Positions 1-64,000 of a DNA stretch of 64,000 nucleotides are shown piece after piece. Source of the DNA: Bacillota bacterium (lineage in GTDB: Bacteria; Bacillota; Sulfobacillia; JAJZYS01; JAJYTV01); assembly GCA_021793645.1 (NCBI GenBank), contig JAJYSJ010000004.1, positions 1 through 64,000 on the forward strand, given 5' to 3'. Numbering within the stretch: the stretch's first letter is position 1; each line of letters opens with the position of its first letter. The translations under genes and the position numbers were made by a program. The notes under the pieces were generated by a model, which saw only the letters and a list, made by a program, of their open reading frames with translations, was not told the DNA's origin and did no database searches.

Positions 1-113
1 ATCTTCACCAGCCGCGTCCAGAGTTCTCCCGCCGCCTTTCGGGCCAAGGACGCCTTGGCCCACTCCTTGCGGGACATAGAGAAGCGATAGCTGAAAACCG
101 TCGTCTCCTGCAC
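1..113 (-). CDS. tnpB: TnpB-like protein of an IS200/IS605 element, N-terminal part (runs off left edge)
   Basis: Thirty-seven codons are visible on the minus strand, starting at a likely GTG at 111-113 preceded by GGGGTGG. The peptide contains FSYRFSMSRKEW followed by an Ala/Arg-rich helix ending GELWTRLVK, which resembles the N-terminus of IS605 OrfB/TnpB transposon-encoded RNA-guided nucleases. It lies 53 bp from, and divergent to, the tnpA remnant, the classical IS605 arrangement. The nuclease domain and any omega RNA lie outside the window, so it cannot be said whether the gene is intact. The assignment rests on a short peptide plus context. Confidence 0.5.
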   Translation of the reverse strand, partial: MQETTVFSYRFSMSRKEWAKASLARKAAGELWTRLVK

Positions 114-166
114 GACACCACCACCCCACACTCGACGGTTTCCATTCTCTAGGATACTCTTGGGGT

Positions 167-549
167 ATGGCTGATTCAAGAGACTTCCATACAGGACGCC
201 ACTGCGTCTTCAATCTGTACGTGCATTTGGTCTTCGTCGCGAAATTACGGCGCCTCGACCAAGGAGATCTTGGAGGACCTGCGAGCGATCTTCACTGCGG
301 TCTGCGAAGATTTTGAGGCGACCCTCGACACGTTTGACGGAGAGAAAGATCACGTGCACACTGGTTTTTGAATTGTGGAGATTGGTCCTCCATCAGTGGA
401 TGAGTCAGTCGCAGTGTCCCGGTCCTCGAGTCAGTCCGGTGGCTTCGGAACTGAGAGAGGGATTTGGTATAGAGGGCGGACACGGAAAAAAGATCAGTCT
501 GGCGCCGAGATCGCCACCCTCAGTTGCTCCGATGGCTACTTCCTACAAA
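167..549 (+). pseudogene. tnpA: IS200/IS605 family TnpA transposase, frameshifted remnant
   Basis: An ATG at 167 opens a peptide with TGRHCVFNLYVHLVFVAK, the typical N-terminus of Y1 HUH transposases. The frame is lost near 260. The +1 frame then gives EILEDLRAIFTAVCEDFEA and GEKDHVH, the latter carrying the HUH-type histidine pair, before a stop at 373. A third frame up to about 545 gives only vague TnpA-like residues (GFGIEGGHGKK). At least two frameshifts and loss of a recognisable catalytic-tyrosine region make this a dead gene. An intact TnpA is about 130-150 residues, close to the length of this remnant. Confidence 0.75.
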
Positions 550-570
550 GGGGACGCCACAATACAAAAG

Positions 571-605
571 GAACCGGGAGAGACGATGGTCGTCTCTCCC
601 GGTTC
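571..605 (-). terminator. Rho-independent terminator of the RNA-binding protein gene
   Basis: A perfect 16-bp stem (GAACCGGGAGAGACGA with its complement) and 3-nt loop sits 14 bases beyond the stop codon at 619. Read on the minus strand it is followed by CTTTTGTATTGT, a T-rich tail. Confidence 0.85.
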
Positions 606-618
606 GGTGCCAATTGGC

Positions 619-885
619 TTAGTAGCGACGCGGGCGCTCTTCGCGCGGGCGCGCCTCGTTGACCGTCAACTGGCGGTCCTCCCAGGTCGAACCGTTCAGC
701 GCCTCGATCACGGCCTCAGCCTTGTCCGCTGGGACCTCAACAAACCCGAAGCCGCGTGAACGCCCAGTTTCCCGGTCGGTCGCGATGCGAGCTGTGAGCA
801 CTTCAGCGTACTGTGAGACAGCCTGCTGCAGGTCCTCGTTCGTGACGGACCACGGCAGGTTGCCCACGTAGATGGTCTTCTGCAT
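619..885 (-). CDS. Single-RRM RNA-binding protein
   Basis: This 88-residue protein is one RNA recognition motif. RNP2 is IYVGNL near residue 4 and RNP1 is RGFGFVEV near residue 47, with a short Arg/Glu-rich tail. Such proteins in bacteria bind single-stranded RNA and are often cold- or stress-induced; that role is inferred from the family. The ATG at 885 is chosen because AGGGAG lies 9 bases upstream and the RRM begins at once; a longer upstream frame has no RRM residues. It is monocistronic, with its own promoter (985-1013) and terminator (571-605). The untranslated leader is about 90 nt. Confidence 0.88.
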   Translation of the reverse strand: MQKTIYVGNLPWSVTNEDLQQAVSQYAEVLTARIATDRETGRSRGFGFVEVPADKAEAVIEALNGSTWEDRQLTVNEARPREERPRRY

Positions 886-984
886 TGCTATGCACTCCCT
901 TCGAAACAATGTTCGCCTGGAAGTGCACGGAGGCATCCGCTTTTCAGCCGGTGAATCCATATCAACCCCTAACGCGACGATAGA

Positions 985-1013
985 ACCATACCACATAGTG
1001 GCAACCAGTGCAA
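985..1013 (-). promoter_or_regulatory. Probable sigma-A promoter of the RRM gene
   Basis: On the minus strand TTGCAC is separated by 17 bp from TATGGT. Transcription would start near 978, giving a roughly 90-nt leader before the ATG at 885. Confidence 0.5.
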
Positions 1014-1073
1014 GCGGGAACGTCAGGGGGTTTGATCCGCGGCGTACAAAACGTAAACCGAAGCTTCCAGGCA

Positions 1074-1223
1074 GGCGGATTGGCTTTCGTCCGCCCTCAT
1101 ATGTTTTCCCCGCAGCACGGATCTGAAAGCCCTCAGATCTTCGGTATGGCTGGCGTTCCTTTCCCGCAAAGGTAGAGGAGTTGCGCGACGAGGCGGCGGC
1201 TGTGGCGCCTCATCGCCCGCCGC
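1074..1223 (+). other. Hairpin-rich intergenic segment upstream of the ParM-like gene
   Basis: The 557-bp gap 886-1442 holds no supportable gene. Within it I see stems GGCGGA/TCCGCC (1074-1095), GATCTGA/TCAGATC (1120-1139, perfect 7 bp, 6-nt loop) and GAGGCG/CGCCTC (1190-1211). The last competes with GCGGCGG/CCGCCGC (1193-1223). Mutually exclusive stems are what a switching leader would show, but I could not match it to a known riboswitch class. From 1230 to 1442 the gap becomes less GC-rich and has no clear signal except the ribosome binding site AGGAGG near 1425. Confidence 0.3.
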
Positions 1224-1442
1224 TAGCCTGTTTGGCGAGAGCCCGTTCGGATGGGAGGGCCGTCGGAACTTCCACAAGACCTTGTGTGCGGGTACAGCGT
1301 GCAGCCGTATACAAGTGAACTCCGTCCATGCCGAATGGACAAATTTACGAGAAGATGGATGCGATTAGCAGGTTATTTGACGATTTGGCGAATTTAACTT
1401 GCAGAGGCTTTTAACGAAACGACCAGGAGGTGGCACCTAAGA

Positions 1443-2471
1443 ATGCGGGTGCTGGGAATGGACATCGGCTTCGGCCGATGCAAGGGTGCACTAGACGGCA
1501 GGACTGTGGAGTTCCCGGCCTTTGTATCTGCCCCGTCTGCACTGGACCTGGGTGAGGTCCACATTCGGAACGTACTGACGGACCCGGAAGGTCATGTCTG
1601 GATTTATGGTGAGGACGCCATCCTCGAGGGTGGAGCCCGGATCACTCTCGCACCGGACAAGATGCGCAGCGAGACGGACCGTGCCCGGATGCTCGCTCTA
1701 TTAGGGGAACTGTTCGCCGATTCGCCAATGGGCTACATCGACCGGATCGTGACCGGCCTTCCGGTCGCAGAACTTGGTCCTTTCAAGGACGACGTGGTTG
1801 CCTTGCTCAAAGGACCGCACAAATTCAGCATCGGCAAGCGCAACTACAACATCACGATCGGGGATGTGCGCGTCATTCCGCAGGGAGCGGGCGCCTACTA
1901 CTCTCTGGTCCTGCAGGACGGTAAGGAATCATCGGAGGCGTCATCTTATTCGGGGCGTTGCCTCATCGTTGACGTGGGGTACCGGACGGTGAACCTCGTG
2001 ACATTGGACAACGGGCGGTACGTACCGCATTTGAGCGCCACGCTCCCGAAGGACGGCATCAACAATCTGCATCTAGACCTGCGCCGTCTCATCGCGAGGC
2101 AATTCTCCGGGTATGACGTGGGCATCGCGGAGATCGACAAGGCGTGCCGTACGCGCTCGGTCCTGATCGACGGCGAAGTGACGAGAATCGGTGATCTCGT
2201 CGAAGCGGCCGCACTTTCCCTTGGAGAGCGCGTGGTCGAGCAGATCGAGACCTATTCCGACTCCCGCTCCGTTGCGAAGGTCATCCTGACCGGCGGCGGA
2301 TCCGCGCTGCTGCAGCCGGTCTTCGCGCCGCTGTTCAAGAACCTTGTCGTACCGCCGCAGGCGTCGCTTGCGAACGCGGTTGGCTACCTCGAGTACGGCA
2401 AGTGGATTGCGCGCAGGGAAACGCCGAGCAGCAGCAGCGAGGCGGCAGCTGCCGCAACCAGCGAAGAGTAG
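1443..2471 (+). CDS. ParM/StbA-like actin-family ATPase
   Basis: The 342-residue protein has the actin-fold phosphate-1 loop MDIGFGRCKGA at the N-terminus, a phosphate-2 loop LIVDVGYRTVNLV near residue 175, and the adenosine motif ILTGGGSALL near residue 280. Actin-like ParM proteins polymerise to segregate plasmids, while chromosomal or phage relatives have other filament roles. No ParR-type DNA-binding partner or iteron repeats are visible nearby. A low-complexity Ser/Ala/Glu tail closes the protein. The ATG at 1443 follows AGGAGGTGG by 12 bases. It appears monocistronic, ending before the hairpin at 2526. Confidence 0.8.
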   Translation: MRVLGMDIGFGRCKGALDGRTVEFPAFVSAPSALDLGEVHIRNVLTDPEGHVWIYGEDAILEGGARITLAPDKMRSETDRARMLALLGELFADSPMGYIDRIVTGLPVAELGPFKDDVVALLKGPHKFSIGKRNYNITIGDVRVIPQGAGAYYSLVLQDGKESSEASSYSGRCLIVDVGYRTVNLVTLDNGRYVPHLSATLPKDGINNLHLDLRRLIARQFSGYDVGIAEIDKACRTRSVLIDGEVTRIGDLVEAAALSLGERVVEQIETYSDSRSVAKVILTGGGSALLQPVFAPLFKNLVVPPQASLANAVGYLEYGKWIARRETPSSSSEAAAAATSEE

Positions 2472-2525
2472 GCGTGAGCTTCTTCCCCTTCGCGCCTGAG
2501 ACGACTTAGAAACACCAAACCAGAA

Positions 2526-2561
2526 GAGCGGGGAACCGGGCATTGGCCTGGCTCCCCGCTC
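2526..2561 (+). terminator. Terminator hairpin after the ParM-like gene
   Basis: GAGCGGGGA pairs with TCCCCGCTC across an 18-nt loop, followed by GCATTTGCT. The T-tract is weak, so it may be only partly efficient. From 2562 to 2745 there is no other recognised feature. Confidence 0.6.
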
Positions 2562-2745
2562 GCATTTGCTGGCGTGAGGGACGTAGGAGGCGCTTCGAGC
2601 GGCTTGGGCGCTGGCCACGCATGCACCCTGGCCTCCGACGGAGGCTGGCGCAGGCGTATACTTGAGCCGGGGTTCGCCCTGCACGGCAGGGGTGCCGCCC
2701 AAAGACCGCTGCGTTGTCCAGACGCCGCAGGGAGGACCGTTGCGC

Positions 2746-5568
2746 GTGCCAAGATGGAACTGGCCGATCGTCAGCCTGCTGGTCGCGGCGGGCGTCCTTG
2801 CTGTTCCCGTCAGCGCCGGTTCCGTCGCGTCGGACAACCTTGGGGTGTCCCCGGTGCCGGCTGCCCATCGAACTTCAGCCGCCGCAGCCCCGAGCCTGGC
2901 CCAGACCCCGAAAACCAGCCTGCAAAACAGTTGGCTTGACATTGTCGCGACCAGCCCGGCGCTGCAGCACGCGGCAGTTTCGGCTTATGCGTATGACCTG
3001 ACCACCCATCGGCCGCTGGCGGCGCTTAGCCCTCAGCAGATGCAGATCCCAGCATCCGTCATGAAGATGTTCACGACGGCCGCAGCGCTTGCGGAGCTCG
3101 GGCCAAACTTTTCGTACAAGACAAGAGTGGAGGTGCCGGCATCCGTGGTCGCGGGGCAGCCAGGCCCAATCTACCTCGTGGGCGGGGGCGATCCGTGGCT
3201 GGAAGCCAACGGCTCGCAAGGGCTCGAGCAGCTTGCCGCCGAGGTGGCGAGGCGGATCCCGCAGGCAACGCAGGTGATCGGCGTGAGTTCGCTCTTTACG
3301 CGCCCGGGTGCCGGTCCAGCCTGGTCCGCAAGCGAACTGGAGGATTCCTTCGCCTCTGCCACGTCCGCCCTCGTGGCGGAGCGTTCCGAGGTTGAAGTGG
3401 TCGTCACGGCCGGGTCCATGCCGGGCGCCCCGGTGCGCATCGGTCTTCAGTTCAACAGCAAGCTTGCGGACCCAGGGTACTTCCAGATCCGAGATGAAGC
3501 GACGACAGTAGCAAGCCACGCGCCGGGCGCGACGATCACCAGGCTACTGGGAACGAACACCATCGTCGTACAGGGCAGCATGCTCCCGCATGCCCAAACG
3601 GCGACCACGCTTTCCGTGCATGACCCTGCTCTCTTCGCCGCAGCGCTCTTCCAGGAGGCGCTTTCCCAGCGCGGTGTACAGCTGCAGGCTCCCGCCAGTA
3701 CCGGGAGCCTCCCCCAGGGCATGCAGCAAGTGGCGGTGCTCAGTTCGCACCCTCTGAGCTACCTGCTCCCGCTGCAGAATCGCTTCTCCATCAACTTGAT
3801 GGCCGACAACCTCTACCGCATGCTGGGAGCCGCTCGCAGCGGCGTTGGATCGCCGCAGACAGCGCAGGCGGCGATGGCGGCATTCTCTCAGTCGGCAGGA
3901 TTTGGCGGTGCACCGCCCCAGGCGGATGGCTCCGGCCTCTCGCCGCTCAATGAGCGCAGTGCGACTCAGATCGTCTCTCTACTCACCTACGCCGCGTCCC
4001 AACCTTGGTATCCCGTGTTCGAGCAGTCCATGATGCAGGCGGGCAGCCCGAACCCCAAAGTGTGCGGCGTGATCTGCGGTCACTTCGTCGGCACGCCAGC
4101 CGCGGGAAGGGTCTGGTTGAAGACCGGCAACCTCGAGAACCAGTGGAACTACGCCGGCTACGCAACTGCTGCGAATGGCGACAATATCGCCTTCGCAATC
4201 CTCGTGGAGGGACCGCTTACAAACCAGCTCGACGGGTTCGGGTCGTCCCTCAGTCCGATCGATCAGATGACAGTCGATCTCGCCACCTGGCCGAAAGAAC
4301 CGCCGTCCACCCAGCAGCAGCCCACCCAGCCCCCAGCTGCCCCGCCTGCGGTGGCCGCCATCCTGCACGGTCTGCCCGGAGCAGCCGGTGCGCTCATGGG
4401 CGGAACGGTGATCGACCTGCGGAGCGGGCGGGTCGTCTGGCAACAGAACGGCGCCACGCTCATTCGTGCGGCCTGGGTGCCGCGCATCGCTTTGCTCGAC
4501 GCGGCACTCGGCGGCGGGACGACCGCTTTCAAACCGGTGACGGTGCGCGCTGGCGGGCCGCTCCAGGGCGGAACTGTCGCCGGCCCCATCATCCTGGATG
4601 GCAACAACAATCCGGATCTCTCGAACGGAGACCTTGCGACCCTGGCGCAGGCGGTGCGGACTGCCGGCGTCACCACGATTGCGGGCCCGGTCGAGTATGT
4701 GCAGGGGCCGATTGCAGGGAAGGGCGCACTTCGGTGGCCTTCTGGCGCTGTGTACGAGGCGCTCGGTCAGGCGTATTTGCCGCCAGCCTCCCGCCTAACG
4801 GCAGATGGCGACCAAGTCACGCTGACGATCAGCGCCTCCGCTGCAGGAGCACGCGCGACGACGGCAGTCTCGCCGCAAGATGCGCCGATTTCCGTGATCG
4901 ATCGTGCCATCGGTGCGCCTAGCGGCACGCACGCAGCGCCAGTGGTGGAGTGGCAGCGCGGGACGGATGCCTACATCGTAACGGGGGAGGTCCCGATAGG
5001 GGAACCGGTTGTCGTGCACATCGCGCCCCCGAACCCCGGGCAACTCGCCGCCACCATGTTCCGCGATGCGCTGCGCTCCGCCGGCGTGCACGTGGAGATC
5101 GCCACGGTCAGCGCAGCGGCACCCGATGGGCAGGCAGCGCTCCTTGCCTCGCTGCCTGGGAGCTCTCTCGCGCAGATCTCCCGGACGCTCCTTGCAAGTC
5201 CATCCACCGGCACCGCCACGCAGGTCGACATCCTGCTCGGGAATGGTGCGGTGAAGGCGCTGCAGGCGGTTGCAGGACCAACCGACATCGTCCCCGATCC
5301 GACGGGCACTGCGATGAACGACTACATGACAGCAGAAAGCGTGGCGCAGATGCTCGCGCAGGCCTGGGGCCGGCCGGCGGAGCAGCCGCTCGTCGCCGCA
5401 TTGGGGACACAAGGCCTGTGGCACGCGACCACTCCGGGGACAGAGGCTTTTGTAGGCTACTTCAAGGGCCCTAATGGGACGCCGTACGCAGCGGCGATCC
5501 TGCAGAGCGGACTGCAGGCGGGCGGCTCCTTTGCACCGGTGATCACGCCGCCGTCGACAGCGCCCTAA
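2746..5568 (+). CDS. dacB: PBP4-type D-Ala-D-Ala carboxypeptidase with a second, inactive tandem copy
   Basis: This exported 940-residue protein belongs to peptidase family S13, which trims peptidoglycan stem peptides. After a signal or anchor segment (residues 4-25) the first half carries SVMK (Ser104-Lys107), SIN (Ser348) and KTG (Lys459), the three expected active-site motifs. From about residue 525 a Pro/Gln linker leads to a second S13-like half that repeats landmarks of the first (GPIYLVGGGDPWL against GPIILDGNNNPDL; LKTGN against HATTP) but has lost SxxK, SxN and KTG. Usual DacB is about 480 residues, so this is a doubled protein. GTG 2746 is preferred over TTG 2662 or 2740 because AGGGAGG lies 10 bases upstream. 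It is convergent with the epimerase gene, with 2 bases between them. Confidence 0.85.
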   Translation: MPRWNWPIVSLLVAAGVLAVPVSAGSVASDNLGVSPVPAAHRTSAAAAPSLAQTPKTSLQNSWLDIVATSPALQHAAVSAYAYDLTTHRPLAALSPQQMQIPASVMKMFTTAAALAELGPNFSYKTRVEVPASVVAGQPGPIYLVGGGDPWLEANGSQGLEQLAAEVARRIPQATQVIGVSSLFTRPGAGPAWSASELEDSFASATSALVAERSEVEVVVTAGSMPGAPVRIGLQFNSKLADPGYFQIRDEATTVASHAPGATITRLLGTNTIVVQGSMLPHAQTATTLSVHDPALFAAALFQEALSQRGVQLQAPASTGSLPQGMQQVAVLSSHPLSYLLPLQNRFSINLMADNLYRMLGAARSGVGSPQTAQAAMAAFSQSAGFGGAPPQADGSGLSPLNERSATQIVSLLTYAASQPWYPVFEQSMMQAGSPNPKVCGVICGHFVGTPAAGRVWLKTGNLENQWNYAGYATAANGDNIAFAILVEGPLTNQLDGFGSSLSPIDQMTVDLATWPKEPPSTQQQPTQPPAAPPAVAAILHGLPGAAGALMGGTVIDLRSGRVVWQQNGATLIRAAWVPRIALLDAALGGGTTAFKPVTVRAGGPLQGGTVAGPIILDGNNNPDLSNGDLATLAQAVRTAGVTTIAGPVEYVQGPIAGKGALRWPSGAVYEALGQAYLPPASRLTADGDQVTLTISASAAGARATTAVSPQDAPISVIDRAIGAPSGTHAAPVVEWQRGTDAYIVTGEVPIGEPVVVHIAPPNPGQLAATMFRDALRSAGVHVEIATVSAAAPDGQAALLASLPGSSLAQISRTLLASPSTGTATQVDILLGNGAVKALQAVAGPTDIVPDPTGTAMNDYMTAESVAQMLAQAWGRPAEQPLVAALGTQGLWHATTPGTEAFVGYFKGPNGTPYAAAILQSGLQAGGSFAPVITPPSTAP

Positions 5569-5570
5569 CC

Positions 5571-6590
5571 CTACTGGGGCGCTGGGACTGCTTCTTCGAA
5601 GATCCGGCTGACTGCCGACCAGCGCTCGCCGGGCGCAAGTGCCCGCATGCCGGTTTCCTGCGGCGGCAGCGCGATGTTCGGGGCGTTCACAAGGCATGTC
5701 ATCGGCTCGGGGCAGAAAAAGCCGCTCTTCGCATCGCTGTTCCAGAGCATCCAGGCGCGGTACTCCCGGCCTGTCTGGTAGACGAGGCGCACCCCCAGCT
5801 TGTGGTCTGTGACGCTGCACTCGTTCGGTCCATCTCCCGGTGCCGCACTGAAGAGCGCGTCGATCGGGTGGACGTACGGGTCGCCTGTGCCGTGCGCGAT
5901 GGCCTCTGCCATGCTGTCGCGACGGATGATTCGGCCGGTCGGGACCTTGCGGTCGGAAAGCTCCCACTGCTGCCCGATGTTCACGGAAACCGTACAGTCC
6001 TCAGCAGTGCTCTCCGGCGCAAACGGTACGAGCAGGGCTGTGTGGAAACCGAGCAGGAACGGCATCGGCCGGTCCCCGTCGTTTTGCACGCTGACCTCCT
6101 GGCGTAGGCCATCCGCACTGAGCGTGTAGTCGAGTTCGAGCGTCAGGCGGTGCGGGAAGATTCGGAAGACGTCGTCGCCCTCGCGCAGCAGGTGACGCAG
6201 CACAAGGCGAGCGGAGCCCTCCGTTGCGCTGCGCGCGACGATTTCCCAGGCGGCCTTCGCGAAGAAGCCGTGCAGGTGGTTGTGCAGGGTGGGCTCGTTG
6301 ATCGGAAAGCGGTAGGTTTCGCCGTTGAACGTGAAGGTTCCATCGGAGATGCGGTTTGGTGGAAAGAGCAGGGGCAGCCCGTAGGGAACAGGGTGCTGAA
6401 GGTACTGAGAGAGGTCTTGGCTGCCTGGCGAGAGGGGCTCTCGCAAAAAGCGCAGACCCATCTTCACGTCGCGGAGCGAGACGAGATGGGCGCCAACGGA
6501 TGGCAGTACGACGGCTTCATAGCGCTCGGCTTGCAAAACGACCGAAGGAGCCGCCCCATAGGTACCTGCGCTGATCGATGCTTCCTTCAC
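5571..6590 (-). CDS. Aldose 1-epimerase (galactose mutarotase) family protein
   Basis: The 339-residue protein has the GalM-type beta-sandwich signature: HNHLHGFF near residue 120, GFHTALLVPF near residue 190 and PEPMTCLVNAPN near residue 295. These supply the two histidines and the glutamate expected for anomer interconversion of aldoses. The substrate cannot be told from sequence. GTG 6590 follows GGGGTGAG at good spacing, while the alternative start at 6623 lacks one. The aquaporin gene lies 37 bp upstream on the same strand, so the two are probably co-transcribed; a sugar or polyol link is possible. Confidence 0.8.
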   Translation of the reverse strand: MKEASISAGTYGAAPSVVLQAERYEAVVLPSVGAHLVSLRDVKMGLRFLREPLSPGSQDLSQYLQHPVPYGLPLLFPPNRISDGTFTFNGETYRFPINEPTLHNHLHGFFAKAAWEIVARSATEGSARLVLRHLLREGDDVFRIFPHRLTLELDYTLSADGLRQEVSVQNDGDRPMPFLLGFHTALLVPFAPESTAEDCTVSVNIGQQWELSDRKVPTGRIIRRDSMAEAIAHGTGDPYVHPIDALFSAAPGDGPNECSVTDHKLGVRLVYQTGREYRAWMLWNSDAKSGFFCPEPMTCLVNAPNIALPPQETGMRALAPGERWSAVSRIFEEAVPAPQ

Positions 6591-6627
6591 ATGGCTCACC
6601 CCTTTTCTGGTCTCAAGGCGCATCGAC

Positions 6628-7473
6628 CTACTGTGGTCGAGCGGTGGAACCTCTGCGCAGCAGTGCCCGTACGAAGCGGCGGAATTTCGCCGCGATGCTC
6701 ACGGCGGCCGCTCCGTGGAACCGGCCGAAGGGGTCGTGGGCGTGGTGCGCGACTTTGGCGACGTGCACCCTGTCGGAGCGCGCCACCGCGATCGCGGCGA
6801 TCAATGCGCCGAGCGCCGGGCCGAGCAGGTAAATCCAGAGGACGCCGATGGTGTGCGACGCAATGGCCGGTCCTAGCGTACGCGCCGGATTCATCGAGGT
6901 CCCGCTGTAGGGTGCTTCGAGGGCCACGAGTACAGCGACAAGCGGAGGGATGAGCGCGGGGGTGAAGGCGCGCAGCCGGGGGTGGCCGACGAACCAGAGG
7001 ATCCCGCCGACCAGCGCGAAGGTGGCGATGACCTCGCCGAGGACCGCCGCCCAGGGACCAGCCAGGGTGGATGGAACTGTGGCGCCGAAGAGCACGGCGT
7101 GGCCGAACGCCCCCCATACGGGGGGGAGCGAGAGCGCCGCGGCGATGGCGCCTGCGCACTGCGCCGCCGTATAGAGCAAGGCGTCCTTGATGCCCAAACT
7201 GCCGACAAGCCAGAAGGCCCAGGAGAGCACGGGGTCGAGATGGGCCCCCGAGATGCGCCCCGCAGGACTGAGGGCCACGAGCGCCCCGACGCTGCCGAAC
7301 AGGAATCCTGTCAGCAGCCTGCGCAGAAAGGGGTCAGGCAGCCAGGTTGCCATGGGCGACCCGGGGCCGAAATCGAAGATCACGACGCTGAGTCCGAGGA
7401 AGATAAGCAGGAACGTGCCTAGGAATTCGGCGGCATATGCCTGCCAATGCCAGAGAGGACGGGTGTTCGGCAA
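6628..7473 (-). CDS. MIP-family channel (aquaporin or glycerol facilitator) with atypical first NPA box
   Basis: The 281-residue membrane protein has six hydrophobic segments and the two half-helix loops of major intrinsic proteins. The second box is canonical (GTSMNPART, Asn195-Arg198). The first, normally SGxHxNPA, reads SGAHLDPV (Asp80-Val82). Both Asn and Ala are replaced, so pore selectivity may differ from ordinary water or glycerol channels. The C-terminal tail is Arg/His-rich and cytosolic. It is probably the first gene of a two-gene unit with the epimerase. Confidence 0.82.
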   Translation of the reverse strand: MPNTRPLWHWQAYAAEFLGTFLLIFLGLSVVIFDFGPGSPMATWLPDPFLRRLLTGFLFGSVGALVALSPAGRISGAHLDPVLSWAFWLVGSLGIKDALLYTAAQCAGAIAAALSLPPVWGAFGHAVLFGATVPSTLAGPWAAVLGEVIATFALVGGILWFVGHPRLRAFTPALIPPLVAVLVALEAPYSGTSMNPARTLGPAIASHTIGVLWIYLLGPALGALIAAIAVARSDRVHVAKVAHHAHDPFGRFHGAAAVSIAAKFRRFVRALLRRGSTARPQ

Positions 7474-8005
7474 GCTGTCGCCTCCATCGCATGCAAAAGA
7501 TCAGAGGGGAGTCTCTCGCGTGTTCAGCATATGGGCCTGCACATGCCGCCACAAGAGCGGCCCCAGTTTGCGGCGTCCGCTCCCCACCGCACGCCCGGAC
7601 GATGCCGCAGACAGCACACACGAAAGGCGGGTCGCGAGCACGCTCGTGCGGGCATGCTTGCCGCAAACTCGTCAGGTCAGCGGTAACACGTGAAGGGTGA
7701 TCCACTAAGCGGACTTCGCGCGCGTCAGCATTTTACTGAATGCACAACATTGGTGAAGGACTCAATGTGCGCAGTTACATTGTAGACGTATAAGCCTATC
7801 ATATTCCATAGCATAAGCGTTACCTTCATAAATGAGAAAATCGCACCGTTGTGACGCATGACCTTTTTCCGAGAAGGATAACGACTAAAATTCGAGTGGA
7901 CAACGGATTACACCTGCCGCGGACACCTGTGGAACATCCGCAACACTGTATACTGCTGAACCTATGTTGCCAGCTTTGCGAAGCTCGTCACAAGGAGGGG
8001 TCTTT
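7474..8005 (+). promoter_or_regulatory. Intergenic region with candidate qox promoter
   Basis: No gene is supportable in this 532-bp gap between the divergent aquaporin gene and qoxA. The part 7730-7860 is clearly AT-richer than its surroundings and contains TTACAT (7775-7780), 16 bp, then TATCAT (7797-7802), a plausible sigma-A promoter reading towards qoxA. TATACT near 7949 is a second possible -10 without a good -35. The qoxA ribosome binding site AAGGAGG is at 7992-7998. Confidence 0.35.
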
Positions 8006-8881
8006 GTGGCTTACCATCGATATCGGTGGTCTCGTCTCCTATTGCCGTTGACGGTCGTCACAACTGGCCTACTCGCTTCGGGATGCGGCAAGCAGTTTGT
8101 CGTCCTCGACCCGCAGGGTCCTGTCGCCCGCAGCGAACTTCATCTCATCGAGACCACCGCCATGGCCATGGGCGTGGTCGTCTTGTTCGTACTCGTACTC
8201 TTCGCAGTCACGGTGCTCAAGTTTCGCGACAGGCCAGGCAACCGGGCACCGTACATCCCGAACTGGAGCGGCAGCCGCCGGCTGGAGTTCGTTCTGTTCG
8301 CCATCCCGGTACTGATTGTCGTGTACATCGCCGTACCGACCGTCCAGCAGACGTATGCCTTGGACCGTCTGCCGCCAACGAAGCATCCGTTGATCATCGA
8401 CGTCACGTCATTGGACTACAAATGGCTTTTCCAATACCCGAAGCAGGGAGTCGCGACCGTCAACTACATCGATGTGCCGGTCGGAGTCCCAGTCCTCTTC
8501 GAACTCACCGCGAATTCGCCGATGAACACCTTCTGGATTCCGCAGCTGGGCGGAATGGAGTACTCCATGCCGGGCCGTGTGCTGCCCCTCTACCTGCAGG
8601 CAGACAAGGCAGGCGTCTACTGGGGACGTAGCGCCAACTTCTCGGGACGCGGCTTCGTCCACATGGTCTTCCATGTAAAGGCGATGCCTCCGGCAGAGTT
8701 CAGCCGCTGGGCGCAGGGCCTGCGCACCACAGCGCCCCACATGTCCATGCAGGACTATCGCCAGCTCCTTGCCGTCGGCACGGCCAGGGAGGAGAGCTTC
8801 TCCGCGTATCCCGCAGGCACGTTCCCCACCGCGACGCATGGCTTCACGCTGAAGGGCGGCATGTACCTCGAGCCCAACTAA
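8006..8881 (+). CDS. qoxA: Quinol oxidase subunit II (lipoprotein)
   Basis: The 291-residue protein starts with a lipoprotein signal ending LLASGC (Cys27). Two transmembrane helices follow (about residues 50-75 and 95-115), then a periplasm-side cupredoxin domain. The region where cytochrome c oxidases have the Cys/Cys/His/Met CuA site reads NFSGRGFVHMVF, with no cysteines, so this is a quinol- rather than cytochrome c-oxidising enzyme. GTG 8006 follows AAGGAGG by 7 bases. It is the first gene of qoxABCD, which moves electrons from menaquinol to oxygen in the membrane. Confidence 0.9.
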   Translation: MAYHRYRWSRLLLPLTVVTTGLLASGCGKQFVVLDPQGPVARSELHLIETTAMAMGVVVLFVLVLFAVTVLKFRDRPGNRAPYIPNWSGSRRLEFVLFAIPVLIVVYIAVPTVQQTYALDRLPPTKHPLIIDVTSLDYKWLFQYPKQGVATVNYIDVPVGVPVLFELTANSPMNTFWIPQLGGMEYSMPGRVLPLYLQADKAGVYWGRSANFSGRGFVHMVFHVKAMPPAEFSRWAQGLRTTAPHMSMQDYRQLLAVGTAREESFSAYPAGTFPTATHGFTLKGGMYLEPN

Positions 8882-8923
8882 GCCTAGGAGCCCTCGAGAC
8901 TGGACCCAAAAGGCGGGTATGTC

Positions 8924-10885
8924 ATGGCACAGCTGATTGCGAAACTCTTTCCCTCCACTGTCCTGCGGCCGATGGAGATCGGCGCCGACGCGTCCATCCT
9001 GCTTGCGGTCTTGGCAGTCGTCTACATCCTGACGCGGTACAGGAAGTGGGGGTGGCTCTGGCGCGAGTGGATCACCACCGTCGACCACAAGAAGATCGGG
9101 ATCATGTATCTGATCGCGGCGATTGTGATGCTCTTCCGCGGGGGCGTCGACGCCCTGATGCTCCGCACCCAGCTGGCACTGCCGAACGGCCACTTCCTCG
9201 GTCCGGAGCACTATAACGAGATCTTTACGACGCACGGCACGATCATGGTCTTCTTCATGGCGATGCCGTTCATCTTCGCTCTGTTCAACATCGCGATTCC
9301 GCTCATGATCGGTGCGCGGGACGTGGCGTTCCCGAAGCTGAACGCCATCAGCTTCTGGCTATTTGCCTTCGCCGCACTGCTCTTCAACATGTCGTTCGTG
9401 GTCGGCGGATCTCCCAACGCAGGCTGGACCGCGTACCCGCCTCTGACGGAGCTCCACTTCAATCCGGGCGTCGGCGAGAACTACTACCTGATCGCCTTGC
9501 AGATTACCGGCATCGGATCGATCGCGACGGGGATCAACTTCCTTGTGACGATTCTGCGCATGCGCGCCAAGGGCATGTCCTTGATGAAGATGCCGCTCTT
9601 CGCCTGGTCTGCGCTTGTCACCTCGTCGCTCGTCATCTTCGCCTTCCCTGCCCTGACGATCGCGCTTGCGCTGACCATGCTTGACCGGCTGTTCGGGTCG
9701 ACGTTCTTCACGATCGCGCATGGCGGCATGCCGATGATGTACGTGAATCTCTTCTGGATCTGGGGGCATCCCGAAGTCTACATCCTAGCACTGCCGGCCT
9801 TCGGCATCTTCTCCGAGGTGGTTGCCACCTTCTCGCGCAAGCGGCTGTTCGGTTATGCCGCGATGGTCGGATCGCTGGTCGCAATCACCTTGCTGAGCTA
9901 CGGCGTCTGGGTCCACCACTTTTTCACGATGGGCGCGGGCGCCGCGGTCAACGCGTTCTTCGGCATCTCCACGATGCTGATCGCTATCCCGACCGGCGTG
10001 AAGATCTTCAACTGGATCTTCACGATGTGGGGCGGCCGCATCAAGACAACGGTCGCGATGCTCTGGCAGCTTGCCTTCATCCCGACCTTCGTGGTCGGCG
10101 GCGCGACCGGTGTCATGCTGGCAGTGGTGCCGGGGGACTACCAGTTCCACAACAGCTACTTCCTGATCGCGCACTTCCACAACGTCCTGATCGGGGGCGT
10201 GGTCTTCGGCCTCTTCTCAGGGCTGTACTACTGGTGGCCGAAGATGTTCGGGTACATGCTGAACGAGCGCCAGGGCAAGTGGGCGTTTTGGTTCTTCGTG
10301 ATCGGCTTCTGGGTGACGTTCTTCCCCCAGTACCTCTTGGGCCTCAAGGGGATGACGCGCCGCATCTACACCTACCCGCACGGTATGGGCTGGACCCTTC
10401 TGAACCTCATCTCCACCGTGGGTGCCTACGCCATGGGCATCGGGTTCATCATCCTCGTCTACAGCGTCGTGTACAGCTGGCGTCACCAGGAGCGCGACCT
10501 GACGGGAGACCCCTGGGACGGAAGAACGCTGGAGTGGTCGCTGCCCTCACCGGCGCCGGAGTACAACTTCGCGGTGCTCCCAGAGGTGACTGAACGCGAC
10601 GCCTGGTGGGAGATGAAGCAGGCAGGCAAAACCGGCAGGATACCCGCCAAGGACGTTCACTCGATCCACATGCCGAGGAACACGCCGATGCCGTTCCTGC
10701 TCGGGCTGAGCTTCTTCGTGGCCGGCCTTGGGGCCGTGTTCTCCTGGTGGTACGTCGCCGTAGCTGGCATGATGGGGGTCTTCATTATCCTGGTGTCGGG
10801 CTGGTTCGACTACCACGACCACCATGAGATCCCCGCTGAAGAGATCCGCCGCAATGAAGCGGCGCTCGGGAGGCTTGAGGGATGA
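8924..10885 (+). CDS. qoxB: Quinol oxidase subunit I (haem-copper)
   Basis: This 653-residue polytopic protein has about 15 helices. It begins its core with VDHKKIGIMY and carries WGHPEVYIL (CuB histidine and cross-linked tyrosine), the VHH pair in GVWVHHFF, and HFHNVLIGG (haem-ligand region). These are the haem-copper oxidase signatures, and the length fits Bacillus QoxB. The start ATG 8924 has only a weak ribosome binding site (AAAAGGCGG). The gene ends in an ATGA overlap with qoxC. Confidence 0.93.
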   Translation: MAQLIAKLFPSTVLRPMEIGADASILLAVLAVVYILTRYRKWGWLWREWITTVDHKKIGIMYLIAAIVMLFRGGVDALMLRTQLALPNGHFLGPEHYNEIFTTHGTIMVFFMAMPFIFALFNIAIPLMIGARDVAFPKLNAISFWLFAFAALLFNMSFVVGGSPNAGWTAYPPLTELHFNPGVGENYYLIALQITGIGSIATGINFLVTILRMRAKGMSLMKMPLFAWSALVTSSLVIFAFPALTIALALTMLDRLFGSTFFTIAHGGMPMMYVNLFWIWGHPEVYILALPAFGIFSEVVATFSRKRLFGYAAMVGSLVAITLLSYGVWVHHFFTMGAGAAVNAFFGISTMLIAIPTGVKIFNWIFTMWGGRIKTTVAMLWQLAFIPTFVVGGATGVMLAVVPGDYQFHNSYFLIAHFHNVLIGGVVFGLFSGLYYWWPKMFGYMLNERQGKWAFWFFVIGFWVTFFPQYLLGLKGMTRRIYTYPHGMGWTLLNLISTVGAYAMGIGFIILVYSVVYSWRHQERDLTGDPWDGRTLEWSLPSPAPEYNFAVLPEVTERDAWWEMKQAGKTGRIPAKDVHSIHMPRNTPMPFLLGLSFFVAGLGAVFSWWYVAVAGMMGVFIILVSGWFDYHDHHEIPAEEIRRNEAALGRLEG

Positions 10886-11499
10886 CGACCAGGACGAACT
10901 CTTTGCAGGAAGCGCGGCTGCCGCTTGAATTCCAGGAAAGCCACGAAACGCTGAGCATCTTGGGGTTCTGGCTGTTCCTCGCGTCCGACGTCGTACTCTT
11001 CTCGAGCCTATTCGCCGTGTACGCCGTCTATCAGGGGCGGGTTGCTGCCGGCCCGACGCCGCTTCAGCTGTTTAGCCTGGGACCAGTCCTCACGGAAACC
11101 ATCCTGCTTCTCACCAGCAGCTTCACCTGCGGGCTTGCGATCTTCATGATGCGGAGGGGCCGCACGCGACCGCTCGTGGCCTGGCTCGTGGTCACGCTCC
11201 TGCTGGGGCTCGGGTTCGTCGGAATGGAGGTCCATGAGTTCGTCACGGATGTCGCTGTCTGGGGGACCTGGCACCAGAGCGCATTCCTCTCGGCATTCTT
11301 CACGCTGGTCGGTACGCACGGCCTACATGTCTCGTTTGGGATCCTCTGGGTGGCGGCGCTGGTCGTCCAGCTCCTGCGGTACGGCTTGACGCCGACCACA
11401 GCGAGGAAGGTGTACACCTTTAGCCTCTACTGGCATTTCCTCGACATCATCTGGGTGTTCATCTTCACGGCGGTCTACCTGTCCGGGAAGATCACCTGA
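10882..11499 (+). CDS. qoxC: Quinol oxidase subunit III
   Basis: The 205-residue protein has five hydrophobic helices and family landmarks ESHETLSILGFWLFLASD at the N-terminus, GTHGLHV near residue 150 and YWHFLDIIWVFIF near the C-terminus. It overlaps qoxB by 4 bases (ATGA), implying translational coupling. Subunit III supports oxidase assembly and proton uptake. Confidence 0.92.
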   Translation: MTTRTNSLQEARLPLEFQESHETLSILGFWLFLASDVVLFSSLFAVYAVYQGRVAAGPTPLQLFSLGPVLTETILLLTSSFTCGLAIFMMRRGRTRPLVAWLVVTLLLGLGFVGMEVHEFVTDVAVWGTWHQSAFLSAFFTLVGTHGLHVSFGILWVAALVVQLLRYGLTPTTARKVYTFSLYWHFLDIIWVFIFTAVYLSGKIT

Positions 11500-11519
11500 C
11501 ATCTGCGGAGGTGGAACAA

Positions 11520-11900
11520 ATGACGCAGGTTCAGCGGCCCCCGGCCATCAGCGCACCCACTGGGCGGGGGGACGAGGTGGAGATCGCCATCCTTGCCCCG
11601 AGGTTCGAAGAGCATGCCTTTCCATGGCGGCAGATCTTCGGCTATGCGGCCTCCCTGATCCTGACGATGGCCGCCTTGCTGCTCGTCGTTCACCACGTGC
11701 TGCCGCCGGTCGGGCTGATCGTGGCGATCCTTGCGCTGGCCACGATCCAGGCCAGCCTGCAGCTTGGCCTCTTCATGCACCTGCGCGAGAGTCTGGGCTC
11801 GACGTGGCATGTGGTGACACTGGCCCTAGCCATCGTCGTCGCGCTAGGCATCGTCATCTTCTCGATCTGGATCATGAGCTTCAAGTCCGGGGTGTCCTGA
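11520..11900 (+). CDS. qoxD: Quinol oxidase subunit IV
   Basis: This 126-residue protein has a hydrophilic head of about 35 residues and three hydrophobic helices, including IQASLQLGLFMHLRE, typical of CyoD/QoxD/CtaF. ATG 11520 is chosen because GGAGGTGG ends 5 bases before it. It is last in the qoxABCD set by synteny and size. Confidence 0.88.
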   Translation: MTQVQRPPAISAPTGRGDEVEIAILAPRFEEHAFPWRQIFGYAASLILTMAALLLVVHHVLPPVGLIVAILALATIQASLQLGLFMHLRESLGSTWHVVTLALAIVVALGIVIFSIWIMSFKSGVS

Positions 11901-11997
11901 CTTGGGACCTCTCTTTTGGCACTCGTCCCAGGGAGGAAACTCATCCCCGAAGACGAAGCCGGGTTCCACCGGATTGGAGTGAAGAAGGAACGCAGGC

Positions 11998-13596
11998 GTG
12001 CGGATAGAGCGGATTCTTGCCGGGATGCTTCTCCTGGCGCTCGCGGGCTGTGGCGCGCAAACAGGCGCGGTGAGGCATCGTCGGAAGCCCGCCGACCGTC
12101 CCAAGGCCGTGTCGGTCGACTGGTCGCTCTTTTCGCAGGATACCTGGGCGGACCGCACTGCTCCCTTGCCGTCGTTCACGCCGCAGGCAGCAGGTCGCCT
12201 GACCCTAGCCTTCTCCCAGCCCCTGGGACCCGTTGGAGCGCCGAACGAATCCTATCCTTTGGAGCAGAACGGCATCCTTTACGTCACGGGGCCCGGGGAC
12301 CTCGTCGAGGCCATCTCGGCCGCACAAGGAAGACTGATCTGGTCCTATAAGCCATCCACCATGCATCAGCCATACTGGGCTCCAGTCGCAACGCGTGGCG
12401 TGGCCCTGGGGGACGGCATGGTCTATCTCGTGACGGCCGACGACCGCCTGATCGCCCTCGATGCCAAGACCGGTGCCCTCCGCTATCAGGTCCCGGTGGC
12501 CGACCCATCGCAGGGCTACTTCGAGACGATGGATCCCCTGTTCGCGCAGGGGAAGGTGATCGTAGGGAGTTCAGGTGGCGACGAGGGAGTGCGGGGCTTC
12601 GTCGCCGCATACGACGCGGCGACCGGAAGCCGTCTCTGGCAGTTCTACACTGTGCCCGCACCGGGCACCTCCTGGGTGCCCGCAACCGGTCACCATGGCG
12701 GCGGGGCGGTCTGGACGACTCCAACCTTCAACCCGGCGACAGGGCTTCTCTACGTACCCGTAGGCAATCCCTCGCCCGACTACTTTGGGCAGATTCGACC
12801 CGGCCCCAACCTCTACACCGACAGCCTCGTCGCACTGAACATGGACACGGGGTCCCTGGTCTGGTACCAGCAGGAGGTCGCCCACGACCTCTGGGACTAT
12901 GATGTCGCCTCGCCGCCGCTGCTCCTGCGCGCAGGCCGCGCGGTGGACGTCGCAGAGGCCGGCAAGGACGGCTACTTCTATGTTTGGAACGCCGCGACGG
13001 GGCAGCCCCTTTTTGCACCGGTCCCGTTTGTGAAGGAAGACCACAGCCCCCCGACCCCGCAGGGTGCCGTGGAGTGGCCCGGACCCGTCGGGGGCGCGAA
13101 TTACGGGCCCTCGGCCTACGACCCTGCGCTTGGCCTCGCCTTTGTGGCAGGGATCAATGGGGGAACAGTCGTGACAGCCGAGGCGACGGGTCGTCCTGCG
13201 CAGCCACTGGACTTCGGCACGAGCGCCGTGGACATCAAAGGGGTGCCCTGGACGGGGACCATTACGGCGGTCGACGTGCACACGGGGAAGGTTCGTTGGC
13301 AAGACAAGACCGCGACGCCACCGATCGGGGGCGTGACGGCCGTCAGCGGCGGCGTACTCCTCTTCGGTGAGGAAAACGGTGTGCTAGAGGCCGTCTCCGC
13401 TGCGACGGGCAAGGCGCTTTGGGAGACCCAGACCGGAATGCCGATCGCATCCGCACCGATTGTCTACGAACGCGAAGGCACGGTCTACGTCGCGGTAGTC
13501 ACGGGCGGGGCGGCCTCCATGAACAAGCGGTTCCCCTCCACGACGGCGTCCTTGCTGCTCGTATACCGTTTGGGCGCAGCCGACGCGGCGAAGTAG
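11998..13596 (+). CDS. PQQ-type beta-propeller lipoprotein (quinoprotein dehydrogenase-like)
   Basis: The 532-residue protein has a lipoprotein signal (LALAGC, Cys18), then repeated propeller blades with the AxDAxTGxxxW pattern of PQQ-dependent dehydrogenases. GGGAVWTTPTFNPATGLLY, GNPSPDYFG and HDLWDYDVASPP match the conserved blades around the PQQ pocket, and the WDYD region may hold the catalytic Asp. There is no C-terminal cytochrome c domain, so electrons would go directly to quinone or another carrier. The gene follows qoxD by 97 bp with GAAGGAA before GTG 11998, so it may read through from qox. A non-catalytic propeller cannot be excluded. Confidence 0.75.
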   Translation: MRIERILAGMLLLALAGCGAQTGAVRHRRKPADRPKAVSVDWSLFSQDTWADRTAPLPSFTPQAAGRLTLAFSQPLGPVGAPNESYPLEQNGILYVTGPGDLVEAISAAQGRLIWSYKPSTMHQPYWAPVATRGVALGDGMVYLVTADDRLIALDAKTGALRYQVPVADPSQGYFETMDPLFAQGKVIVGSSGGDEGVRGFVAAYDAATGSRLWQFYTVPAPGTSWVPATGHHGGGAVWTTPTFNPATGLLYVPVGNPSPDYFGQIRPGPNLYTDSLVALNMDTGSLVWYQQEVAHDLWDYDVASPPLLLRAGRAVDVAEAGKDGYFYVWNAATGQPLFAPVPFVKEDHSPPTPQGAVEWPGPVGGANYGPSAYDPALGLAFVAGINGGTVVTAEATGRPAQPLDFGTSAVDIKGVPWTGTITAVDVHTGKVRWQDKTATPPIGGVTAVSGGVLLFGEENGVLEAVSAATGKALWETQTGMPIASAPIVYEREGTVYVAVVTGGAASMNKRFPSTTASLLLVYRLGAADAAK

Positions 13597-13637
13597 GCCG
13601 CAAGATCCTGCGCAGATCAGCGCGGAAGACCGCAGCG

Positions 13638-13666
13638 CAGGGGCCGGGCTCTTTGCCGGGCCCCTG
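13638..13666 (+). terminator. Terminator after the PQQ-type gene
   Basis: CAGGGGCC/GGCCCCTG with an extended GGC/GCC stem, one G-G mismatch and a TCTTT loop, followed by TTTG. It lies between convergent genes. Confidence 0.7.
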
Positions 13667-13701
13667 TTTGAACGTTCGGACAGATCCCGTGGCAAGGCGG
13701 G

Positions 13702-14361
13702 TTACTCGGCCTGGCTGGCGGCTTCCTCGCGGTCGTCGCGGTATGCCTCATATGCTGCCGAGTACTCCATCACCCGTGCGACATCCGCGATGAAGGACTC
13801 CTCGTAGCCCGCGCGGCGCAAGAGATGGAAGCCCACCTCCATGCCCGCGGAAATGCCGCCACCGGTGATCAGGCGTCCTGCGTCGACGACGCGGGAGCGA
13901 CGAATCTTCGCGGACGGCGCGATCTTCGCCAGCCGCTCGATCGGGACCATGCCGCGGCTGCCTGCCTCCTGGGCGTCCGGCTCCTTGCGGTTCGTCGCCG
14001 GCAGCCCATCGAGCAGCCCCATCTTCCCGTAGATCCAGGAACCGGTACAGACGCTCGTGAGCAGTGTGGTCTGCGGCAGCGACCGGATGTACTCGTGCAG
14101 CCGCAGGTTGTGCATCTCCTGCCTTGTGCCGTAGCCTCCAGGGATCAGGAAGGCGTCCATGGCGGGGCGGTCCGAAAACGAGTAGTTGGGCAGGACCGTG
14201 AACCCGGCCTGTGCTTGCACAGGGCGCATCGCATCCGAGATCAGGAAGGCGTCGAGTTCTGCGTCGTACCGCCTTGCCACGGAGAACACGCCGTACGGCG
14301 CGGCGAAGTCTACGATTTCCGCGTCCTTGAACACGTAGATACCCAAACGGAAGCCTGGCAT
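13702..14361 (-). CDS. DJ-1/PfpI family protein (class I glutamine amidotransferase-like)
   Basis: This 219-residue protein has the DJ-1/PfpI fold: LGIYVFKDAEIVDFAAPYG at the start, FLIPGGYGTRQE (the Glu region) and the nucleophile elbow TSVCTGSW with Cys105, then GGGISAGMEVG. Relatives include isocyanide hydratase, glyoxalase III-type enzymes and AraC-fused regulators; no DNA-binding domain is attached here. ATG 14361 sits 6 bases after the GGAAGG site and gives the family N-terminus. It is divergent from a TetR gene across two operators, so it is almost certainly that repressor's target. Confidence 0.8.
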   Translation of the reverse strand: MPGFRLGIYVFKDAEIVDFAAPYGVFSVARRYDAELDAFLISDAMRPVQAQAGFTVLPNYSFSDRPAMDAFLIPGGYGTRQEMHNLRLHEYIRSLPQTTLLTSVCTGSWIYGKMGLLDGLPATNRKEPDAQEAGSRGMVPIERLAKIAPSAKIRRSRVVDAGRLITGGGISAGMEVGFHLLRRAGYEESFIADVARVMEYSAAYEAYRDDREEAASQAE

Positions 14362-14379
14362 CCGCATCCTTCCTCTCCG

Positions 14380-14433
14380 GAGAACGGGCGTTCTCATGCT
14401 ATCATTATAGAGAACGGTCGTTCTCCAAAACAA
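14380..14433. promoter_or_regulatory. Twin TetR operators and promoter between the DJ-1 and tetR genes
   Basis: Two near-perfect palindromes of the form GAGAACGnnCGTTCTC lie at 14380-14395 and 14410-14425, 30 bp centre to centre. On the minus strand TTGTTT (14428-14433), 18 bp and TATAAT (14404-14409) form a promoter for the DJ-1 gene. One operator fills the spacer and the other lies at about +2 to +17. This is a textbook repression layout. Confidence 0.85.
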
Positions 14434-14446
14434 GGGGGCATCTGCG

Positions 14447-15061
14447 TTGTCATCCTCGGTGGACGTTCTAGACATCGCCAGCCAGCTCTTCTACCAGGAA
14501 GGCATCCAGCACGTCGGAATGGACCGCATCCGCGACGCGACCGGCGTGTCACTGAAGGCACTCTACCGGCAGTTCGGCTCCAAGGAGGGGCTGATTGAAG
14601 CGTACCTCCTGAGGCGCGATGAGCGCTGGCTAGGCTGGTTGGCAGAGCACATCCGCACGCAAAGCGTTCCGCGGGCCCGTCTGCTTGCGATCTTCGATGC
14701 CTTGGACGAGTGGTTCCATGGTGCGGACTTCGCCGGCTGCGCCTTCATCCGTGCCTACGCTGAGTCGCCTGAGGGCTCTGCCGCCCAGATCGCTGCGGCG
14801 AACCACAAGGAGCGTCTCGCCGCGCTTGTGCGCGGGGAGGCGTTGGCATACGACCCGGCGCGGGGAGAGGAACTCGCAGAGCAGCTCCTCCTCCTCATCG
14901 AAGGCGCGATGGTGAGAGCCCATGTCGGCCGCCAGCCGCATGCCGCGCGCACCGCGAAGGCAGCCGCAGCGGTGCTGATCGAACCGTGGGCGCGGGATAG
15001 ACAGCGGCCTGCCACGACGGATGAACCTACCGGCCGGCCAGGCTCCCGGGAGGAATCTTAA
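14447..15061 (+). CDS. TetR/AcrR family transcriptional regulator
   Basis: The 204-residue protein begins with a TetR helix-turn-helix: ASQLFYQEGIQHVGMDRI, then GVSLKALYRQFGSKEGLIEAY. The C-terminal ligand domain is not diagnostic. TTG 14447 follows AAGGGGG by 9 bases; no ATG lies near. The twin GAGAACGnnCGTTCTC operators just upstream suggest it represses itself and the divergent DJ-1/PfpI gene. Its 3' end overlaps the convergent anti-sigma gene by 35 bases. Confidence 0.88.
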   Translation: MSSSVDVLDIASQLFYQEGIQHVGMDRIRDATGVSLKALYRQFGSKEGLIEAYLLRRDERWLGWLAEHIRTQSVPRARLLAIFDALDEWFHGADFAGCAFIRAYAESPEGSAAQIAAANHKERLAALVRGEALAYDPARGEELAEQLLLLIEGAMVRAHVGRQPHAARTAKAAAAVLIEPWARDRQRPATTDEPTGRPGSREES

Positions 15062-15887
15062 GGCCAGGAGCTGCCAGGAGAACCCGCAGGGAGAGCAGGA
15101 GCTGCGGATGCGATTGCAACTGCGCCACGGGGTACACCGCCACTACCCGGAAGTCGGTCGGCGGCCACTGCGCCAACTGCGTAGGCATCGAGAAGCCCCT
15201 AGCCTGCAGGAAGATCGTGCGATTGGGATACTGTGCGCTGGGCCACGGTACAGCGAACAGTTTGCCGGCACCCGCCGCGTAGATGGCGCTCGGCGACGTG
15301 CTGATACCGAGCGCTTCCGTCGAGGGCGGCAGCACGTGGCTGCTGGCCGGCCGGAGCCAGTAGAGGCTGGACTGCATGCCGTTCCACAGCGTCCCGGTGC
15401 CTGTGCCGATCTGTACCTGAGGGTCGTTGATCACCGCCAGAGGTTGCAACCGCGGCGATGGCCAGGTGTTGAGGGTTTTGGGAATCGTGAATCCCTTCGG
15501 CAGCAGAAAGATCTCCTGCGCGGGCTGGCTGGAGTACGCAGGGCTGTTTGGCCACCGGATGCCGTAGAGCTCCCGCTCGTTGTTCCACCGCTCCAACTGG
15601 GAGATGCTCGCCGGGTGGACGCTGTGCTGCGCGGGCTTCTGATGCGGTGTCCTGGAAGATGCTGGCGGTGGTGCAAGATGCAGTTGGCGCAGCGCCGTCA
15701 CCGCGAGCAGCAGCAGGACCAGTACGACTGCTGCCGCGGGCCAGGCGACGACGCGCCGCCGCGCGGGTGAGTAGCGCCGCAGCGTGCGTGACTGCCAGCG
15801 CGCGGCATCGAACTCCATCGGATCCTTACACCCCAGTGTGTCATCGAACGACCGGCGCAGTTCCATTTCCTCCGGATCCTTAGTCAT
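15027..15887 (-). CDS. Single-pass anti-sigma factor-like protein with duplicated extracytoplasmic domain
   Basis: The 286-residue protein has a charged cytoplasmic head (1-42), one transmembrane helix (43-68) and a large extracytoplasmic part. The gene overlaps the ECF sigma gene by 8 bases (ATGACTAA), with GGGAGG upstream of ATG 15887, the arrangement of a cognate anti-sigma. No HxxxCxxC zinc motif is seen in the head. The outer domain contains two related segments, about 108-153 (WPNSPAY, IFLLPKGFTIP) and 210-253 (WPSAQYP, IFLQARGFSMP). It may sense an envelope signal; the signal is unknown. Confidence 0.65.
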   Translation of the reverse strand: MTKDPEEMELRRSFDDTLGCKDPMEFDAARWQSRTLRRYSPARRRVVAWPAAAVVLVLLLLAVTALRQLHLAPPPASSRTPHQKPAQHSVHPASISQLERWNNERELYGIRWPNSPAYSSQPAQEIFLLPKGFTIPKTLNTWPSPRLQPLAVINDPQVQIGTGTGTLWNGMQSSLYWLRPASSHVLPPSTEALGISTSPSAIYAAGAGKLFAVPWPSAQYPNRTIFLQARGFSMPTQLAQWPPTDFRVVAVYPVAQLQSHPQLLLSLRVLLAAPGLKIPPGSLAGR

Positions 15888-16392
15888 GGCGCATTGCCTC
15901 CCATCCATCCGAGAATCGCTTGCGTGCCCGCCGAAGACGCGTCTTGACGCTGTCGAGAGACGTGTTCAAGTGGTCGGCGACTTCCCGGATAGACCACTGG
16001 CCGAAGTAGAACAGCATGAGGCATTCCCTGTCCGCTTCGGACATGTCGTCCAGCACTCTTCGCACATCGAGCCGGGTGATGACGGCATCCTCGAATGGCG
16101 GCGAAGGATCCGAAAGTTCCTTGGGCAGGGCGTCCGACCGTTCTTTGCGAAGCCGGTCGGTGGCCGCGTTGCGTGCAACGGTGAAGAGCCAGCCAGGCCG
16201 CACTTCGTGGTCCGGGTATCTGTCGTGCCATTGCATCAACCGGAGGAAAACGTCTTGGGCCACATCCTGCGCCATCTCGCGGCGGCCGGTGTAGGCGGCG
16301 CCGAACTTGACGAGGGCCGCGCCCCACTGCTCGATGAACGGCTGGACCCAGTCCTGCGATGCTGCAGGGCGTTTCGCTCGTCGGGGCGACAT
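15880..16392 (-). CDS. ECF-type RNA polymerase sigma factor
   Basis: The 170-residue protein has region 2 (AQDVAQDVFLRLMQWHDRY, then WLFTVARNAATDRLR) and region 4 (LDDMSEADRECLMLFYFGQWSIREVADHL), the domain pair of extracytoplasmic-function sigma factors. GAGGAGGG precedes ATG 16392. It is co-transcribed and overlapping with the membrane anti-sigma gene, so it is probably held at the membrane until a signal releases it. TGTCAC, 17 bp, CGTTA upstream on the minus strand is a possible self-recognised promoter, at low confidence. Confidence 0.92.
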   Translation of the reverse strand: MSPRRAKRPAASQDWVQPFIEQWGAALVKFGAAYTGRREMAQDVAQDVFLRLMQWHDRYPDHEVRPGWLFTVARNAATDRLRKERSDALPKELSDPSPPFEDAVITRLDVRRVLDDMSEADRECLMLFYFGQWSIREVADHLNTSLDSVKTRLRRARKRFSDGWEAMRHD

Positions 16393-16479
16393 CGTCGGCG
16401 GTCCCTCCTCGTTCCTACGTGATGATAACGGCAGAGGAACGTCGAAAGTGACAGGGTACGAAGCAATCGCCCTAAGGAA

Positions 16480-18210
16480 TCAGCGACAGGGCAGGCCGTG
16501 CTGCTTTAGGAAGTCGAGGGAACCGGCGGCGACGATGCAGCCGTCTTCCAGCCAGATGACGCTGTCTGCCTGGCGCAAGAGGAACGCACTGCTCGTGACG
16601 ACAAGGTAGGTTCCACCCGGGCGCAATACCTTTGCAAAGAGCCGACGCTCCGTCTCCTGGTCCAGGGCGCTCGACACGTCATCCAACAAAAGCAGGTCCG
16701 GAAGGCGCAGGAGCGCACGGGCGGTCGCAACCCGTTGCACCTGTCCGCCGGAGAGCCGCATGCCTCCAGTACCGATCTGCGTCTCCCAACCCTGCTCCAT
16801 CATGGCGATGTCGTCCTGGAGGACAGCGCTGTCGGCCGCACGCGTCAGCGCGCGTTCCTCCACATCGAGCCCCATTCGGATGGTCTGTGCAAGCGTTCCG
16901 GAGAGCAGGGCCGGTACCTGCGGCACGTAGGCGACGCGCGGCGGACGCATGAAGTCTCCCGGATCCTCGACCAGGCGTCCGTTCCAGAGGATCTCGCCCG
17001 ATGCGGGCAGGAGACCCAGCAAAGACCGCAGCAGCGTCGTCTTGCCGGACCCGAGGCCACCCGTCACCACCGTCAGCGTACCGCGCCGAAGGTTGAAGGA
17101 CGCCTGCATGATGCCGCGCCCGCCAGGCGCTATATGGGTCAGTCCGCGGACGGTGAGAAGGTCAAGGGGGTCTTCGCGCTCTTGTTGCATCGCCGCTCGA
17201 TCCTGCACCTGTACCAAAGGGGCCGGGCGGACGAGCGTCTCGGGCGGCGCCCCCTGCAGCAGTTCGGTCATGCGCCCAAAGCTGACGGAGGACTGTTGAT
17301 ACGAACCGATCAGGTAGCCGACGAAGCCCATGAAGTCCGCCACCTGCATCAGGTAGGCAGCGAACAGAGCGAAGTCTCCGACGGTGAAGGTCCCGTCGCG
17401 CATCGCGGAAGCGGCCAGCAGAAGCACGAGGCCTGCGCCCAGATTCATCGTGTAGTGGAATGCGGCGTCAAATAGGGCGCCTTGCACGACGTCCCGGACC
17501 ATGGCGCGCTGCCGATCGCCGCCCAAGTTCCGCAGGTGTGCGACGAGCTGCTCCTCGGCGCCTGCGGCCTGGATCGCCTGCAACGCGTGGAAGATCTCCC
17601 CGACGGCGCCGGCCACGTTCGCCGTCGCCTGTCGGCTGCGCTCCCGTGCATGGATCAGCCGGCTGCGCGCCAGGTTCGCGAGCACCAGAAGGAGCGTGAG
17701 CGGAAGGAAGACAAGCGCGGTCAGTCGCGCATTGACCGAGAGGAGGATCGCCAAGCCGCCAGATGCGAACAGGCATCCCGCCAACGCGTCATAGGGCCAA
17801 TCCGCCGCGAGGGCTCCTGCCTCCGCATCGTCGCGCAGCGTCGAGATCGCCTCGCCGACGGAGTGCGTCAATGCGCGGGCGCCCGGCAGATCGAGAATGC
17901 GCGCGATGATGTTCACCTGCATCGAAGAACGCATGCGAAATCGCATCGGAACCCCGGTATGAGAGGCGGCGCGCATCATACCTGCACGGGCTATGCCGCT
18001 GGCGAAGAGCAGGGCGACGACCGCGGGGACGGTGAGGCCGAAGGGCGCATGTCCTGAGAGCGCATCGAAGAACCATTTGGCGAGAATGCCAGGCACGAGC
18101 GGCCAGATGTTCCAGACGATCCAGGCGAGCGCAGTGCCCGTATACGCCAAAGGCTCTGTGCGGATCAGCGCCTGCACAAACTTGGCGGGCGACAAGGCGC
18201 TGCGCGCCAT
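16480..18210 (-). CDS. ABC exporter half-transporter, degenerate ATPase motifs
   Basis: The 576-residue protein has six N-terminal membrane helices and a C-terminal ATPase. Walker A is GGLGSGKTT and the signature is canonical LSGGQ. The Walker B catalytic glutamate is Asp (LLLLDD) and the switch histidine is replaced (VVTSSAF). It begins on the last base of the upstream half-transporter's stop codon (TGATG), so the two form a heterodimer. Its intact signature complements the partner's intact Walker B and switch His, leaving one competent composite site. The substrate is unknown. Confidence 0.88.
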   Translation of the reverse strand: MARSALSPAKFVQALIRTEPLAYTGTALAWIVWNIWPLVPGILAKWFFDALSGHAPFGLTVPAVVALLFASGIARAGMMRAASHTGVPMRFRMRSSMQVNIIARILDLPGARALTHSVGEAISTLRDDAEAGALAADWPYDALAGCLFASGGLAILLSVNARLTALVFLPLTLLLVLANLARSRLIHARERSRQATANVAGAVGEIFHALQAIQAAGAEEQLVAHLRNLGGDRQRAMVRDVVQGALFDAAFHYTMNLGAGLVLLLAASAMRDGTFTVGDFALFAAYLMQVADFMGFVGYLIGSYQQSSVSFGRMTELLQGAPPETLVRPAPLVQVQDRAAMQQEREDPLDLLTVRGLTHIAPGGRGIMQASFNLRRGTLTVVTGGLGSGKTTLLRSLLGLLPASGEILWNGRLVEDPGDFMRPPRVAYVPQVPALLSGTLAQTIRMGLDVEERALTRAADSAVLQDDIAMMEQGWETQIGTGGMRLSGGQVQRVATARALLRLPDLLLLDDVSSALDQETERRLFAKVLRPGGTYLVVTSSAFLLRQADSVIWLEDGCIVAAGSLDFLKQHGLPCR

Positions 18211-19976
18211 CAGCCCCGCACCTCCCGGAAGGCCGTCCGTCGAAAGCGGCTGAAGTGCGTCTGCGGGTTCATTGCGAGGACGCTGCGCTCGCCAAACTCT
18301 ACGACCTGGCCCTTTGCCAGGACGAGGATGTCATCCATGTGCTCAAGGGTCCATGGCCGATGCGCGATGACAATCGCGGTCCGATCCTTGAGCAGGTATT
18401 CGAGCGCGCGGTCCAGGGCCGCCTCGGTTGCGGGATCCAGCCGACTTGAGATCTCGTCGAGCAGTACGACGGGGGGATCCTTGTGGTAGACCCGCAGAAG
18501 CGAGATCAGCTGGGCTTCGCCGGCGGAGAGCGCGGCGGACGAGATCTGCGTCGAGAGGCCGTCTGGCTGGCGCGCCAGCCATTGCCCGAGCCCCAACGCT
18601 TCCAGCCTTGCGAGGAGGTCATCGTCCCTGGCGGCCGGGTCGAACAGGGTCAGGTTGTCCCGCAGGCTCGCCCGGAAGATCTGCACTTCCTGCGTGGCGT
18701 ACCCGATCTTTGCCCGCAGTTCTGCGAGGCGCAGGCTGCGAAGGTCTATGCCGGCCAGCTGTACGCTGCCCTCCTGCGGGTCGTAAAGGCGCATAACGAG
18801 GCGTGCGATGGTCGACTTGCCAGCGCCGGTAGTGCCGATCACGCCGAGGCGGCGACCGGCAGCGACGTGGAACGAGATACACCGCAGCGCCGAGCGATCA
18901 GATTGCGCTTCGCTGCACTGGCCGTTCGGGTAGGCAAAGCGCACATCCGCGAACGAGATGGCCAAGGGGCCATGGGGTATGTGGGCTGTGCCCTGCTCGA
19001 GAGTGGATCTCTCCCGGAAGAGGGCCTGGATGCGCACGATGCCTGCATCAGCCCCCTGCAATTCCACAAGACGTTGCCGGAGCGTTCCAAGCGGCTGCGC
19101 CACAAGCGCCGCGTACGCCACAATCGTGTAGACGCTGCCAAGTGAGAGGGCATGCGTCAAGTAAAGATGTGCGCCGAAGGCGTAGGCAAGACCGTCCCCG
19201 ATGCCGAACGCGACGAGCGCTGCGACCCAGACTGCGTAGCCGCTGACCTCCGCCCGCACGTAGAACGGCATCCAGGAGGCGAGGTGTGCCCGCACCCGGG
19301 CCATGACGTAGGTGCTGGCGGCGTTGGCACGGACGTCCTCCGCGGCGTCCAAGGCCTCCCCGACGAAGCCGAAGTAGGAAGCGCTGCCGGCCCGGCTTCT
19401 TGTCTGCAGCGGTACTGCGCGACGTCGGATTGCCTCAAGCGTCGCTGCCGTCAGGATCACGAATCCGCCGAAGACGAATCCGAGGGTCGCGTGCACGAGC
19501 CAGAGCGCCACGACCAGGCCACAGAGCAGCAATGCGCTGCCGAAGAGGTCGACGGCTGCCGCGGAGAGCAGCGTGCTGAGTGCGGATACATCCCCGTCCA
19601 CGCGCTCGATCAGTTCTCCCGGGAGGTGGTGCGCGTGGAAGGTCTGGTCGAGCGAGAGCAGATGCCTTGTGAGGTCGATGCGCAGTTCGTTGGTCGCCTG
19701 CCAGGCGATCCGTTCGCTAAGGAGCGTCGCGAGGAGGTTCGCTACCTGCCCGAAGAGCGCGGTGCCCAGGAAGAGTAGGGCCAGCCGGATCAGCCCCGAT
19801 TCGGGAAGGCCAGAGGAGGCGGAGTCAATGAACGCTCCTGCGATCGCGGGCGTCGCGAGCTGCAAGCCGGTCGCGGCAAGCAGGCAGCACCCCATCAGGG
19901 CCGCTGGGGCCAGCCGTGGCGACAGATAGCGGCTCAGAAGGTCGCGGTATGACCCGAAGGGTGTATTGCGCTGCAT
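18210..19976 (-). CDS. ABC exporter half-transporter, degenerate signature motif
   Basis: The 588-residue protein has a six-helix membrane domain and an ATPase with Walker A GTTGAGKS, Walker B VVLLDE and switch histidine (IAHRP), but its signature is LSAGE instead of LSGGQ. ATG 19976 follows GGGGGAGG closely; the longer upstream frame lacks support. It is first in a two-gene operon and divergent from a WYL regulator gene, which probably controls it. Heterodimeric exporters of this sort move drugs, lipids or peptides outward. Confidence 0.88.
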   Translation of the reverse strand: MQRNTPFGSYRDLLSRYLSPRLAPAALMGCCLLAATGLQLATPAIAGAFIDSASSGLPESGLIRLALLFLGTALFGQVANLLATLLSERIAWQATNELRIDLTRHLLSLDQTFHAHHLPGELIERVDGDVSALSTLLSAAAVDLFGSALLLCGLVVALWLVHATLGFVFGGFVILTAATLEAIRRRAVPLQTRSRAGSASYFGFVGEALDAAEDVRANAASTYVMARVRAHLASWMPFYVRAEVSGYAVWVAALVAFGIGDGLAYAFGAHLYLTHALSLGSVYTIVAYAALVAQPLGTLRQRLVELQGADAGIVRIQALFRERSTLEQGTAHIPHGPLAISFADVRFAYPNGQCSEAQSDRSALRCISFHVAAGRRLGVIGTTGAGKSTIARLVMRLYDPQEGSVQLAGIDLRSLRLAELRAKIGYATQEVQIFRASLRDNLTLFDPAARDDDLLARLEALGLGQWLARQPDGLSTQISSAALSAGEAQLISLLRVYHKDPPVVLLDEISSRLDPATEAALDRALEYLLKDRTAIVIAHRPWTLEHMDDILVLAKGQVVEFGERSVLAMNPQTHFSRFRRTAFREVRG

Positions 19977-19987
19977 ACGTCCTCCCC

Positions 19988-20069
19988 CGAGTTGATGTTT
20001 CGGACGAGAAGACCGTAGCATATGATAGTGACAGAAAATGGCCCTAATCATCAACACATGAACAACTCG
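19988..20069. promoter_or_regulatory. Symmetric repeats in the ABC/WYL divergent promoter region
   Basis: CGAGTTG (19988-19994) is mirrored by CAACTCG (20063-20069), and GTTGATG (19991-19997) by CATCAAC (20049-20055). These are candidate half-sites for the neighbouring WYL regulator. No convincing -35/-10 pair was found. Confidence 0.3.
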
Positions 20070-20135
20070 TGGGCATGAGCATGACGGAATGCCATGCAGG
20101 GTGACGTTCTTGGCACCAACAAGGAGTGCTGATCT

Positions 20136-21119
20136 GTGCCGAAGTCAGACCGACTGCTCGCCGTCCTCATGGAGCTGCATACCCGGCGGCGCTTCACGGC
20201 AGAGGATCTCGCACAAGAACTCGGAGTCAGCCGCCGCACCGCCCTTCGCTACCTTCATGAACTGAGTGAGGCGGGCGTTCCGCTCGCGGCCAGGCCGGGG
20301 CCAGGCGGCGGCTATCGCGTCCTGCGAGACAAGACCCTGCCTCCGCTCGCCTTTACGGTCGACGAGGGAGTCTCGCTGTTCTTCGCCTACCAGTCGCTGC
20401 AGAGCTACGGCTCTCTGCCGTTCGATGCGGAGTTCGAGTCGGTATTGCGCAAAATCTACCAGCACCTTCCGGTCGACGCACAGCATCGCATCGACCGACT
20501 GCGTGAGCGTTTGGAGTTTTCGACGCGTCGCGTCGAAGCGCAGGCACCGCACCTTCAGCTCCTGCTGGAGGCGGCGATGGACCGTGCGGTGGTCTCGATC
20601 GTCTACCGCTCGGCACGCGGTCCCGAACGGCGAGCGATCCAGCCGGTCGGGGTCTATGCGCACGATGGGCTTTGGTACTGTCCGGCGTACTGCTTCACGC
20701 GCAAGGCGGTGCGCCTGTTTCGCGTAGATCGCATTGTAGAGGCCGAGTTGAAAAAAGACGACCCAGCTCCGTTGCCGGAGATCGCTGCACTCACGCTAAC
20801 GGACTTCTATGACCACATACGCGAAGCGGCCGAAAAGACGACGCTCGAAGTGGAACTCACGGCAGCCGGACTGCGCAGGCTTGAACATATGCAGGGGATC
20901 GTGTCGGCGTACCCGAGTGGCGGACGTCTGCGCATGGAGATCGAGACGTCCGACATGGAGCACTTCGCGCGCATGTTCCTGGGCATGGGCACCGACGCAC
21001 GCGTCGTGGCTCCCGCTGCGATGGTCGAGCGCATCCAGAACGTGCTGCGCCAGCAGACGGCGCTCTACGGCGCACGGCCTCATTCGGCTGCGATGGAGAA
21101 GAGCGGTCGGCCGAGTTGA
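20136..21119 (+). CDS. WYL-domain transcriptional regulator (YafY/DeoR-like)
   Basis: The 327-residue protein has an N-terminal winged helix (FTAEDLAQELGVSRRTALRYLHEL), a hinge with GGGYRV, a WYL domain in which the motif reads LWYCPAYCFTRKAVRLFRVDRI, and a C-terminal WCX-like extension. WYL domains sense small ligands or nucleic acids. GTG 20136 follows AAGGAG by 9 bases. It is divergent from the two-gene ABC exporter and is its likely regulator. Confidence 0.88.
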   Translation: MPKSDRLLAVLMELHTRRRFTAEDLAQELGVSRRTALRYLHELSEAGVPLAARPGPGGGYRVLRDKTLPPLAFTVDEGVSLFFAYQSLQSYGSLPFDAEFESVLRKIYQHLPVDAQHRIDRLRERLEFSTRRVEAQAPHLQLLLEAAMDRAVVSIVYRSARGPERRAIQPVGVYAHDGLWYCPAYCFTRKAVRLFRVDRIVEAELKKDDPAPLPEIAALTLTDFYDHIREAAEKTTLEVELTAAGLRRLEHMQGIVSAYPSGGRLRMEIETSDMEHFARMFLGMGTDARVVAPAAMVERIQNVLRQQTALYGARPHSAAMEKSGRPS

Positions 21120-21176
21120 CAACGGAGAACCCTTCCGCATACCATTGCTGATAGATGAGTTAGTCAAGTCTAACTC
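21116..21176 (+). promoter_or_regulatory. mntR promoter and metal-regulator operator
   Basis: TTGACA (21116-21121, overlapping the stop codon of the preceding gene), 18 bp and TACCAT (21140-21145) make a promoter. GAGTTAG-TCAAGT-CTAACTC (21157-21176) is a perfect 7-bp inverted repeat placed just after the start point. It suits autorepression by the DtxR/MntR-type protein encoded next. Confidence 0.7.
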
Positions 21177-21196
21177 TGAGCGCAGGAGGGACGAAG

Positions 21197-21881
21197 ATGG
21201 TCGACAGCATGGCAAAGAACGCGCCACTCAGCAGGTCACGAGAAGATTACCTTGCACACATCTATCGCATTCAAGCTGTCGGCCACAACGTCAACACGGG
21301 AGAAGTTGCCCAGCACCTTGGCGTAACTCCCGCATCGACATCGGCAATGTTCAAGCGCCTCGCCCAGGAGGGCCTGGTGAACTACAAGTCCTACAGCGGC
21401 GTGTCGCTTACCGAGGAGGGCGAGCGCGCCGCATCGCACGTTGTTCGGCGCCACCGCGTAATCGAGCGCTTCCTCACGGACATCCTCGGGATCGGCTGGG
21501 AGCGCGTTGACGAATTCGCCAACCGCATGGAGCATGCCATGCCGGACGAAGTACTGGAGGCCATCGAGCGCCTGCTCGGCGGACCAGACACCTGTCCGCA
21601 CGGCTACCCGATCCCAAGCGAGGAAGGCAAACTGGCGGTCGCGACCGGTCAGCCGGTCGAGGCGCTCGTTGCCGGGGAGTGGGCTGTCATCCGCCACGTC
21701 GACGAGTCCGACACGGAGCTTCTGCGACACTTGCGCGAACGCGGCCTCGTGCCGGGCACCCTGCTGCAAGTGGCCGAAACCAACCTGATCGACGGTACGC
21801 GCACGCTGCGAATCGGTGACAGTACGCTCGTGGTGGGGCAGCGCATTGCCCGCGCCTTGTTTGTCGACCGCGTGGTCGACG

Positions 21882-21889
<8 letters not shown>
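21197..21889 (+). CDS. mntR: DtxR/MntR family metal-dependent repressor with SH3-like domain
   Basis: The 230-residue protein has a DtxR winged helix (SREDYLAHIYRI, then HLGVTPASTSAMFKRL), a dimerisation/metal domain with VVRRHRVIERFLTD, EHAMPDEVLEAIERLLG and a DTCPHG segment, and a C-terminal FeoA/SH3-like domain, longer than the 140 residues of Bacillus MntR. ATG 21197 follows AGGAGGG by 6 bases. It overlaps the Nramp gene by 8 bases, so a manganese (possibly iron) uptake role is likely. It probably binds the GAGTTAG repeat at 21157-21176. Confidence 0.85.
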
Positions 21890-23189
<1,300 letters not shown>

Positions 23190-23206
23190 CACGATGCAAG
23201 CGCCGC

Positions 23207-23242
23207 CGGGCGACCCCACGGATTTGGGCCGCCCGTTTTTTT
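23207..23242 (+). terminator. Rho-independent terminator after mntH
   Basis: CGGGCG/CGCCCG with an inner CCC/GGG pair, followed directly by seven T residues. Confidence 0.92.
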
Positions 23243-23409
23243 GCAAGCCATGCATCTTTGCTGGATGGAGTGCTTCGATTGCGAGTCCGAACGCACCGGA
23301 ATCGCCGAGGACTCGTTCACGCGCCTGCAGCATAGCCAAGCAGTTGCGCAGTCGACAGTGCAAATGGCCAGCCCAACTGCAGGAATCGCACCAGGGCCGC
23401 GGCGAACAT

Positions 23410-23423
23410 ACCGACCGGTCGGT
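23410..23423. promoter_or_regulatory. Palindromic operator upstream of the acyl-oxidation operon
   Basis: ACCGACCGGTCGGT is a perfect 14-bp palindrome 38 bp before the acyl-CoA dehydrogenase start. CCGACCGGTCGG-type palindromes suit TetR-family fatty-acid repressors; that comparison is from memory. The rest of 23243-23460 shows no gene and no clear -35/-10. Confidence 0.6.
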
Positions 23424-23460
23424 CTGAGAACCCTTGCTGCATTTACGAGGAGGTCGAGCC

Positions 23461-24636
23461 ATGGATTTTCGCCTGACCCCGGAGCAGAAGATGATCCTCG
23501 AGACGGTTCGCAGCTTCGTCAAGACGGACCTGTTGCCGCTCGAAGTGGAGATGCAGACGGCAGAACTCGCCGGCAAAGGACACGAGTACCCGGACCGCGA
23601 GACCGTTCGCCGGCTGCAGCTCAAGGCGAAGGAGCTTGGACTCTGGGGCATCAACACGCCGGAGCAGTACGGCGGTGCGGATCTCGGCACGCAGATGACG
23701 GCGCTGATCAGCATGGAGCTTTCGCACTGCCTTGTGCCATTCCAGTTCGGAGGCAGCGCCGACAACATCCTCTTTCACGGGAACGACGAGCAGAAGCAGG
23801 AGTACCTTCTGCCGACCATCGCGGGCGAAAGACGCTCCTGCTTCGCCATCACCGAGCCCACCGCCGGCTCCGACGCGACCAACATTCGCATGACTGCCAC
23901 GCGGGATCCCGGCGGGGACTGGCTTTTGAACGGCGAGAAGATCTTCATCACGGGCGGCAACGAAGCGGACTTCGCCATCGTGTTTGCCGTCACCGATAAG
24001 GAGAAGGGAGCGCGCGGCGGGATTACGGCGTTCCTCGTCGACCGGGCGATGGGCTGGACGTCCCGCTTCATCCCGACGATGGGATCGTGGGGTCCGGCCC
24101 GTCTCAGCTTCCAAAACGTCCGCGTGCCTCAGCGCAATGTCCTCGGAGAGGTGGGCTGGGGCTTCAAACTGGCGATGCAGTGGATCGGCAACGGACGCGT
24201 CCTGATCCCGGCACGGGCCATCGGCCAGGCTGAGCGGCTGCTCCAGGCAGGTCTCGAGTACGCGGAACAGCGCGTCGCCTTCGGCCACGCGATCGCCGAC
24301 TACCAGGCGATCCAGTGGATGCTCGCGGACTCCGCCATCGAAATCAACGCGGCACGCCTTTTGGTGATGCATGCAGCTTGGAAGCAGGACGAGGGACTCG
24401 ACAACCGGCACGAGGCGTCGATCGCGAAGCTCTACGGCGCACAGGCGGTCGGGCGAGTAGCCGACCGCGTGATGCAGATCCACGGCGGAATGGGCTACAC
24501 GAAGGAATTGCCGATCGAGCGGCTATACCGCGATGTCCGACTCTACCGCATCTACGAGGGCACGGACGAGATCCAGAAGCGCTCCATCGCCAAGAATCTC
24601 CTGCGCGGCAGCGTGCGGATCGGGGAGTGGGACTGA
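23461..24636 (+). CDS. Acyl-CoA dehydrogenase
   Basis: The 391-residue flavoprotein shows the family landmarks AITEPTAGSDATNI (FAD/substrate region), NGEKIFITGGNEADF, the RVAFG segment, QIHGGMGYTKE and the catalytic glutamate in YEGTDEIQ (Glu366). It introduces the trans-2 double bond in acyl-CoA and passes electrons to ETF, encoded four genes downstream. ATG 23461 follows GAGGAGG. It is the first gene of a ten-gene operon running to 32681 and sits behind a palindromic operator. Confidence 0.93.
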   Translation: MDFRLTPEQKMILETVRSFVKTDLLPLEVEMQTAELAGKGHEYPDRETVRRLQLKAKELGLWGINTPEQYGGADLGTQMTALISMELSHCLVPFQFGGSADNILFHGNDEQKQEYLLPTIAGERRSCFAITEPTAGSDATNIRMTATRDPGGDWLLNGEKIFITGGNEADFAIVFAVTDKEKGARGGITAFLVDRAMGWTSRFIPTMGSWGPARLSFQNVRVPQRNVLGEVGWGFKLAMQWIGNGRVLIPARAIGQAERLLQAGLEYAEQRVAFGHAIADYQAIQWMLADSAIEINAARLLVMHAAWKQDEGLDNRHEASIAKLYGAQAVGRVADRVMQIHGGMGYTKELPIERLYRDVRLYRIYEGTDEIQKRSIAKNLLRGSVRIGEWD

Positions 24637-24637
24637 G

Positions 24638-25033
24638 ATGGCCATCGACCGGTCGATCATCGGGCGCGAATCGCCGCCTGCCGTCTTCGAGGTGGAGAAG
24701 GGCGCGATTCGCAGGTTTGCCGCCGCGATCGGGGATGAAACCCCTGCCTTCGCACGCGGGGAGATTGCGCCGCCAACCTTCCCGACGACCTTCCGCAGCC
24801 CTGTTCCAGGGCTTGCCCTGGACCTCCGGCGGGTGCTGCATGGTGGAGAGGAGTACGTCTACGAGCGGCCCTTGCGCGCGGGCGACGTCCTTCACGTCAC
24901 GCGCCGCATCGAGGACTGCTATGAGCGGGAGGGCAGCCTCGGCAAGATGACCTTCTACATCGTGTCTGCCGAAGGACAGGACGGGGACGGGGAGATCGTC
25001 TACCGCAGCCGGACGACGATCATCTATCGCTAA
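24638..25033 (+). CDS. MaoC N-terminal-like hot-dog protein (hydratase subunit)
   Basis: The 131-residue protein starts one base after the acyl-CoA dehydrogenase stop. It resembles the FAS1/MaoC N-terminal hot-dog domain: EVEKGAIRRFAAAIGDETP at the start, PPTFPTTF, and a GEEYVYERPLRAGDVL strand. It lacks the catalytic D-H motif, which the next gene has. Such pairs form two-subunit R-specific enoyl-CoA hydratases or 3-hydroxyacyl dehydratases. Confidence 0.75.
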   Translation: MAIDRSIIGRESPPAVFEVEKGAIRRFAAAIGDETPAFARGEIAPPTFPTTFRSPVPGLALDLRRVLHGGEEYVYERPLRAGDVLHVTRRIEDCYEREGSLGKMTFYIVSAEGQDGDGEIVYRSRTTIIYR

Positions 25034-25045
25034 GGGGGTGACGGC

Positions 25046-25471
25046 GTGTACGAGGGAGAGCTTTCGCCGGGGCAGGAGCTGCAGACGCTCGTCAAAGCAT
25101 CCGTCACGAAGGTGCAGTTGCTGCGCTACGCAGGGGCATCGGGCGACGACAACCTGATCCACACCGACGTCGAGACAGCGAAATCTGTCGGCCTCGATGG
25201 CGTGATCGCCCACGGAATGCTCAGCATGGGATTTCTCGGCCAGTTCCTCACCGACCTTGCCGGCCCGGACGGCGTGAAGCGCCTTTCGGTTCGCTTCGCC
25301 GGGATGGTCCACCTCGGCGACGTCATCTCTTGCAAGGGCGTTGTACGCGCCGTGGAACGCCAAGAGGGGGATCGGACCCGGGCGACGCTGGCTATCTGGG
25401 CAGAGAACCAGCAGGGCGAGCGAGTCACGACCGGAGAGGCGGAGATCTGGCTCGCAGTACGGCAACGGTAA
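25046..25471 (+). CDS. MaoC-like (R)-specific enoyl-CoA hydratase subunit
   Basis: The 141-residue hot-dog protein carries the hydratase-2 catalytic segment: SGDDNLIHTD followed by GVIAHGML, with Asp and His in the expected spacing. AAGGGGGTG precedes GTG 25046. It likely forms a heteromer with the preceding hot-dog protein to add water to trans-2-enoyl-CoA, giving (3R)-hydroxyacyl-CoA. No crotonase-type hydratase is found in the operon, so this pair would do that step. Confidence 0.82.
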   Translation: MYEGELSPGQELQTLVKASVTKVQLLRYAGASGDDNLIHTDVETAKSVGLDGVIAHGMLSMGFLGQFLTDLAGPDGVKRLSVRFAGMVHLGDVISCKGVVRAVERQEGDRTRATLAIWAENQQGERVTTGEAEIWLAVRQR

Positions 25472-25489
25472 AGGAAAGGGGACAGCGAG

Positions 25490-26248
25490 ATGCAGTTCAA
25501 GGACCGGGTAGCACTGGTTACAGGCGGTGGGCGCGGCATCGGAGCGGAAACGGCGAAGGTCCTGGCAGCAGGCGGGGCAGCGGTCGCCGTCACGGACATG
25601 GACCTGGGACCGGCGCAGGAAACGGCGGCTGAGATCCGCGCGGCGGGCGGCAGGGCGATCGGGATCGCCTGCGACGTCACGAGCCGCGGGAACGTGGACG
25701 CCGCGTTCGAGCAGGCAGTGAAGGAGTTCGGCCGACTTGACATCCTGTTCGCCTGTGCCGGAATCACTCGCGACAACCTTCTCCACAAGATGACGGAAGA
25801 CGAATGGGACGCCGTCGTGACGACGCACCTCAAGGGGTCCTTCTTGTCGGCGCAGGCGGCGCAGCGCTACATGGTCGCCCAGAACTACGGGAAGATCGTC
25901 CTCACGTCGTCTACCTCCGCCCTCGGCAACCGCGGCCAGGCCAACTACTCCGCCGTCAAGGCGGGCATCCAGGGTCTGACGAAGACGCTGGCGATCGAGC
26001 TGGGAGCCTTTGGCATCAACGTGAACGCTGTCGCGCCGGGCTTCATCGAGACCCGGATGACGCGCGCGACCGCGGAGCGCATGGGCGTCGACTTCGAGCA
26101 GATGAAGGCGGCCGCGGCGAAGGTGATCCCCTTGCGGCGGGTCGGCCAACCGAAAGACGTCGCTCACGTCGTCGCCTTTCTAAGCAGCGATCAGGCGAGC
26201 TATGTGTCCGGTCAGGTGATCTACATCGCGGGTGGACCGAAGGCCTAA
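25490..26248 (+). CDS. SDR family 3-oxoacyl reductase / 3-hydroxyacyl-CoA dehydrogenase (FabG-like)
   Basis: The 252-residue Rossmann protein has the cofactor motif TGGGRGIG, an aspartate after the second strand (VTDMD), favouring NAD(H), catalytic Ser in LTSSTSA and YSAVK near residue 150, and the usual PGFIETRM segment. Next to the MaoC pair it probably oxidises (3R)-hydroxyacyl-CoA to the 3-oxo form. A ketoreductase role in synthesis is the alternative. Confidence 0.85.
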   Translation: MQFKDRVALVTGGGRGIGAETAKVLAAGGAAVAVTDMDLGPAQETAAEIRAAGGRAIGIACDVTSRGNVDAAFEQAVKEFGRLDILFACAGITRDNLLHKMTEDEWDAVVTTHLKGSFLSAQAAQRYMVAQNYGKIVLTSSTSALGNRGQANYSAVKAGIQGLTKTLAIELGAFGINVNAVAPGFIETRMTRATAERMGVDFEQMKAAAAKVIPLRRVGQPKDVAHVVAFLSSDQASYVSGQVIYIAGGPKA

Positions 26249-26260
26249 GGAGGGGGAGTC

Positions 26261-27046
26261 GTGCAGGCTGTTGTTCTGCTGAAACAGGTGCTCGATCCGG
26301 AGATCCCCCAAAAGGCCTTCGGGGTGGACCCGGACCGCAAGGTGCCGCAGGTGGACCGTGCACCTCAGGTGCTGAGCATCTTCGACGGGAACGCCCTTGA
26401 ACTCGCGCTGCGTCTAAGGGAATCTCGCGAGGGCGTGCGCATCGTTGCCCTCACCCTGGGCCCCGCAGGCGCAGACGACGTGCTGCGCAAGGCACTTGCG
26501 CTGACGGTCGACGAGGCCGTCCGCGTGTCGGCGGATTCCGTAGGCCTTGATTCGCAGCAGAAGGCGCGGCTGCTCGCGGCGGCGATTGGGCAGATGGGGC
26601 CGGTTGACCTCGTGCTCTCTGGCCGGCAGGCGGCGGACTGGGAAGCCGGACAGGTCGGCGCGATGGTGGCTGAGGCCCTTTCGCTGCCCTGCGTACCGTT
26701 CGTCTCCCGCGTGGAAGGGTCGGATCCCCTTCTCGTACGCCAACAGCTCGAAAGTGGACACGCCATCCTGCGCATTCCCGGGCCGGCCGTTCTCACCGTG
26801 ACCAACGACGAGACGAACGTATTGCGCCCGGCGAAGGTGAAGGACGTGATGGCTGCGTCGCGGAGGCAAATCCGCGTGCTGGACATGGCGGACCTCGGTC
26901 CGTTGGATCTGGGAGAGCCCCAGGTGGACCTGCTCTCTCTCTCCCTCCCCCCAGGACGCGCGGGGGCGGAAATGATCGAGGGCGAGTCGGCGCAGGCGAA
27001 GGCCCAGGCGCTTGCGAGGCGGCTGCGCCAGATCGGCGCAGTATGA
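26261..27046 (+). CDS. etfB: Electron transfer flavoprotein subunit beta
   Basis: The 261-residue protein has LLKQVLDPE at the N-terminus, NALELALRL, LSGRQAADWEAGQVG and a C-terminal DVMAASRRQI segment, as in EtfB/FixA. It begins with GTG 26261 after AAGGAGGGGG. With EtfA it forms the FAD/AMP-binding heterodimer that takes electrons from the acyl-CoA dehydrogenase. No ETF:quinone oxidoreductase is encoded in the window. Confidence 0.93.
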   Translation: MQAVVLLKQVLDPEIPQKAFGVDPDRKVPQVDRAPQVLSIFDGNALELALRLRESREGVRIVALTLGPAGADDVLRKALALTVDEAVRVSADSVGLDSQQKARLLAAAIGQMGPVDLVLSGRQAADWEAGQVGAMVAEALSLPCVPFVSRVEGSDPLLVRQQLESGHAILRIPGPAVLTVTNDETNVLRPAKVKDVMAASRRQIRVLDMADLGPLDLGEPQVDLLSLSLPPGRAGAEMIEGESAQAKAQALARRLRQIGAV

Positions 27047-27061
27047 AGGGAGGCGATGGCG

Positions 27062-28045
27062 ATGGCGAAGATTCTTGCGACCGCAACGCTGCAGGGCGGC
27101 GCGGCCACTGCGGCAGGACTCGATCTCCTGGGGTTGGCGGCAGAGCTCGCCGGGGCGAGCGGCGGATCCGTCACCGTCTTGGCGCTCGGCGCCGGTGCGC
27201 GCGCGGTCGCGCAGTCGCTCCTCGCGCAGGGAGCGGACGAAGTGCTCTGCAGCGAGGAGCCCGCCCTGGCGCAGTCGCCCAGCGAAGCCGGACTCGCGGC
27301 GCTGTTGGAAGCGGCCCGCCAAGTGCAACCTGAGCTCTTGCTCCTGGCGACAGACAGCTTGGGACGCGACTGGGCGCCCAGGGTCGCTGCCCGACTTGCG
27401 GCGGGCATCGTCACCGAGGCGACCGGCGTTGCCTTCGAAGCCGGCCGATTCGTCGGCACGCGCCCGGTGTTCGGCGGCAAGGCCGTTGCGCGCATGGCGG
27501 CGAGGACAAAGGTGGCTGTCATGACGGTGCGCCCGGGTGCCGGGAGCGCAAAGCCGCCTGATGCTGCGGGGCAAGGCTCCGGGGGCGTGCGCGACCTCGG
27601 ACTCGAGATCACACTGCAGCCGGACTGGCCCGAGGTGGTACGGCGGGAGGTGGAGGCCGTCAGCGGTCCGCGCCTTGAGGAGGCGAAAATCATCGTCTCG
27701 GGTGGACGCGGTGTCGGCGGACCCGAAGGCTTCCGTGTGCTGCAGGAGCTTGCCGAGGAACTCGGCGCCGCGGTCGGGGCGTCTCGCGCCGCGGTTGACG
27801 AGGGCTGGGTGCCTGCGGCGTGGCAGATCGGGCAAACGGGCAAGGCGGTCGCACCTGACCTGTACATCGCCGTCGGCATCTCCGGAGCGAGCCAGCATAT
27901 GGTCGGGTGCTCCAGGGCGAAGACGCTCGTCGCGATCAATACTGATCCGGACGCCTTGATCTTTGAAACGGCCCAGCTCGGACTCATCGCGGACTACCGC
28001 GAGGCATTGCCGGCGCTCGCCCAGGCGTTGCGAGAGAGCTCGTGA
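27062..28045 (+). CDS. etfA: Electron transfer flavoprotein subunit alpha
   Basis: The 327-residue protein carries the FAD-binding C-terminal region: SGGRGVGGPEGF, GASRAAVDEGW, QIGQTGKAVAPDLYIAVGIS and GASQHMVG, then INTDPDALIF. Two in-frame ATGs lie at 27056 and 27062; the second is chosen because GGGAGG is 8 bases away from it and only 2 from the first. It overlaps the next gene by 4 bases. Confidence 0.93.
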   Translation: MAKILATATLQGGAATAAGLDLLGLAAELAGASGGSVTVLALGAGARAVAQSLLAQGADEVLCSEEPALAQSPSEAGLAALLEAARQVQPELLLLATDSLGRDWAPRVAARLAAGIVTEATGVAFEAGRFVGTRPVFGGKAVARMAARTKVAVMTVRPGAGSAKPPDAAGQGSGGVRDLGLEITLQPDWPEVVRREVEAVSGPRLEEAKIIVSGGRGVGGPEGFRVLQELAEELGAAVGASRAAVDEGWVPAAWQIGQTGKAVAPDLYIAVGISGASQHMVGCSRAKTLVAINTDPDALIFETAQLGLIADYREALPALAQALRESS

Positions 28046-28998
28046 TCTGCGAGCGCACGGTTGCGGAGAACGCCTGGCAGGTGGAGGAGGGGCTCTACCG
28101 CGTTCTCCTGCCGCTGCCCTGGTCGGTCCCCTTCGTGAACGCCTATGTCGTAAAGAGCGATGGGCAGTACATGCTCGTTGACTGCGGCGTCGGCACCGAG
28201 ACGAGCCTGAGGGCGCTGGGGCGGGCGCTCAAGGCGATCGGCGTGCCGCCAAGAGGCCTTTCGCTGCTGCTCCTAACGCATCGCCACCCGGATCACGCGG
28301 GCGCAGCGCGCGCAGTCCATGAGCACTGGGGCGGCAGGGTGCTGCTGCATGGTGCGGCGCGCAGGACATACCCCTCCTCCGCCGAGATGCTCTCGTGGGC
28401 GGTGGAGGAGGGACTCGTTGGCGAGGCGCTGGAGCGCCTTCGGCGCGAGCGCAGGGAGTGGCCGGAGCCCCTCCCGGAAGGCCTGGAGCCGCTTGCGGGC
28501 GATACGCTGCGCTTCGGTGCGGTCACCTTCGACGTGGTGCATGCCCCGGGCCACTGCTCAGGGCAGGTGCTGCTGCATGAACGCAATCGCGGCTGGCTCC
28601 TCAGCGCCGACCAGATCCTGACACCGCTCGCAGCGAACGTCTGGTACCAGGCCCAAGGGGAGGGCGACCCGCTCGGCGAGTACCTCGAGAGCCTCGAGGC
28701 AACCGCCCGCATTGCGGCCGATCTGGTCCTGCCAGGGCACGCGGCGCCCTGGCGCGGCGGGCCCGCGCAAGGAGCCCAGCAGATGCTCTCGTTCCAACGG
28801 GACTACATCGAGCGAGTTGCCGCCTGCGTCGATGCTGCACCGCAAACGGCCTGGCAGGTGACAGAGCGCTTTGCCGCGTCCCAGGGAGGGCGCGCGACGG
28901 ACGCCTCGGAACTGGCCGAGGTGCTCGCGGCGCTCGTGCACCTCGGGGAGACGGGCCGCATCCAGCGCACGGAGGAGAGGCGGTGGATACGCAGCTAG
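28042..28998 (+). CDS. Metallo-beta-lactamase fold hydrolase (CoA-thioesterase/glyoxalase II-like)
   Basis: The 318-residue protein has the MBL metal motif THRHPDHAG near residue 80, APGHCSGQ, LSADQIL and LPGHAAPW, supplying the usual metal ligands, then a C-terminal winged-helix-like extension. GTG 28042 overlaps the etfA stop (GTGA). In this operon a role in hydrolysing a thioester or lactone by-product is plausible, but the substrate is not shown. Confidence 0.8.
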   Translation: MICERTVAENAWQVEEGLYRVLLPLPWSVPFVNAYVVKSDGQYMLVDCGVGTETSLRALGRALKAIGVPPRGLSLLLLTHRHPDHAGAARAVHEHWGGRVLLHGAARRTYPSSAEMLSWAVEEGLVGEALERLRRERREWPEPLPEGLEPLAGDTLRFGAVTFDVVHAPGHCSGQVLLHERNRGWLLSADQILTPLAANVWYQAQGEGDPLGEYLESLEATARIAADLVLPGHAAPWRGGPAQGAQQMLSFQRDYIERVAACVDAAPQTAWQVTERFAASQGGRATDASELAEVLAALVHLGETGRIQRTEERRWIRS

Positions 28999-29056
28999 GC
29001 ACGCAATCGACGCGACCCTTCTCACAACCAAACAGCAGGTGAAGGGGGAGAAGGCG

Positions 29057-30691
<1,635 letters not shown>

Positions 30692-30706
30692 AGGGAGAAC
30701 TGCTCG

Positions 30707-31495
30707 ATGAATGCGCAGCTGCCGTCGCTTACGGAACTCTTCGCGCTGCAGGGCAAGGTGGCAATCGTCACCGGGGGGTCGCGTGGGCTGGGGCTGGAGA
30801 TGGCCGAAGGGCTCGGCGAAGCCGGCGCGAGGCTGGTGATCACCGCGCGCCGGGAACCGGACCTGCGCGACGCGGAAGCCCATCTCCTGCAAAAGGGATT
30901 CGAGGTTCTGGCGGTTGAGGGGTCTGTGGCCGATCCGAATGCGGTGGCTGCACTCGTCGCGGCCACGCGTGCGCGGTACGGCAGGATTGACATCCTCGTC
31001 AACAACGCCGGCACCACCTGGGGTGCCCCAACCCTTGAGATGCCCTTCGAACGCTGGCAGTACGTGATGGACACGAACCTCAACGGCACGTGGCTGCTTT
31101 CGCAGGCAGTCTGCAGGGTGATGGTCGAACAGGGAGAGGGAGGGCGCATCATCAACGTGGCGTCGGTGGCGGGCATGCGCGGCGGCTTGCCGGACGCCCT
31201 TTCCGCGATTGGCTACTCCACGTCCAAGGCCGCCGTCATTGGACTCACCAGGACCCTCTCCACCAGCATGGCGCTCCACGGCATCCTGGTGAATGCGATC
31301 TGTCCGGGCTTCTTCCCGACGCGGATGACGAAGGGGATCCTCGCCGCAGCGGGCGAGGAGATCGGAAAGAGTGTGCCCCTGGGCCGGATCGGTCGTCCCG
31401 GGGAACTGAAAGGTGTGGCCGTGTTCCTGGCTGCGCCCGCCAGTGCGTACGTCACGGGCCAGATCCTGCCCGTCGACGGCGGCACAACGGCCTGA
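30707..31495 (+). CDS. SDR family oxidoreductase
   Basis: The 262-residue protein has TGGSRGLG, NNAGTTWG, Ser in NVASVAG and YSTSK near residue 170. The residues after strand 2 (ITARRE) suggest NADP(H). It is the second SDR of the operon, 15 bp after the ligase gene and 19 bp before the thiolase. It may handle another hydroxyacyl substrate class, or reduce where the first SDR oxidises. Confidence 0.83.
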   Translation: MNAQLPSLTELFALQGKVAIVTGGSRGLGLEMAEGLGEAGARLVITARREPDLRDAEAHLLQKGFEVLAVEGSVADPNAVAALVAATRARYGRIDILVNNAGTTWGAPTLEMPFERWQYVMDTNLNGTWLLSQAVCRVMVEQGEGGRIINVASVAGMRGGLPDALSAIGYSTSKAAVIGLTRTLSTSMALHGILVNAICPGFFPTRMTKGILAAAGEEIGKSVPLGRIGRPGELKGVAVFLAAPASAYVTGQILPVDGGTTA

Positions 31496-31514
31496 GAAGA
31501 AGGAGGAACCCACG

Positions 31515-32681
31515 TTGGCGGATGCAGTGATCGTCAGTTCCGTGCGCACCGCGATCGCCCGGGCGCCGGGCGCCCTGCAGCACGTGCCAGCCGAGATGTT
31601 CGGCGCGGCCGTAATGCGGGAGGCCATCCGACGCGCGCAGGTTGAGCCGCGAGAGGTCGAGGACGTCATCTGGGGGAACGTGATGGCCGGCGGCGGCAAC
31701 ATGGGCCGGCTGACGGCCCTGCAGGCCGGGCTGCCGGTAGAAGTACCGGGCGTCACCGTGGACCGGCAGTGCGGCTCCGGGCTGCAGTCGATCTGCTTTG
31801 CAAGCCAAGCGATCAAGGCGGATGACGCCGATATCCTGCTGGCGGGCGGCAGCGACTCGATGACCAGGGCGCCCTTCCTGATGGAGCGCCCCGACAGCGC
31901 CTATCCGCGACGCGCCCCCCGCTTCTACTACCCGAGGCTATCGCCGGAAAGCATCGGTGATCCGCCGATGGGAGTGACGGCGGAGAACGTGGCCGTACAG
32001 TACCGGGTGAGCCGGGAGGACCAGGACGCGTTTGCACTGCGCTCGCAGCAGAATGCCGCGCGAGCGATCCGTGAGGGGCGGTTTGCTGAGCAGATCGTTC
32101 CGATTCCGGTTCCGGCCGGCAAGGGTGAAACGGTCCTCTTCGCGCAGGATGAGCACCCTCGTCCCGACACGTCCCTAGAAAGGCTCGCCGCGCTGCGCCC
32201 CGTGTTCCAGAAGGACGGGACAGTGACGGCGGGCAACGCGTCGGGCATCAACGATGGTGCCGGGGCTGCAGTGCTGATGTCGGCAGAGACGGCTGCCAAG
32301 AAGGGCCTCGCGCCCTTGGGGCGGATCGTCGCGTGGGCAGTTGCCGGCGTAGACCCGAACCTCATGGGCATGGGACCGGTGCCAGCGGTGCAGAAGGTGC
32401 TGCGCAAGGCCAATATGACGCTCCAGGAGATCGATCTCATCGAGTTGAACGAAGCCTTCGCCAGCCAGTCCCTCGCCTGCATCCGCGAGCTCCGCATGGA
32501 CCCCGACCGGGTGAACGTGAACGGCGGCGCGATCGCGCTCGGGCACCCGATCGCTGGCACCGGTGCGATCCTCACCGCGAAGCTCCTCTACGAACTGCGC
32601 CGCTCCGGCGGGCGTTTCGGCATGGTGACCGCCTGCATCGGTGGGGGGCAGGGCATCGCGACGATCTTCGAGCGCCTCTAG
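31515..32681 (+). CDS. Thiolase (acetyl-CoA C-acyltransferase)
   Basis: The 388-residue enzyme has the nucleophile Cys86 in DRQCGSGLQS, the GHPIAGTGA histidine and the second cysteine in CIGGGQG. It cleaves 3-oxoacyl-CoA with CoA to give acetyl-CoA, completing the operon's cycle. TTG 31515 is chosen because AAGGAGGAA lies just upstream and the family N-terminus (DAVIVSSVRTAIAR) starts there. It is the last gene before a strong terminator. Confidence 0.93.
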   Translation: MADAVIVSSVRTAIARAPGALQHVPAEMFGAAVMREAIRRAQVEPREVEDVIWGNVMAGGGNMGRLTALQAGLPVEVPGVTVDRQCGSGLQSICFASQAIKADDADILLAGGSDSMTRAPFLMERPDSAYPRRAPRFYYPRLSPESIGDPPMGVTAENVAVQYRVSREDQDAFALRSQQNAARAIREGRFAEQIVPIPVPAGKGETVLFAQDEHPRPDTSLERLAALRPVFQKDGTVTAGNASGINDGAGAAVLMSAETAAKKGLAPLGRIVAWAVAGVDPNLMGMGPVPAVQKVLRKANMTLQEIDLIELNEAFASQSLACIRELRMDPDRVNVNGGAIALGHPIAGTGAILTAKLLYELRRSGGRFGMVTACIGGGQGIATIFERL

Positions 32682-32695
32682 AGGGAAGGAGACGA

Positions 32696-32721
32696 GAAGG
32701 CCGCCCACTTGGGCGGCCTTC
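32696..32721. terminator. Bidirectional terminator of the acyl-oxidation operon and the TetR gene
   Basis: GAAGGCCGCC/GGCGGCCTTC, a perfect 10-bp stem with a 6-nt loop, lies between convergent genes and is followed by TCTAT on the plus strand. Confidence 0.85.
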
Positions 32722-32722
32722 T

Positions 32723-33316
32723 CTATGTACGCTGGATGCCGCCTTCGAGAAGGATGCGGAAGAGTACAGCGGACATCTCTTCCGGATTCAGGGGCTGTCC
32801 TGGTCGGAACCAGCGGAATGCCCAGTTGAACGTGCCCAAGACCGCGAAGCTGAAGATCTTCGGATCGAGGTCCGCGCGCAGTTCCCCTCGGCGGATCGCC
32901 TCTTCCACAAGGCTGCGCACAACGGCCTCGTAGCGGTCCCGCTTTGTCTGCACCAGTTTGAACTTCTCCTGGGTCAGAAAGCGCGACTCGTTGTTGAACA
33001 CGGCCATGTGGTCGTGGAAGGTCGACATGCTCTCAAGCAGGTGGCGCAGGATGCTGAGCAGGTTGTCGAGTGGATCTCCCGGTGCACGCGCAGCCCGCTC
33101 TGCAAAGGCCAGCAGGTGGTCGATGAAGGTGTCGTGGAAGAGCAGCAGAAGGTCTTCCTTCGACTCGAAGTAGTGGTAAAAGGCTCCCTTCGAGCAACCC
33201 GCAGCCTTGATCACTTCCTGCAGCGAGGTGGCGTGGTAGCCCCGCTCACCGAAAAGGCGCAGTGCTGCATTCATGATGCTCGTGCGGGTGTCCTCGGCTG
33301 TTTGGCTTTGCGGCAT
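32723..33316 (-). CDS. TetR family regulator, FadR-like
   Basis: The 197-residue protein has a helix-turn-helix with YHATSLQEVIKAAGCSKGAFYHYFESKEDLL, as in fatty-acid TetR regulators of Gram-positive bacteria, and a helical ligand domain. It is convergent with the acyl-oxidation operon and shares its terminator, so it is the best local candidate for its repressor, binding acyl-CoA as effector. The start is uncertain: ATG 33316 has GGAGGG at a long 14-base distance, and ATG 33352 would extend it by 12 residues but lies inside the inverted repeat 33343-33360. Confidence 0.8.
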   Translation of the reverse strand: MPQSQTAEDTRTSIMNAALRLFGERGYHATSLQEVIKAAGCSKGAFYHYFESKEDLLLLFHDTFIDHLLAFAERAARAPGDPLDNLLSILRHLLESMSTFHDHMAVFNNESRFLTQEKFKLVQTKRDRYEAVVRSLVEEAIRRGELRADLDPKIFSFAVLGTFNWAFRWFRPGQPLNPEEMSAVLFRILLEGGIQRT

Positions 33317-33342
33317 CAGGGCGGACTGCACCCTCCATTTAT

Positions 33343-33360
33343 AAGTATTCATCGATACTT
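33343..33360. promoter_or_regulatory. Inverted repeat upstream of the FadR-like gene
   Basis: AAGTAT-TCATCG-ATACTT is a perfect 6-bp-arm repeat just before the likely start, with TATAAA-like sequence adjoining on the minus strand. It is a candidate autoregulatory operator. It does not resemble the ACCGACCGGTCGGT palindrome of the operon. Confidence 0.45.
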
Positions 33361-33400
33361 CGTCAGGGAGGCCCGGATTTCCTATGCTGGCAGGAGTATA

Positions 33401-33576
33401 CTCCCCCAGCCGCGCGGTCGCTTGGCGCACGGCTGGGGGAGCAGGTAGTGGGGCGCAGGGTGAAATCGGGGTTCGCGCGCGAATGAACAGCGGCTTGGCG
33501 GCACTGGCCCAATTCCTCGCCGCACGCTGCCTGCCAGGGCTGCCGCCAAAATAGTGCAGGGGGCGGACGAGGAATT
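33401..33576. other. Nested strong inverted repeats (possible structured RNA or repeat element)
   Basis: The gene-poor stretch 33361-33826 contains CTCCCCCAGCCG/CGGCTGGGGGAG (33401-33441, perfect 12 bp). A long stem TTGGCGGCA-CTGGC/GCCAG-TGCCGCCAA (33495-33549, one GGC bulge) follows. AATTCCTCG/CGAGGAATT (33511-33519 and 33568-33576) crosses it. I see no coding potential. From 33577 to 33826 there is nothing I can name except the ribosome binding site AGGAGG at 33813. Confidence 0.45.
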
Positions 33577-33826
33577 AGCGAAGTGGATCCTCTGGCGTGA
33601 ACCGAAGTCTATCTGCCGGAGCGATTCTCTGATGCACTAGGGCCCGCTTGGCGACAAGAAGCATGCCCAGGCTGAAGCGGCGCTCCCTTGCCGTTCGCGC
33701 GCCCTGCGGCGGGAACGAAGCCGCGCAGGCGTTGGGCGGGCGCCGAGGGTGGTCTGATCCGACTGGCGCCGCAGCGGTCCGTCCGACGATATGGTAGAAC
33801 GCAAGCCGGCACAGGAGGTCGATCGA

Positions 33827-34657
33827 GTGCTGCCAAATGGGATCCGCGACGCAGCGATACTGCACAACGGGGTGCGCATGCCCTGGCTGGGACTCGGGGT
33901 GTTCCGCTCAGAAGCGGGGGCAGAGGTTGAAGGCGCCGTCGCAAGCGCTTTGGAACTTGGCTACCGCCATGTCGATACCGCGACGATGTACGGAAACGAG
34001 GCAGGGGTCGGGGACGCTGTGCGCAGATCCGGACTCGCCCGCGAAGACGTCTTTGTCACGACGAAGGTCTGGAACTCCGACCAGGGGTACGACGCCACGC
34101 TGCGGGCCTACGAACGAAGCCTCGAGCAGCTCGGCTTCCAGTACGCCGACCTCTACCTCGTGCATTGGCCCGTGAAGGGGAAGTCCAAAGACACGTGGCG
34201 CGCGATGCAGCGGCTCTACCGCGAGGGGCGTGTGCGGGCGATCGGCGTCTGCAACTTCAAGGTGCATCATCTTGAGGAAGTGATGGCTGACGCCGACGTC
34301 GTACCGATGGTGAACCAGGTGGAGTATCATCCGTTCCTGGCGCAGCACGAAGTCCGCAGTTTCTGTCGAGAGCACAGTATCCAGATTGAGGCGTGGGCCC
34401 CGTTGGTGCGAGGCAAACTCGACCATCCCGTCCTCATCGAACTCGCTCGCCAGCACGGTAAGACGCCAGCACAGGTCGTCCTGCGCTGGGACCTGCAGCA
34501 TGGCGTGGTGACGATTCCAAAGTCGGTGCGGCCTGAGCGCATCGCGGAGAATGCCGGGATCTTCGACTTCACGCTGTCGGCGGACGACATGCAGCGGATC
34601 GACGCGCTCAACGAGGACCGCCGTCTCGGTCCGGACCCCGACAACATCAGCTTTTAG
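33827..34657 (+). CDS. Aldo/keto reductase
   Basis: The 276-residue TIM-barrel oxidoreductase has the tetrad Asp50, Tyr55 (DTATMYGNE), Lys80 (TTKVW) and His113 (LVHWP), and the NADPH-binding IPKSVRPERIAEN at the C-terminus. GTG 33827 follows AGGAGG by 8 bases and puts the tetrad at the standard family numbering; ATG 33791 would add 12 residues. It resembles YvgN-type reductases of methylglyoxal and other aldehydes. Confidence 0.88.
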   Translation: MLPNGIRDAAILHNGVRMPWLGLGVFRSEAGAEVEGAVASALELGYRHVDTATMYGNEAGVGDAVRRSGLAREDVFVTTKVWNSDQGYDATLRAYERSLEQLGFQYADLYLVHWPVKGKSKDTWRAMQRLYREGRVRAIGVCNFKVHHLEEVMADADVVPMVNQVEYHPFLAQHEVRSFCREHSIQIEAWAPLVRGKLDHPVLIELARQHGKTPAQVVLRWDLQHGVVTIPKSVRPERIAENAGIFDFTLSADDMQRIDALNEDRRLGPDPDNISF

Positions 34658-34660
34658 GCG

Positions 34661-36202
34661 TTAAAGGCCCAACTGCCGGCAGCGTTCCGCAAGTGGAGAA
34701 CGCTCTGCAGATTCCAACTGCACGCAGGCGAAGAGGTCCTGGCCGCGCATCTTCTGTGCGATGAAGCTCAGCCCGTCGGCGCCCCGGCTGAGGTAGGGGC
34801 TGTCGATCTGCTCTGGGTCGCCGATCAGGATCACCTTCGTGCCCTTTCCCGCGCGCTTCACCGTGATAGCCGCTTGGTGCGGCGTGACGTTCTGCGCCTC
34901 ATCGAGAATCAGGAAGCGCTGCGAGAAGCTGCGGCCGCGGAAGAACGAAATCGACTTGAATTCGATCTGGCCCTGCCGCTTCAGGTAATCGACGCGGTCC
35001 TCGAGCGTCTCCCGCTCGGCACGGGCACCGTGTCCGCCGCGCCGCGGACGCTCGAAGAGCGCTTCCAGGGCGTCGTAGGCCGGCATCACCCACTCGCGCA
35101 TCTTCTCCTCTTCGGTCCCCGGCAGCGCTCCGAGGTCTCGGCCCATCGGCACGATCTCCCGGGTGTAGACGACCTTCTCCATCGCTTGCCGCTCCGTGAG
35201 CTCCATCCCGACCGCGATCGCGAGCAGCGTCTTGCCGGATCCTTGGGGTCCAAGCAGGGTCACAAGCGCCTTTTTCGGGTTGAGGAGCGCGTCGAGCGCG
35301 AAGACCTGCTCGTCGTTGCGCGCGTCCAAGCTGCCGTACACCTTCTGACCGGGGCGGTAGCAGGAGAGTGGACGCAACGTGCCGTCCACCACTTCCCAGT
35401 AGCCCTTCTCCTGCAGCGCGACGTGTCCGTGGCCGAACGAGAGCTCGGTCTTCGGTCGCCCGCTATAGAACGCATCGGCCGTTTCCACAAGGCGCGGCAG
35501 GTCATCGACGAGGCAGGCTGCGCACAGCCACTCCGTCTTCGGCGGATCGCTGTAGTACACGATCTTCCGCGCATTTGCGCCTTTGCAGCGGGCGCAGGGC
35601 TCTGCAAGCGTGGCGAGCAGGTAGTCGCTCTCCTGAAGTTCCAGGCCAGGCATCAGGGAAGTGAAGCGCACAAGCTCCACACCATCCGACTCGACTTCCT
35701 GAAAAAGTGCCGGCGGCACCGCCGCGCGCACGATCCCACTGTGGTCTACAGGGCCAACCTGGTCATTGCGGTAGGCCTCGGAGCGAATGCCCATGCTGCG
35801 GGCCTTGACCCGCAGATTGAAGTCGTTCGATACCAGCACGACCTGGTGGTCTGGGTCCGTTTGCTGCAGCGCTGCGGCCACCGCGAGAATGCGGTGGTCC
35901 GCCTTCTCGATGTCGAGGCCCTTCGGCAGGAGCCCGCCTTCCTGGTGGTTCAGCTCGATGCGCAGTGTGCCGCCGGTCGGCAGAGGAGCGCCTTCGACGA
36001 TGTCGCCCTCCGACGACACCTGGTCCATCAGCCGAATCGCGGCCCGAGCGTTTGCGCCGATCGCGTCAAGATGGGTCTTGAAGCGGTCCAACTCCTCGAT
36101 CGTGACGATCGGGATGACGACCGTATTCGCTTCGCCGAATGTCATGAGCGACTGCGGGTTGTGCAAGAGCACGTTGGTGTCGAGGACGAACTGTTTGCCC
36201 AA
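34661..36202 (-). CDS. PIN-PhoH ATPase (YlaK type) with a Cys4 insertion
   Basis: The 513-residue protein joins an N-terminal PIN nuclease domain (LDTNVLLHNP, acidic residues at 8, 37 and 102) to a C-terminal PhoH helicase-like ATPase with Walker A LLGPQGSGKT (near 320) and Walker B LILDEAQN. PhoH2 proteins of this build are RNA helicases/ribonucleases. Between the domains lie CARC and CAAC (Cys203, 206, 227, 230), a likely zinc ribbon. Bacillus YlaK, about 440 residues from memory, is shorter. TTG 36202 follows GAGAGGGGTG. It is convergent with the reductase gene, 3 bases apart. Confidence 0.85.
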   Translation of the reverse strand: MGKQFVLDTNVLLHNPQSLMTFGEANTVVIPIVTIEELDRFKTHLDAIGANARAAIRLMDQVSSEGDIVEGAPLPTGGTLRIELNHQEGGLLPKGLDIEKADHRILAVAAALQQTDPDHQVVLVSNDFNLRVKARSMGIRSEAYRNDQVGPVDHSGIVRAAVPPALFQEVESDGVELVRFTSLMPGLELQESDYLLATLAEPCARCKGANARKIVYYSDPPKTEWLCAACLVDDLPRLVETADAFYSGRPKTELSFGHGHVALQEKGYWEVVDGTLRPLSCYRPGQKVYGSLDARNDEQVFALDALLNPKKALVTLLGPQGSGKTLLAIAVGMELTERQAMEKVVYTREIVPMGRDLGALPGTEEEKMREWVMPAYDALEALFERPRRGGHGARAERETLEDRVDYLKRQGQIEFKSISFFRGRSFSQRFLILDEAQNVTPHQAAITVKRAGKGTKVILIGDPEQIDSPYLSRGADGLSFIAQKMRGQDLFACVQLESAERSPLAERCRQLGL

Positions 36203-36310
36203 GGATGCACCCCTCTCGCCGACTGGGCCTGCTGCAGAGATTTGCCGGAACAGCCCTCGCGTCCTGCGGGTTACAGACGGAATTCGACGACTCCTTCCTC
36301 GGCACAAGAA

Positions 36311-36342
36311 AGGCCGCGCGGCGCATCTGCGCCGTGCGGCCT
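36311..36342 (-). terminator. Terminator after tlp
   Basis: AGGCCGCGCGGCG pairs with CGCCGTGCGGCCT (one mismatch, 6-nt loop). On the minus strand TTTCTTG follows, just beyond the tlp stop at 36352, so phoH downstream probably has its own promoter. Confidence 0.75.
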
Positions 36343-36351
36343 GTGGCTCTC

Positions 36352-36585
36352 TTACCGGGACGGGTCTTCCGCTTCATCTTCGATCTCGTCGCGGAAGCCC
36401 TCAATGGCCTCCGCGCGCTGCGACTGCTGGCGCGCTAGGTCTGCGCGCTGCTCGTGACCGATCTCCCCGCGGTGGGCCTTAAGGTAGTCCTCGGTTTCCC
36501 GCATGTTCTCCATCGTGTTCGAGAGAGATTCCTGCAGGTGCTCGACGTTGTCTGAGCGGTCGTCGGGCTTCGGTGGGTTTGGCAT
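36352..36585 (-). CDS. tlp: Small acid-soluble spore protein, Tlp family
   Basis: The 77-residue protein has the Tlp core PKPDDRSDNVEHLQESLSNT, then ENMRETE and the C-terminal EGFRDEIEDE, all close to Bacillus Tlp. It is the strongest sign that the organism forms endospores; Tlp accumulates in the forespore under sigma-G control. ATGs at 36591 and 36585 are both possible; 36585 is preferred because AAGGAG lies 8 bases upstream. I could not find a convincing sigma-G promoter. Confidence 0.88.
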   Translation of the reverse strand: MPNPPKPDDRSDNVEHLQESLSNTMENMRETEDYLKAHRGEIGHEQRADLARQQSQRAEAIEGFRDEIEDEAEDPSR

Positions 36586-36666
36586 CGGCATCACTCCTTG
36601 CAACCCTAGTGTCTCCGCTTGCAGGACTGGCATGTCAGTGCCAGTGCAGCTGCGTTGGCACTGGCG

Positions 36667-37878
36667 TCAGGCGACCCAGTGGGCCGTTGCGAAGAGGGCG
36701 ACGAAGAGGGCACCGATTGCAATGCTCACCCAGAGCGCGGGACGGCTCCAGCGCGGGCGCTCCGCCATGAGCACTCCCGCAGCGAGGAAGATCGGCCAGG
36801 CGGAGAGCAAAAATCGCGGCGAGGACATCAGTGGGACGCCGGTGGACGGGTAGAAGAGCGGTATCAGCAGCACAGCCACTGCGTAGGACCAGAGAGCCGG
36901 GCGCAAGCGCCGAATGGCAAGCACGAGCAGGGCGATGCCAAGCACTGCGAAGATGAGGTTCCAGACATTGCTCATGCCCACGAGCGGTTCGCCGGCCGCA
37001 AAGAGATGTCCCCAGTCGAGCTGCGAGAGATGCTGGGCGAAGTCGCGGATCGCCTGCCAGAGCGTAACCCATGGCAGAGCGAACGAGCGGCCCCAGTGCG
37101 CCTGCACGGATTGGAAGGTTAGTGGGTTGCCGAAGCGGGCGTCGAGGTAGGCCATGTAGGCGAGCAGCCCGAGCGGCACGAGGGCGAGCGATGCCCACTC
37201 GCGCCAGGGCCGCCGTTCCTGCCAGAGCGAGATCAGGATCGGCAGTCCCAGCAGGAGTCCATTCACCGAAGCGGCTGAGGCGATTCCCGCGACCAGCGCT
37301 GCCCACGTGTAGCGGCGCAGCGACACAAGGTAGAGTGAAGCGACGGAGAGTAGAAGGACGAGCGCCTCCGGGTAGACAGCGTTGAAGAAGAAGCTGCTCG
37401 GGAAGAAGATGAGCGAAAGGACGGAGTACCACGCAGCCTCTTGTCCAAGTTCGCGCCGGGCAAGCAGGAAGAGCAGCCACGCGCCACCAGCAAAGCACAG
37501 CAGCGAGACGAAGATGCCGGAGAGCGCCGTGCTGCCGAGCAGGTGTACGAGCATGGGGTAGAGCGGGAAGAAGGCAGTGGCGATGGAACGGCCGGTGTAG
37601 CCCAGTGTTGCGATGGAGAGGTACCAGTAGCCGTCCCAGTGTGCCCACACGCCGAGCAGGCTCTGGGACCAGTAGCCGGCTGCCGGCACGAGGTAGCCAG
37701 GCACGCTCTGCACCCAGGCGTGGGGGAGGAAGCGGAAGGCAAGTGCTGCGACCTCAAAGATCAGGATGCGCGAAAGCGCAGCCAGCCCGATCAGCAGAGC
37801 GATCGGTGAAGGGCGAAGGCTGGATCCCTTGGCGCGAGCGGCGTCTAGGAGCTTCGGGGTCGAGAATGCCCGGCTCAA
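36667..37878 (-). CDS. PIG-V-like membrane glycosyltransferase (mannosyltransferase family)
   Basis: The 403-residue protein has about ten hydrophobic segments and the GT-C landmark WAHWDGYWYLSIATLGY in the first outside loop, with FFPLYPMLVHL after it, as in PIG-V/GPI18 family proteins that use polyprenyl-phosphate sugars. TTG 37878 overlaps the stop of the upstream gene (TTGA), with GGTGA as ribosome binding site. It is co-transcribed with the LCP-like gene, which suggests a role in a cell-wall or surface glycopolymer. The inverted repeat 36640-36665 after the stop may end transcription. Confidence 0.75.
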   Translation of the reverse strand: MSRAFSTPKLLDAARAKGSSLRPSPIALLIGLAALSRILIFEVAALAFRFLPHAWVQSVPGYLVPAAGYWSQSLLGVWAHWDGYWYLSIATLGYTGRSIATAFFPLYPMLVHLLGSTALSGIFVSLLCFAGGAWLLFLLARRELGQEAAWYSVLSLIFFPSSFFFNAVYPEALVLLLSVASLYLVSLRRYTWAALVAGIASAASVNGLLLGLPILISLWQERRPWREWASLALVPLGLLAYMAYLDARFGNPLTFQSVQAHWGRSFALPWVTLWQAIRDFAQHLSQLDWGHLFAAGEPLVGMSNVWNLIFAVLGIALLVLAIRRLRPALWSYAVAVLLIPLFYPSTGVPLMSSPRFLLSAWPIFLAAGVLMAERPRWSRPALWVSIAIGALFVALFATAHWVA

Positions 37879-38660
37879 TGTTTCACCTGTTTCTCTCGTA
37901 CAGATGCGGGAAGCGAGCGCACGGTCAGAGGCGTGATCCGTTCATCATTGATATACGTTACCAGAACGAACATTTCGTACGGTGAGAGATCCGTGATAGA
38001 CCCTTGCAGCACCGCCGCGACAAGCAGGTTCCCGTTGCCGGGGATCTCTGGCAGGTACTGTATGAGGTCCTGGATCACTGTGATCGAAGCCTTTCTTGGC
38101 GCGTTCGCGTTCGGCCAGCCGAGGTCCGCGAGGGACTGGGACGGCGTGAGATCCGGCGGCCAACTCGGCGCCTGATCCCAAAGCTTGGTAAGGACGTACT
38201 CCACAGTGTCGGCGTCGATCACCAGGTACCCGGAAAGCTGCACGTGCAGCTGACTGACGACATCATTTGCAATGGCCTGCCCGCTGGCGGTCGGTGCGAT
38301 CTCGGCGAGCGTCTGTCCATCAGCGGTAGGCAGGCTGCCCGGGACCGGGATAATCCCGATGTCATGCTTGCTTGGGCGGATCACGGCGATGAACGCCGCA
38401 AACCCTGGCCCGAGTGAGTCGGTCGGAGTACCGCGCACCGCGAACAGCACCGCCTTCGGCTTCGCGATCGTCGGGTCGATCTTTCGCGGTGTGCTGCCTG
38501 AACGGATCAGCACGGCGGCGCCAACCACTGCGATCACGGCAAGCGACAGAAGCAGACGCTTGCCGAAGGAGGCCGGAGACCGGCCGTGACGTTCGGGACG
38601 ATCGGGATTGCCAGCCACGCTGAGACACCACATCCTCGCGCATCGACGCTGCACGGCCAT
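37875..38660 (-). CDS. Membrane-anchored LCP-like domain protein of unknown function
   Basis: The protein of up to 261 residues has a cytoplasmic Arg-rich head, one transmembrane helix (about 33-53) and an outside domain that resembles LytR-CpsA-Psr transferases in order of motifs: FAAFIAVIRPSKHDIGIIPVPG, then LSGYLVIDADTVEYVLTKL. Where LCP enzymes have the catalytic SxPRDT arginine it reads PVPGSL, so it may lack transferase activity. Start choice is weak: no ATG, GTG 38618 or ATG 38633 has a well-spaced ribosome binding site. It overlaps the glycosyltransferase gene by 4 bases. Confidence 0.5.
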   Translation of the reverse strand: MAVQRRCARMWCLSVAGNPDRPERHGRSPASFGKRLLLSLAVIAVVGAAVLIRSGSTPRKIDPTIAKPKAVLFAVRGTPTDSLGPGFAAFIAVIRPSKHDIGIIPVPGSLPTADGQTLAEIAPTASGQAIANDVVSQLHVQLSGYLVIDADTVEYVLTKLWDQAPSWPPDLTPSQSLADLGWPNANAPRKASITVIQDLIQYLPEIPGNGNLLVAAVLQGSITDLSPYEMFVLVTYINDERITPLTVRSLPASVREKQVKH

Positions 38661-38856
38661 GGCTTTGGAGGCGATGGCCTTGATGGAGAAACCGAAGGGA
38701 CGCTATGGCGTACACTTCTCCAACGCACCGGGACTTCCTTGGGCGTTCACCTCAAGGAACGATGAGATCCTCCGCTTGCAGGATCCAGCCGGTCTACGCA
38801 GAGAGCGAAGTGGGCAGGCCCACATGGTCCGCGAGCGCACGAGACAAGATACCGCC

Positions 38857-39984
38857 ATGAAGCGTCGATACGTTCTCATTCTAACGCTCCTCGGTTCGCT
38901 GCTGCTTCCCTGGCCGGCCGCTCGGCTCGAGACACCGCTCACAACAGAGGAACAGACCGTGAAGGATGCGCTGCAGGCGCTGTTGAGCCGGCAGGACGAT
39001 GCGGTCCTGCGGACAAACGAGCGCGCCTTGCGCACCGTCTACACACGAAGCGGCAGCACCGATGCGCTGCGGCACGCACGGGCGCGCCAAGAGTTCCTGC
39101 ATGCTTGGCAAGCCGCTCGACGGGTGAAGATCGAGGGAGTTACCGTCGAACTGCGCACGCCGGCGATCAAGTTCAGCGGGAAGGACCGCGTACGCGTGAC
39201 AGCCGTCGTCTCTGAAGCCTTCCGCTACCGCCAACAGCAGCGCGACGCGCAGCAGGAGGTCTTCGGACTGGGTACGCGACGCTGGTACGTGCTGCAGAAG
39301 GAGCGCGGCTGGAGGATCCGCTCGGAGGACTACACGGACCCTCTGGATCAGGACACCAGGATTCCTGGCGAGGCGATGCCTGCAGTGAACACCCGTGAAC
39401 TTGCACAGGTCGAACCGCCCCACGTCATCTTGCCTGCGGCCGAGCGAGCGGTGCGGTACGCGGACACGTACTGCGGCGCTGCCCCGGGATGCGGCAACGG
39501 CCGACGCTACAACCCTCGCTACAACGACTTCAACGGCGAAGGCGGCGACTGCACGAACTTCGTCTCCCAGAGTCTGCGCGCGGCAGGCTTCCGGCAAACC
39601 GGAAAGTGGTCGTGGGACGCCGGCAAGGGAGACGGGACGCGCGCCTGGTCAAACGCGGACGGCCTTGCCGACTATCTCGTCGGCAGCGGTCGTGCGCAGG
39701 TCGTCGGCAGTGGCACGTATACAGCGCTCACGCACCCTTTGCATAATGGATCCCCGGCGCCGATCTCGCGCTTGGCACCGGGGGACATCATCGGATACCG
39801 GGAGCGCGGACGCATCGTCCACCTTGGCCTGGTCGTCGGCCGCAGCCCGTCCAACTATGTGATCGTGGATACGCATACGGCGGATCGCTTCCATGTGCCG
39901 TGGGACATCGGATGGGACCGCAGCACGCGATTCGTGCTCCTGAAGCTGCGCTACCCGGAAGAGCAGCGCGCTTTCAATCGCTGA
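38857..39984 (+). CDS. Secreted amidase_6-domain protein
   Basis: The 375-residue protein has a signal peptide (MKRRYVLILTLLGSLLLPW), a middle region of unknown fold, and a C-terminal amidase_6 domain (about 200-370). The domain carries YADTYCG, NDFNGEGGDCTNFVSQSL with nucleophile candidate Cys232, and DIIGYRERGRIVHLGLVVG. NlpC/P60-related domains of this type are found in sporulating Firmicutes and probably cut cell-wall peptides. The ATG at 38857 has a poor ribosome binding site; an in-frame ATG at 38824 also lacks one. Confidence 0.8.
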   Translation: MKRRYVLILTLLGSLLLPWPAARLETPLTTEEQTVKDALQALLSRQDDAVLRTNERALRTVYTRSGSTDALRHARARQEFLHAWQAARRVKIEGVTVELRTPAIKFSGKDRVRVTAVVSEAFRYRQQQRDAQQEVFGLGTRRWYVLQKERGWRIRSEDYTDPLDQDTRIPGEAMPAVNTRELAQVEPPHVILPAAERAVRYADTYCGAAPGCGNGRRYNPRYNDFNGEGGDCTNFVSQSLRAAGFRQTGKWSWDAGKGDGTRAWSNADGLADYLVGSGRAQVVGSGTYTALTHPLHNGSPAPISRLAPGDIIGYRERGRIVHLGLVVGRSPSNYVIVDTHTADRFHVPWDIGWDRSTRFVLLKLRYPEEQRAFNR

Positions 39985-39989
39985 GCTGC

Positions 39990-40262
39990 TCAGTCGCGTT
40001 GAAAGGTGATGGGCTCGCAAAGCTGCGTTGTCTTCGACTCTGAGATGACTCGTCCGCCCTTCACGACGAGCGTTGCCGGGGCGAGCCGCCGGATGGCGTC
40101 CCACTTGTCCGCCGCGTCTACGAGGATGAGTTCCGCAGGGCACCCCACCGCAAACCGTACTGCTCTTCGATGCCGAGGGTGCGCGCGGCATGCGTCGTGA
40201 CCATGTCGTAGCAGTCCATGACTTCCAGCCGGCCGGTCATCTGGCAGGCGTGGACTGCCCTA
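39990..40262 (-). pseudogene. codA: Cytosine deaminase (CodA)-like C-terminal remnant
   Basis: On the minus strand VHACQMTGRLE and VTTHAARTLGIEEQYGL match the C-terminal third of CodA-type amidohydrolases. A frameshift near 40150 then switches to a frame with VGCPAELILVDAADKWDAIR, RRLAPATLVVKGGRVI and a stop at 39990. The metal-binding barrel and N-terminus are gone; homology ends around 40262, just before the TM2 gene. It is a truncated, frameshifted relic, 5 bases from the stop of the convergent amidase gene. Confidence 0.8.
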
Positions 40263-40277
40263 TGCTCTTTTGGCATT

Positions 40278-40691
40278 CTACCGGTCGGACTCTTCGGGAT
40301 CGGTCGACTGCGGCTCGACGGTGGACGTCGGGGCAGACATGGGGACCGCTCTTTGTACGGGGTATTCCGGGGGAGCCGACCTGTCAGGCGGCTGCGCCAT
40401 CGTTGTGGTCACGGTGATCTGGCTGCTGAAGCCGGCGGCGGATCGTACCATGCTGGGTATGCGGAACGCATCAATGACCCACCAGACGAAGACGGCGAAC
40501 AAGAGAAGGAAGCCGATGAAGATGAAGCTGGTGATCCACCCGACGACTGTGAGGGCGAGCATGGCAAGGCCGGTTCCGGCCCTGCCGAGGTAGAAGCGGT
40601 GGATGCCGAGTCCGCCGAAGAAGAACCAGAGCACGTACGCGACGGTGATGTTCTTCGGCACATGAACGGTCACGTTGGTCTCTTGGGACAC
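40278..40691 (-). CDS. TM2-domain membrane protein
   Basis: The 137-residue protein has a TM2 domain: NITVAYVLWFFFGGLGIHRFYLGR, a second hydrophobic helix and WWVIDAFRIP, followed by a Pro/Thr-rich cytosolic tail. TM2 proteins are small two-helix membrane proteins with no agreed role. GTG 40691 follows GGAGGAGGGG and begins just before the domain. Confidence 0.83.
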   Translation of the reverse strand: MSQETNVTVHVPKNITVAYVLWFFFGGLGIHRFYLGRAGTGLAMLALTVVGWITSFIFIGFLLLFAVFVWWVIDAFRIPSMVRSAAGFSSQITVTTTMAQPPDRSAPPEYPVQRAVPMSAPTSTVEPQSTDPEESDR

Positions 40692-40757
40692 TGCTGCCCC
40701 TCCTCCGCACCTCTCAAGGCGCCCCATAGCCTTATTCTTCCTGACGCCGGTGATGTC

Positions 40758-41126
40758 TCAAGGGGCTCGCCTTTCCGCCTGCACGGCGGGCAGCGCTTGC
40801 AAGAGGCGGGCATAGCCGCGCGGCCTTCTAGGCCGCTGCAGCCGCTGCTGGATGAGCGTCCAGGCCGACGCGGCCGAATTCTCTTTGGGCGGCAGCCCCC
40901 AATGCAACAGGGTGCGTCCCGCATGCCCGTGGATCCGCTCCACCTGCCCGATCGACTCGAAGACCGTGACCGTCTTCCAACGGGAGCACCACTCGAGCAC
41001 CGCCTTGCCCGACGGCAGTACGACGCCCACAGCAACGATCCCCGTACCGCTGACGCCGGACGCGTCGACGATGCGGTGCAGGTAGAAAGGACGAATTTTT
41101 GCCTGCGGTTTGCGCCATGGCCACAT
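40758..41126 (-). CDS. Conserved hypothetical small protein
   Basis: The 122-residue protein has RPFYLHRIVDASGVSGTGIVA, then LEWCSRW, VTVFESIGQVERIHGHAGRT, a pattern I recall from small uncharacterised bacterial proteins. The last 35 residues are Arg-rich and unlike the rest. ATG 41126 follows AGGAGG by 7 bases. No function can be given. It is divergent from the MFS gene. Confidence 0.6.
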   Translation of the reverse strand: MWPWRKPQAKIRPFYLHRIVDASGVSGTGIVAVGVVLPSGKAVLEWCSRWKTVTVFESIGQVERIHGHAGRTLLHWGLPPKENSAASAWTLIQQRLQRPRRPRGYARLLQALPAVQAERRAP

Positions 41127-41252
41127 GTGCACTCCTCCTGGATCGACCGTTTCCTACAGAATATCCACTGGCCTGTTGGCGGGTGCGACGCAACACCTCG
41201 GTGGGGGCACCAGCATACGGTGCGAGCAACTCGGGTCTAGGGGGCATGCAGC

Positions 41253-42566
41253 GTGTCCATCGACGTGCGAAAGCGGCTGGACGAGGGCAGGTTCGGTGCG
41301 TTTCACCGCCGACTGATCTTCGCAGGGGGATTCGGGATCCTCTTCGACTCGCTTGATGTAGGCATTCTCTCGTTTGTCATGGCCGCGCTCATCCTCGCGT
41401 GGAAGCTCGCTCCGACGACGATTGGGCTGGTCGGCAGCATCAACCTCGTGGGGATGGCGCTGGGAGCAGCCATCGCGGGCACGCTCTCTGACCGCTTCGG
41501 ACGTCGCACCGTCTTTCTCGTCACACTGCTCATCTACAGTCTCGCGACCGGCATCACCGGCTTCGCGACGTCGGTGGGATTCCTGATCGTCATGCGCTTT
41601 CTTGTGGGCGTCGGTCTGGGCGGCGAACTGCCCGTGACGACGACGCTCGTGACCGAGTTTTTGCCGAAGCCACTGCGCGGTCGGGGCATCGTCTGGCTGG
41701 AGAGCTTCTGGGCCGTCGGCTGGATCGTCGCCTCGCTCGTGGCCTACTTCCTGATCCCGACCTACGGCTGGCGCATTGGGTTCTTCATCGGTGCTGTTCC
41801 CGCACTCTACGCGCTCTACCTGCGGCGCGGCATCCCGGAGTCGCCGCGTTACCTTTGGCAGGCGGGCGACCGCGAAAAGGCGACCGCCGTCGCGCGAGCC
41901 GCGCTCGGCGAAGAAGGTGTCGCGGACCTCTCCTCCATGCGCGCCAAGGCGGCGCCTGTGAGCGCCCTCTTCGCCCCCGGCCGCACCCGCTTGACGCTCT
42001 CTTTGTGGGCGCTCTGGCTGATGATGAACTTTGCATACTACGGCATGTTCCTCTGGCTTCCGTCGGTGCTTGTCGAACGCGGCTTCACGCTCGTCCACTC
42101 GTTTGGCTACGTCCTGCTGGTGACCCTCGTGCAGCTGCCGGGCTACCTTTCCGCAGGCTGGCTGATCGAGCGCTGGGGGCGACGCCCGGTCCTTGTGCTG
42201 TACGTTCTGCTGGCGGCCCTCTCAGCGGCGGCCTTCGGGTTCGCCACTGCGCCGGGGATGGTCATCCTGTTCGGCTGCCTCCTGGGGTTCTTCAACCTCG
42301 GTGCCTGGGGAGTCACCTACGCCTACACGACAGAGCAGTACCCGACGCTCCTCAGAGGCACCGGCAGCGGCTGGGCGATGGGCGTCGGCCGGGTGGGCGG
42401 AATCGTCGCACCGTTCCTCGTCGGTGCCCTGCTGGCTTCCCACACGCCGATCTTCTCGATTTTCCTCATGTTCGCGGCTGCGATGCTGGTCGCTCTGATC
42501 TCCGCGCTGCTGGTCGGCGAGGAAACGAAGGGGCGCAGCCTCGAGGAGATCACCGGAGAGTCGTGA
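41253..42566 (+). CDS. MFS transporter (metabolite:H+ symporter type)
   Basis: The 437-residue protein has 12 helices and the MFS loop motifs GTLSDRFGRRTVFL (after helix 2), LVGVGLGGELPVTTTLVTEFLP (helix 4) and PESPRYLW after helix 6, with SAGWLIERWGRRPVL in the second half. It resembles NiaP/YceI-like carriers of small organic acids or vitamins. GTG 41253 follows AGGGGGC. It is alone on its strand and ends at a strong terminator. Confidence 0.87.
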   Translation: MSIDVRKRLDEGRFGAFHRRLIFAGGFGILFDSLDVGILSFVMAALILAWKLAPTTIGLVGSINLVGMALGAAIAGTLSDRFGRRTVFLVTLLIYSLATGITGFATSVGFLIVMRFLVGVGLGGELPVTTTLVTEFLPKPLRGRGIVWLESFWAVGWIVASLVAYFLIPTYGWRIGFFIGAVPALYALYLRRGIPESPRYLWQAGDREKATAVARAALGEEGVADLSSMRAKAAPVSALFAPGRTRLTLSLWALWLMMNFAYYGMFLWLPSVLVERGFTLVHSFGYVLLVTLVQLPGYLSAGWLIERWGRRPVLVLYVLLAALSAAAFGFATAPGMVILFGCLLGFFNLGAWGVTYAYTTEQYPTLLRGTGSGWAMGVGRVGGIVAPFLVGALLASHTPIFSIFLMFAAAMLVALISALLVGEETKGRSLEEITGES

Positions 42567-42578
42567 GATGCACGCAAA

Positions 42579-42612
42579 AAGAGGCCGTGCTCCTCGGGGA
42601 GCACGGCCTCTT
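42579..42612. terminator. Bidirectional terminator
   Basis: AAGAGGCCGTGCTCC pairs perfectly (15 bp) with GGAGCACGGCCTCTT across a TCGG loop, with an A-run before and T residues after. It serves the MFS gene and the convergent secreted-protein gene. Confidence 0.92.
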
Positions 42613-42614
42613 CC

Positions 42615-43295
42615 TTAGTTCGAGCTCGGGGGAGTTGGAGTGTTCTGCTGCCCGTTCGGCGGGCCCCAGTGCCCGCCGCCGTGCGGCCCGCCCAGAGAAC
42701 CCGTGCGGGTTACGAACTGCTGGACGAACTGCTGGAGGTGGCTTTGCGCCTGAGTGGACTGCTGCTGCGTCATGCGCCCATTCGTGACGGCCTGCTGCAG
42801 AGCCGTCTGCATCGCTGCGGTGATCGCCGCCTCCAGGCCCTGGACGGTCTTGCCTGTCGTCGAGGTCGTGAGAGTCGAAAGCGACTTCCCTCCCTGCAGG
42901 TCAGTCATCAGCTGCTGCTGAGTCAGCCCGAGGTACGTCGCCGCAGCCTGCATCGCGCCCCGCCCGTCCATCATCATGTGGGGGCGGCGGCCGGACATCA
43001 TCCCGAAGCCTGCACCCATCTTGCCGGCCTTGATGGACGCTTCGATCTTCGTTGCCTGGGCGGATGTCAGCTTGCCCGCTGTGACCTCTTGCTGAACGCG
43101 GTCGAGCTCTGCCTGCTGCACCGCGTTTTGCAGGGTGCTCGTGGAGATGCCCAGATGGCTCGCAACGTCGGCGATGAACGCCGCCGCCGGCGAGGTTCCG
43201 CTCGCAGTGCCTGATGCGGCGAACGCCGCGACGCCGCCTCCAACCAGGAGGGGCAGCGCTACCAGGGTTCCGATCAGGAGGTTCTTGCGCTGCAT
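42615..43295 (-). CDS. Secreted helical protein with repeated LGI/LGL motifs
   Basis: The 226-residue protein has a signal peptide (MQRKNLLIGTLVALPLLVGG), then Gln/Ala-rich helices with two related segments, ASHLGISTSTLQNAVQQ and ATYLGLTQQQLMTDLQ. A Met/His patch (HMMMDGRG) and a Gly/Pro/His tail follow. Similar secreted repeats (DUF2680-like) occur in Firmicutes with unknown role. The Met/His-rich patches could bind metal. ATG 43295 follows AAAGGGGT. It lies 91 bp downstream of the histidine kinase gene and may be co-transcribed. Confidence 0.6.
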   Translation of the reverse strand: MQRKNLLIGTLVALPLLVGGGVAAFAASGTASGTSPAAAFIADVASHLGISTSTLQNAVQQAELDRVQQEVTAGKLTSAQATKIEASIKAGKMGAGFGMMSGRRPHMMMDGRGAMQAAATYLGLTQQQLMTDLQGGKSLSTLTTSTTGKTVQGLEAAITAAMQTALQQAVTNGRMTQQQSTQAQSHLQQFVQQFVTRTGSLGGPHGGGHWGPPNGQQNTPTPPSSN

Positions 43296-43386
43296 GGGAT
43301 ACCCCTTTCTCGATCGGATCTCGTCCGACCTCGATCCGAGTATCACCGCAATGCCTTGGAAGTCCCTTCGAGCCGCATTAGATTCT

Positions 43387-44640
43387 CTAAGTCCCTTCTG
43401 ATGAAAGCGGCCAGAAGACGCGTACTTTCGTCCCCTTGTGCGGTGCGGTATCGAGTTGAACGCGTCCGCCGCGCGATTCCACGAGCACGCGGACGAGCGA
43501 CAGACCGAGGCCGAGTCCTTGGCTGTCAGGACCGCGATAAAAGCGCTCGAAGGCCCGATCTGCCTCTTCCGGCGCCATCCCTTTGCCAAAATCCGCGACC
43601 TCAGCCCAGCCGTATTCCTCAGCACTGCCGACGGAAAGTACGATGCGGGTATTCTCCGGGTTGTGGCGCTCTGCGTTGTCGACGAGCAGCGACAGAACCT
43701 GGAAAAGCTCCTGTGCCGGCGCCGCGACGATCAGTTCTGCTGGACTGACTGCGAGTTCATGTGTCCGCGAGGCGCGGCGCACTGCTGCAGCGAGATCGGC
43801 CGTGGCCGATCCACCCTCGCTACCTTCTTCTAGGCGGGCTGCCATGCGTTTCGCTTCGCGGCGTGCGAGTTGCGCGGCCTCCGCGGCTGCACCTTGTCCG
43901 AGCTGCCCCCCCTGCATGAGTTCGAGCGCTCCGAGCACGGTTGAGAGCGGGGTGCGCAGGTCGTGCAGTGTGCCTTCGCGCAGTGCGCGCGAACGCGCCT
44001 CTGCCGCCTCCAGCGCTTGGAACGTGCTCCGCAGCGTGCCGAGCATGCGGCCGAGGGCATCGGAGAGTTCCGCGATCTCGGCAATGCGTCCGCCTTGCGG
44101 CAGATCTTCTTCGAGGTCGCCGGTCTCTGCGATCCGGCTCGCCACGAAGGCGAGATCGGTCAAGGGCTGGGCGATGCGGCGGGCAAGGCGCCAGGCAACG
44201 AACAGGGCAATGGCCAGCGCCAGGAGCGTCAGTACGATGAGGGCATCTTCGAGCAGGCGGACCGGGGCGTTGACCGGCTGCATGCTGGTGCTCGCGAAAA
44301 AGATCTGCCCGTTCGGCAGCGGCTGCGCGAAGCCGAGCTGCCCGGACTGCGTGCTGAAGCCCGGCTGCGGCGCACTGTTCGGGACCGGCCCGGTTCTTGC
44401 CAGCAGTTGACCTGACGGCGAATAGACCCCGATCTGCTCGTTCATCGGCAGCCTGGGCGGAAGGGTGCCCCGCCGCAGGTAGAAAGTCGCGGTCTCCTGT
44501 GCGGCAGTCGCGATCTGCGCCGAAAGGTTCCGCTCCAACATCCCCCGCAGGAAGACGACCGCGCCGATGTCCGCCAGCAGGAGCGCGATGCCGACCACTG
44601 CGGCGATCGCCCAGCCGAGCGTCTGTCTAAGCCTTCGCAT
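43387..44640 (-). CDS. Sensor histidine kinase
   Basis: The 417-residue protein has two transmembrane helices (about 10-30 and 135-160) flanking an outside sensor region, HAMP, a dimerisation domain with phospho-acceptor His226 in TLHDLRTPLS, and a Bergerat ATPase with LVDNAERHNPENT (N box) and GLGLGLS (G2). ATG 44640 overlaps the response regulator gene by 14 bases, so they are partners. The nearby secreted protein and divergent ABC exporter may be targets. Confidence 0.9.
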   Translation of the reverse strand: MRRLRQTLGWAIAAVVGIALLLADIGAVVFLRGMLERNLSAQIATAAQETATFYLRRGTLPPRLPMNEQIGVYSPSGQLLARTGPVPNSAPQPGFSTQSGQLGFAQPLPNGQIFFASTSMQPVNAPVRLLEDALIVLTLLALAIALFVAWRLARRIAQPLTDLAFVASRIAETGDLEEDLPQGGRIAEIAELSDALGRMLGTLRSTFQALEAAEARSRALREGTLHDLRTPLSTVLGALELMQGGQLGQGAAAEAAQLARREAKRMAARLEEGSEGGSATADLAAAVRRASRTHELAVSPAELIVAAPAQELFQVLSLLVDNAERHNPENTRIVLSVGSAEEYGWAEVADFGKGMAPEEADRAFERFYRGPDSQGLGLGLSLVRVLVESRGGRVQLDTAPHKGTKVRVFWPLSSEGT

Positions 44641-45310
44641 CCTCGGCCTCCGCCGCGCGCAGCGTATAGCCGAACCCGCGCACCGTCTGGATGATGCGGG
44701 GGCCGAACGTCTCGAGCTTGCGGCGCAGGTAACTGATGTAGACGTCGAGGACGCCGTCCGAAACCTCCGCGTCATAGCCCCAGACCCGCTCCAGGATCTG
44801 CTCGCGGGTCACCACGCGGCCAGGATTGCGCAGAAAGAAGCAGAGCAGGTCGTACTCCCGGCGCGTCAGATCCAGCGGGTGCCCGGCACGCAGCGCCTGC
44901 TGGCGCTCCAGGTGCACCTCGACGTCTGAAAACGACAGCACCGGCAGCTGCTCTGCACCAGGGCGACGCGCGACGGCGCGCATGCGCGCGACGAGTTCCT
45001 CGAAGGCGAAGGGCTTCGGAATGTAATCGTCCGCCCCCAGTTCGAAGCCGTGGACGCGATCCGCGACATCGCTGCGCGCCGTCAGCATCACGACCATCAT
45101 GCCGCGGTCCTTGAGCCGCGGACACAGCGCGAAGCCAGAGCCGTCCGGCAGGTTCACGTCGACGAGCGCAAGGCGGAACGCGCCGCGCTCAGCCGCTGTG
45201 ACGGCCTCTTCGACCGATGCGGCGACTTCCACATCGAACCCTTCGGCGCCCAGGCCCAAGCGCAGCGTTGCGCCCAACGACGGATCGTCCTCAACGACCA
45301 GAACGCGCAC
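44627..45310 (-). CDS. OmpR/PhoB-type response regulator
   Basis: The 227-residue protein has a receiver domain (VEDD at 7-9, phospho-acceptor Asp51 in LVDVNLPDG, Lys in YIPKPF) and a winged-helix effector domain with LTRREYDLLCFFLRNPGRVVTRE and VYISYLRRKLE. GTG 45310 follows AGGAGG by 10 bases. It is the first gene of the two-component operon and is divergent from the DrrAB-type exporter. Confidence 0.93.
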   Translation of the reverse strand: MRVLVVEDDPSLGATLRLGLGAEGFDVEVAASVEEAVTAAERGAFRLALVDVNLPDGSGFALCPRLKDRGMMVVMLTARSDVADRVHGFELGADDYIPKPFAFEELVARMRAVARRPGAEQLPVLSFSDVEVHLERQQALRAGHPLDLTRREYDLLCFFLRNPGRVVTREQILERVWGYDAEVSDGVLDVYISYLRRKLETFGPRIIQTVRGFGYTLRAAEAEDAKA

Positions 45311-45389
45311 GCATCCATCGCCTCCTCGAAGTCCTATCTGGGCAGTTCCGTGCACGTCGTCGGCCTCCTGCCGGTGCAACTGCCTCTGC

Positions 45390-45418
45390 TTGACAGTGTA
45401 CCCGTTCGACGAGATACT
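45390..45418 (+). promoter_or_regulatory. Sigma-A promoter of the DrrAB-type exporter
   Basis: TTGACA (45390-45395), 17 bp, GATACT (45413-45418). The start point would be near 45425, about 57 bases before the TTG start. Confidence 0.8.
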
Positions 45419-45481
45419 TTAGGCAGTTAAACAATTCTGCGGATGCGACAGTGCATCTGGAGATTTTGCGAGGTGACTGGG

Positions 45482-46462
45482 TTGCCGGCGATGATCGAGG
45501 TTGACCGCTTGACAAAGCACTATGGGGCGATCGAGGCAGTAAAGGCCGTCTCCTTTGCGGTGGAGGAGAGCGAAGTCTTCGCGTTCCTCGGGCCGAATGG
45601 CGCGGGCAAGAGCACGACGATCAAGATGCTCGCGACCCTGCTTGAGCCGACCTCCGGAACAGCGCGGGTCGCAGGCCATGACGTACGGCGCGAGCAGTCC
45701 AAGGTGCGCGAAGCGATTGGCGTCGTCTTCCAAGACCCGACGCTCGATGATCGGCTGACCGCACTCGAGAATCTGCAGTTCCAGGGCATGCTCTACGGCA
45801 TGCGCGCCAAGGAGGTGCAGCAGCGGAGCATGCCGCTGCTCGAACTGGTCGGACTCGCGACGCGGGCCAAGAGCCTCGTCAGGACCTACTCGGGCGGGAT
45901 GAAGCGGCGGCTGGAGCTGGTGCGCGGACTCCTGCACATGCCGAAGGTACTGTTTCTTGACGAGCCGACGGTCGGACTCGATCCGCAGTCGCGCTCCCAG
46001 ATGTGGCAGTACGTCCTGCAGCTGCGCGAGCAGGAGGGCGTCTCCGTCTTCATGACGACGCACTACATGGAGGAGGCCGAGGCCGCCGGCCGCATCGCGA
46101 TCATGGACCACGGTGAGATCGTCGCGCTCGACAGCCCGGAGGGACTCAAGCGCAAGGTGGGAGAGGAGATCATCTCGCTCGAGGCCGCTGGCTGGCCCGA
46201 CGACGCCCGATGGCAGGAGGGACTGCCCATTCGGGTGAGCGGAGAACTGCCAAACCTGCAAATCCGCTGTGCCGATGCGAGCGCCGTACTGCCGCGCATC
46301 TCCCAGGCCTTCGGCGCAAAGCTGCGCCGCGTCGAGATCCGACGGCCGACGCTCGATACAGTCTTTCTGGAGATCACCGGTCGGGAGATCCGCGACGAGG
46401 AAGTCGACTCGCGCGACGCGATGCGGGCAATGCACGCCCGCATGGGAGGTGGACACAGATGA
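45482..46462 (+). CDS. ABC transporter ATP-binding protein, DrrA-like
   Basis: The 326-residue ATPase has Walker A GPNGAGKST, the signature YSGGMKRR, Walker B VLFLDEPTVGLD, switch histidine (TTHYMEEAE) and the C-terminal TLDTVFLEITGREIRD segment of the DrrA/CcmA/NatA exporter subfamily. TTG 45482 lies 5 bases after AGGTGA; ATG 45491 is the alternative. ATGA overlap with the permease gene. Substrates of such systems are drugs, lipids or polysaccharides. Confidence 0.88.
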   Translation: MPAMIEVDRLTKHYGAIEAVKAVSFAVEESEVFAFLGPNGAGKSTTIKMLATLLEPTSGTARVAGHDVRREQSKVREAIGVVFQDPTLDDRLTALENLQFQGMLYGMRAKEVQQRSMPLLELVGLATRAKSLVRTYSGGMKRRLELVRGLLHMPKVLFLDEPTVGLDPQSRSQMWQYVLQLREQEGVSVFMTTHYMEEAEAAGRIAIMDHGEIVALDSPEGLKRKVGEEIISLEAAGWPDDARWQEGLPIRVSGELPNLQIRCADASAVLPRISQAFGAKLRRVEIRRPTLDTVFLEITGREIRDEEVDSRDAMRAMHARMGGGHR

Positions 46463-47241
46463 GGGCACTGCGTGGCGCCTACGTGATCTGGCTGCGCGAG
46501 ATCCTGCGCTTTCTGCGTGAGCCGATGCGCATCCTCGGCATGCTCGTCCAGCCGCTCCTCTACCTGCTGCTCGTCGGCAACGGCATCAGCCACGGCTTCT
46601 CCCTCAACCAGGCATCCGGCGTGAACTACCTTACGTTCATGTTCCCGGGCATCGTCGGCATGTCGACGCTGTTCACCGCCATCTTCGGTGCCGTGTCGAT
46701 CGTCTGGGACCGAGAGTTCGGGTTCCTCAAGATCGTGCTCGTCTCACCGGTGCCCCGCTGGGCGATCGCGCTCGGCAAGGCGCTCGGGGGCGCCTCGATC
46801 GCGATCGTTCAGGGCGCGTTCCTGCTGCTATTGGCGCCGCTGGTCAATGTGCACTTGAGTTTCGGCGGCTTCTTCGCCATGCTCGGCATCCTGGCGCTCG
46901 TCTCGCTCGCCCTTACAGGCCTTGGCATCCTGATCGCCTCGCGCATGTCGTCCATGCAGGGGTTCCAGGTCGTGATGAACTTCCTCGTGATGCCGCTCTT
47001 CTTTCTCAGCGGCGCGCTCTACCCGCTGCGCGGCATGCCGGCCTGGCTCAACCTGCTGATGCATATCGACCCTCTGACCTACGGCGTCGACGGACTGCGC
47101 CACATCGTCTACGCCGGCACTCCGCTGCTCCACGTCCTGACGCAGTTCTCGCTGTCGCAGGACATCATCGTCACCGCCGGCGTCGCGATCGTGCTGCTCC
47201 TTCTCTCGACTTGGGCGTTCGACGCGGCCAACGCAGCCTGA
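46459..47241 (+). CDS. ABC-2 type permease, DrrB-like
   Basis: The 260-residue protein has six helices and the ABC-2 landmarks: LREILRFLREPMRI at the N-terminus, YLTFMFPGIVGMS, SPVPRWAIALGKALGG and PLFFLSGALYPLRGMP with HIDPLTYGVDGLRH near the C-terminus. It overlaps the ATPase gene by 4 bases and completes a two-gene exporter. Confidence 0.88.
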   Translation: MRALRGAYVIWLREILRFLREPMRILGMLVQPLLYLLLVGNGISHGFSLNQASGVNYLTFMFPGIVGMSTLFTAIFGAVSIVWDREFGFLKIVLVSPVPRWAIALGKALGGASIAIVQGAFLLLLAPLVNVHLSFGGFFAMLGILALVSLALTGLGILIASRMSSMQGFQVVMNFLVMPLFFLSGALYPLRGMPAWLNLLMHIDPLTYGVDGLRHIVYAGTPLLHVLTQFSLSQDIIVTAGVAIVLLLLSTWAFDAANAA

Positions 47242-47331
47242 CATCCCTCGCGTGACCGCGTGACTGGCGTTCCATCGCCGCCAGACTGCACCTAGCAGGA
47301 ACGGCTGCCCCTCGGCGGAGTGCGTTTGGCA

Positions 47332-47354
47332 CCGATCGGAACGGCGCCGATCGG
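47332..47354. promoter_or_regulatory. Twin CCGATCGG palindromes
   Basis: CCGATCGG occurs at 47332-47339 and 47347-47354, 15 bp apart centre to centre, about 65 bp before the isochorismatase-like start. They could be a small operator or pair as one hairpin. Confidence 0.3.
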
Positions 47355-47419
47355 CATATCGCGCAAGGCAGGGCTGCATCGCGATCCGCCGAACAACTCG
47401 GCGAAAGGACGGTGTCGCG

Positions 47420-47974
47420 ATGCAGCCCGCGCTCTTGGTGATCGATGCGCAGCAGGAGTACTTCCGACCGCATGGCCGCTGGGTCGTCACTGGAGGAGAG
47501 GAGGCGCTCGCGCAGATCGAGACGCTCCTCGCCGCGTTCCGGGGCGAGGGTCTTCCTGTGTTCCACATTGTGCATGAGGCGCTCGACCCACAGAGCCCGG
47601 TGTTTCGCGCCGGATCCGAGGGCCAGAAGATGCATCCGGCACTCTCGGTGCAGCCTGGCGAGCACCTGATCAAGAAGCATTTCCCCGGATCCTTCACCGA
47701 GACGCCGCTCGCCGCCTATCTGCGCCGTGCTGGCGTCGACACGCCGTTCATCACGGGCTTCATGACGCACGTATGCTGCGACACGACGACGCGGCAAGCC
47801 GCGGAACGGGGCCTGCATCCCGTGTTCGTCTCGGACGCGACCGCCACCAGGGGCCGCCCATTCGCAGGGGAGATCGTGCCGGCGCCAGACATCCAGCGCG
47901 CTACCTGCGCGGCGATGGGGGACTTTGCGGAGGTGCTTGCGACACAGGATGCGATCCTGCGCCTGCGCAGCTAG
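47420..47974 (+). CDS. Isochorismatase-like cysteine hydrolase
   Basis: The 184-residue protein has Asp9 in LVIDAQQEYF, Lys in LIKKHFPGSF near residue 92 and cysteines 119-120 in ITGFMTHVCCDTTTRQA, the D-K-C triad of the isochorismatase/nicotinamidase superfamily. The exact substrate is not set by these motifs. AAAGGA lies upstream of the ATG. The gene is alone on its strand after the ABC exporter. Confidence 0.83.
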   Translation: MQPALLVIDAQQEYFRPHGRWVVTGGEEALAQIETLLAAFRGEGLPVFHIVHEALDPQSPVFRAGSEGQKMHPALSVQPGEHLIKKHFPGSFTETPLAAYLRRAGVDTPFITGFMTHVCCDTTTRQAAERGLHPVFVSDATATRGRPFAGEIVPAPDIQRATCAAMGDFAEVLATQDAILRLRS

Positions 47975-48120
47975 CGGCCCAGGGAGCCCCCCTGAAGTCC
48001 AGGGGCATGTCGGCTCGCAGCGTCGTCGCGTTCCCGCACACCGCACAGCGAGCGGCGTCTGGTGAGCGGGGCGCGGGTTGGCGCATCACCCGCTGCGAGC
48101 GCCACGTCCGCGGAGCGGGA

Positions 48121-50256
48121 CTAGGGCCCCTTTGCGGGGAGCACCCAGACGCCGCGGCCGTAGGTGGCTGCGACAATGCCACCGCGCGGCGTCGGTGTGA
48201 GCCCTGTTACCTCGACGTTCGGCAGTTTCCGGCCGAGGGGCCTCCAGTCTGCGCCAGAGCCAGGACTGTAGTACACGCCTCGCCCGAGCGCGGCATAGAG
48301 GCCCTTCGGGCTTGCGAGAACGTCGTTCACGGCGAACGAAGGAAGGTTTCCTGAGATGTCGACCCAAGACGGCCAGGAGCTGTTTGCCGCGGGCGTCTCA
48401 AGCAGGAACGGGCAATCCGGCAGCGACTGCGGGTAGGAGTAGGCGAGCGCGACGAACACCCGGTATGGGTCCAGGGGAGCGACGCTGAGGCCGGTGATGT
48501 ACAGGTCCGGTTCCGCACCGGGCCCGGGCGGACAGTCCGTCGGCCAGGCTGTCGGGCCGATGTCCTGCCAAGAGCGCCCGCCGTTCTGCGACATCTCCAG
48601 GAGGCCATTCTGCCAGCCCGCGTACATCACCTTTGGATCTGACGGTGCGACGGCGATCGCGGTCAAGGGGCCCATTCCCTTCAGGTGGGTCAGCCGCACC
48701 CACTTGCGTCCGCCGTTCGCCGACTGCCAGAGGTTACCGTCCCCGAGAAGGACATCGCCAGGGGCGATCGGGTCCATGGCGATCGGTCCCGCAATCTGGC
48801 CGGGCACGGACGGTATGTGCCAATCGACGCCCCGGTCGGTCGAGCGCTGCAGTTGGCCATCCACCTCTCCAAGCAGTGCGCCGCCCTTGCCTGGCAGGAT
48901 CAGATTGAAGGCGCCGTCTCCATCGATCAGCGAGGTCCAACGCCCTGTCGTCCAGTGGAAAAGCGCCGTCCCGTTGTCCTGGAACCCGGCGAGGATGCGC
49001 CTGCCATGTGGCGATACGGAGACTCCCTGATAGACCTGGGTGATCGAGAGATTCGTGTTGAGATCGAGAAGTTTGCCGCTCGGCTCCAGCGCGTAGACGC
49101 CGCCGTCGTTGCCGATGTAGAGATTGCCATGCGAGAAGACGAGCGCGTGCTGGTCGGTGTGCAGGTAGAAGTGGTTGGTGAGATCGGTCCACGTTGCGCC
49201 TCCGTTTGCGGTGGCGAGCAGGTCAACTCCGCCCGCGAACACGATGTTCGGATTACTCGGCGAAACGGCGAGGACGTTGTCGTAGTCTCCCTGGGCAGCC
49301 ACGGGCGTGCCGTGTTCGCGAAAGTAGTCGGGAACCTTGAGCTTCGTCCAGTGCAGACCCGCGTCGTGGGTCACGTACAGGCCAAGCAGGCAGTCCTGGC
49401 ACTTGCGCCGAAGGCCGGCGTAGGCCGCGTAGATCGTTGCGGGACTGCTAGGCGCAACCGCAATTGCGATACGCCCGATGATTGCGCGCTGATCCGGCAG
49501 GCCGCCTTGCAGGCGCTGCCACGTGCGCCCTCCGTTCACCGACTTCTCCACACCGACGCCCATCACGCCTGCCAGGAGCGCCTGTGGCTGGCCGGGCTCG
49601 ATGACGAGGTCTGTCGTCGGGTCGTGCAACACGGTGTGCCAGTGCAAACCGCCGTCGTCGGACCGTACGACGCCGAGGTCGCCGGCGACGTAGAGCCGCC
49701 CCGCATGCTGGGGGTCGGCGACGACGCTGGAAAGGTAGTGGCCGAAGAAAGTGCGGCGGCCGAGAACTTGCCAGGTCGCTCCCGCATTCGTCGAGCGCAG
49801 GACCCCAACGCTGTAGAAGCAGTCGCCGCAGTCGTCGTTCTCGCCGGTCGCGGCATAGATGACGTTCGAATTGTGCGGATCGAGCGCCAGTGCTCCGATC
49901 GCAAGGTCGGGCTGGTTGTCTGTCAGCGGGCGCCAGCTCTGGCCGCCTGTCTTGGATGCCCAGACACCGCCGCTCGCGGAGCCGGCATAGATCGTTCCAC
50001 CGGGTGCGACCACCATGCTGGTGACGCGTCCGCTCTCGTTTCCCGCGAAGGGATCGCCGCGCACCGGCGCCGGCCCGATCGGCTGCCAGATCCCGCTCGA
50101 GGCCAGAGGGTGCTGGTTCGGAGTTCCTAGGGTGGCAGCCGAGAACGCGAGCGCTGCCGCGCCGACTGCGGCCAGTGCAAGGAGCGGGCGCAGCCATGGC
50201 CGATGCAGAAGACCGCCCCTTCCTCGCGAGCCTTGGTACTTCGCGATTCGCTTCAC
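48121..50256 (-). CDS. Secreted beta-propeller protein with ten Asp-box (BNR) repeats
   Basis: The 711-residue protein has an N-terminal signal or anchor helix (about 20-42) and then repeated Asp-box turns: SKTGGQSW, STNAGATW, SDDGGLHW, SVNGGRTW, THDAGLHW, TANGGATW, STDRGVDW, SANGGRKW, SQNGGRSW and SGADW. Such repeats build sialidase/sortilin-type propellers, but the sialidase catalytic arginines cannot be identified. GTG 50256 follows GGAACGGGG; upstream frame is unlikely coding. Several CxxC pairs (NDDCGDC, KCQDC) may form disulfides. Function unknown. Confidence 0.75.
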   Translation of the reverse strand: MKRIAKYQGSRGRGGLLHRPWLRPLLALAAVGAAALAFSAATLGTPNQHPLASSGIWQPIGPAPVRGDPFAGNESGRVTSMVVAPGGTIYAGSASGGVWASKTGGQSWRPLTDNQPDLAIGALALDPHNSNVIYAATGENDDCGDCFYSVGVLRSTNAGATWQVLGRRTFFGHYLSSVVADPQHAGRLYVAGDLGVVRSDDGGLHWHTVLHDPTTDLVIEPGQPQALLAGVMGVGVEKSVNGGRTWQRLQGGLPDQRAIIGRIAIAVAPSSPATIYAAYAGLRRKCQDCLLGLYVTHDAGLHWTKLKVPDYFREHGTPVAAQGDYDNVLAVSPSNPNIVFAGGVDLLATANGGATWTDLTNHFYLHTDQHALVFSHGNLYIGNDGGVYALEPSGKLLDLNTNLSITQVYQGVSVSPHGRRILAGFQDNGTALFHWTTGRWTSLIDGDGAFNLILPGKGGALLGEVDGQLQRSTDRGVDWHIPSVPGQIAGPIAMDPIAPGDVLLGDGNLWQSANGGRKWVRLTHLKGMGPLTAIAVAPSDPKVMYAGWQNGLLEMSQNGGRSWQDIGPTAWPTDCPPGPGAEPDLYITGLSVAPLDPYRVFVALAYSYPQSLPDCPFLLETPAANSSWPSWVDISGNLPSFAVNDVLASPKGLYAALGRGVYYSPGSGADWRPLGRKLPNVEVTGLTPTPRGGIVAATYGRGVWVLPAKGP

Positions 50257-50342
50257 AAAAGCCCCGTTCCTGCGATCCCATCCGGGTTCGGGCGCGGGGC
50301 AGCAGCTGGCGCAGTGGTGGGTGGGCCTGAGGCCCGCTCGCG

Positions 50343-50690
50343 TTGCTGACGCGGGCCGGCATCGAGGCGGTGCGCGAGAAGGCCCTGCGTCAGACGTCGC
50401 TCCTGATCGAGATGAGCGAGGACCTGCTGGCGCCCCTTGGGTTCCAGGTCGGGACACCGCGCAAGCCGTCCGAGCGTGGTGGCCACGTGGCGCTCGAGCA
50501 CCCGGAAGCCACCCGCATTGCCCGTGCCCTGAAGGAGCGCGGCGTCATCCCGGACTACCGTCCGCCGGACGTTGTTCGGCTCGGTCCAAACCCGCTCTAC
50601 ACATCGTTCGCCGAAGTGGCGCAGTCTGTGATCCGGCTGCATGAGATCGTCGATTCCGGCCTGCACCTGCGCCAGCAGGCGAAGAGATCG
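50343..50690 (+). pseudogene. kynU: Kynureninase 3' remnant
   Basis: The frame from 50343 reads AGIEAVREKALRQTSLLIEM, then DLLAPLGFQVGTPRKP, RGGHVALEHPEA, RALKERGVIPDYR and PPDVVRLGPNPLYTSF, matching only the last third of kynureninase. The N-terminal two thirds with the PLP lysine are absent, and the frame runs on through the terminator hairpin, so the natural stop is lost. No other kyn gene is in the window. Confidence 0.8.
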
Positions 50691-50700
50691 CCTGAAACGA

Positions 50701-50730
50701 GCAAGGCCGGCCTGTGCAGGCCGGCCTTGC
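50701..50730. terminator. Terminator hairpin
   Basis: GCAAGGCCGGCC/GGCCGGCCTTGC, a perfect 12-bp stem with a 6-nt loop. It probably ends the DUF981 gene on the minus strand and perhaps once served kynU. The T-tract is weak in both directions. Confidence 0.65.
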
Positions 50731-50791
50731 GTTGGGGACTCGGGGTGGTGTGCGCCGCGGTCCAAACCGCCCGCTCGCCCCCAGATGCTGC

Positions 50792-51352
50792 TTACTTCGG
50801 GGCGTACTTGGCGAACGAGGCCAGGTGGCTCCAGAAGGCGCCGTAGCCCATGTAGCAGAAGATCACGGCTGCGACGATCAGTACGAGGGCCGCGAGGTAC
50901 ACGATGGTTTTTTGGTTCTTGTAGCCGATCGCAGGCAGGGTGAGCATGCCGCCAAGGCCTGCGAGGATGTAGCCGGTGCCCGAGAGGCCAGGCTCGCTGG
51001 TCATGCCCATGTTCATCATGCGGAGGCCGACGACGATCGGAACGATGCCGGCGAAGAAGCCGATGATCGCGGGTCCGAGCAGGTCCTGCTTCATCAGGAG
51101 GAGAATGCCGGCGACGCTGTAGATCGTGGCGAACAGCAGTGCGGGCTCGCCGAAGGCGATGTTGTAGCTGCTCGGCAGGATCCAGTGCAGGTCGATGTTG
51201 AGCGCCAGGAAGAAGAGCACGAGGCCGATGATCAAGAAGGCGCCGCCCCAGGTCGGACGCTTGCTCTCGTCCGGCGCGAAGAACAGGTAGAATGCGAGAA
51301 GTGCGAGGCCGACACCGACGCTGACCAGCATGACGGCAAGGTAGTCGATCAT
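50792..51352 (-). CDS. DUF981-family membrane protein
   Basis: The 186-residue protein has six or seven hydrophobic helices. It contains MIDYLAVMLVSVGVGLALLA, LHWILPSSYNIAFGEPALLF and GLRMMNMGMTSEPGLSGTGY, patterns I associate with DUF981 proteins of archaea and Firmicutes. The function is unknown. ATG 51352 is 11 bases after GGGAGG. Confidence 0.7.
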   Translation of the reverse strand: MIDYLAVMLVSVGVGLALLAFYLFFAPDESKRPTWGGAFLIIGLVLFFLALNIDLHWILPSSYNIAFGEPALLFATIYSVAGILLLMKQDLLGPAIIGFFAGIVPIVVGLRMMNMGMTSEPGLSGTGYILAGLGGMLTLPAIGYKNQKTIVYLAALVLIVAAVIFCYMGYGAFWSHLASFAKYAPK

Positions 51353-51902
51353 AATCCACTGAGCCTCCCTATTTGGCAGACTCGCGTGCCGCGGCGCGGG
51401 CGCGTGTTGCGTTCTGGACGTCCCCAGAACCTTCTGCCGCAACCAATATCGCTCGCCACGGCTTGTGAAGAAACGAGCAAGCAGTCCCAAACTCGGCGGT
51501 GCGTTCGGTGCGCCGCACAGGGGCCGATCGACGCTGCACGTCCATTGGGTGCTCGCGATTCGGCTGGCGACGCGGTCCGAGTGCCGAGTGCACAGGGCCG
51601 TACTCTGTACCTATTGGTGCCCATCTGGGCGACTGCAGCGCGCCGCTCGGATCGACTGCGTGTCCAGCGCGGATAGTGACGAATGCGACCTGAGCACAGT
51701 GCGGTACAAAGGGATGCTGCTTCGTTCGCATGCTCTTTTGCACAAGTGCGCTTTGAGGACGCGGAAGATCTTGCGCCCATGCGATCGAAGATCCCGCGAT
51801 GGCGGGCGGACCATGCGTGGGCGACGTTCGGCAGGGTCATCGGCAGTGCGGAAGGAGTTGCGATGCCCGATCGGAAAACAAGCCCTCGGGGGGTGGCGAA
51901 TC
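51353..51902. other. Intergenic region without recognised gene
   Basis: This 550-bp gap between divergent genes has open frames in several directions, but none shows a ribosome binding site with a recognisable protein. Codon content is ordinary GC-rich background. Apart from the lipoprotein ribosome binding site GGGGGGTGG near 51889 I see nothing specific. Confidence 0.4.
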
Positions 51903-52484
51903 TTGTCGAAGACGCGTCTGCTTCCGCTCGCGGCCGCGATCGCAATCGGGGTTTCACTTGCGGGGTGCGGTGCACAGACCAAGGCTCCGAAGGCGGTCAA
52001 ACAGCCTGCACATCATGCGCAGGCGCCGAAGAAGCAGCCTGCCGCATCTCCCACTCCGCCCAGTTCGAGCAGCGGAACACAAAGTACGGGCAGCGGCGCC
52101 AGCTCCGCGACCGGCACAAGTCCCGCCGGTACCTCGGCGACCCTCAGTTACACGCTCGCACCGCCCAGCAAGGGCACGGGTGGGGTGATGGCACAGCTGA
52201 CCGTTGCAGGGCTGCCTCAGGGGTGGTCCCTGCAGTCGCTGCAGGCTTGGTCGTCGGCCGGCGAGATGTCTTTTGAAACGCCATCTGAGGCGATGACGAG
52301 CGTATTCGGCCAGTCGCAGGGCGGCTTCTCGATGGGTTCGGACGGGGAGATCACCAGCTACTTCTTCCCGAACCCACCGGGCAAGTGGGCGCAGACGACA
52401 GTGCACTTCACCTTCGTCTACCAGACGCCATCGGGCGGAACGGCGTCCCTCACGAGCGCCAGTTTCCCGTTCCCGAAGGAATAG
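51903..52484 (+). CDS. Putative lipoprotein
   Basis: The 193-residue protein has a lipobox (GVSLAGC, Cys22), a Ser/Thr/Pro/Gln-rich linker of about 60 residues and a C-terminal domain (about 95-190) with LTVAGLPQGWSLQSLQAW and TTVHFTFVYQTPSGG, suggesting a beta-sandwich. I do not recognise the family. TTG 51903 follows GGGGGGTGG. It is convergent with the Nramp-like gene, 12 bases apart. Confidence 0.65.
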   Translation: MSKTRLLPLAAAIAIGVSLAGCGAQTKAPKAVKQPAHHAQAPKKQPAASPTPPSSSSGTQSTGSGASSATGTSPAGTSATLSYTLAPPSKGTGGVMAQLTVAGLPQGWSLQSLQAWSSAGEMSFETPSEAMTSVFGQSQGGFSMGSDGEITSYFFPNPPGKWAQTTVHFTFVYQTPSGGTASLTSASFPFPKE

Positions 52485-52496
52485 CGAGACTGCTGG

Positions 52497-53747
52497 CTAG
52501 GCGATCACCCGCACCGCAGTGAACAGGCCGAACCCGATCACCACGGCCACCGATGCCCACACGACGATGCGATACAGGCCACGCATGCGCGCCTCGGCAG
52601 GCAGCGCCCGGGCCTCCAGTGCGACCAAAAACCCGAGCACCACTGGCAGGAGGATCGCGTTCATCACCTCGACGTCAATCGTCAGGCGGACGAGTGGCGC
52701 CCCGGAGAGGACCGCGGCAGCGCCCAGTGCGAGCGCGCCCGCATAGGCGAGGTAGAAGAGCTTGGCCTCGCGCGGGCTGCTGTTCAGGCTGTGGGGCTTG
52801 CCGAGCGCCTCGCCGAGGCCGAACGCACCCGCCAGCGAGACGACGAGCGCCGCCACCAGCGACGCGCCGAGGATGCCGAGTCCAAAGGCGAGCTTCGCGC
52901 CGAGGTAGCCGAGGAACGGCTCCAGGGCGCGAGAAATCTCCGGGATAGCAGTGAGGCTTTGCGGGTGGTTTGCGCGCCCAATCGTCGCTGCGACCGCGAC
53001 GACCACGCAGATCATCACGACTTGCGTCGCGGCTGCGCCGAGCAGCGTATCTAGCCGCGCAGCGCGCAGCTGATGCGGAGCGAGACCCTTGTCGATCACG
53101 GCGCCCTGCTGGTAGAAGACCATCCAGGGCATGATGACTGCGCCGATGTTGGCGGCTAGCAGGAAGAGGTAGCCACCGTCCCCAAGGGGCATGCTGGTGA
53201 GCCCGTTCATGAGCTGGGACGCCTGGGGATGCGCCAGCAGGGCCGCGGGCAGGAAAAAGAGTTCGAACAGCCCCAGTGCGATGCCGACCCGCTCTACCTT
53301 GCGGTAGCTGCCGCTCAGGCCCAGGCCGATCAGGAGTGCCGCCGCTGCGATCACGGCGAGCGGGGCGGACACGCCAAACAGCTGAGCTACGCCGGCGATG
53401 CCCGCGAACTCGGTGATGATCGCGCCGAGCGAGGCGACGAACAGCGTGCCGACGGAGATCATTGCCCAAGATCTGCCGAACGTATCGCGGATCAGTTCGC
53501 CGTGTCCCTTGCCGGTAAGCACGCCGAGCCGTACTGTCATTTCCTGCACGAAGAAGAGAATGGGGATCAGCAAAATCTGGGGCAGGACCATGCGATAGCC
53601 CCACTGCGCGCCGGACTGGGCTGCAGTGATGATGCTTCCGGCATCCGTGTCGGCAAGCATCACCATCAGACCTGGTCCGAGTACTGCCGTCCATCGCGCG
53701 ATGCGGCGCCACAGCAAGGGGCGCATCGCCGAGAAGTCCGCGTCCAC
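52497..53747 (-). CDS. Divergent Nramp-family transporter
   Basis: The 416-residue protein has 11 helices and the Nramp layout, but helix 1 reads ADTDAGSIITAAQSG where MntH has DPGN, and helix 6 reads AVIMPWMVFYQQGA where MntH has ATIMPH. The metal-site Asp, Ala and Met are kept, while Asn becomes Ser and the helix-6 His becomes Trp. A different ion preference or coupling is likely; magnesium-type Nramp relatives are one possibility. GTG 53747 follows GGGGGAG. The gap 53748-53985 upstream has no gene. Confidence 0.83.
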   Translation of the reverse strand: MDADFSAMRPLLWRRIARWTAVLGPGLMVMLADTDAGSIITAAQSGAQWGYRMVLPQILLIPILFFVQEMTVRLGVLTGKGHGELIRDTFGRSWAMISVGTLFVASLGAIITEFAGIAGVAQLFGVSAPLAVIAAAALLIGLGLSGSYRKVERVGIALGLFELFFLPAALLAHPQASQLMNGLTSMPLGDGGYLFLLAANIGAVIMPWMVFYQQGAVIDKGLAPHQLRAARLDTLLGAAATQVVMICVVVAVAATIGRANHPQSLTAIPEISRALEPFLGYLGAKLAFGLGILGASLVAALVVSLAGAFGLGEALGKPHSLNSSPREAKLFYLAYAGALALGAAAVLSGAPLVRLTIDVEVMNAILLPVVLGFLVALEARALPAEARMRGLYRIVVWASVAVVIGFGLFTAVRVIA

Positions 53748-53985
53748 CGTGTCTCCCCCAGCCGGGCCGTACGCCTGATTTTCCCCCAGCATGCCCGATG
53801 GGTTGGCATTGCACTCTGGGAGGGCTCGCGTTCTGTCTACTGCCGAACGAAAGGCTACGCCTATGCTGGGAATTGTCATGAGCAGGGTCAAGGCCCATCC
53901 GGACATGGCGCACGCGTCCGAACGCCTGAACCATCATCTGGCCCGCGCCGCCAGGCCCGATCGTGCGGCGTTGGCTCGGGGAGGG

Positions 53986-54648
53986 CTATTGCGGGACGCC
54001 GATCAGCAGCACATCGACCGGAAGGCGCAGGAATGCGCGGCGCATGGCGATACGCGGCGTGAGACCCGCGGCGTGTGCGAGTCGGCGCAGTGCGATGGGG
54101 CGACCGAAGTAGGCCAAAGGGAAGGCGCGGCGCAAGAGCTCGTAGTATTGCAGGGGACGGTCCGAGGTTACGGCATCGGCGATGGATGCGACCACAATGC
54201 GGCCGCCGCGACGCACGACGCGGCTGAGTTCTCCGAGTGCGGCCTCGGTCTGGCCCCGCTGCAGCAGTTCCAACGTCAGCACGCTCACCGCGCCGTCGAA
54301 GGAGTCGTCCGCGAAGGGGAGGCGCCGGGCGTCGCCGGGAATCACCGCAATCTCCGAGGGGTGCGGCGTTCGTGCGATCTGTCGCTCCGCCGAGCGGCAC
54401 ATCGCCGGCGAGATGTCCAAGCCCTGTACTGAACCTGAGGCTCCGACGAGTTGCGAGAGGGCGATCAGAAGCCGTCCGGTGCCGCTCCCGACGTCAAGGA
54501 TCTTTTCCCCCTCCTGCGGCTGCAGCAGGGAGAGGGCGGCTTCCCAGACCTCCTCGGTCGTCTGGAAGAAGAGAAAGTCGTAGGCGGGGGCGAGGAGGTT
54601 GAAACTCCGCCGTAGGCGCCCCGCCCGCAGATCCAGGTCCGAGGCCAT
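53986..54648 (-). CDS. Class I SAM-dependent methyltransferase (UbiE-like)
   Basis: The 220-residue protein has SAM motif I ILDVGSGTG near residue 50, an acidic end of strand 2 (GLDIS), GDARRLPFADDSFDGAV and a post-motif VVRRGGRIVVASI. YDFLFFQTTEEVW near the N-terminus suggests a lipid or quinone methyltransferase type, but the substrate is unknown. ATG 54648 follows AAAGGGG by 7 bases. It is divergent from the aminotransferase gene. Confidence 0.82.
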   Translation of the reverse strand: MASDLDLRAGRLRRSFNLLAPAYDFLFFQTTEEVWEAALSLLQPQEGEKILDVGSGTGRLLIALSQLVGASGSVQGLDISPAMCRSAERQIARTPHPSEIAVIPGDARRLPFADDSFDGAVSVLTLELLQRGQTEAALGELSRVVRRGGRIVVASIADAVTSDRPLQYYELLRRAFPLAYFGRPIALRRLAHAAGLTPRIAMRRAFLRLPVDVLLIGVPQ

Positions 54649-54771
54649 GGGAAGACCCCTTTCTTGCGCCGCCAACTGCGGCGGCATGCCAACCAGGATC
54701 ATAGCAGAGCGAGCGCGGCAGGGGACGAGACGTTGGTCGGCGTAACGAACAACGGACAGGGGGCCTTTGCT

Positions 54772-55941
54772 TTGGGATGGACACTCGACGATCTGCGAAG
54801 CGACATACCGGTACTGCGGCGAAAGGTATACCTCAACACGGGAACGCTCGGCGCCTCTCCCCAGACCGTAACGGTCGCCTTCGTGCGAGCCTACGAGCAG
54901 TGGCAGGTCGAGGGTCCCGGCTGGCCTGAGGCCTACGAGGCGCGCCGTGCCGGGATGGACGCCGTTCGTGCGCGCGTCGGGCTGTTCTTGGGCGCGGCGA
55001 GCGACCGCATCGCGTTCGCAGAAAACATCTCGCAGGCGATCAACTGGGTGGCCGGCGGGCTTCGGTTTTCTGACGGCGACGAGGTGATTGTCGGCACGCA
55101 CGAACATCCTGCGAATCGCTATCCCTGGCGGGCGCTCGAGCGGATGGGCCGCGTGCGCGTCGTGCTGTGGGAGATGGATGGCGACGACGATGCCCTCATG
55201 GAGGACCTCAGTCGGCTGATCACACCGCACACTCGACTCGTGACGGTCTCCCATGTGCTACAGACGAACGGCAGGGTGCTGCCGGCGGAGCGCATCGCTC
55301 AGTTCTGCCGTTCTGCCGGGGTGCGTCTCTTCCTGGATGGCGCGCAGGCCGTTGGCCAACTCAGGGTCGACCTCTCCGCGATCGACCCTGACTTCTACGG
55401 CTGGAACGGGCACAAGTGGCTGCTCGGCCCGGTCGGGACGGCGGGCCTCTATGCGCGGCCCGACGCCTTTGGCGAACTGGGGCTGCTGCCAGCCGGCGGC
55501 GGCTCCGCCGAACACGACCTCGCTGGCCGTTACGAGGACGACGTGCCTTGGCGCGAAACGCCGCGCCGACTGGAAGTGGGGACGCGCAACTGGCCGCTCT
55601 ATGAAGGCTTGGCGCGGGCAATCGACCTGTTCGGGGAGATCGGCTGGGGGCAGGCGTTCGCCGCCTCGGCAAGTTTGGTGGAACAGTTCCTCGCAGGGTT
55701 GCCCCCAGGCGTGGAGGAGATCGCCGTGCCACGGCGCGCGGCGATGGTAACGGTACGCGTGGGGGACTTGCCCGCCAAGCAGGCCCTCGAGGACCTCTAT
55801 CGCCATGGGCAGGTGATCGTGCGGGCCGTTGAGGAATTGCAGCCACAAGGGGCCGTGCGATTCTCCTTTGCTCCCTTCAATACTCCGAAAGACGTGGAGC
55901 GGGCGCTGGAGGCTCTAGGGGAGGTTGTTCGCCGTGTCTGA
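54772..55941 (+). CDS. Class V aminotransferase / cysteine desulfurase-like PLP enzyme
   Basis: The 389-residue protein has KVYLNTGTLGASP at the start, a PLP-stacking region with NISQAINW and HEHPANRYPW, the Asp in LDGAQAVGQL and the PLP lysine in WNGHKWLLGPVGTAG. The cysteine-desulfurase catalytic Cys loop is not evident, so it is more likely an epimerase- or aminotransferase-like member. TTG 54772 follows CAGGGGGCC; TTG 54733 (AGGGGAC) would add 13 residues. It overlaps the next gene by 8 bases. Confidence 0.8.
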   Translation: MGWTLDDLRSDIPVLRRKVYLNTGTLGASPQTVTVAFVRAYEQWQVEGPGWPEAYEARRAGMDAVRARVGLFLGAASDRIAFAENISQAINWVAGGLRFSDGDEVIVGTHEHPANRYPWRALERMGRVRVVLWEMDGDDDALMEDLSRLITPHTRLVTVSHVLQTNGRVLPAERIAQFCRSAGVRLFLDGAQAVGQLRVDLSAIDPDFYGWNGHKWLLGPVGTAGLYARPDAFGELGLLPAGGGSAEHDLAGRYEDDVPWRETPRRLEVGTRNWPLYEGLARAIDLFGEIGWGQAFAASASLVEQFLAGLPPGVEEIAVPRRAAMVTVRVGDLPAKQALEDLYRHGQVIVRAVEELQPQGAVRFSFAPFNTPKDVERALEALGEVVRRV

Positions 55942-57157
55942 CCTGAAGGGACCGCTTAGGGGTATCCACGTACTCGACCTCTCGCGGGTGCTAGCAGGTC
56001 CCTACGCGACCATGGCACTGGGCGAGCTGGGTGCACGCGTGATCAAGGTCGAGCACGTGCTGGAGGGCGATGAGACGCGCAGTTGGGGACCGCCCTTCGC
56101 AGCGGGGGAATCGGCGTACTACCTGGGTGTCAACCGCAACAAGGAAAGCATCGCCCTTGATCTGACGCGGCCGCAGGCACAGGAGATCGTCCGCAGGCTC
56201 GCAATCGACTGGGCGGATGTCGTGGTAGAGAACTTCCGCCCAGGAAACCTCGACAGGTTTAACCTGCCGCTCTCAGCCTTGAGAGATGCCCAGCCGCGGC
56301 TGATCACAGCCAGTGTGCGCGGCTACCCGCTCGGAGACGACCGCGCAGGCTACGATTTCGTTATCCAGGGCGCGGGTGGCCTCATGTCCGTCACGGGCCC
56401 CGAGGAGGGGGATTCCTACAAGGTCGGTGTGGCGGCCGCGGATCTTTTTACCAGTTCCTTTCTGCTGAGCGGAGTGCTCGCGGCATTGTACGAGCGGACA
56501 CGGACCGGATTCGGCCAGCACCTGTCCGTCTCTTTGTTCGAGAGTCAGGTCGCGATGCTGGCGAACGTGGCTTCGTCCTATCTCCTGACCGGCAATCGCC
56601 CGCGTCGCTACGGCAACGCCCACCCCTCCATGGCTCCGTACGAGGACCTGCGCACCAAGGATGGGCGGATCACCGTGGGCGTCGGCAACGACCGCCAGTT
56701 CCTCAGCCTCGCCCGCTCACTGCACCATGAGGAATGGATTCAAGACCCGCGCTTTCGGACAAACCCGGACCGCGTTGCCCACCGCAGCGAGCTGAAGGAG
56801 GCCATCGAGGCTGCACTCGCCGACAAGACGCAGCAGGAGGCGCTCTCGGAGTTGACCCAGAGCGGCATTCCCTGCGGGCCGATCCGCAGCGTCGACGAGG
56901 TGTTCGCTGGGCCCGAGGTAGCGCAGGCTGGTACGGTCGTGCACATGCGCCATCCGCTCATCGAAGATCTGCCGCAGGTTCGCTTGCCGTGGCGCTACAG
57001 CCGCACGCCCGCGGAGCCGCACTTGCCGCCGCCGCTGCATGGCCAGCACACCCGGCGCATCCTGCGCGAACTGGGCATGAGCGAGGACGAGATACGCCAG
57101 GCGCTCGCGACCGGCTACGCCAGTGCGGCGCCGGTAGGCCAAGATGATGAGGCCTGA
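55934..57157 (+). CDS. CaiB/BaiF-type (family III) CoA-transferase
   Basis: The 407-residue protein has VLDLSRVLAGPYATM, KVEHVLEGDETRSWGPP, NRNKESIALDL, VVENFRPGN and GYDFVIQGAGGLMSVTG, in the order of family III CoA-transferases, including the Asp that forms the acyl anhydride. GTG 55934 lies within the end of the aminotransferase gene with GGGGAGG upstream, so the two are translationally coupled. The substrate pair is unknown. Confidence 0.9.
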   Translation: MSDLKGPLRGIHVLDLSRVLAGPYATMALGELGARVIKVEHVLEGDETRSWGPPFAAGESAYYLGVNRNKESIALDLTRPQAQEIVRRLAIDWADVVVENFRPGNLDRFNLPLSALRDAQPRLITASVRGYPLGDDRAGYDFVIQGAGGLMSVTGPEEGDSYKVGVAAADLFTSSFLLSGVLAALYERTRTGFGQHLSVSLFESQVAMLANVASSYLLTGNRPRRYGNAHPSMAPYEDLRTKDGRITVGVGNDRQFLSLARSLHHEEWIQDPRFRTNPDRVAHRSELKEAIEAALADKTQQEALSELTQSGIPCGPIRSVDEVFAGPEVAQAGTVVHMRHPLIEDLPQVRLPWRYSRTPAEPHLPPPLHGQHTRRILRELGMSEDEIRQALATGYASAAPVGQDDEA

Positions 57158-57165
57158 AAGCAAAA

Positions 57166-57202
57166 GTGGGAGGCCCAGCGCATGATGCGCCAGGCCTCCC
57201 AC
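57166..57202. terminator. Terminator between convergent genes
   Basis: GTGGGAGGCC/GGCCTCCCAC, a perfect 10-bp stem; the GCGCAT/ATGCGC loop arms can also pair. It is preceded by CAAAA, giving a short T-run on the minus strand. Confidence 0.75.
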
Positions 57203-57214
57203 TGCGTTCGCACG

Positions 57215-57934
57215 CTACGCGCTCTCTAGGATTTCCGACAATCGCCGATGGGCACCTGGCCCGAAGAGTCCCCCGTGGTAGCAGAGGATGCGCTCGACAT
57301 CCGTTGGCAGCTTCCGAAGGGACTGCAGCGCAAGCGGCATGTCGGGCGTCGCCTGGGGTGCCGGACCTTCGAGCTGGCCGTCCACGACGCGCAGCGCGTC
57401 GCCCGCGATCAGGACCTTTTCTTGAGGGAAGTACAGACACAGGTGACCCGGTGTGTGGCCGGGCGTATGGATTACCTGGATGCCTCCGTAAAGCGGCAGC
57501 AGTTCACCGTCCGTGAGCGCCCGGTCGACCGGTGCGGCAGGCGGGTGTTCGAGCAGCGGGCGCATGCGTTCGCGCATCTCCTCTGGCATGCGCTCGGCCA
57601 TACCCTGCATCTTGATCAGAGGCAAGGTGCCATCGATGTAGGGGATGTCGGCCTGATGGGCCAGTACCACTGGCTGCGCTGCGGCCACGATGCCCGGCAG
57701 GTTGCCGATGTGGTCCACATCCTGGTGCGTCAGGATGATGCGGTCGATGTCCGCAAGGCGCAGCTGATGACGACCGAGGGCTTCCTCAATCGCAGGCTGC
57801 TGCCCTGGGAAGCCGGTGTCCACCAGGGTGATGCCGTCCGCGCCCCAAAGGAGCAGTGGATGCACGATGCTCTGCATTCCACCGAAGCCCTGCATCTGCA
57901 GTTCCAGAGCTTCCGCTCCGTCAAAGAGCTTCAC
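57215..57934 (-). CDS. Metallo-beta-lactamase fold hydrolase
   Basis: The 239-residue protein has LTHQDVDHIG, a variant of HxHxDH in which the second His is Asp, with TPGHTPGHLC, AGDALR and CYHGG supplying the remaining ligands. The HQDxDH form is common in Bacillus MBL proteins of unknown substrate. GTG 57934 follows AAGGAGG by 8 bases. Confidence 0.83.
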   Translation of the reverse strand: MKLFDGAEALELQMQGFGGMQSIVHPLLLWGADGITLVDTGFPGQQPAIEEALGRHQLRLADIDRIILTHQDVDHIGNLPGIVAAAQPVVLAHQADIPYIDGTLPLIKMQGMAERMPEEMRERMRPLLEHPPAAPVDRALTDGELLPLYGGIQVIHTPGHTPGHLCLYFPQEKVLIAGDALRVVDGQLEGPAPQATPDMPLALQSLRKLPTDVERILCYHGGLFGPGAHRRLSEILESA

Positions 57935-58017
57935 GCAATCTACCTCCTTCCACGGTACACTGTCTTCGTGGGGGTAGTCACGGTTCCTTCGCGAGAAACG
58001 CAGGAGGGAGGCCTTGG

Positions 58018-58620
58018 ATGTCAGCCAACCTACTGGTGCCCGCGAGCCGCATGGACCGCACCGCGCGCCTTGTGTCGCTGGTGGGCAGCCCGCCCATCCT
58101 CGGCACGCTGTACTTCCTGTGGCTTGCGTACGAGGACGGTCCCCTCGCCTATGATGCAGTCAGCATTTCCTGGGCCCTCATGCTGTGCTTGCCCACACTG
58201 TTCCTCCTGGCGGCCGTCCACCGCGGGAGCATCGCCAGTTCCGAGATGACCGAACTCGCTGAGCGCAGGCGTTTTCTTCCCGTTGCACTGCTGTTCGCTG
58301 CGGCCACACTGAGTACGGCGATGGTGCTGCAGTTTCCACTGCCCGTGCAGATCTCGGTCGTCGGGATGGCGCTGTGGGTCTTCCTAGGGGCAATCCTCAG
58401 CCAGTTCTGGAAGGTTAGCCTCCACGTCAGCGGCACGGTCGGCGTCTTTTGGCTGAGTGTTGCGTTCTTCGGACTGCCGGCCCTCTGGCTTGTGTGGCTG
58501 CCGCCCGCTGTCGCGTGGTCTCGGCTGCGCCTGCACCGCCATGACGCTTGGCAAGTGGCAGGAGGAGCACTCCTTGGCACCGTGTGCGCGTTCGCGGCGT
58601 TCTATGCATTCCTGCGCTGA
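58018..58620 (+). CDS. PAP2-like membrane protein
   Basis: The 200-residue protein has about five or six hydrophobic helices. It carries a degenerate phosphatidic-acid-phosphatase pattern: KVSLHVSGTVG in place of PSGH and WSRLRLHRHDAWQVAGGALLG in place of SRxxxxxHxxxD. It may therefore be a lipid-phosphate phosphatase-like protein with altered or no activity. ATG 58018 follows GGAGGGAGG. Confidence 0.6.
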   Translation: MSANLLVPASRMDRTARLVSLVGSPPILGTLYFLWLAYEDGPLAYDAVSISWALMLCLPTLFLLAAVHRGSIASSEMTELAERRRFLPVALLFAAATLSTAMVLQFPLPVQISVVGMALWVFLGAILSQFWKVSLHVSGTVGVFWLSVAFFGLPALWLVWLPPAVAWSRLRLHRHDAWQVAGGALLGTVCAFAAFYAFLR

Positions 58621-58710
58621 GCCGCTGTGCAGGAAGGAGAAGGGGCTTTCAGGAAATATGTCGCACCGCACGCGTTTCCGCGCCAACGTTTCTGAGAGGG
58701 GAATTCGCCC

Positions 58711-59184
58711 ATGACCGAGGCGGGTCAACGCCTGACGAACCTGTACCTCGCATCAGCGGTGATCGGCGTGCTAGCGGTGATCACCCGCTTCGCCTTGCCG
58801 CTCACCAGCAGCTTCGCCGTAGTTCTTGGCTACATCTTCGATATCCTGATCGGAGTCGTCGTCGTGCTGATCGCAATCCGTGCGAAGAAGACGATGGATC
58901 GCGCTCCGATGCGCGCGTCGCTGGCAGGGGTAATCTACAGCCTGATCTCCGGCATCGCAAACCTGCTCTTCCCACCGTCTGCGGCAGCCCTGCGCAAGGC
59001 CATGCTGCAGCAGAGCTCGAACTTGACACAGTCCCAGATGAACGCGGCGATCAACCTCACGCGTTCGCTCGGCGTGCGTCTCGGCGAACTGATCGTCGCC
59101 CTGCTCTTCGGTTGGCTGCTGACCTTGTTCGTCGGTTGGATCGCTACGCTCTTCGTCCAGGGCGGAGACCGTCAGGCCGTGTGA
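58711..59184 (+). CDS. Small four-helix membrane protein, unknown
   Basis: The 157-residue protein has hydrophobic helices at about 10-30, 33-55, 65-85 and 120-148 and no motif I recognise. GAGAGGGG precedes the ATG. It is followed by a strong terminator, so it is transcribed separately from the ABC gene. No function can be given. Confidence 0.65.
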   Translation: MTEAGQRLTNLYLASAVIGVLAVITRFALPLTSSFAVVLGYIFDILIGVVVVLIAIRAKKTMDRAPMRASLAGVIYSLISGIANLLFPPSAAALRKAMLQQSSNLTQSQMNAAINLTRSLGVRLGELIVALLFGWLLTLFVGWIATLFVQGGDRQAV

Positions 59185-59196
59185 GACGTCCCTGTG

Positions 59197-59231
59197 CGTC
59201 CCCGGCGGTCTTGTGCCGCCGGGGACGTTTT
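59197..59231 (+). terminator. Rho-independent terminator
   Basis: CGTCCCCGGCGG/CCGCCGGGGACG, a perfect 12-bp stem with a TCTTGTG-type loop, followed by TTTT. It ends only 22 bases before the start of the next gene, so it could also act as an attenuator for that gene. Confidence 0.88.
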
Positions 59232-59253
59232 GCGGAATAAGGAGGCCGCTTCG

Positions 59254-61269
59254 TTGGCGATCGAACTGCGCGATGTCTCTCGTATCTACCGCATGGGCGA
59301 CGAAGAGGTCGGGGCTCTGAGGGATCTCTCGATCAAGGTGGAGAGTGGCGAATTTCTTGCCATCCTTGGTCCAAGTGGCTCCGGCAAGACGACGCTGCTT
59401 CACCTGATCGGCGGTCTCGATCGCCCATCGGCAGGGGAACTCAAGGCCGGCGACATCCCGCTGCAAAAAGCGGACAGCGACACGCTGGCCGCGTACCGCC
59501 GCACGCGCGTCGGGGTCGTCTTCCAGTCGTTTCACCTGATTGGGTCGCTGACGGCGCTGGAGAACGTGGAAATTGCGATGTCTCTCAATGGTCTGCGCTC
59601 GGCCTCTCGCCGCGCCCACGCAGTAGAGCTCCTCGAGCAGGTCGGCCTTTCCGATCGCATGCATCACCGTCCAGCCCAGCTCTCCGGGGGACAGCAGCAG
59701 CGGGTTGCCATCGCGCGGGCCTTGGCGAACGATCCGGAAATCCTCCTCTGCGACGAGCCGACCGGCAACCTCGACACCCGCTCCGGCGAACAGGTGATGG
59801 AGCTGTTGCACGAGCTCCACCGCCAGGGGCGGACGCTCATCCTGATCACCCACAATCCGGCCCTCGTCCAGGACGCTGATCGCGTGCTGCACCTGCTGGA
59901 TGGAGCTGTGCAGGAGGTGACGGGCCAGGCGCCCGCACCCCAGACGATGAACGCACAAAGGCCTCTCGGCACGTTCCGGCTGCCGGACATGCTGGGCTAT
60001 GCCTGGCGCAGCATCCGCAGGGTCAAGGCGCGGGCCATTCTCACAGGACTGGGCGTGGCAATCGGCGTCGGGGCCATCGTGCTGATGGTCTCGTTTGGGC
60101 AGGGGCTGCAGAACAGCGTGATCGGCCAGCTGAACGGCCTCGGATCCGTGACGCAGATCGTGGTGACCGGCGCCAAGAGCCAAGGCGGTTCGCCGTTAGG
60201 CGTGTCTCTCGGCGCGCCCACGGCGCAGAAGCCGCTCAACGACACGACGCTTATAACCTTTTCCCGTCTGCCGGATGTGGCAGGCGCCTTCTACTCCGCT
60301 ACCCTGCTGGCAACGGTGAAGGAAGGCCCACAAGGAGCGACGGTGCTGGCGCAGGACCTGCCGCCGGTGCACTTCCGGCTGCCGACCTTTAGCAAGCAGA
60401 TGCGTCTCGGGCGCATTCCGGGCAATGCCCAGATGGCAATCGTGCTGGGCGACGGCTCGGCGGGATACCTCTTGAAGAAGGGCGAGAAGCCGACCGATGC
60501 CAATCTCAAGAAACTCCTCGGGCAGCAGATTACACTGAAGTTCACGAATGACCTCGGTTCAAACGGGCTCAACGGCAGCGCCTTCAAGAAGCCGGTATCA
60601 GAGACGCTGCAGGTGGTGGGAATCGTCAAGGGTTCGGCGAGCTACGTGCCGTACCGCACCCTGCAGGCGGTGCTGCGGCAGGGGAAGGGGTCGGCTGGTC
60701 AAGGGCCGCACGGCTTCCTCTATGACGCGATTACCGTGCAGGCCCAATCGCAAGCAGACGTGAAGCCGCTTGCTGCTCGCCTCGGGCGGATGGGCTACGG
60801 CACGCAGACCTTTCAGAGCATCATCGACTCCCTGCACCAAGTGTTTCTGATCGTCCAGTCGATCCTCGGCGTGATCGGCGGCATCGCGCTCATCGTCGCG
60901 GGCCTTGGCATCGCGAACGTGATGATCGTGGCGGTTCTCGAGCGCACCCGGGAGATCGGGGTTCTCAAAGCGATCGGGGCCAGACGGCGTGACATCCGGC
61001 GCCTGTTCCTGTCGGAGTCCCTGATCATCGGCCTGCTGGGCGGAGTGATCGGACTTGCAGGAGGCTATCTCTCCGGCGCGGGCATCAACGCAATCGTCAA
61101 CTACTCCATCCAAAAAGGTGGAGGCCAGAGCGTCTCTCTGTTTGCGGTGACGCCTTGGATCGCGCTCTTTGCCATTGCCTTCGCGATCATCGTCGCGCTC
61201 GTGTCGGGGATCTACCCCGCAAACCGCGCGGCGGGCCTGAACCCAGTGGACGCACTGCGGCACGATTAG
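59254..61269 (+). CDS. MacB-like ABC transporter, ATPase and FtsX-type permease in one chain
   Basis: The 671-residue protein has an N-terminal ATPase (1-230: GPSGSGKTT, LSGGQQQRVAIARAL, LLCDEPTGNLD, THNPAL). A four-helix permease follows, with helix 1 near 275, a large outside domain and the C-terminal FtsX segment GLGIANVMIVAVLERTREIG, VLKAIGARR. It resembles MacB, but Gram-positive homologues usually split the two parts into separate genes. TTG 59254 follows AAGGAGG. No MacA-type adaptor is adjacent. Confidence 0.87.
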   Translation: MAIELRDVSRIYRMGDEEVGALRDLSIKVESGEFLAILGPSGSGKTTLLHLIGGLDRPSAGELKAGDIPLQKADSDTLAAYRRTRVGVVFQSFHLIGSLTALENVEIAMSLNGLRSASRRAHAVELLEQVGLSDRMHHRPAQLSGGQQQRVAIARALANDPEILLCDEPTGNLDTRSGEQVMELLHELHRQGRTLILITHNPALVQDADRVLHLLDGAVQEVTGQAPAPQTMNAQRPLGTFRLPDMLGYAWRSIRRVKARAILTGLGVAIGVGAIVLMVSFGQGLQNSVIGQLNGLGSVTQIVVTGAKSQGGSPLGVSLGAPTAQKPLNDTTLITFSRLPDVAGAFYSATLLATVKEGPQGATVLAQDLPPVHFRLPTFSKQMRLGRIPGNAQMAIVLGDGSAGYLLKKGEKPTDANLKKLLGQQITLKFTNDLGSNGLNGSAFKKPVSETLQVVGIVKGSASYVPYRTLQAVLRQGKGSAGQGPHGFLYDAITVQAQSQADVKPLAARLGRMGYGTQTFQSIIDSLHQVFLIVQSILGVIGGIALIVAGLGIANVMIVAVLERTREIGVLKAIGARRRDIRRLFLSESLIIGLLGGVIGLAGGYLSGAGINAIVNYSIQKGGGQSVSLFAVTPWIALFAIAFAIIVALVSGIYPANRAAGLNPVDALRHD

Positions 61270-61284
61270 GCGCTTACGCTTGGA

Positions 61285-61323
61285 AGAGCCGGGCCCGGCT
61301 CCGAGGGAGCTGGGCCCGGCTCT
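61285..61323 (+). terminator. Terminator after the MacB-like gene
   Basis: AGAGCCGGGCCCGGCTCC pairs with GGAGCTGGGCCCGGCTCT (one G-T pair), loop GAG, followed by CTTCAT. Each arm is itself palindromic. Confidence 0.8.
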
Positions 61324-61448
61324 CTTCATACCGCTGCGCAGGCCGAGTGCCGCGACCGCAAAAGTAGGGCATCGTACGCGTGGGACGGAGCTCTCTCCGC
61401 CGCGCGTGAACATGCATAACGCGTACGCGGAAGCATGATAACTGCGCA

Positions 61449-61478
61449 TTACGCATGAAAGCAGAGCCGCGCTATAAT
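61449..61478 (+). promoter_or_regulatory. Probable odhA promoter
   Basis: TTACGC (61449-61454), 18 bp, TATAAT (61473-61478). Upstream, GTACGCGT (61374-61381) and ACGCGTAC (61419-61426) form a spaced inverted repeat that may bind a regulator. The leader would be about 65 nt. Confidence 0.6.
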
Positions 61479-61548
61479 GATGGCACTTCAACGGCAATGG
61501 TCTAGCGTCCCAATTTCGCAGGAAATCTGCCCATCGAGGATGGTACGT

Positions 61549-64000
61549 ATGGATCTGGGGGAGCTGTTTCACGGACCCAACGCTGGAGCCGCCCTGGAAC
61601 TCTACGAGCGGTATCGCCAGGATCCTGCGTCGGTGGACGCGCGGAGCGCCGCGCTCTTCGCGGCGCTGGAACGGCAGGCGGGCCCGCTCGATTTTGCAGC
61701 CGAACCGGCCGCTGCCCAGACAGTATCCGCCACGGACGTCCAAGAGGTCGTCCTGGCTGCGAGGCTCGCGCGAAACATCCGTCAATTCGGACACCTGCGG
61801 GCAAAGCTGGACCCGTTCGCCGACGACCCGCCGACGGACCACGGGCTGGAACCCGCGGCATACAGCCTGCGCGAGGAGCAGCTCAGGCGCCTGCCCGGGA
61901 GCATCGTCTTCCCCGAGCAGGGTGCTGCGGCCGGCAGCTTCGCGGACGCTGTTGCCCGACTGCGGGCGGTCTACATGGGGTACATCGGGTTTGACGTCAG
62001 CCACGTGCACATCGCGGAGGAGCGGGACTGGCTCCAGCACGCTGCTGAAGGCGGCAGCTACCTGCACGTCGCACCGGAGCGGCAGAGGGAAACGCTGCAG
62101 CGGCTCGTGGCGGTGGAGGAGTTCGAGCAGTTCCTGCATCGCACGTTCCAGGGACAGAAGCGCTTCTCGATCGAAGGCACCGACATGCTGGTGCCGATGC
62201 TCGACGAGATCATCGACTCAGCCGTGCGGAGCGGTACGCGCGAGGTGACGATCGGGATGGCTCACCGCGGGCGCCTGAGCGTGTTGGCGCACGTGCTCGG
62301 AAAGCCGTTCGGTCAAATCTTCACGGAATTCCACGCCGGCCCTGCGGAGGAAGCGGACGTACACGTCGGCTGGACCGGCGACGTGAAGTACCACCTGGGC
62401 AGCCGCCGCACAATTCAGGAGCCGGACGGTCCGGTGCAGCTCACCCTTGCGAACAACCCGAGCCACCTGGAGTTTGTGAATCCGGTCGTGCAAGGCCTGA
62501 CGCGCGCGGCGCAAGACAACCGCGAGCACGCCGGCCCCGCCCTCCAGGAGGTGGCACGGGCGCTCAACGTGACTGTCCACGGCGATGCCGCATTCCCGGG
62601 GGAGGGCGTTGTCGCCGAGACCTTGAACCTCTCGCGTCTCAGAGGGTACACGACCGGCGGCACGATCCACATCATCGCCAACAACCAGGTCGGGTTCACG
62701 ACGGACCCGCAGGATGATCGCTCGACGCGCTACGCATCGGACCTCGCAAAGGGATTTGAGATCCCTGTTCTGCATGTGAACGCCGATCAGCCGGAAGCCT
62801 GCCTCGCTGCGGCGCGCATCGCGATCGCCTATCGCCAGCTCTTCCACAAGGACGTCCTGATCGACCTGGTTGGCTACCGCCGCTTTGGCCACAACGAGGG
62901 CGACGAGCCGAGCTTCACGCAGCCGCTGCTCTACGAGAAGGTCCACAGCCACCCGACAGTGGCCACGCTGTACTCGCAGCAGTTGGAAGCACAGGGCATC
63001 GTGACCGAAGTGCAGGCAGAGGAGATGCGCAAGGCTGCGCAGACCGAACTGCGCCAGGCGTTCGATGATGTGGTGAGCGGCAAGCAGAAGTTCCCCCACG
63101 CGCTGCCGGCGGAGAAGGGCACAATCGAGGAGCCTGCGCCGCCTGGTGAAGATCGGCTGCGCGCCCTGAACGATGCCCTCTTGGCGCGTCCCGGGGGACT
63201 GCAGGCGAACACCAAGCTGGAGCGCCTTCTGCAGCGGCGCCGCGAACTGCTCGAGAAGCCTCAGAGCATCGACTGGGCGCACGCAGAGGCACTCGCCTTC
63301 GCGGCTATCCTCGAGGACGGCACGCCGATTCGCATGTCGGGCCAGGACACCCAGCGAGGAACGTTCAGCCAACGCCACCTCGTCCTGCACGACACCGCGA
63401 CCGGCCGGACCTACGTCCCGCACGATCACCTGCCGCAGGCGCGCGCGAGCTTCGACGTGTACAACAGCCCGCTCTCGGAGACGGCGGCAATGGGCTTCGA
63501 GTACGGCTACAGCCTGCGTGCGCCGGAGGCGTTCGTGCTGTGGGAAGCGCAGTTCGGCGACTTCGCCAACGCGGGCCAGGTGATCGTAGACCAGTTCATC
63601 TCCGCCGCCCGCGCCAAGTGGTCGGAAACCTCGGGCTTGACGCTGCTCCTGCCCCACGGCTACGAAGGCCAGGGACCTGAGCACTCCAGCGGCCGCGTGG
63701 AACGCTACCTGCAGCTCGCGGCGGAGGAGAATCTGCGCATCGCGAACTGCACGACCTCCTCGCAATACTTCCACCTGCTGCGCTTGCAAGCGTCGGCGCT
63801 GAAGGAGCGCCCGCGCCCGCTGATCGTGATGACGCCAAAGAGCCTGCTGCGCCACCCGCTCGCAGCGTCGAGCCTCGCGGATCTCGCCCAAGGGCGCTTC
63901 CAGCCGGTGCTCGACGACGAGGAGGCGACCGCACGCAAGGAGAAGGTGGAGCGGATCGTCTTTTGCAGCGGCAAGATTTCCGTCGAATACCGCGCCGCAG
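61549..64000 (+). CDS. odhA: 2-oxoglutarate dehydrogenase E1 component, 5' part (runs off right edge)
   Basis: The open frame from ATG 61549 (GAGGATGG upstream) runs to the window end, 817 codons of an expected 930-960. It shows FEQFLHRTFQGQKRFSIEG, MAHRGRLSVLAHVLGKP, NNPSHLEFVNPVVQG, IIANNQVGFTT, YRRFGHNEGDEP and QDTQRGTFSQRH, the diagnostic order of the thiamine-diphosphate E1 enzyme of the citric acid cycle. It decarboxylates 2-oxoglutarate and passes succinyl to the E2 partner, whose gene (odhB) would be expected just outside the window. Confidence 0.95.
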   Translation, partial: MDLGELFHGPNAGAALELYERYRQDPASVDARSAALFAALERQAGPLDFAAEPAAAQTVSATDVQEVVLAARLARNIRQFGHLRAKLDPFADDPPTDHGLEPAAYSLREEQLRRLPGSIVFPEQGAAAGSFADAVARLRAVYMGYIGFDVSHVHIAEERDWLQHAAEGGSYLHVAPERQRETLQRLVAVEEFEQFLHRTFQGQKRFSIEGTDMLVPMLDEIIDSAVRSGTREVTIGMAHRGRLSVLAHVLGKPFGQIFTEFHAGPAEEADVHVGWTGDVKYHLGSRRTIQEPDGPVQLTLANNPSHLEFVNPVVQGLTRAAQDNREHAGPALQEVARALNVTVHGDAAFPGEGVVAETLNLSRLRGYTTGGTIHIIANNQVGFTTDPQDDRSTRYASDLAKGFEIPVLHVNADQPEACLAAARIAIAYRQLFHKDVLIDLVGYRRFGHNEGDEPSFTQPLLYEKVHSHPTVATLYSQQLEAQGIVTEVQAEEMRKAAQTELRQAFDDVVSGKQKFPHALPAEKGTIEEPAPPGEDRLRALNDALLARPGGLQANTKLERLLQRRRELLEKPQSIDWAHAEALAFAAILEDGTPIRMSGQDTQRGTFSQRHLVLHDTATGRTYVPHDHLPQARASFDVYNSPLSETAAMGFEYGYSLRAPEAFVLWEAQFGDFANAGQVIVDQFISAARAKWSETSGLTLLLPHGYEGQGPEHSSGRVERYLQLAAEENLRIANCTTSSQYFHLLRLQASALKERPRPLIVMTPKSLLRHPLAASSLADLAQGRFQPVLDDEEATARKEKVERIVFCSGKISVEYRAA

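Follow-up and report, generated by a model that had tools for sequence, protein, structure and literature searches.

In the window, by which we mean the whole stretch of 64,000 nucleotides that was analysed, an S13 peptidase gene has been duplicated within one reading frame, the catalytic motifs of the rear copy have died, and that copy has been retained under purifying selection. Judged from its sequence, the 940-residue product is a probably secreted S13 DD-peptidase of the PBP4/DacC type, followed by a Pro/Gln linker and an S13-derived second half. We assign a probability of roughly 55% to the reading that the dead C-terminal half (C half) of this head-to-tail duplicated protein was kept as a tethered pseudo-dimer partner of the N-terminal half (N half), for packing, peptidoglycan binding or placement.

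Two S13-derived halves in one reading frame

The forward-strand frame at 2746–5568 starts at a GTG (2746), with GGGAGG upstream at 2730–2735 and an in-frame TTG at 2740 as an alternative start. Re-reading the frame left the coordinates, the frame and the 940-residue length given by an earlier sequence-only reading unchanged. A frameshift or assembly artefact is ruled out, because 26 genomes have this frame open. Neither the window genome nor any of six relatives checked has an S13 gene besides the doubled one; the other matches to the S13 search in these genomes are short cross-matches of the S11/beta-lactamase type. From 619 to 10885, the window holds genes for an RNA-binding protein, a ParM-like protein, the doubled S13, an aldose-epimerase-like protein, an aquaporin and cytochrome oxidase. 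This order is conserved within the genus (G001, partly G003) and not beyond; an operon with a fixed partner gene is therefore ruled out, since the ParM-like, aldose-epimerase-like, aquaporin and cytochrome oxidase neighbours are kept within the genus only.

Table 1. Features of the doubled S13 gene, with positions in the window.
Feature	Position	Strand	Basis
Signal-peptide-like N-terminal segment RWNWPIVSLLVAAGVLAVPVSAGS	2746..2820	+	Read from sequence; secretion predicted
First half, S13 DD-peptidase, catalytic motifs intact	2923..4284	+	Pfam PF02113; DacC 1w5d, 1.6e-39
SVMK (SxxK; nucleophile Ser104, Lys107; residues 104–107)	3055..3066	+	Motif alignment
SIN (SxN; residues 348–350)	3787..3795	+	Motif alignment
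DGSG motif of S13 enzymes (residue 394)	3925..3936	+	Motif alignment
KTG (residue 459)	4120..4128	+	Motif alignment
Pro/Gln-rich linker between the halves	4285..4344	+	Sequence; least confident stretch of the model
Second half, S13-derived pseudoenzyme	4345..5565	+	Pfam, 3.7e-23; hhalign, 99.5% against first half; AlphaFold2; at least 26 genomes
SxxK relic, W-V-P-R	4474..4485	+	Arg at the catalytic Lys position invariant in 23 aligned C halves
DGSG relic, D-P-T-G	5296..5307	+	(D/E)-x-(T/E)-G kept in most of the clade
KTG position, now W-H-A	5419..5427	+	Trp invariant in 23 aligned C halves

On the whole protein, PF02113 scored 293.7 bits (2.9e-87; cut-off 22.8), with its best stretch at residues 64–493, and TIGR00666 scored 252.9 bits (cut-off 107.8), with its best stretch also in the first half. 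The SVMK, SIN and KTG motifs that the sequence-only reading had placed there are present and in order, and the roughly 240 residues between SxxK and SxN align to the DacC insert that comprises domains II and III. The N half is predicted to be catalytically active. The column of the Asp that likely contacts diaminopimelate (this column and that of its partner Arg are presumed to correspond to E. coli D155 and R361) holds V, I or Y in 23 of the 23 clade N halves examined; the same Asp is kept in 24 of 27 single S13 proteins and in all Brevibacillus halves. Directly after DGSGLS, most N halves of the clade have Pro in place of Arg, although this Arg does not define the family, since several single S13 proteins also lack it. 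The putatively active N halves of this clade may be specific for another stem peptide. In five first halves of the Sulfobacillaceae (f10; L035, L037, L040, L041 and L042), KTG is replaced by KPG, an uncommon variant of the motif that could affect catalysis or the binding of beta-lactams; in one further f10 first half (L039), KSG stands in its place.

On the C half alone, PF02113 scored 82.4 bits (3.7e-23, residues 18–298 of that half) and TIGR00666 scored 71 bits (7.4e-20), which is below the curated PBP4 equivalog cut-off of 107.8. Comparison of the N-half and C-half alignments by hhalign gave 99.5% probability over 380 columns, and a search of the C-half profile against solved structures matched DacC (1w5d, 1.1e-37), R39 (2e-27) and E. 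coli PBP4 (1e-24). BLASTP of half against half was not significant (E 0.086), but chance likeness is ruled out by the Pfam and hhalign profiles. The same order of segments claimed earlier for the second half is therefore seen at the profile level, and the self-alignment proposed as a check succeeds with profiles and fails with plain BLASTP. The Pfam match ends at about position 282 of the 444-position profile; preservation of the C half is therefore best in domains II/III and at the front of the penicillin-binding domain.

At the aligned positions, the C half has no SxxK, no SxN and no KTG, in agreement with the sequence-only reading, and both likely diaminopimelate-contact residues (Asp and Arg) are lost from C halves of the window clade. 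No intact motif was seen in the C halves of 26 relatives; the KTG string that occurs early in the C half of some of them (DLKTGR) is a chance occurrence off the motif position. AlphaFold2 modelled the C half alone with a pLDDT of 92.5 and a pTM of 0.90 (alignment of 41 sequences), and the double minus its signal peptide (881 residues; alignment of 26 sequences) with a pLDDT of 87.6 and a pTM of 0.85. In the latter model, pLDDT falls below 50 at model residues 463–469, and the linker is the weakest stretch besides the extreme C terminus. The C-half strands and helices follow the N-half order, so that the structure prediction suggested earlier returned a confident S13-like arrangement and not an unrelated fold; of the N-half helices, those that follow the SxN position and the C-terminal one are either lost or merged in the C half, and both the models and hhalign show the rear of the penicillin-binding domain to be shortened in the window clade. 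A pTM of 0.85 for the double would be hard to reach without a preferred relative placement of the halves. Together, Pfam, AlphaFold2 and hhalign support a fused active/pseudoenzyme S13 pair that arose by intragenic duplication, as had been proposed, with activity of the N half predicted.

Distribution, origin and selection

A search with the C half found relatives in 25 of 154 genomes of the class (the window family f1, family f10, and G011 of another family in the order). Complete doubles were read in at least 26 genomes (8 from f1, 14 from f10, 3 from Alicyclobacillaceae, and L060), and all 26 carry SxxK and SxN in the N half and lack every motif in the C half. Named loci were taken from a contig profile scan with the N-half alignment, and among the best 80 of its 467 matches are Sulfobacillus harzensis and S. 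acidophilus AMDSBA3, both within f10, as well as Alicyclobacillus acidiphilus and A. mengziensis, which have the same doubled protein. The third Alicyclobacillaceae double is in G233, and S13 is missing from 38 further genomes of the family. The N halves of the Alicyclobacillaceae doubles (L052, L054 and L144; 3 of 41 genomes) lie beside those of Sulfobacillaceae in the tree, and horizontal transfer of the doubled gene between acidophiles is possible. No shortened version of the double was found except at contig ends.

In Brevibacillaceae, 37 of 39 genomes have S13, and in 36 of these 37 a single frame of about 970 residues holds both copies. The remaining genome (G162, L135) has its two halves in separate frames with an overlap in the linker, through a frameshift, an assembly error or a split gene. 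The search for homologues with the doubled architecture, suggested by the sequence-only reading, was thus productive, and its description of the fusion as unusual stands in part: doubling is the rule in the window clade (26 genomes) and in Brevibacillaceae, and it was not seen in a sample of about 100 S13-bearing Actinomycetota and Pseudomonadota genomes. Specifically, no doubled S13 was found among 62 S13-bearing of 149 Actinomycetota genomes, 39 S13-bearing of 150 Pseudomonadota genomes, or 348 + 398 Bacillota genomes outside the named lineages, all scored by Pfam, which may miss strongly decayed second halves.

The Brevibacillaceae N half carries SxxK, SDN and KTG in 36 of 36 doubles, with no N-half death among them. 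The C half is intact in 27 of 36 and has lost its nucleophile in the other nine, which read PANNLQ in B. fulvus (L080), PGTxxK in G186, G188, G189 and G190, PAANVK with VTG in G174, G175 and G176, and PAANSQ in G195. Mapped on the Brevibacillaceae N-half tree, these deaths require four changes (bootstrap range 3–4). Redundancy as the cause of C-half death was rejected: an extra single S13 is present in G174, G175, G176 and G186, and absent in B. fulvus, G188–190 and G195. Extra single S13 genes occur in five Brevibacillaceae genomes (L140–L143, L170), and the four that were placed in the tree cluster with C halves of doubled genes.

In a tree of 100 halves and single S13 proteins, the Sulfobacillus-like N halves cluster together, as do the C halves in a group of their own, with matching subgroups in the two (f1, f10 and Alicyclobacillaceae), and the Brevibacillus halves lie elsewhere, with each other. 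A single shared doubling was rejected by AU tests that constrained all C halves together (p 0.014) or all N halves together (p 0.00065), with long branches as a caveat. The separate position of the Brevibacillus halves and the rejected constraints thus indicate two separate doublings, subject to the same caveat. Within the Sulfobacillus-like clade, N-half and C-half distance matrices correlate with r 0.84, a value reached in 0 of 2000 permutations. C halves of this clade evolve 1.75–2 times as fast as N halves, which points to weaker constraint. Pairwise dN/dS over eight pairs (Nei-Gojobori; dS was saturated in some pairs) was 0.07–0.35 for C halves and 0.09–0.28 for N halves, both well below 1. 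The dead half is therefore under purifying selection, which supports the non-catalytic second half that had been proposed.

Loss of catalytic residues on the C side alone has happened independently about five times (four times in Brevibacillaceae and once in the window clade), for which the chance at equal odds is about 1 in 32. Because the losses are confined to the C half, they suggest that the N and C positions are not equivalent; the repeated loss in the rear half alone further suggests a non-catalytic job for the dead copy. The sole exception is G011, of the window's order, in which neither half of the doubled S13 (L027:6536-9409) has the motifs; another contig of that genome (L028:3218-5122) bears a single S13 with STLK/SIN/KTG, predicted to be of the active type.

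Candidate roles of the dead half

E. coli PBP4 is mainly a dimer in solution and binds peptidoglycan; without domain 3 it is inactive, and still dimerises and binds the sacculus; and its catalytic-site mutants still reach midcell, localisation being independent of activity (PMC9166362). For the doubled protein, we propose the following course. An S13 gene of the PBP4/DacC type was doubled head to tail in an ancestor of the clade. The N half kept the serine machinery and would cut D-Ala cross-links or termini of peptidoglycan outside the membrane, and the C half lost its catalytic residues, the nucleophile among them, while keeping its fold. An intramolecular pseudo-dimer would then replace the PBP4 homodimer, with the C half lending domains II/III and its relic cleft so as to pack against the active half, place it, or bind peptidoglycan. 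Once the halves were tethered, one active site may suffice, leaving the second body free for packing, wall binding or placement. The doubling, the motif loss, the joint inheritance of the two halves and the purifying selection are seen in the data, and the fold is kept in the model; activity of the N half, the pseudo-dimer packing and the role of the C half are what we infer. Speaking for the tethered partner are the S13 homology of the C half, the confident models, the matching N-half and C-half histories, the low dN/dS, the lack of any other S13 in the genomes checked, the independent doubling in Brevibacillaceae with its C-half deaths, and the dimer of E. coli PBP4. Counting against it are the loss of the likely diaminopimelate Asp from all 23 N halves of the clade examined, the faster evolution of the C half, and the source of the dimer evidence, which comes from E. 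coli; the paper on B. subtilis PBP4a makes no mention of a dimer. Tentatively, and at somewhat less than even odds, we extend the proposal to an obligate active/pseudo-PBP4 pair that arose at least twice, in which it would always be the C half that may die because the C position alone would serve as scaffold or allosteric partner.

The sequence-only reading had offered a substrate-binding or regulatory module. As we frame this main rival, the relic cleft would still bind a peptidoglycan stem peptide or another wall ligand and so target or gate the N half, with no mimicry of a dimer. Such a module is consistent with the conserved relic site of the clade (an invariant Arg at the Lys position, D-x-T-G, and an invariant Trp at KTG), with the dead Brevibacillus C halves, which keep the Asp position of the probable diaminopimelate contact and (B. 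fulvus excepted) the Arg that follows DGSG, and with the active-site mutants of E. coli PBP4, which potentially still interact with substrate (PMC9166362). Counting against it are the loss of both contact residues from the window-clade C half and the shortened rear of its penicillin-binding domain; this role is rather unlikely, and the evidence is matched no less well by a structural pseudo-dimer partner. The faster evolution of the C half and the repeated loss of catalysis after doubling could instead mark a functionless, decaying relic that is carried by its fusion to a useful enzyme, but this reading, already disfavoured, is improbable given the low dN/dS of the C half, its confident fold in the AlphaFold2 model, and its full length in 26 genomes from two families and Alicyclobacillaceae. 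Most doubtful is a new enzymatic activity built from the C half's own conserved residues: 16 columns are invariant across 23 C halves (including R47, R130, P132, G321, W359 and Y372), but Gly, Pro, Arg, Leu and aromatic residues make up most of them, and the alignment has no apparent new nucleophile or metal-binding set.

Relation to known S13 enzymes

S13 enzymes are known, and both halves are S13 by descent. What appears to be new is the fusion of an active-type half with a dead one, together with its two origins and one-sided losses; a literature search of limited coverage, by literal term matching, found no paper describing an S13 that is doubled or carries a pseudo-half. The case bears on why PBP4-type enzymes dimerise and on what their non-catalytic domains do, because here two copies have been fused naturally and the rear one switched off several times. 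In Brevibacillus, close relatives with an intact or a dead rear half make the worth of a second active site, or of a second body, directly testable, and doubled proteins are available in the named strains Sulfobacillus harzensis, Alicyclobacillus acidiphilus, A. mengziensis and Brevibacillus fulvus. If an obligate pair did arise with the C position as scaffold or allosteric partner, catalysis and the dimer or placement function would be split between the halves and separable for study.

Among characterised enzymes, B. subtilis PBP4a/DacC (1w5d; a class C1 PBP, MEROPS S13) shares SxxK, SxN and KTG with the window's first half, which aligns over residues 65–497, and its residues 12–314 are matched by the C half; DacC is a single S13 unit without a second half, and the window N half, unlike DacC, is without the Asp conserved in the GDD(T/S) segment. 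The Actinomadura R39 DD-peptidase (1w79, 2wke) has the domain arrangement and motifs of the window N half and is likewise a single unit without a pseudo-half. E. coli PBP4/DacB (2ex2), an S13 DD-endopeptidase/carboxypeptidase of lower similarity to the window protein, forms a solution dimer (PMC9166362) that the doubled protein perhaps imitates; it pairs two identical active chains, whereas the window protein joins a predicted active half and a dead half in one chain. Also comparable are the tandem S13 proteins of Brevibacillaceae (B. fulvus and 35 others), in which C-half catalysis has been lost in about four subclades, as in the window; they differ in their separate duplication (by tree and AU tests), in having mostly two intact halves, and in keeping the residues that likely contact diaminopimelate.
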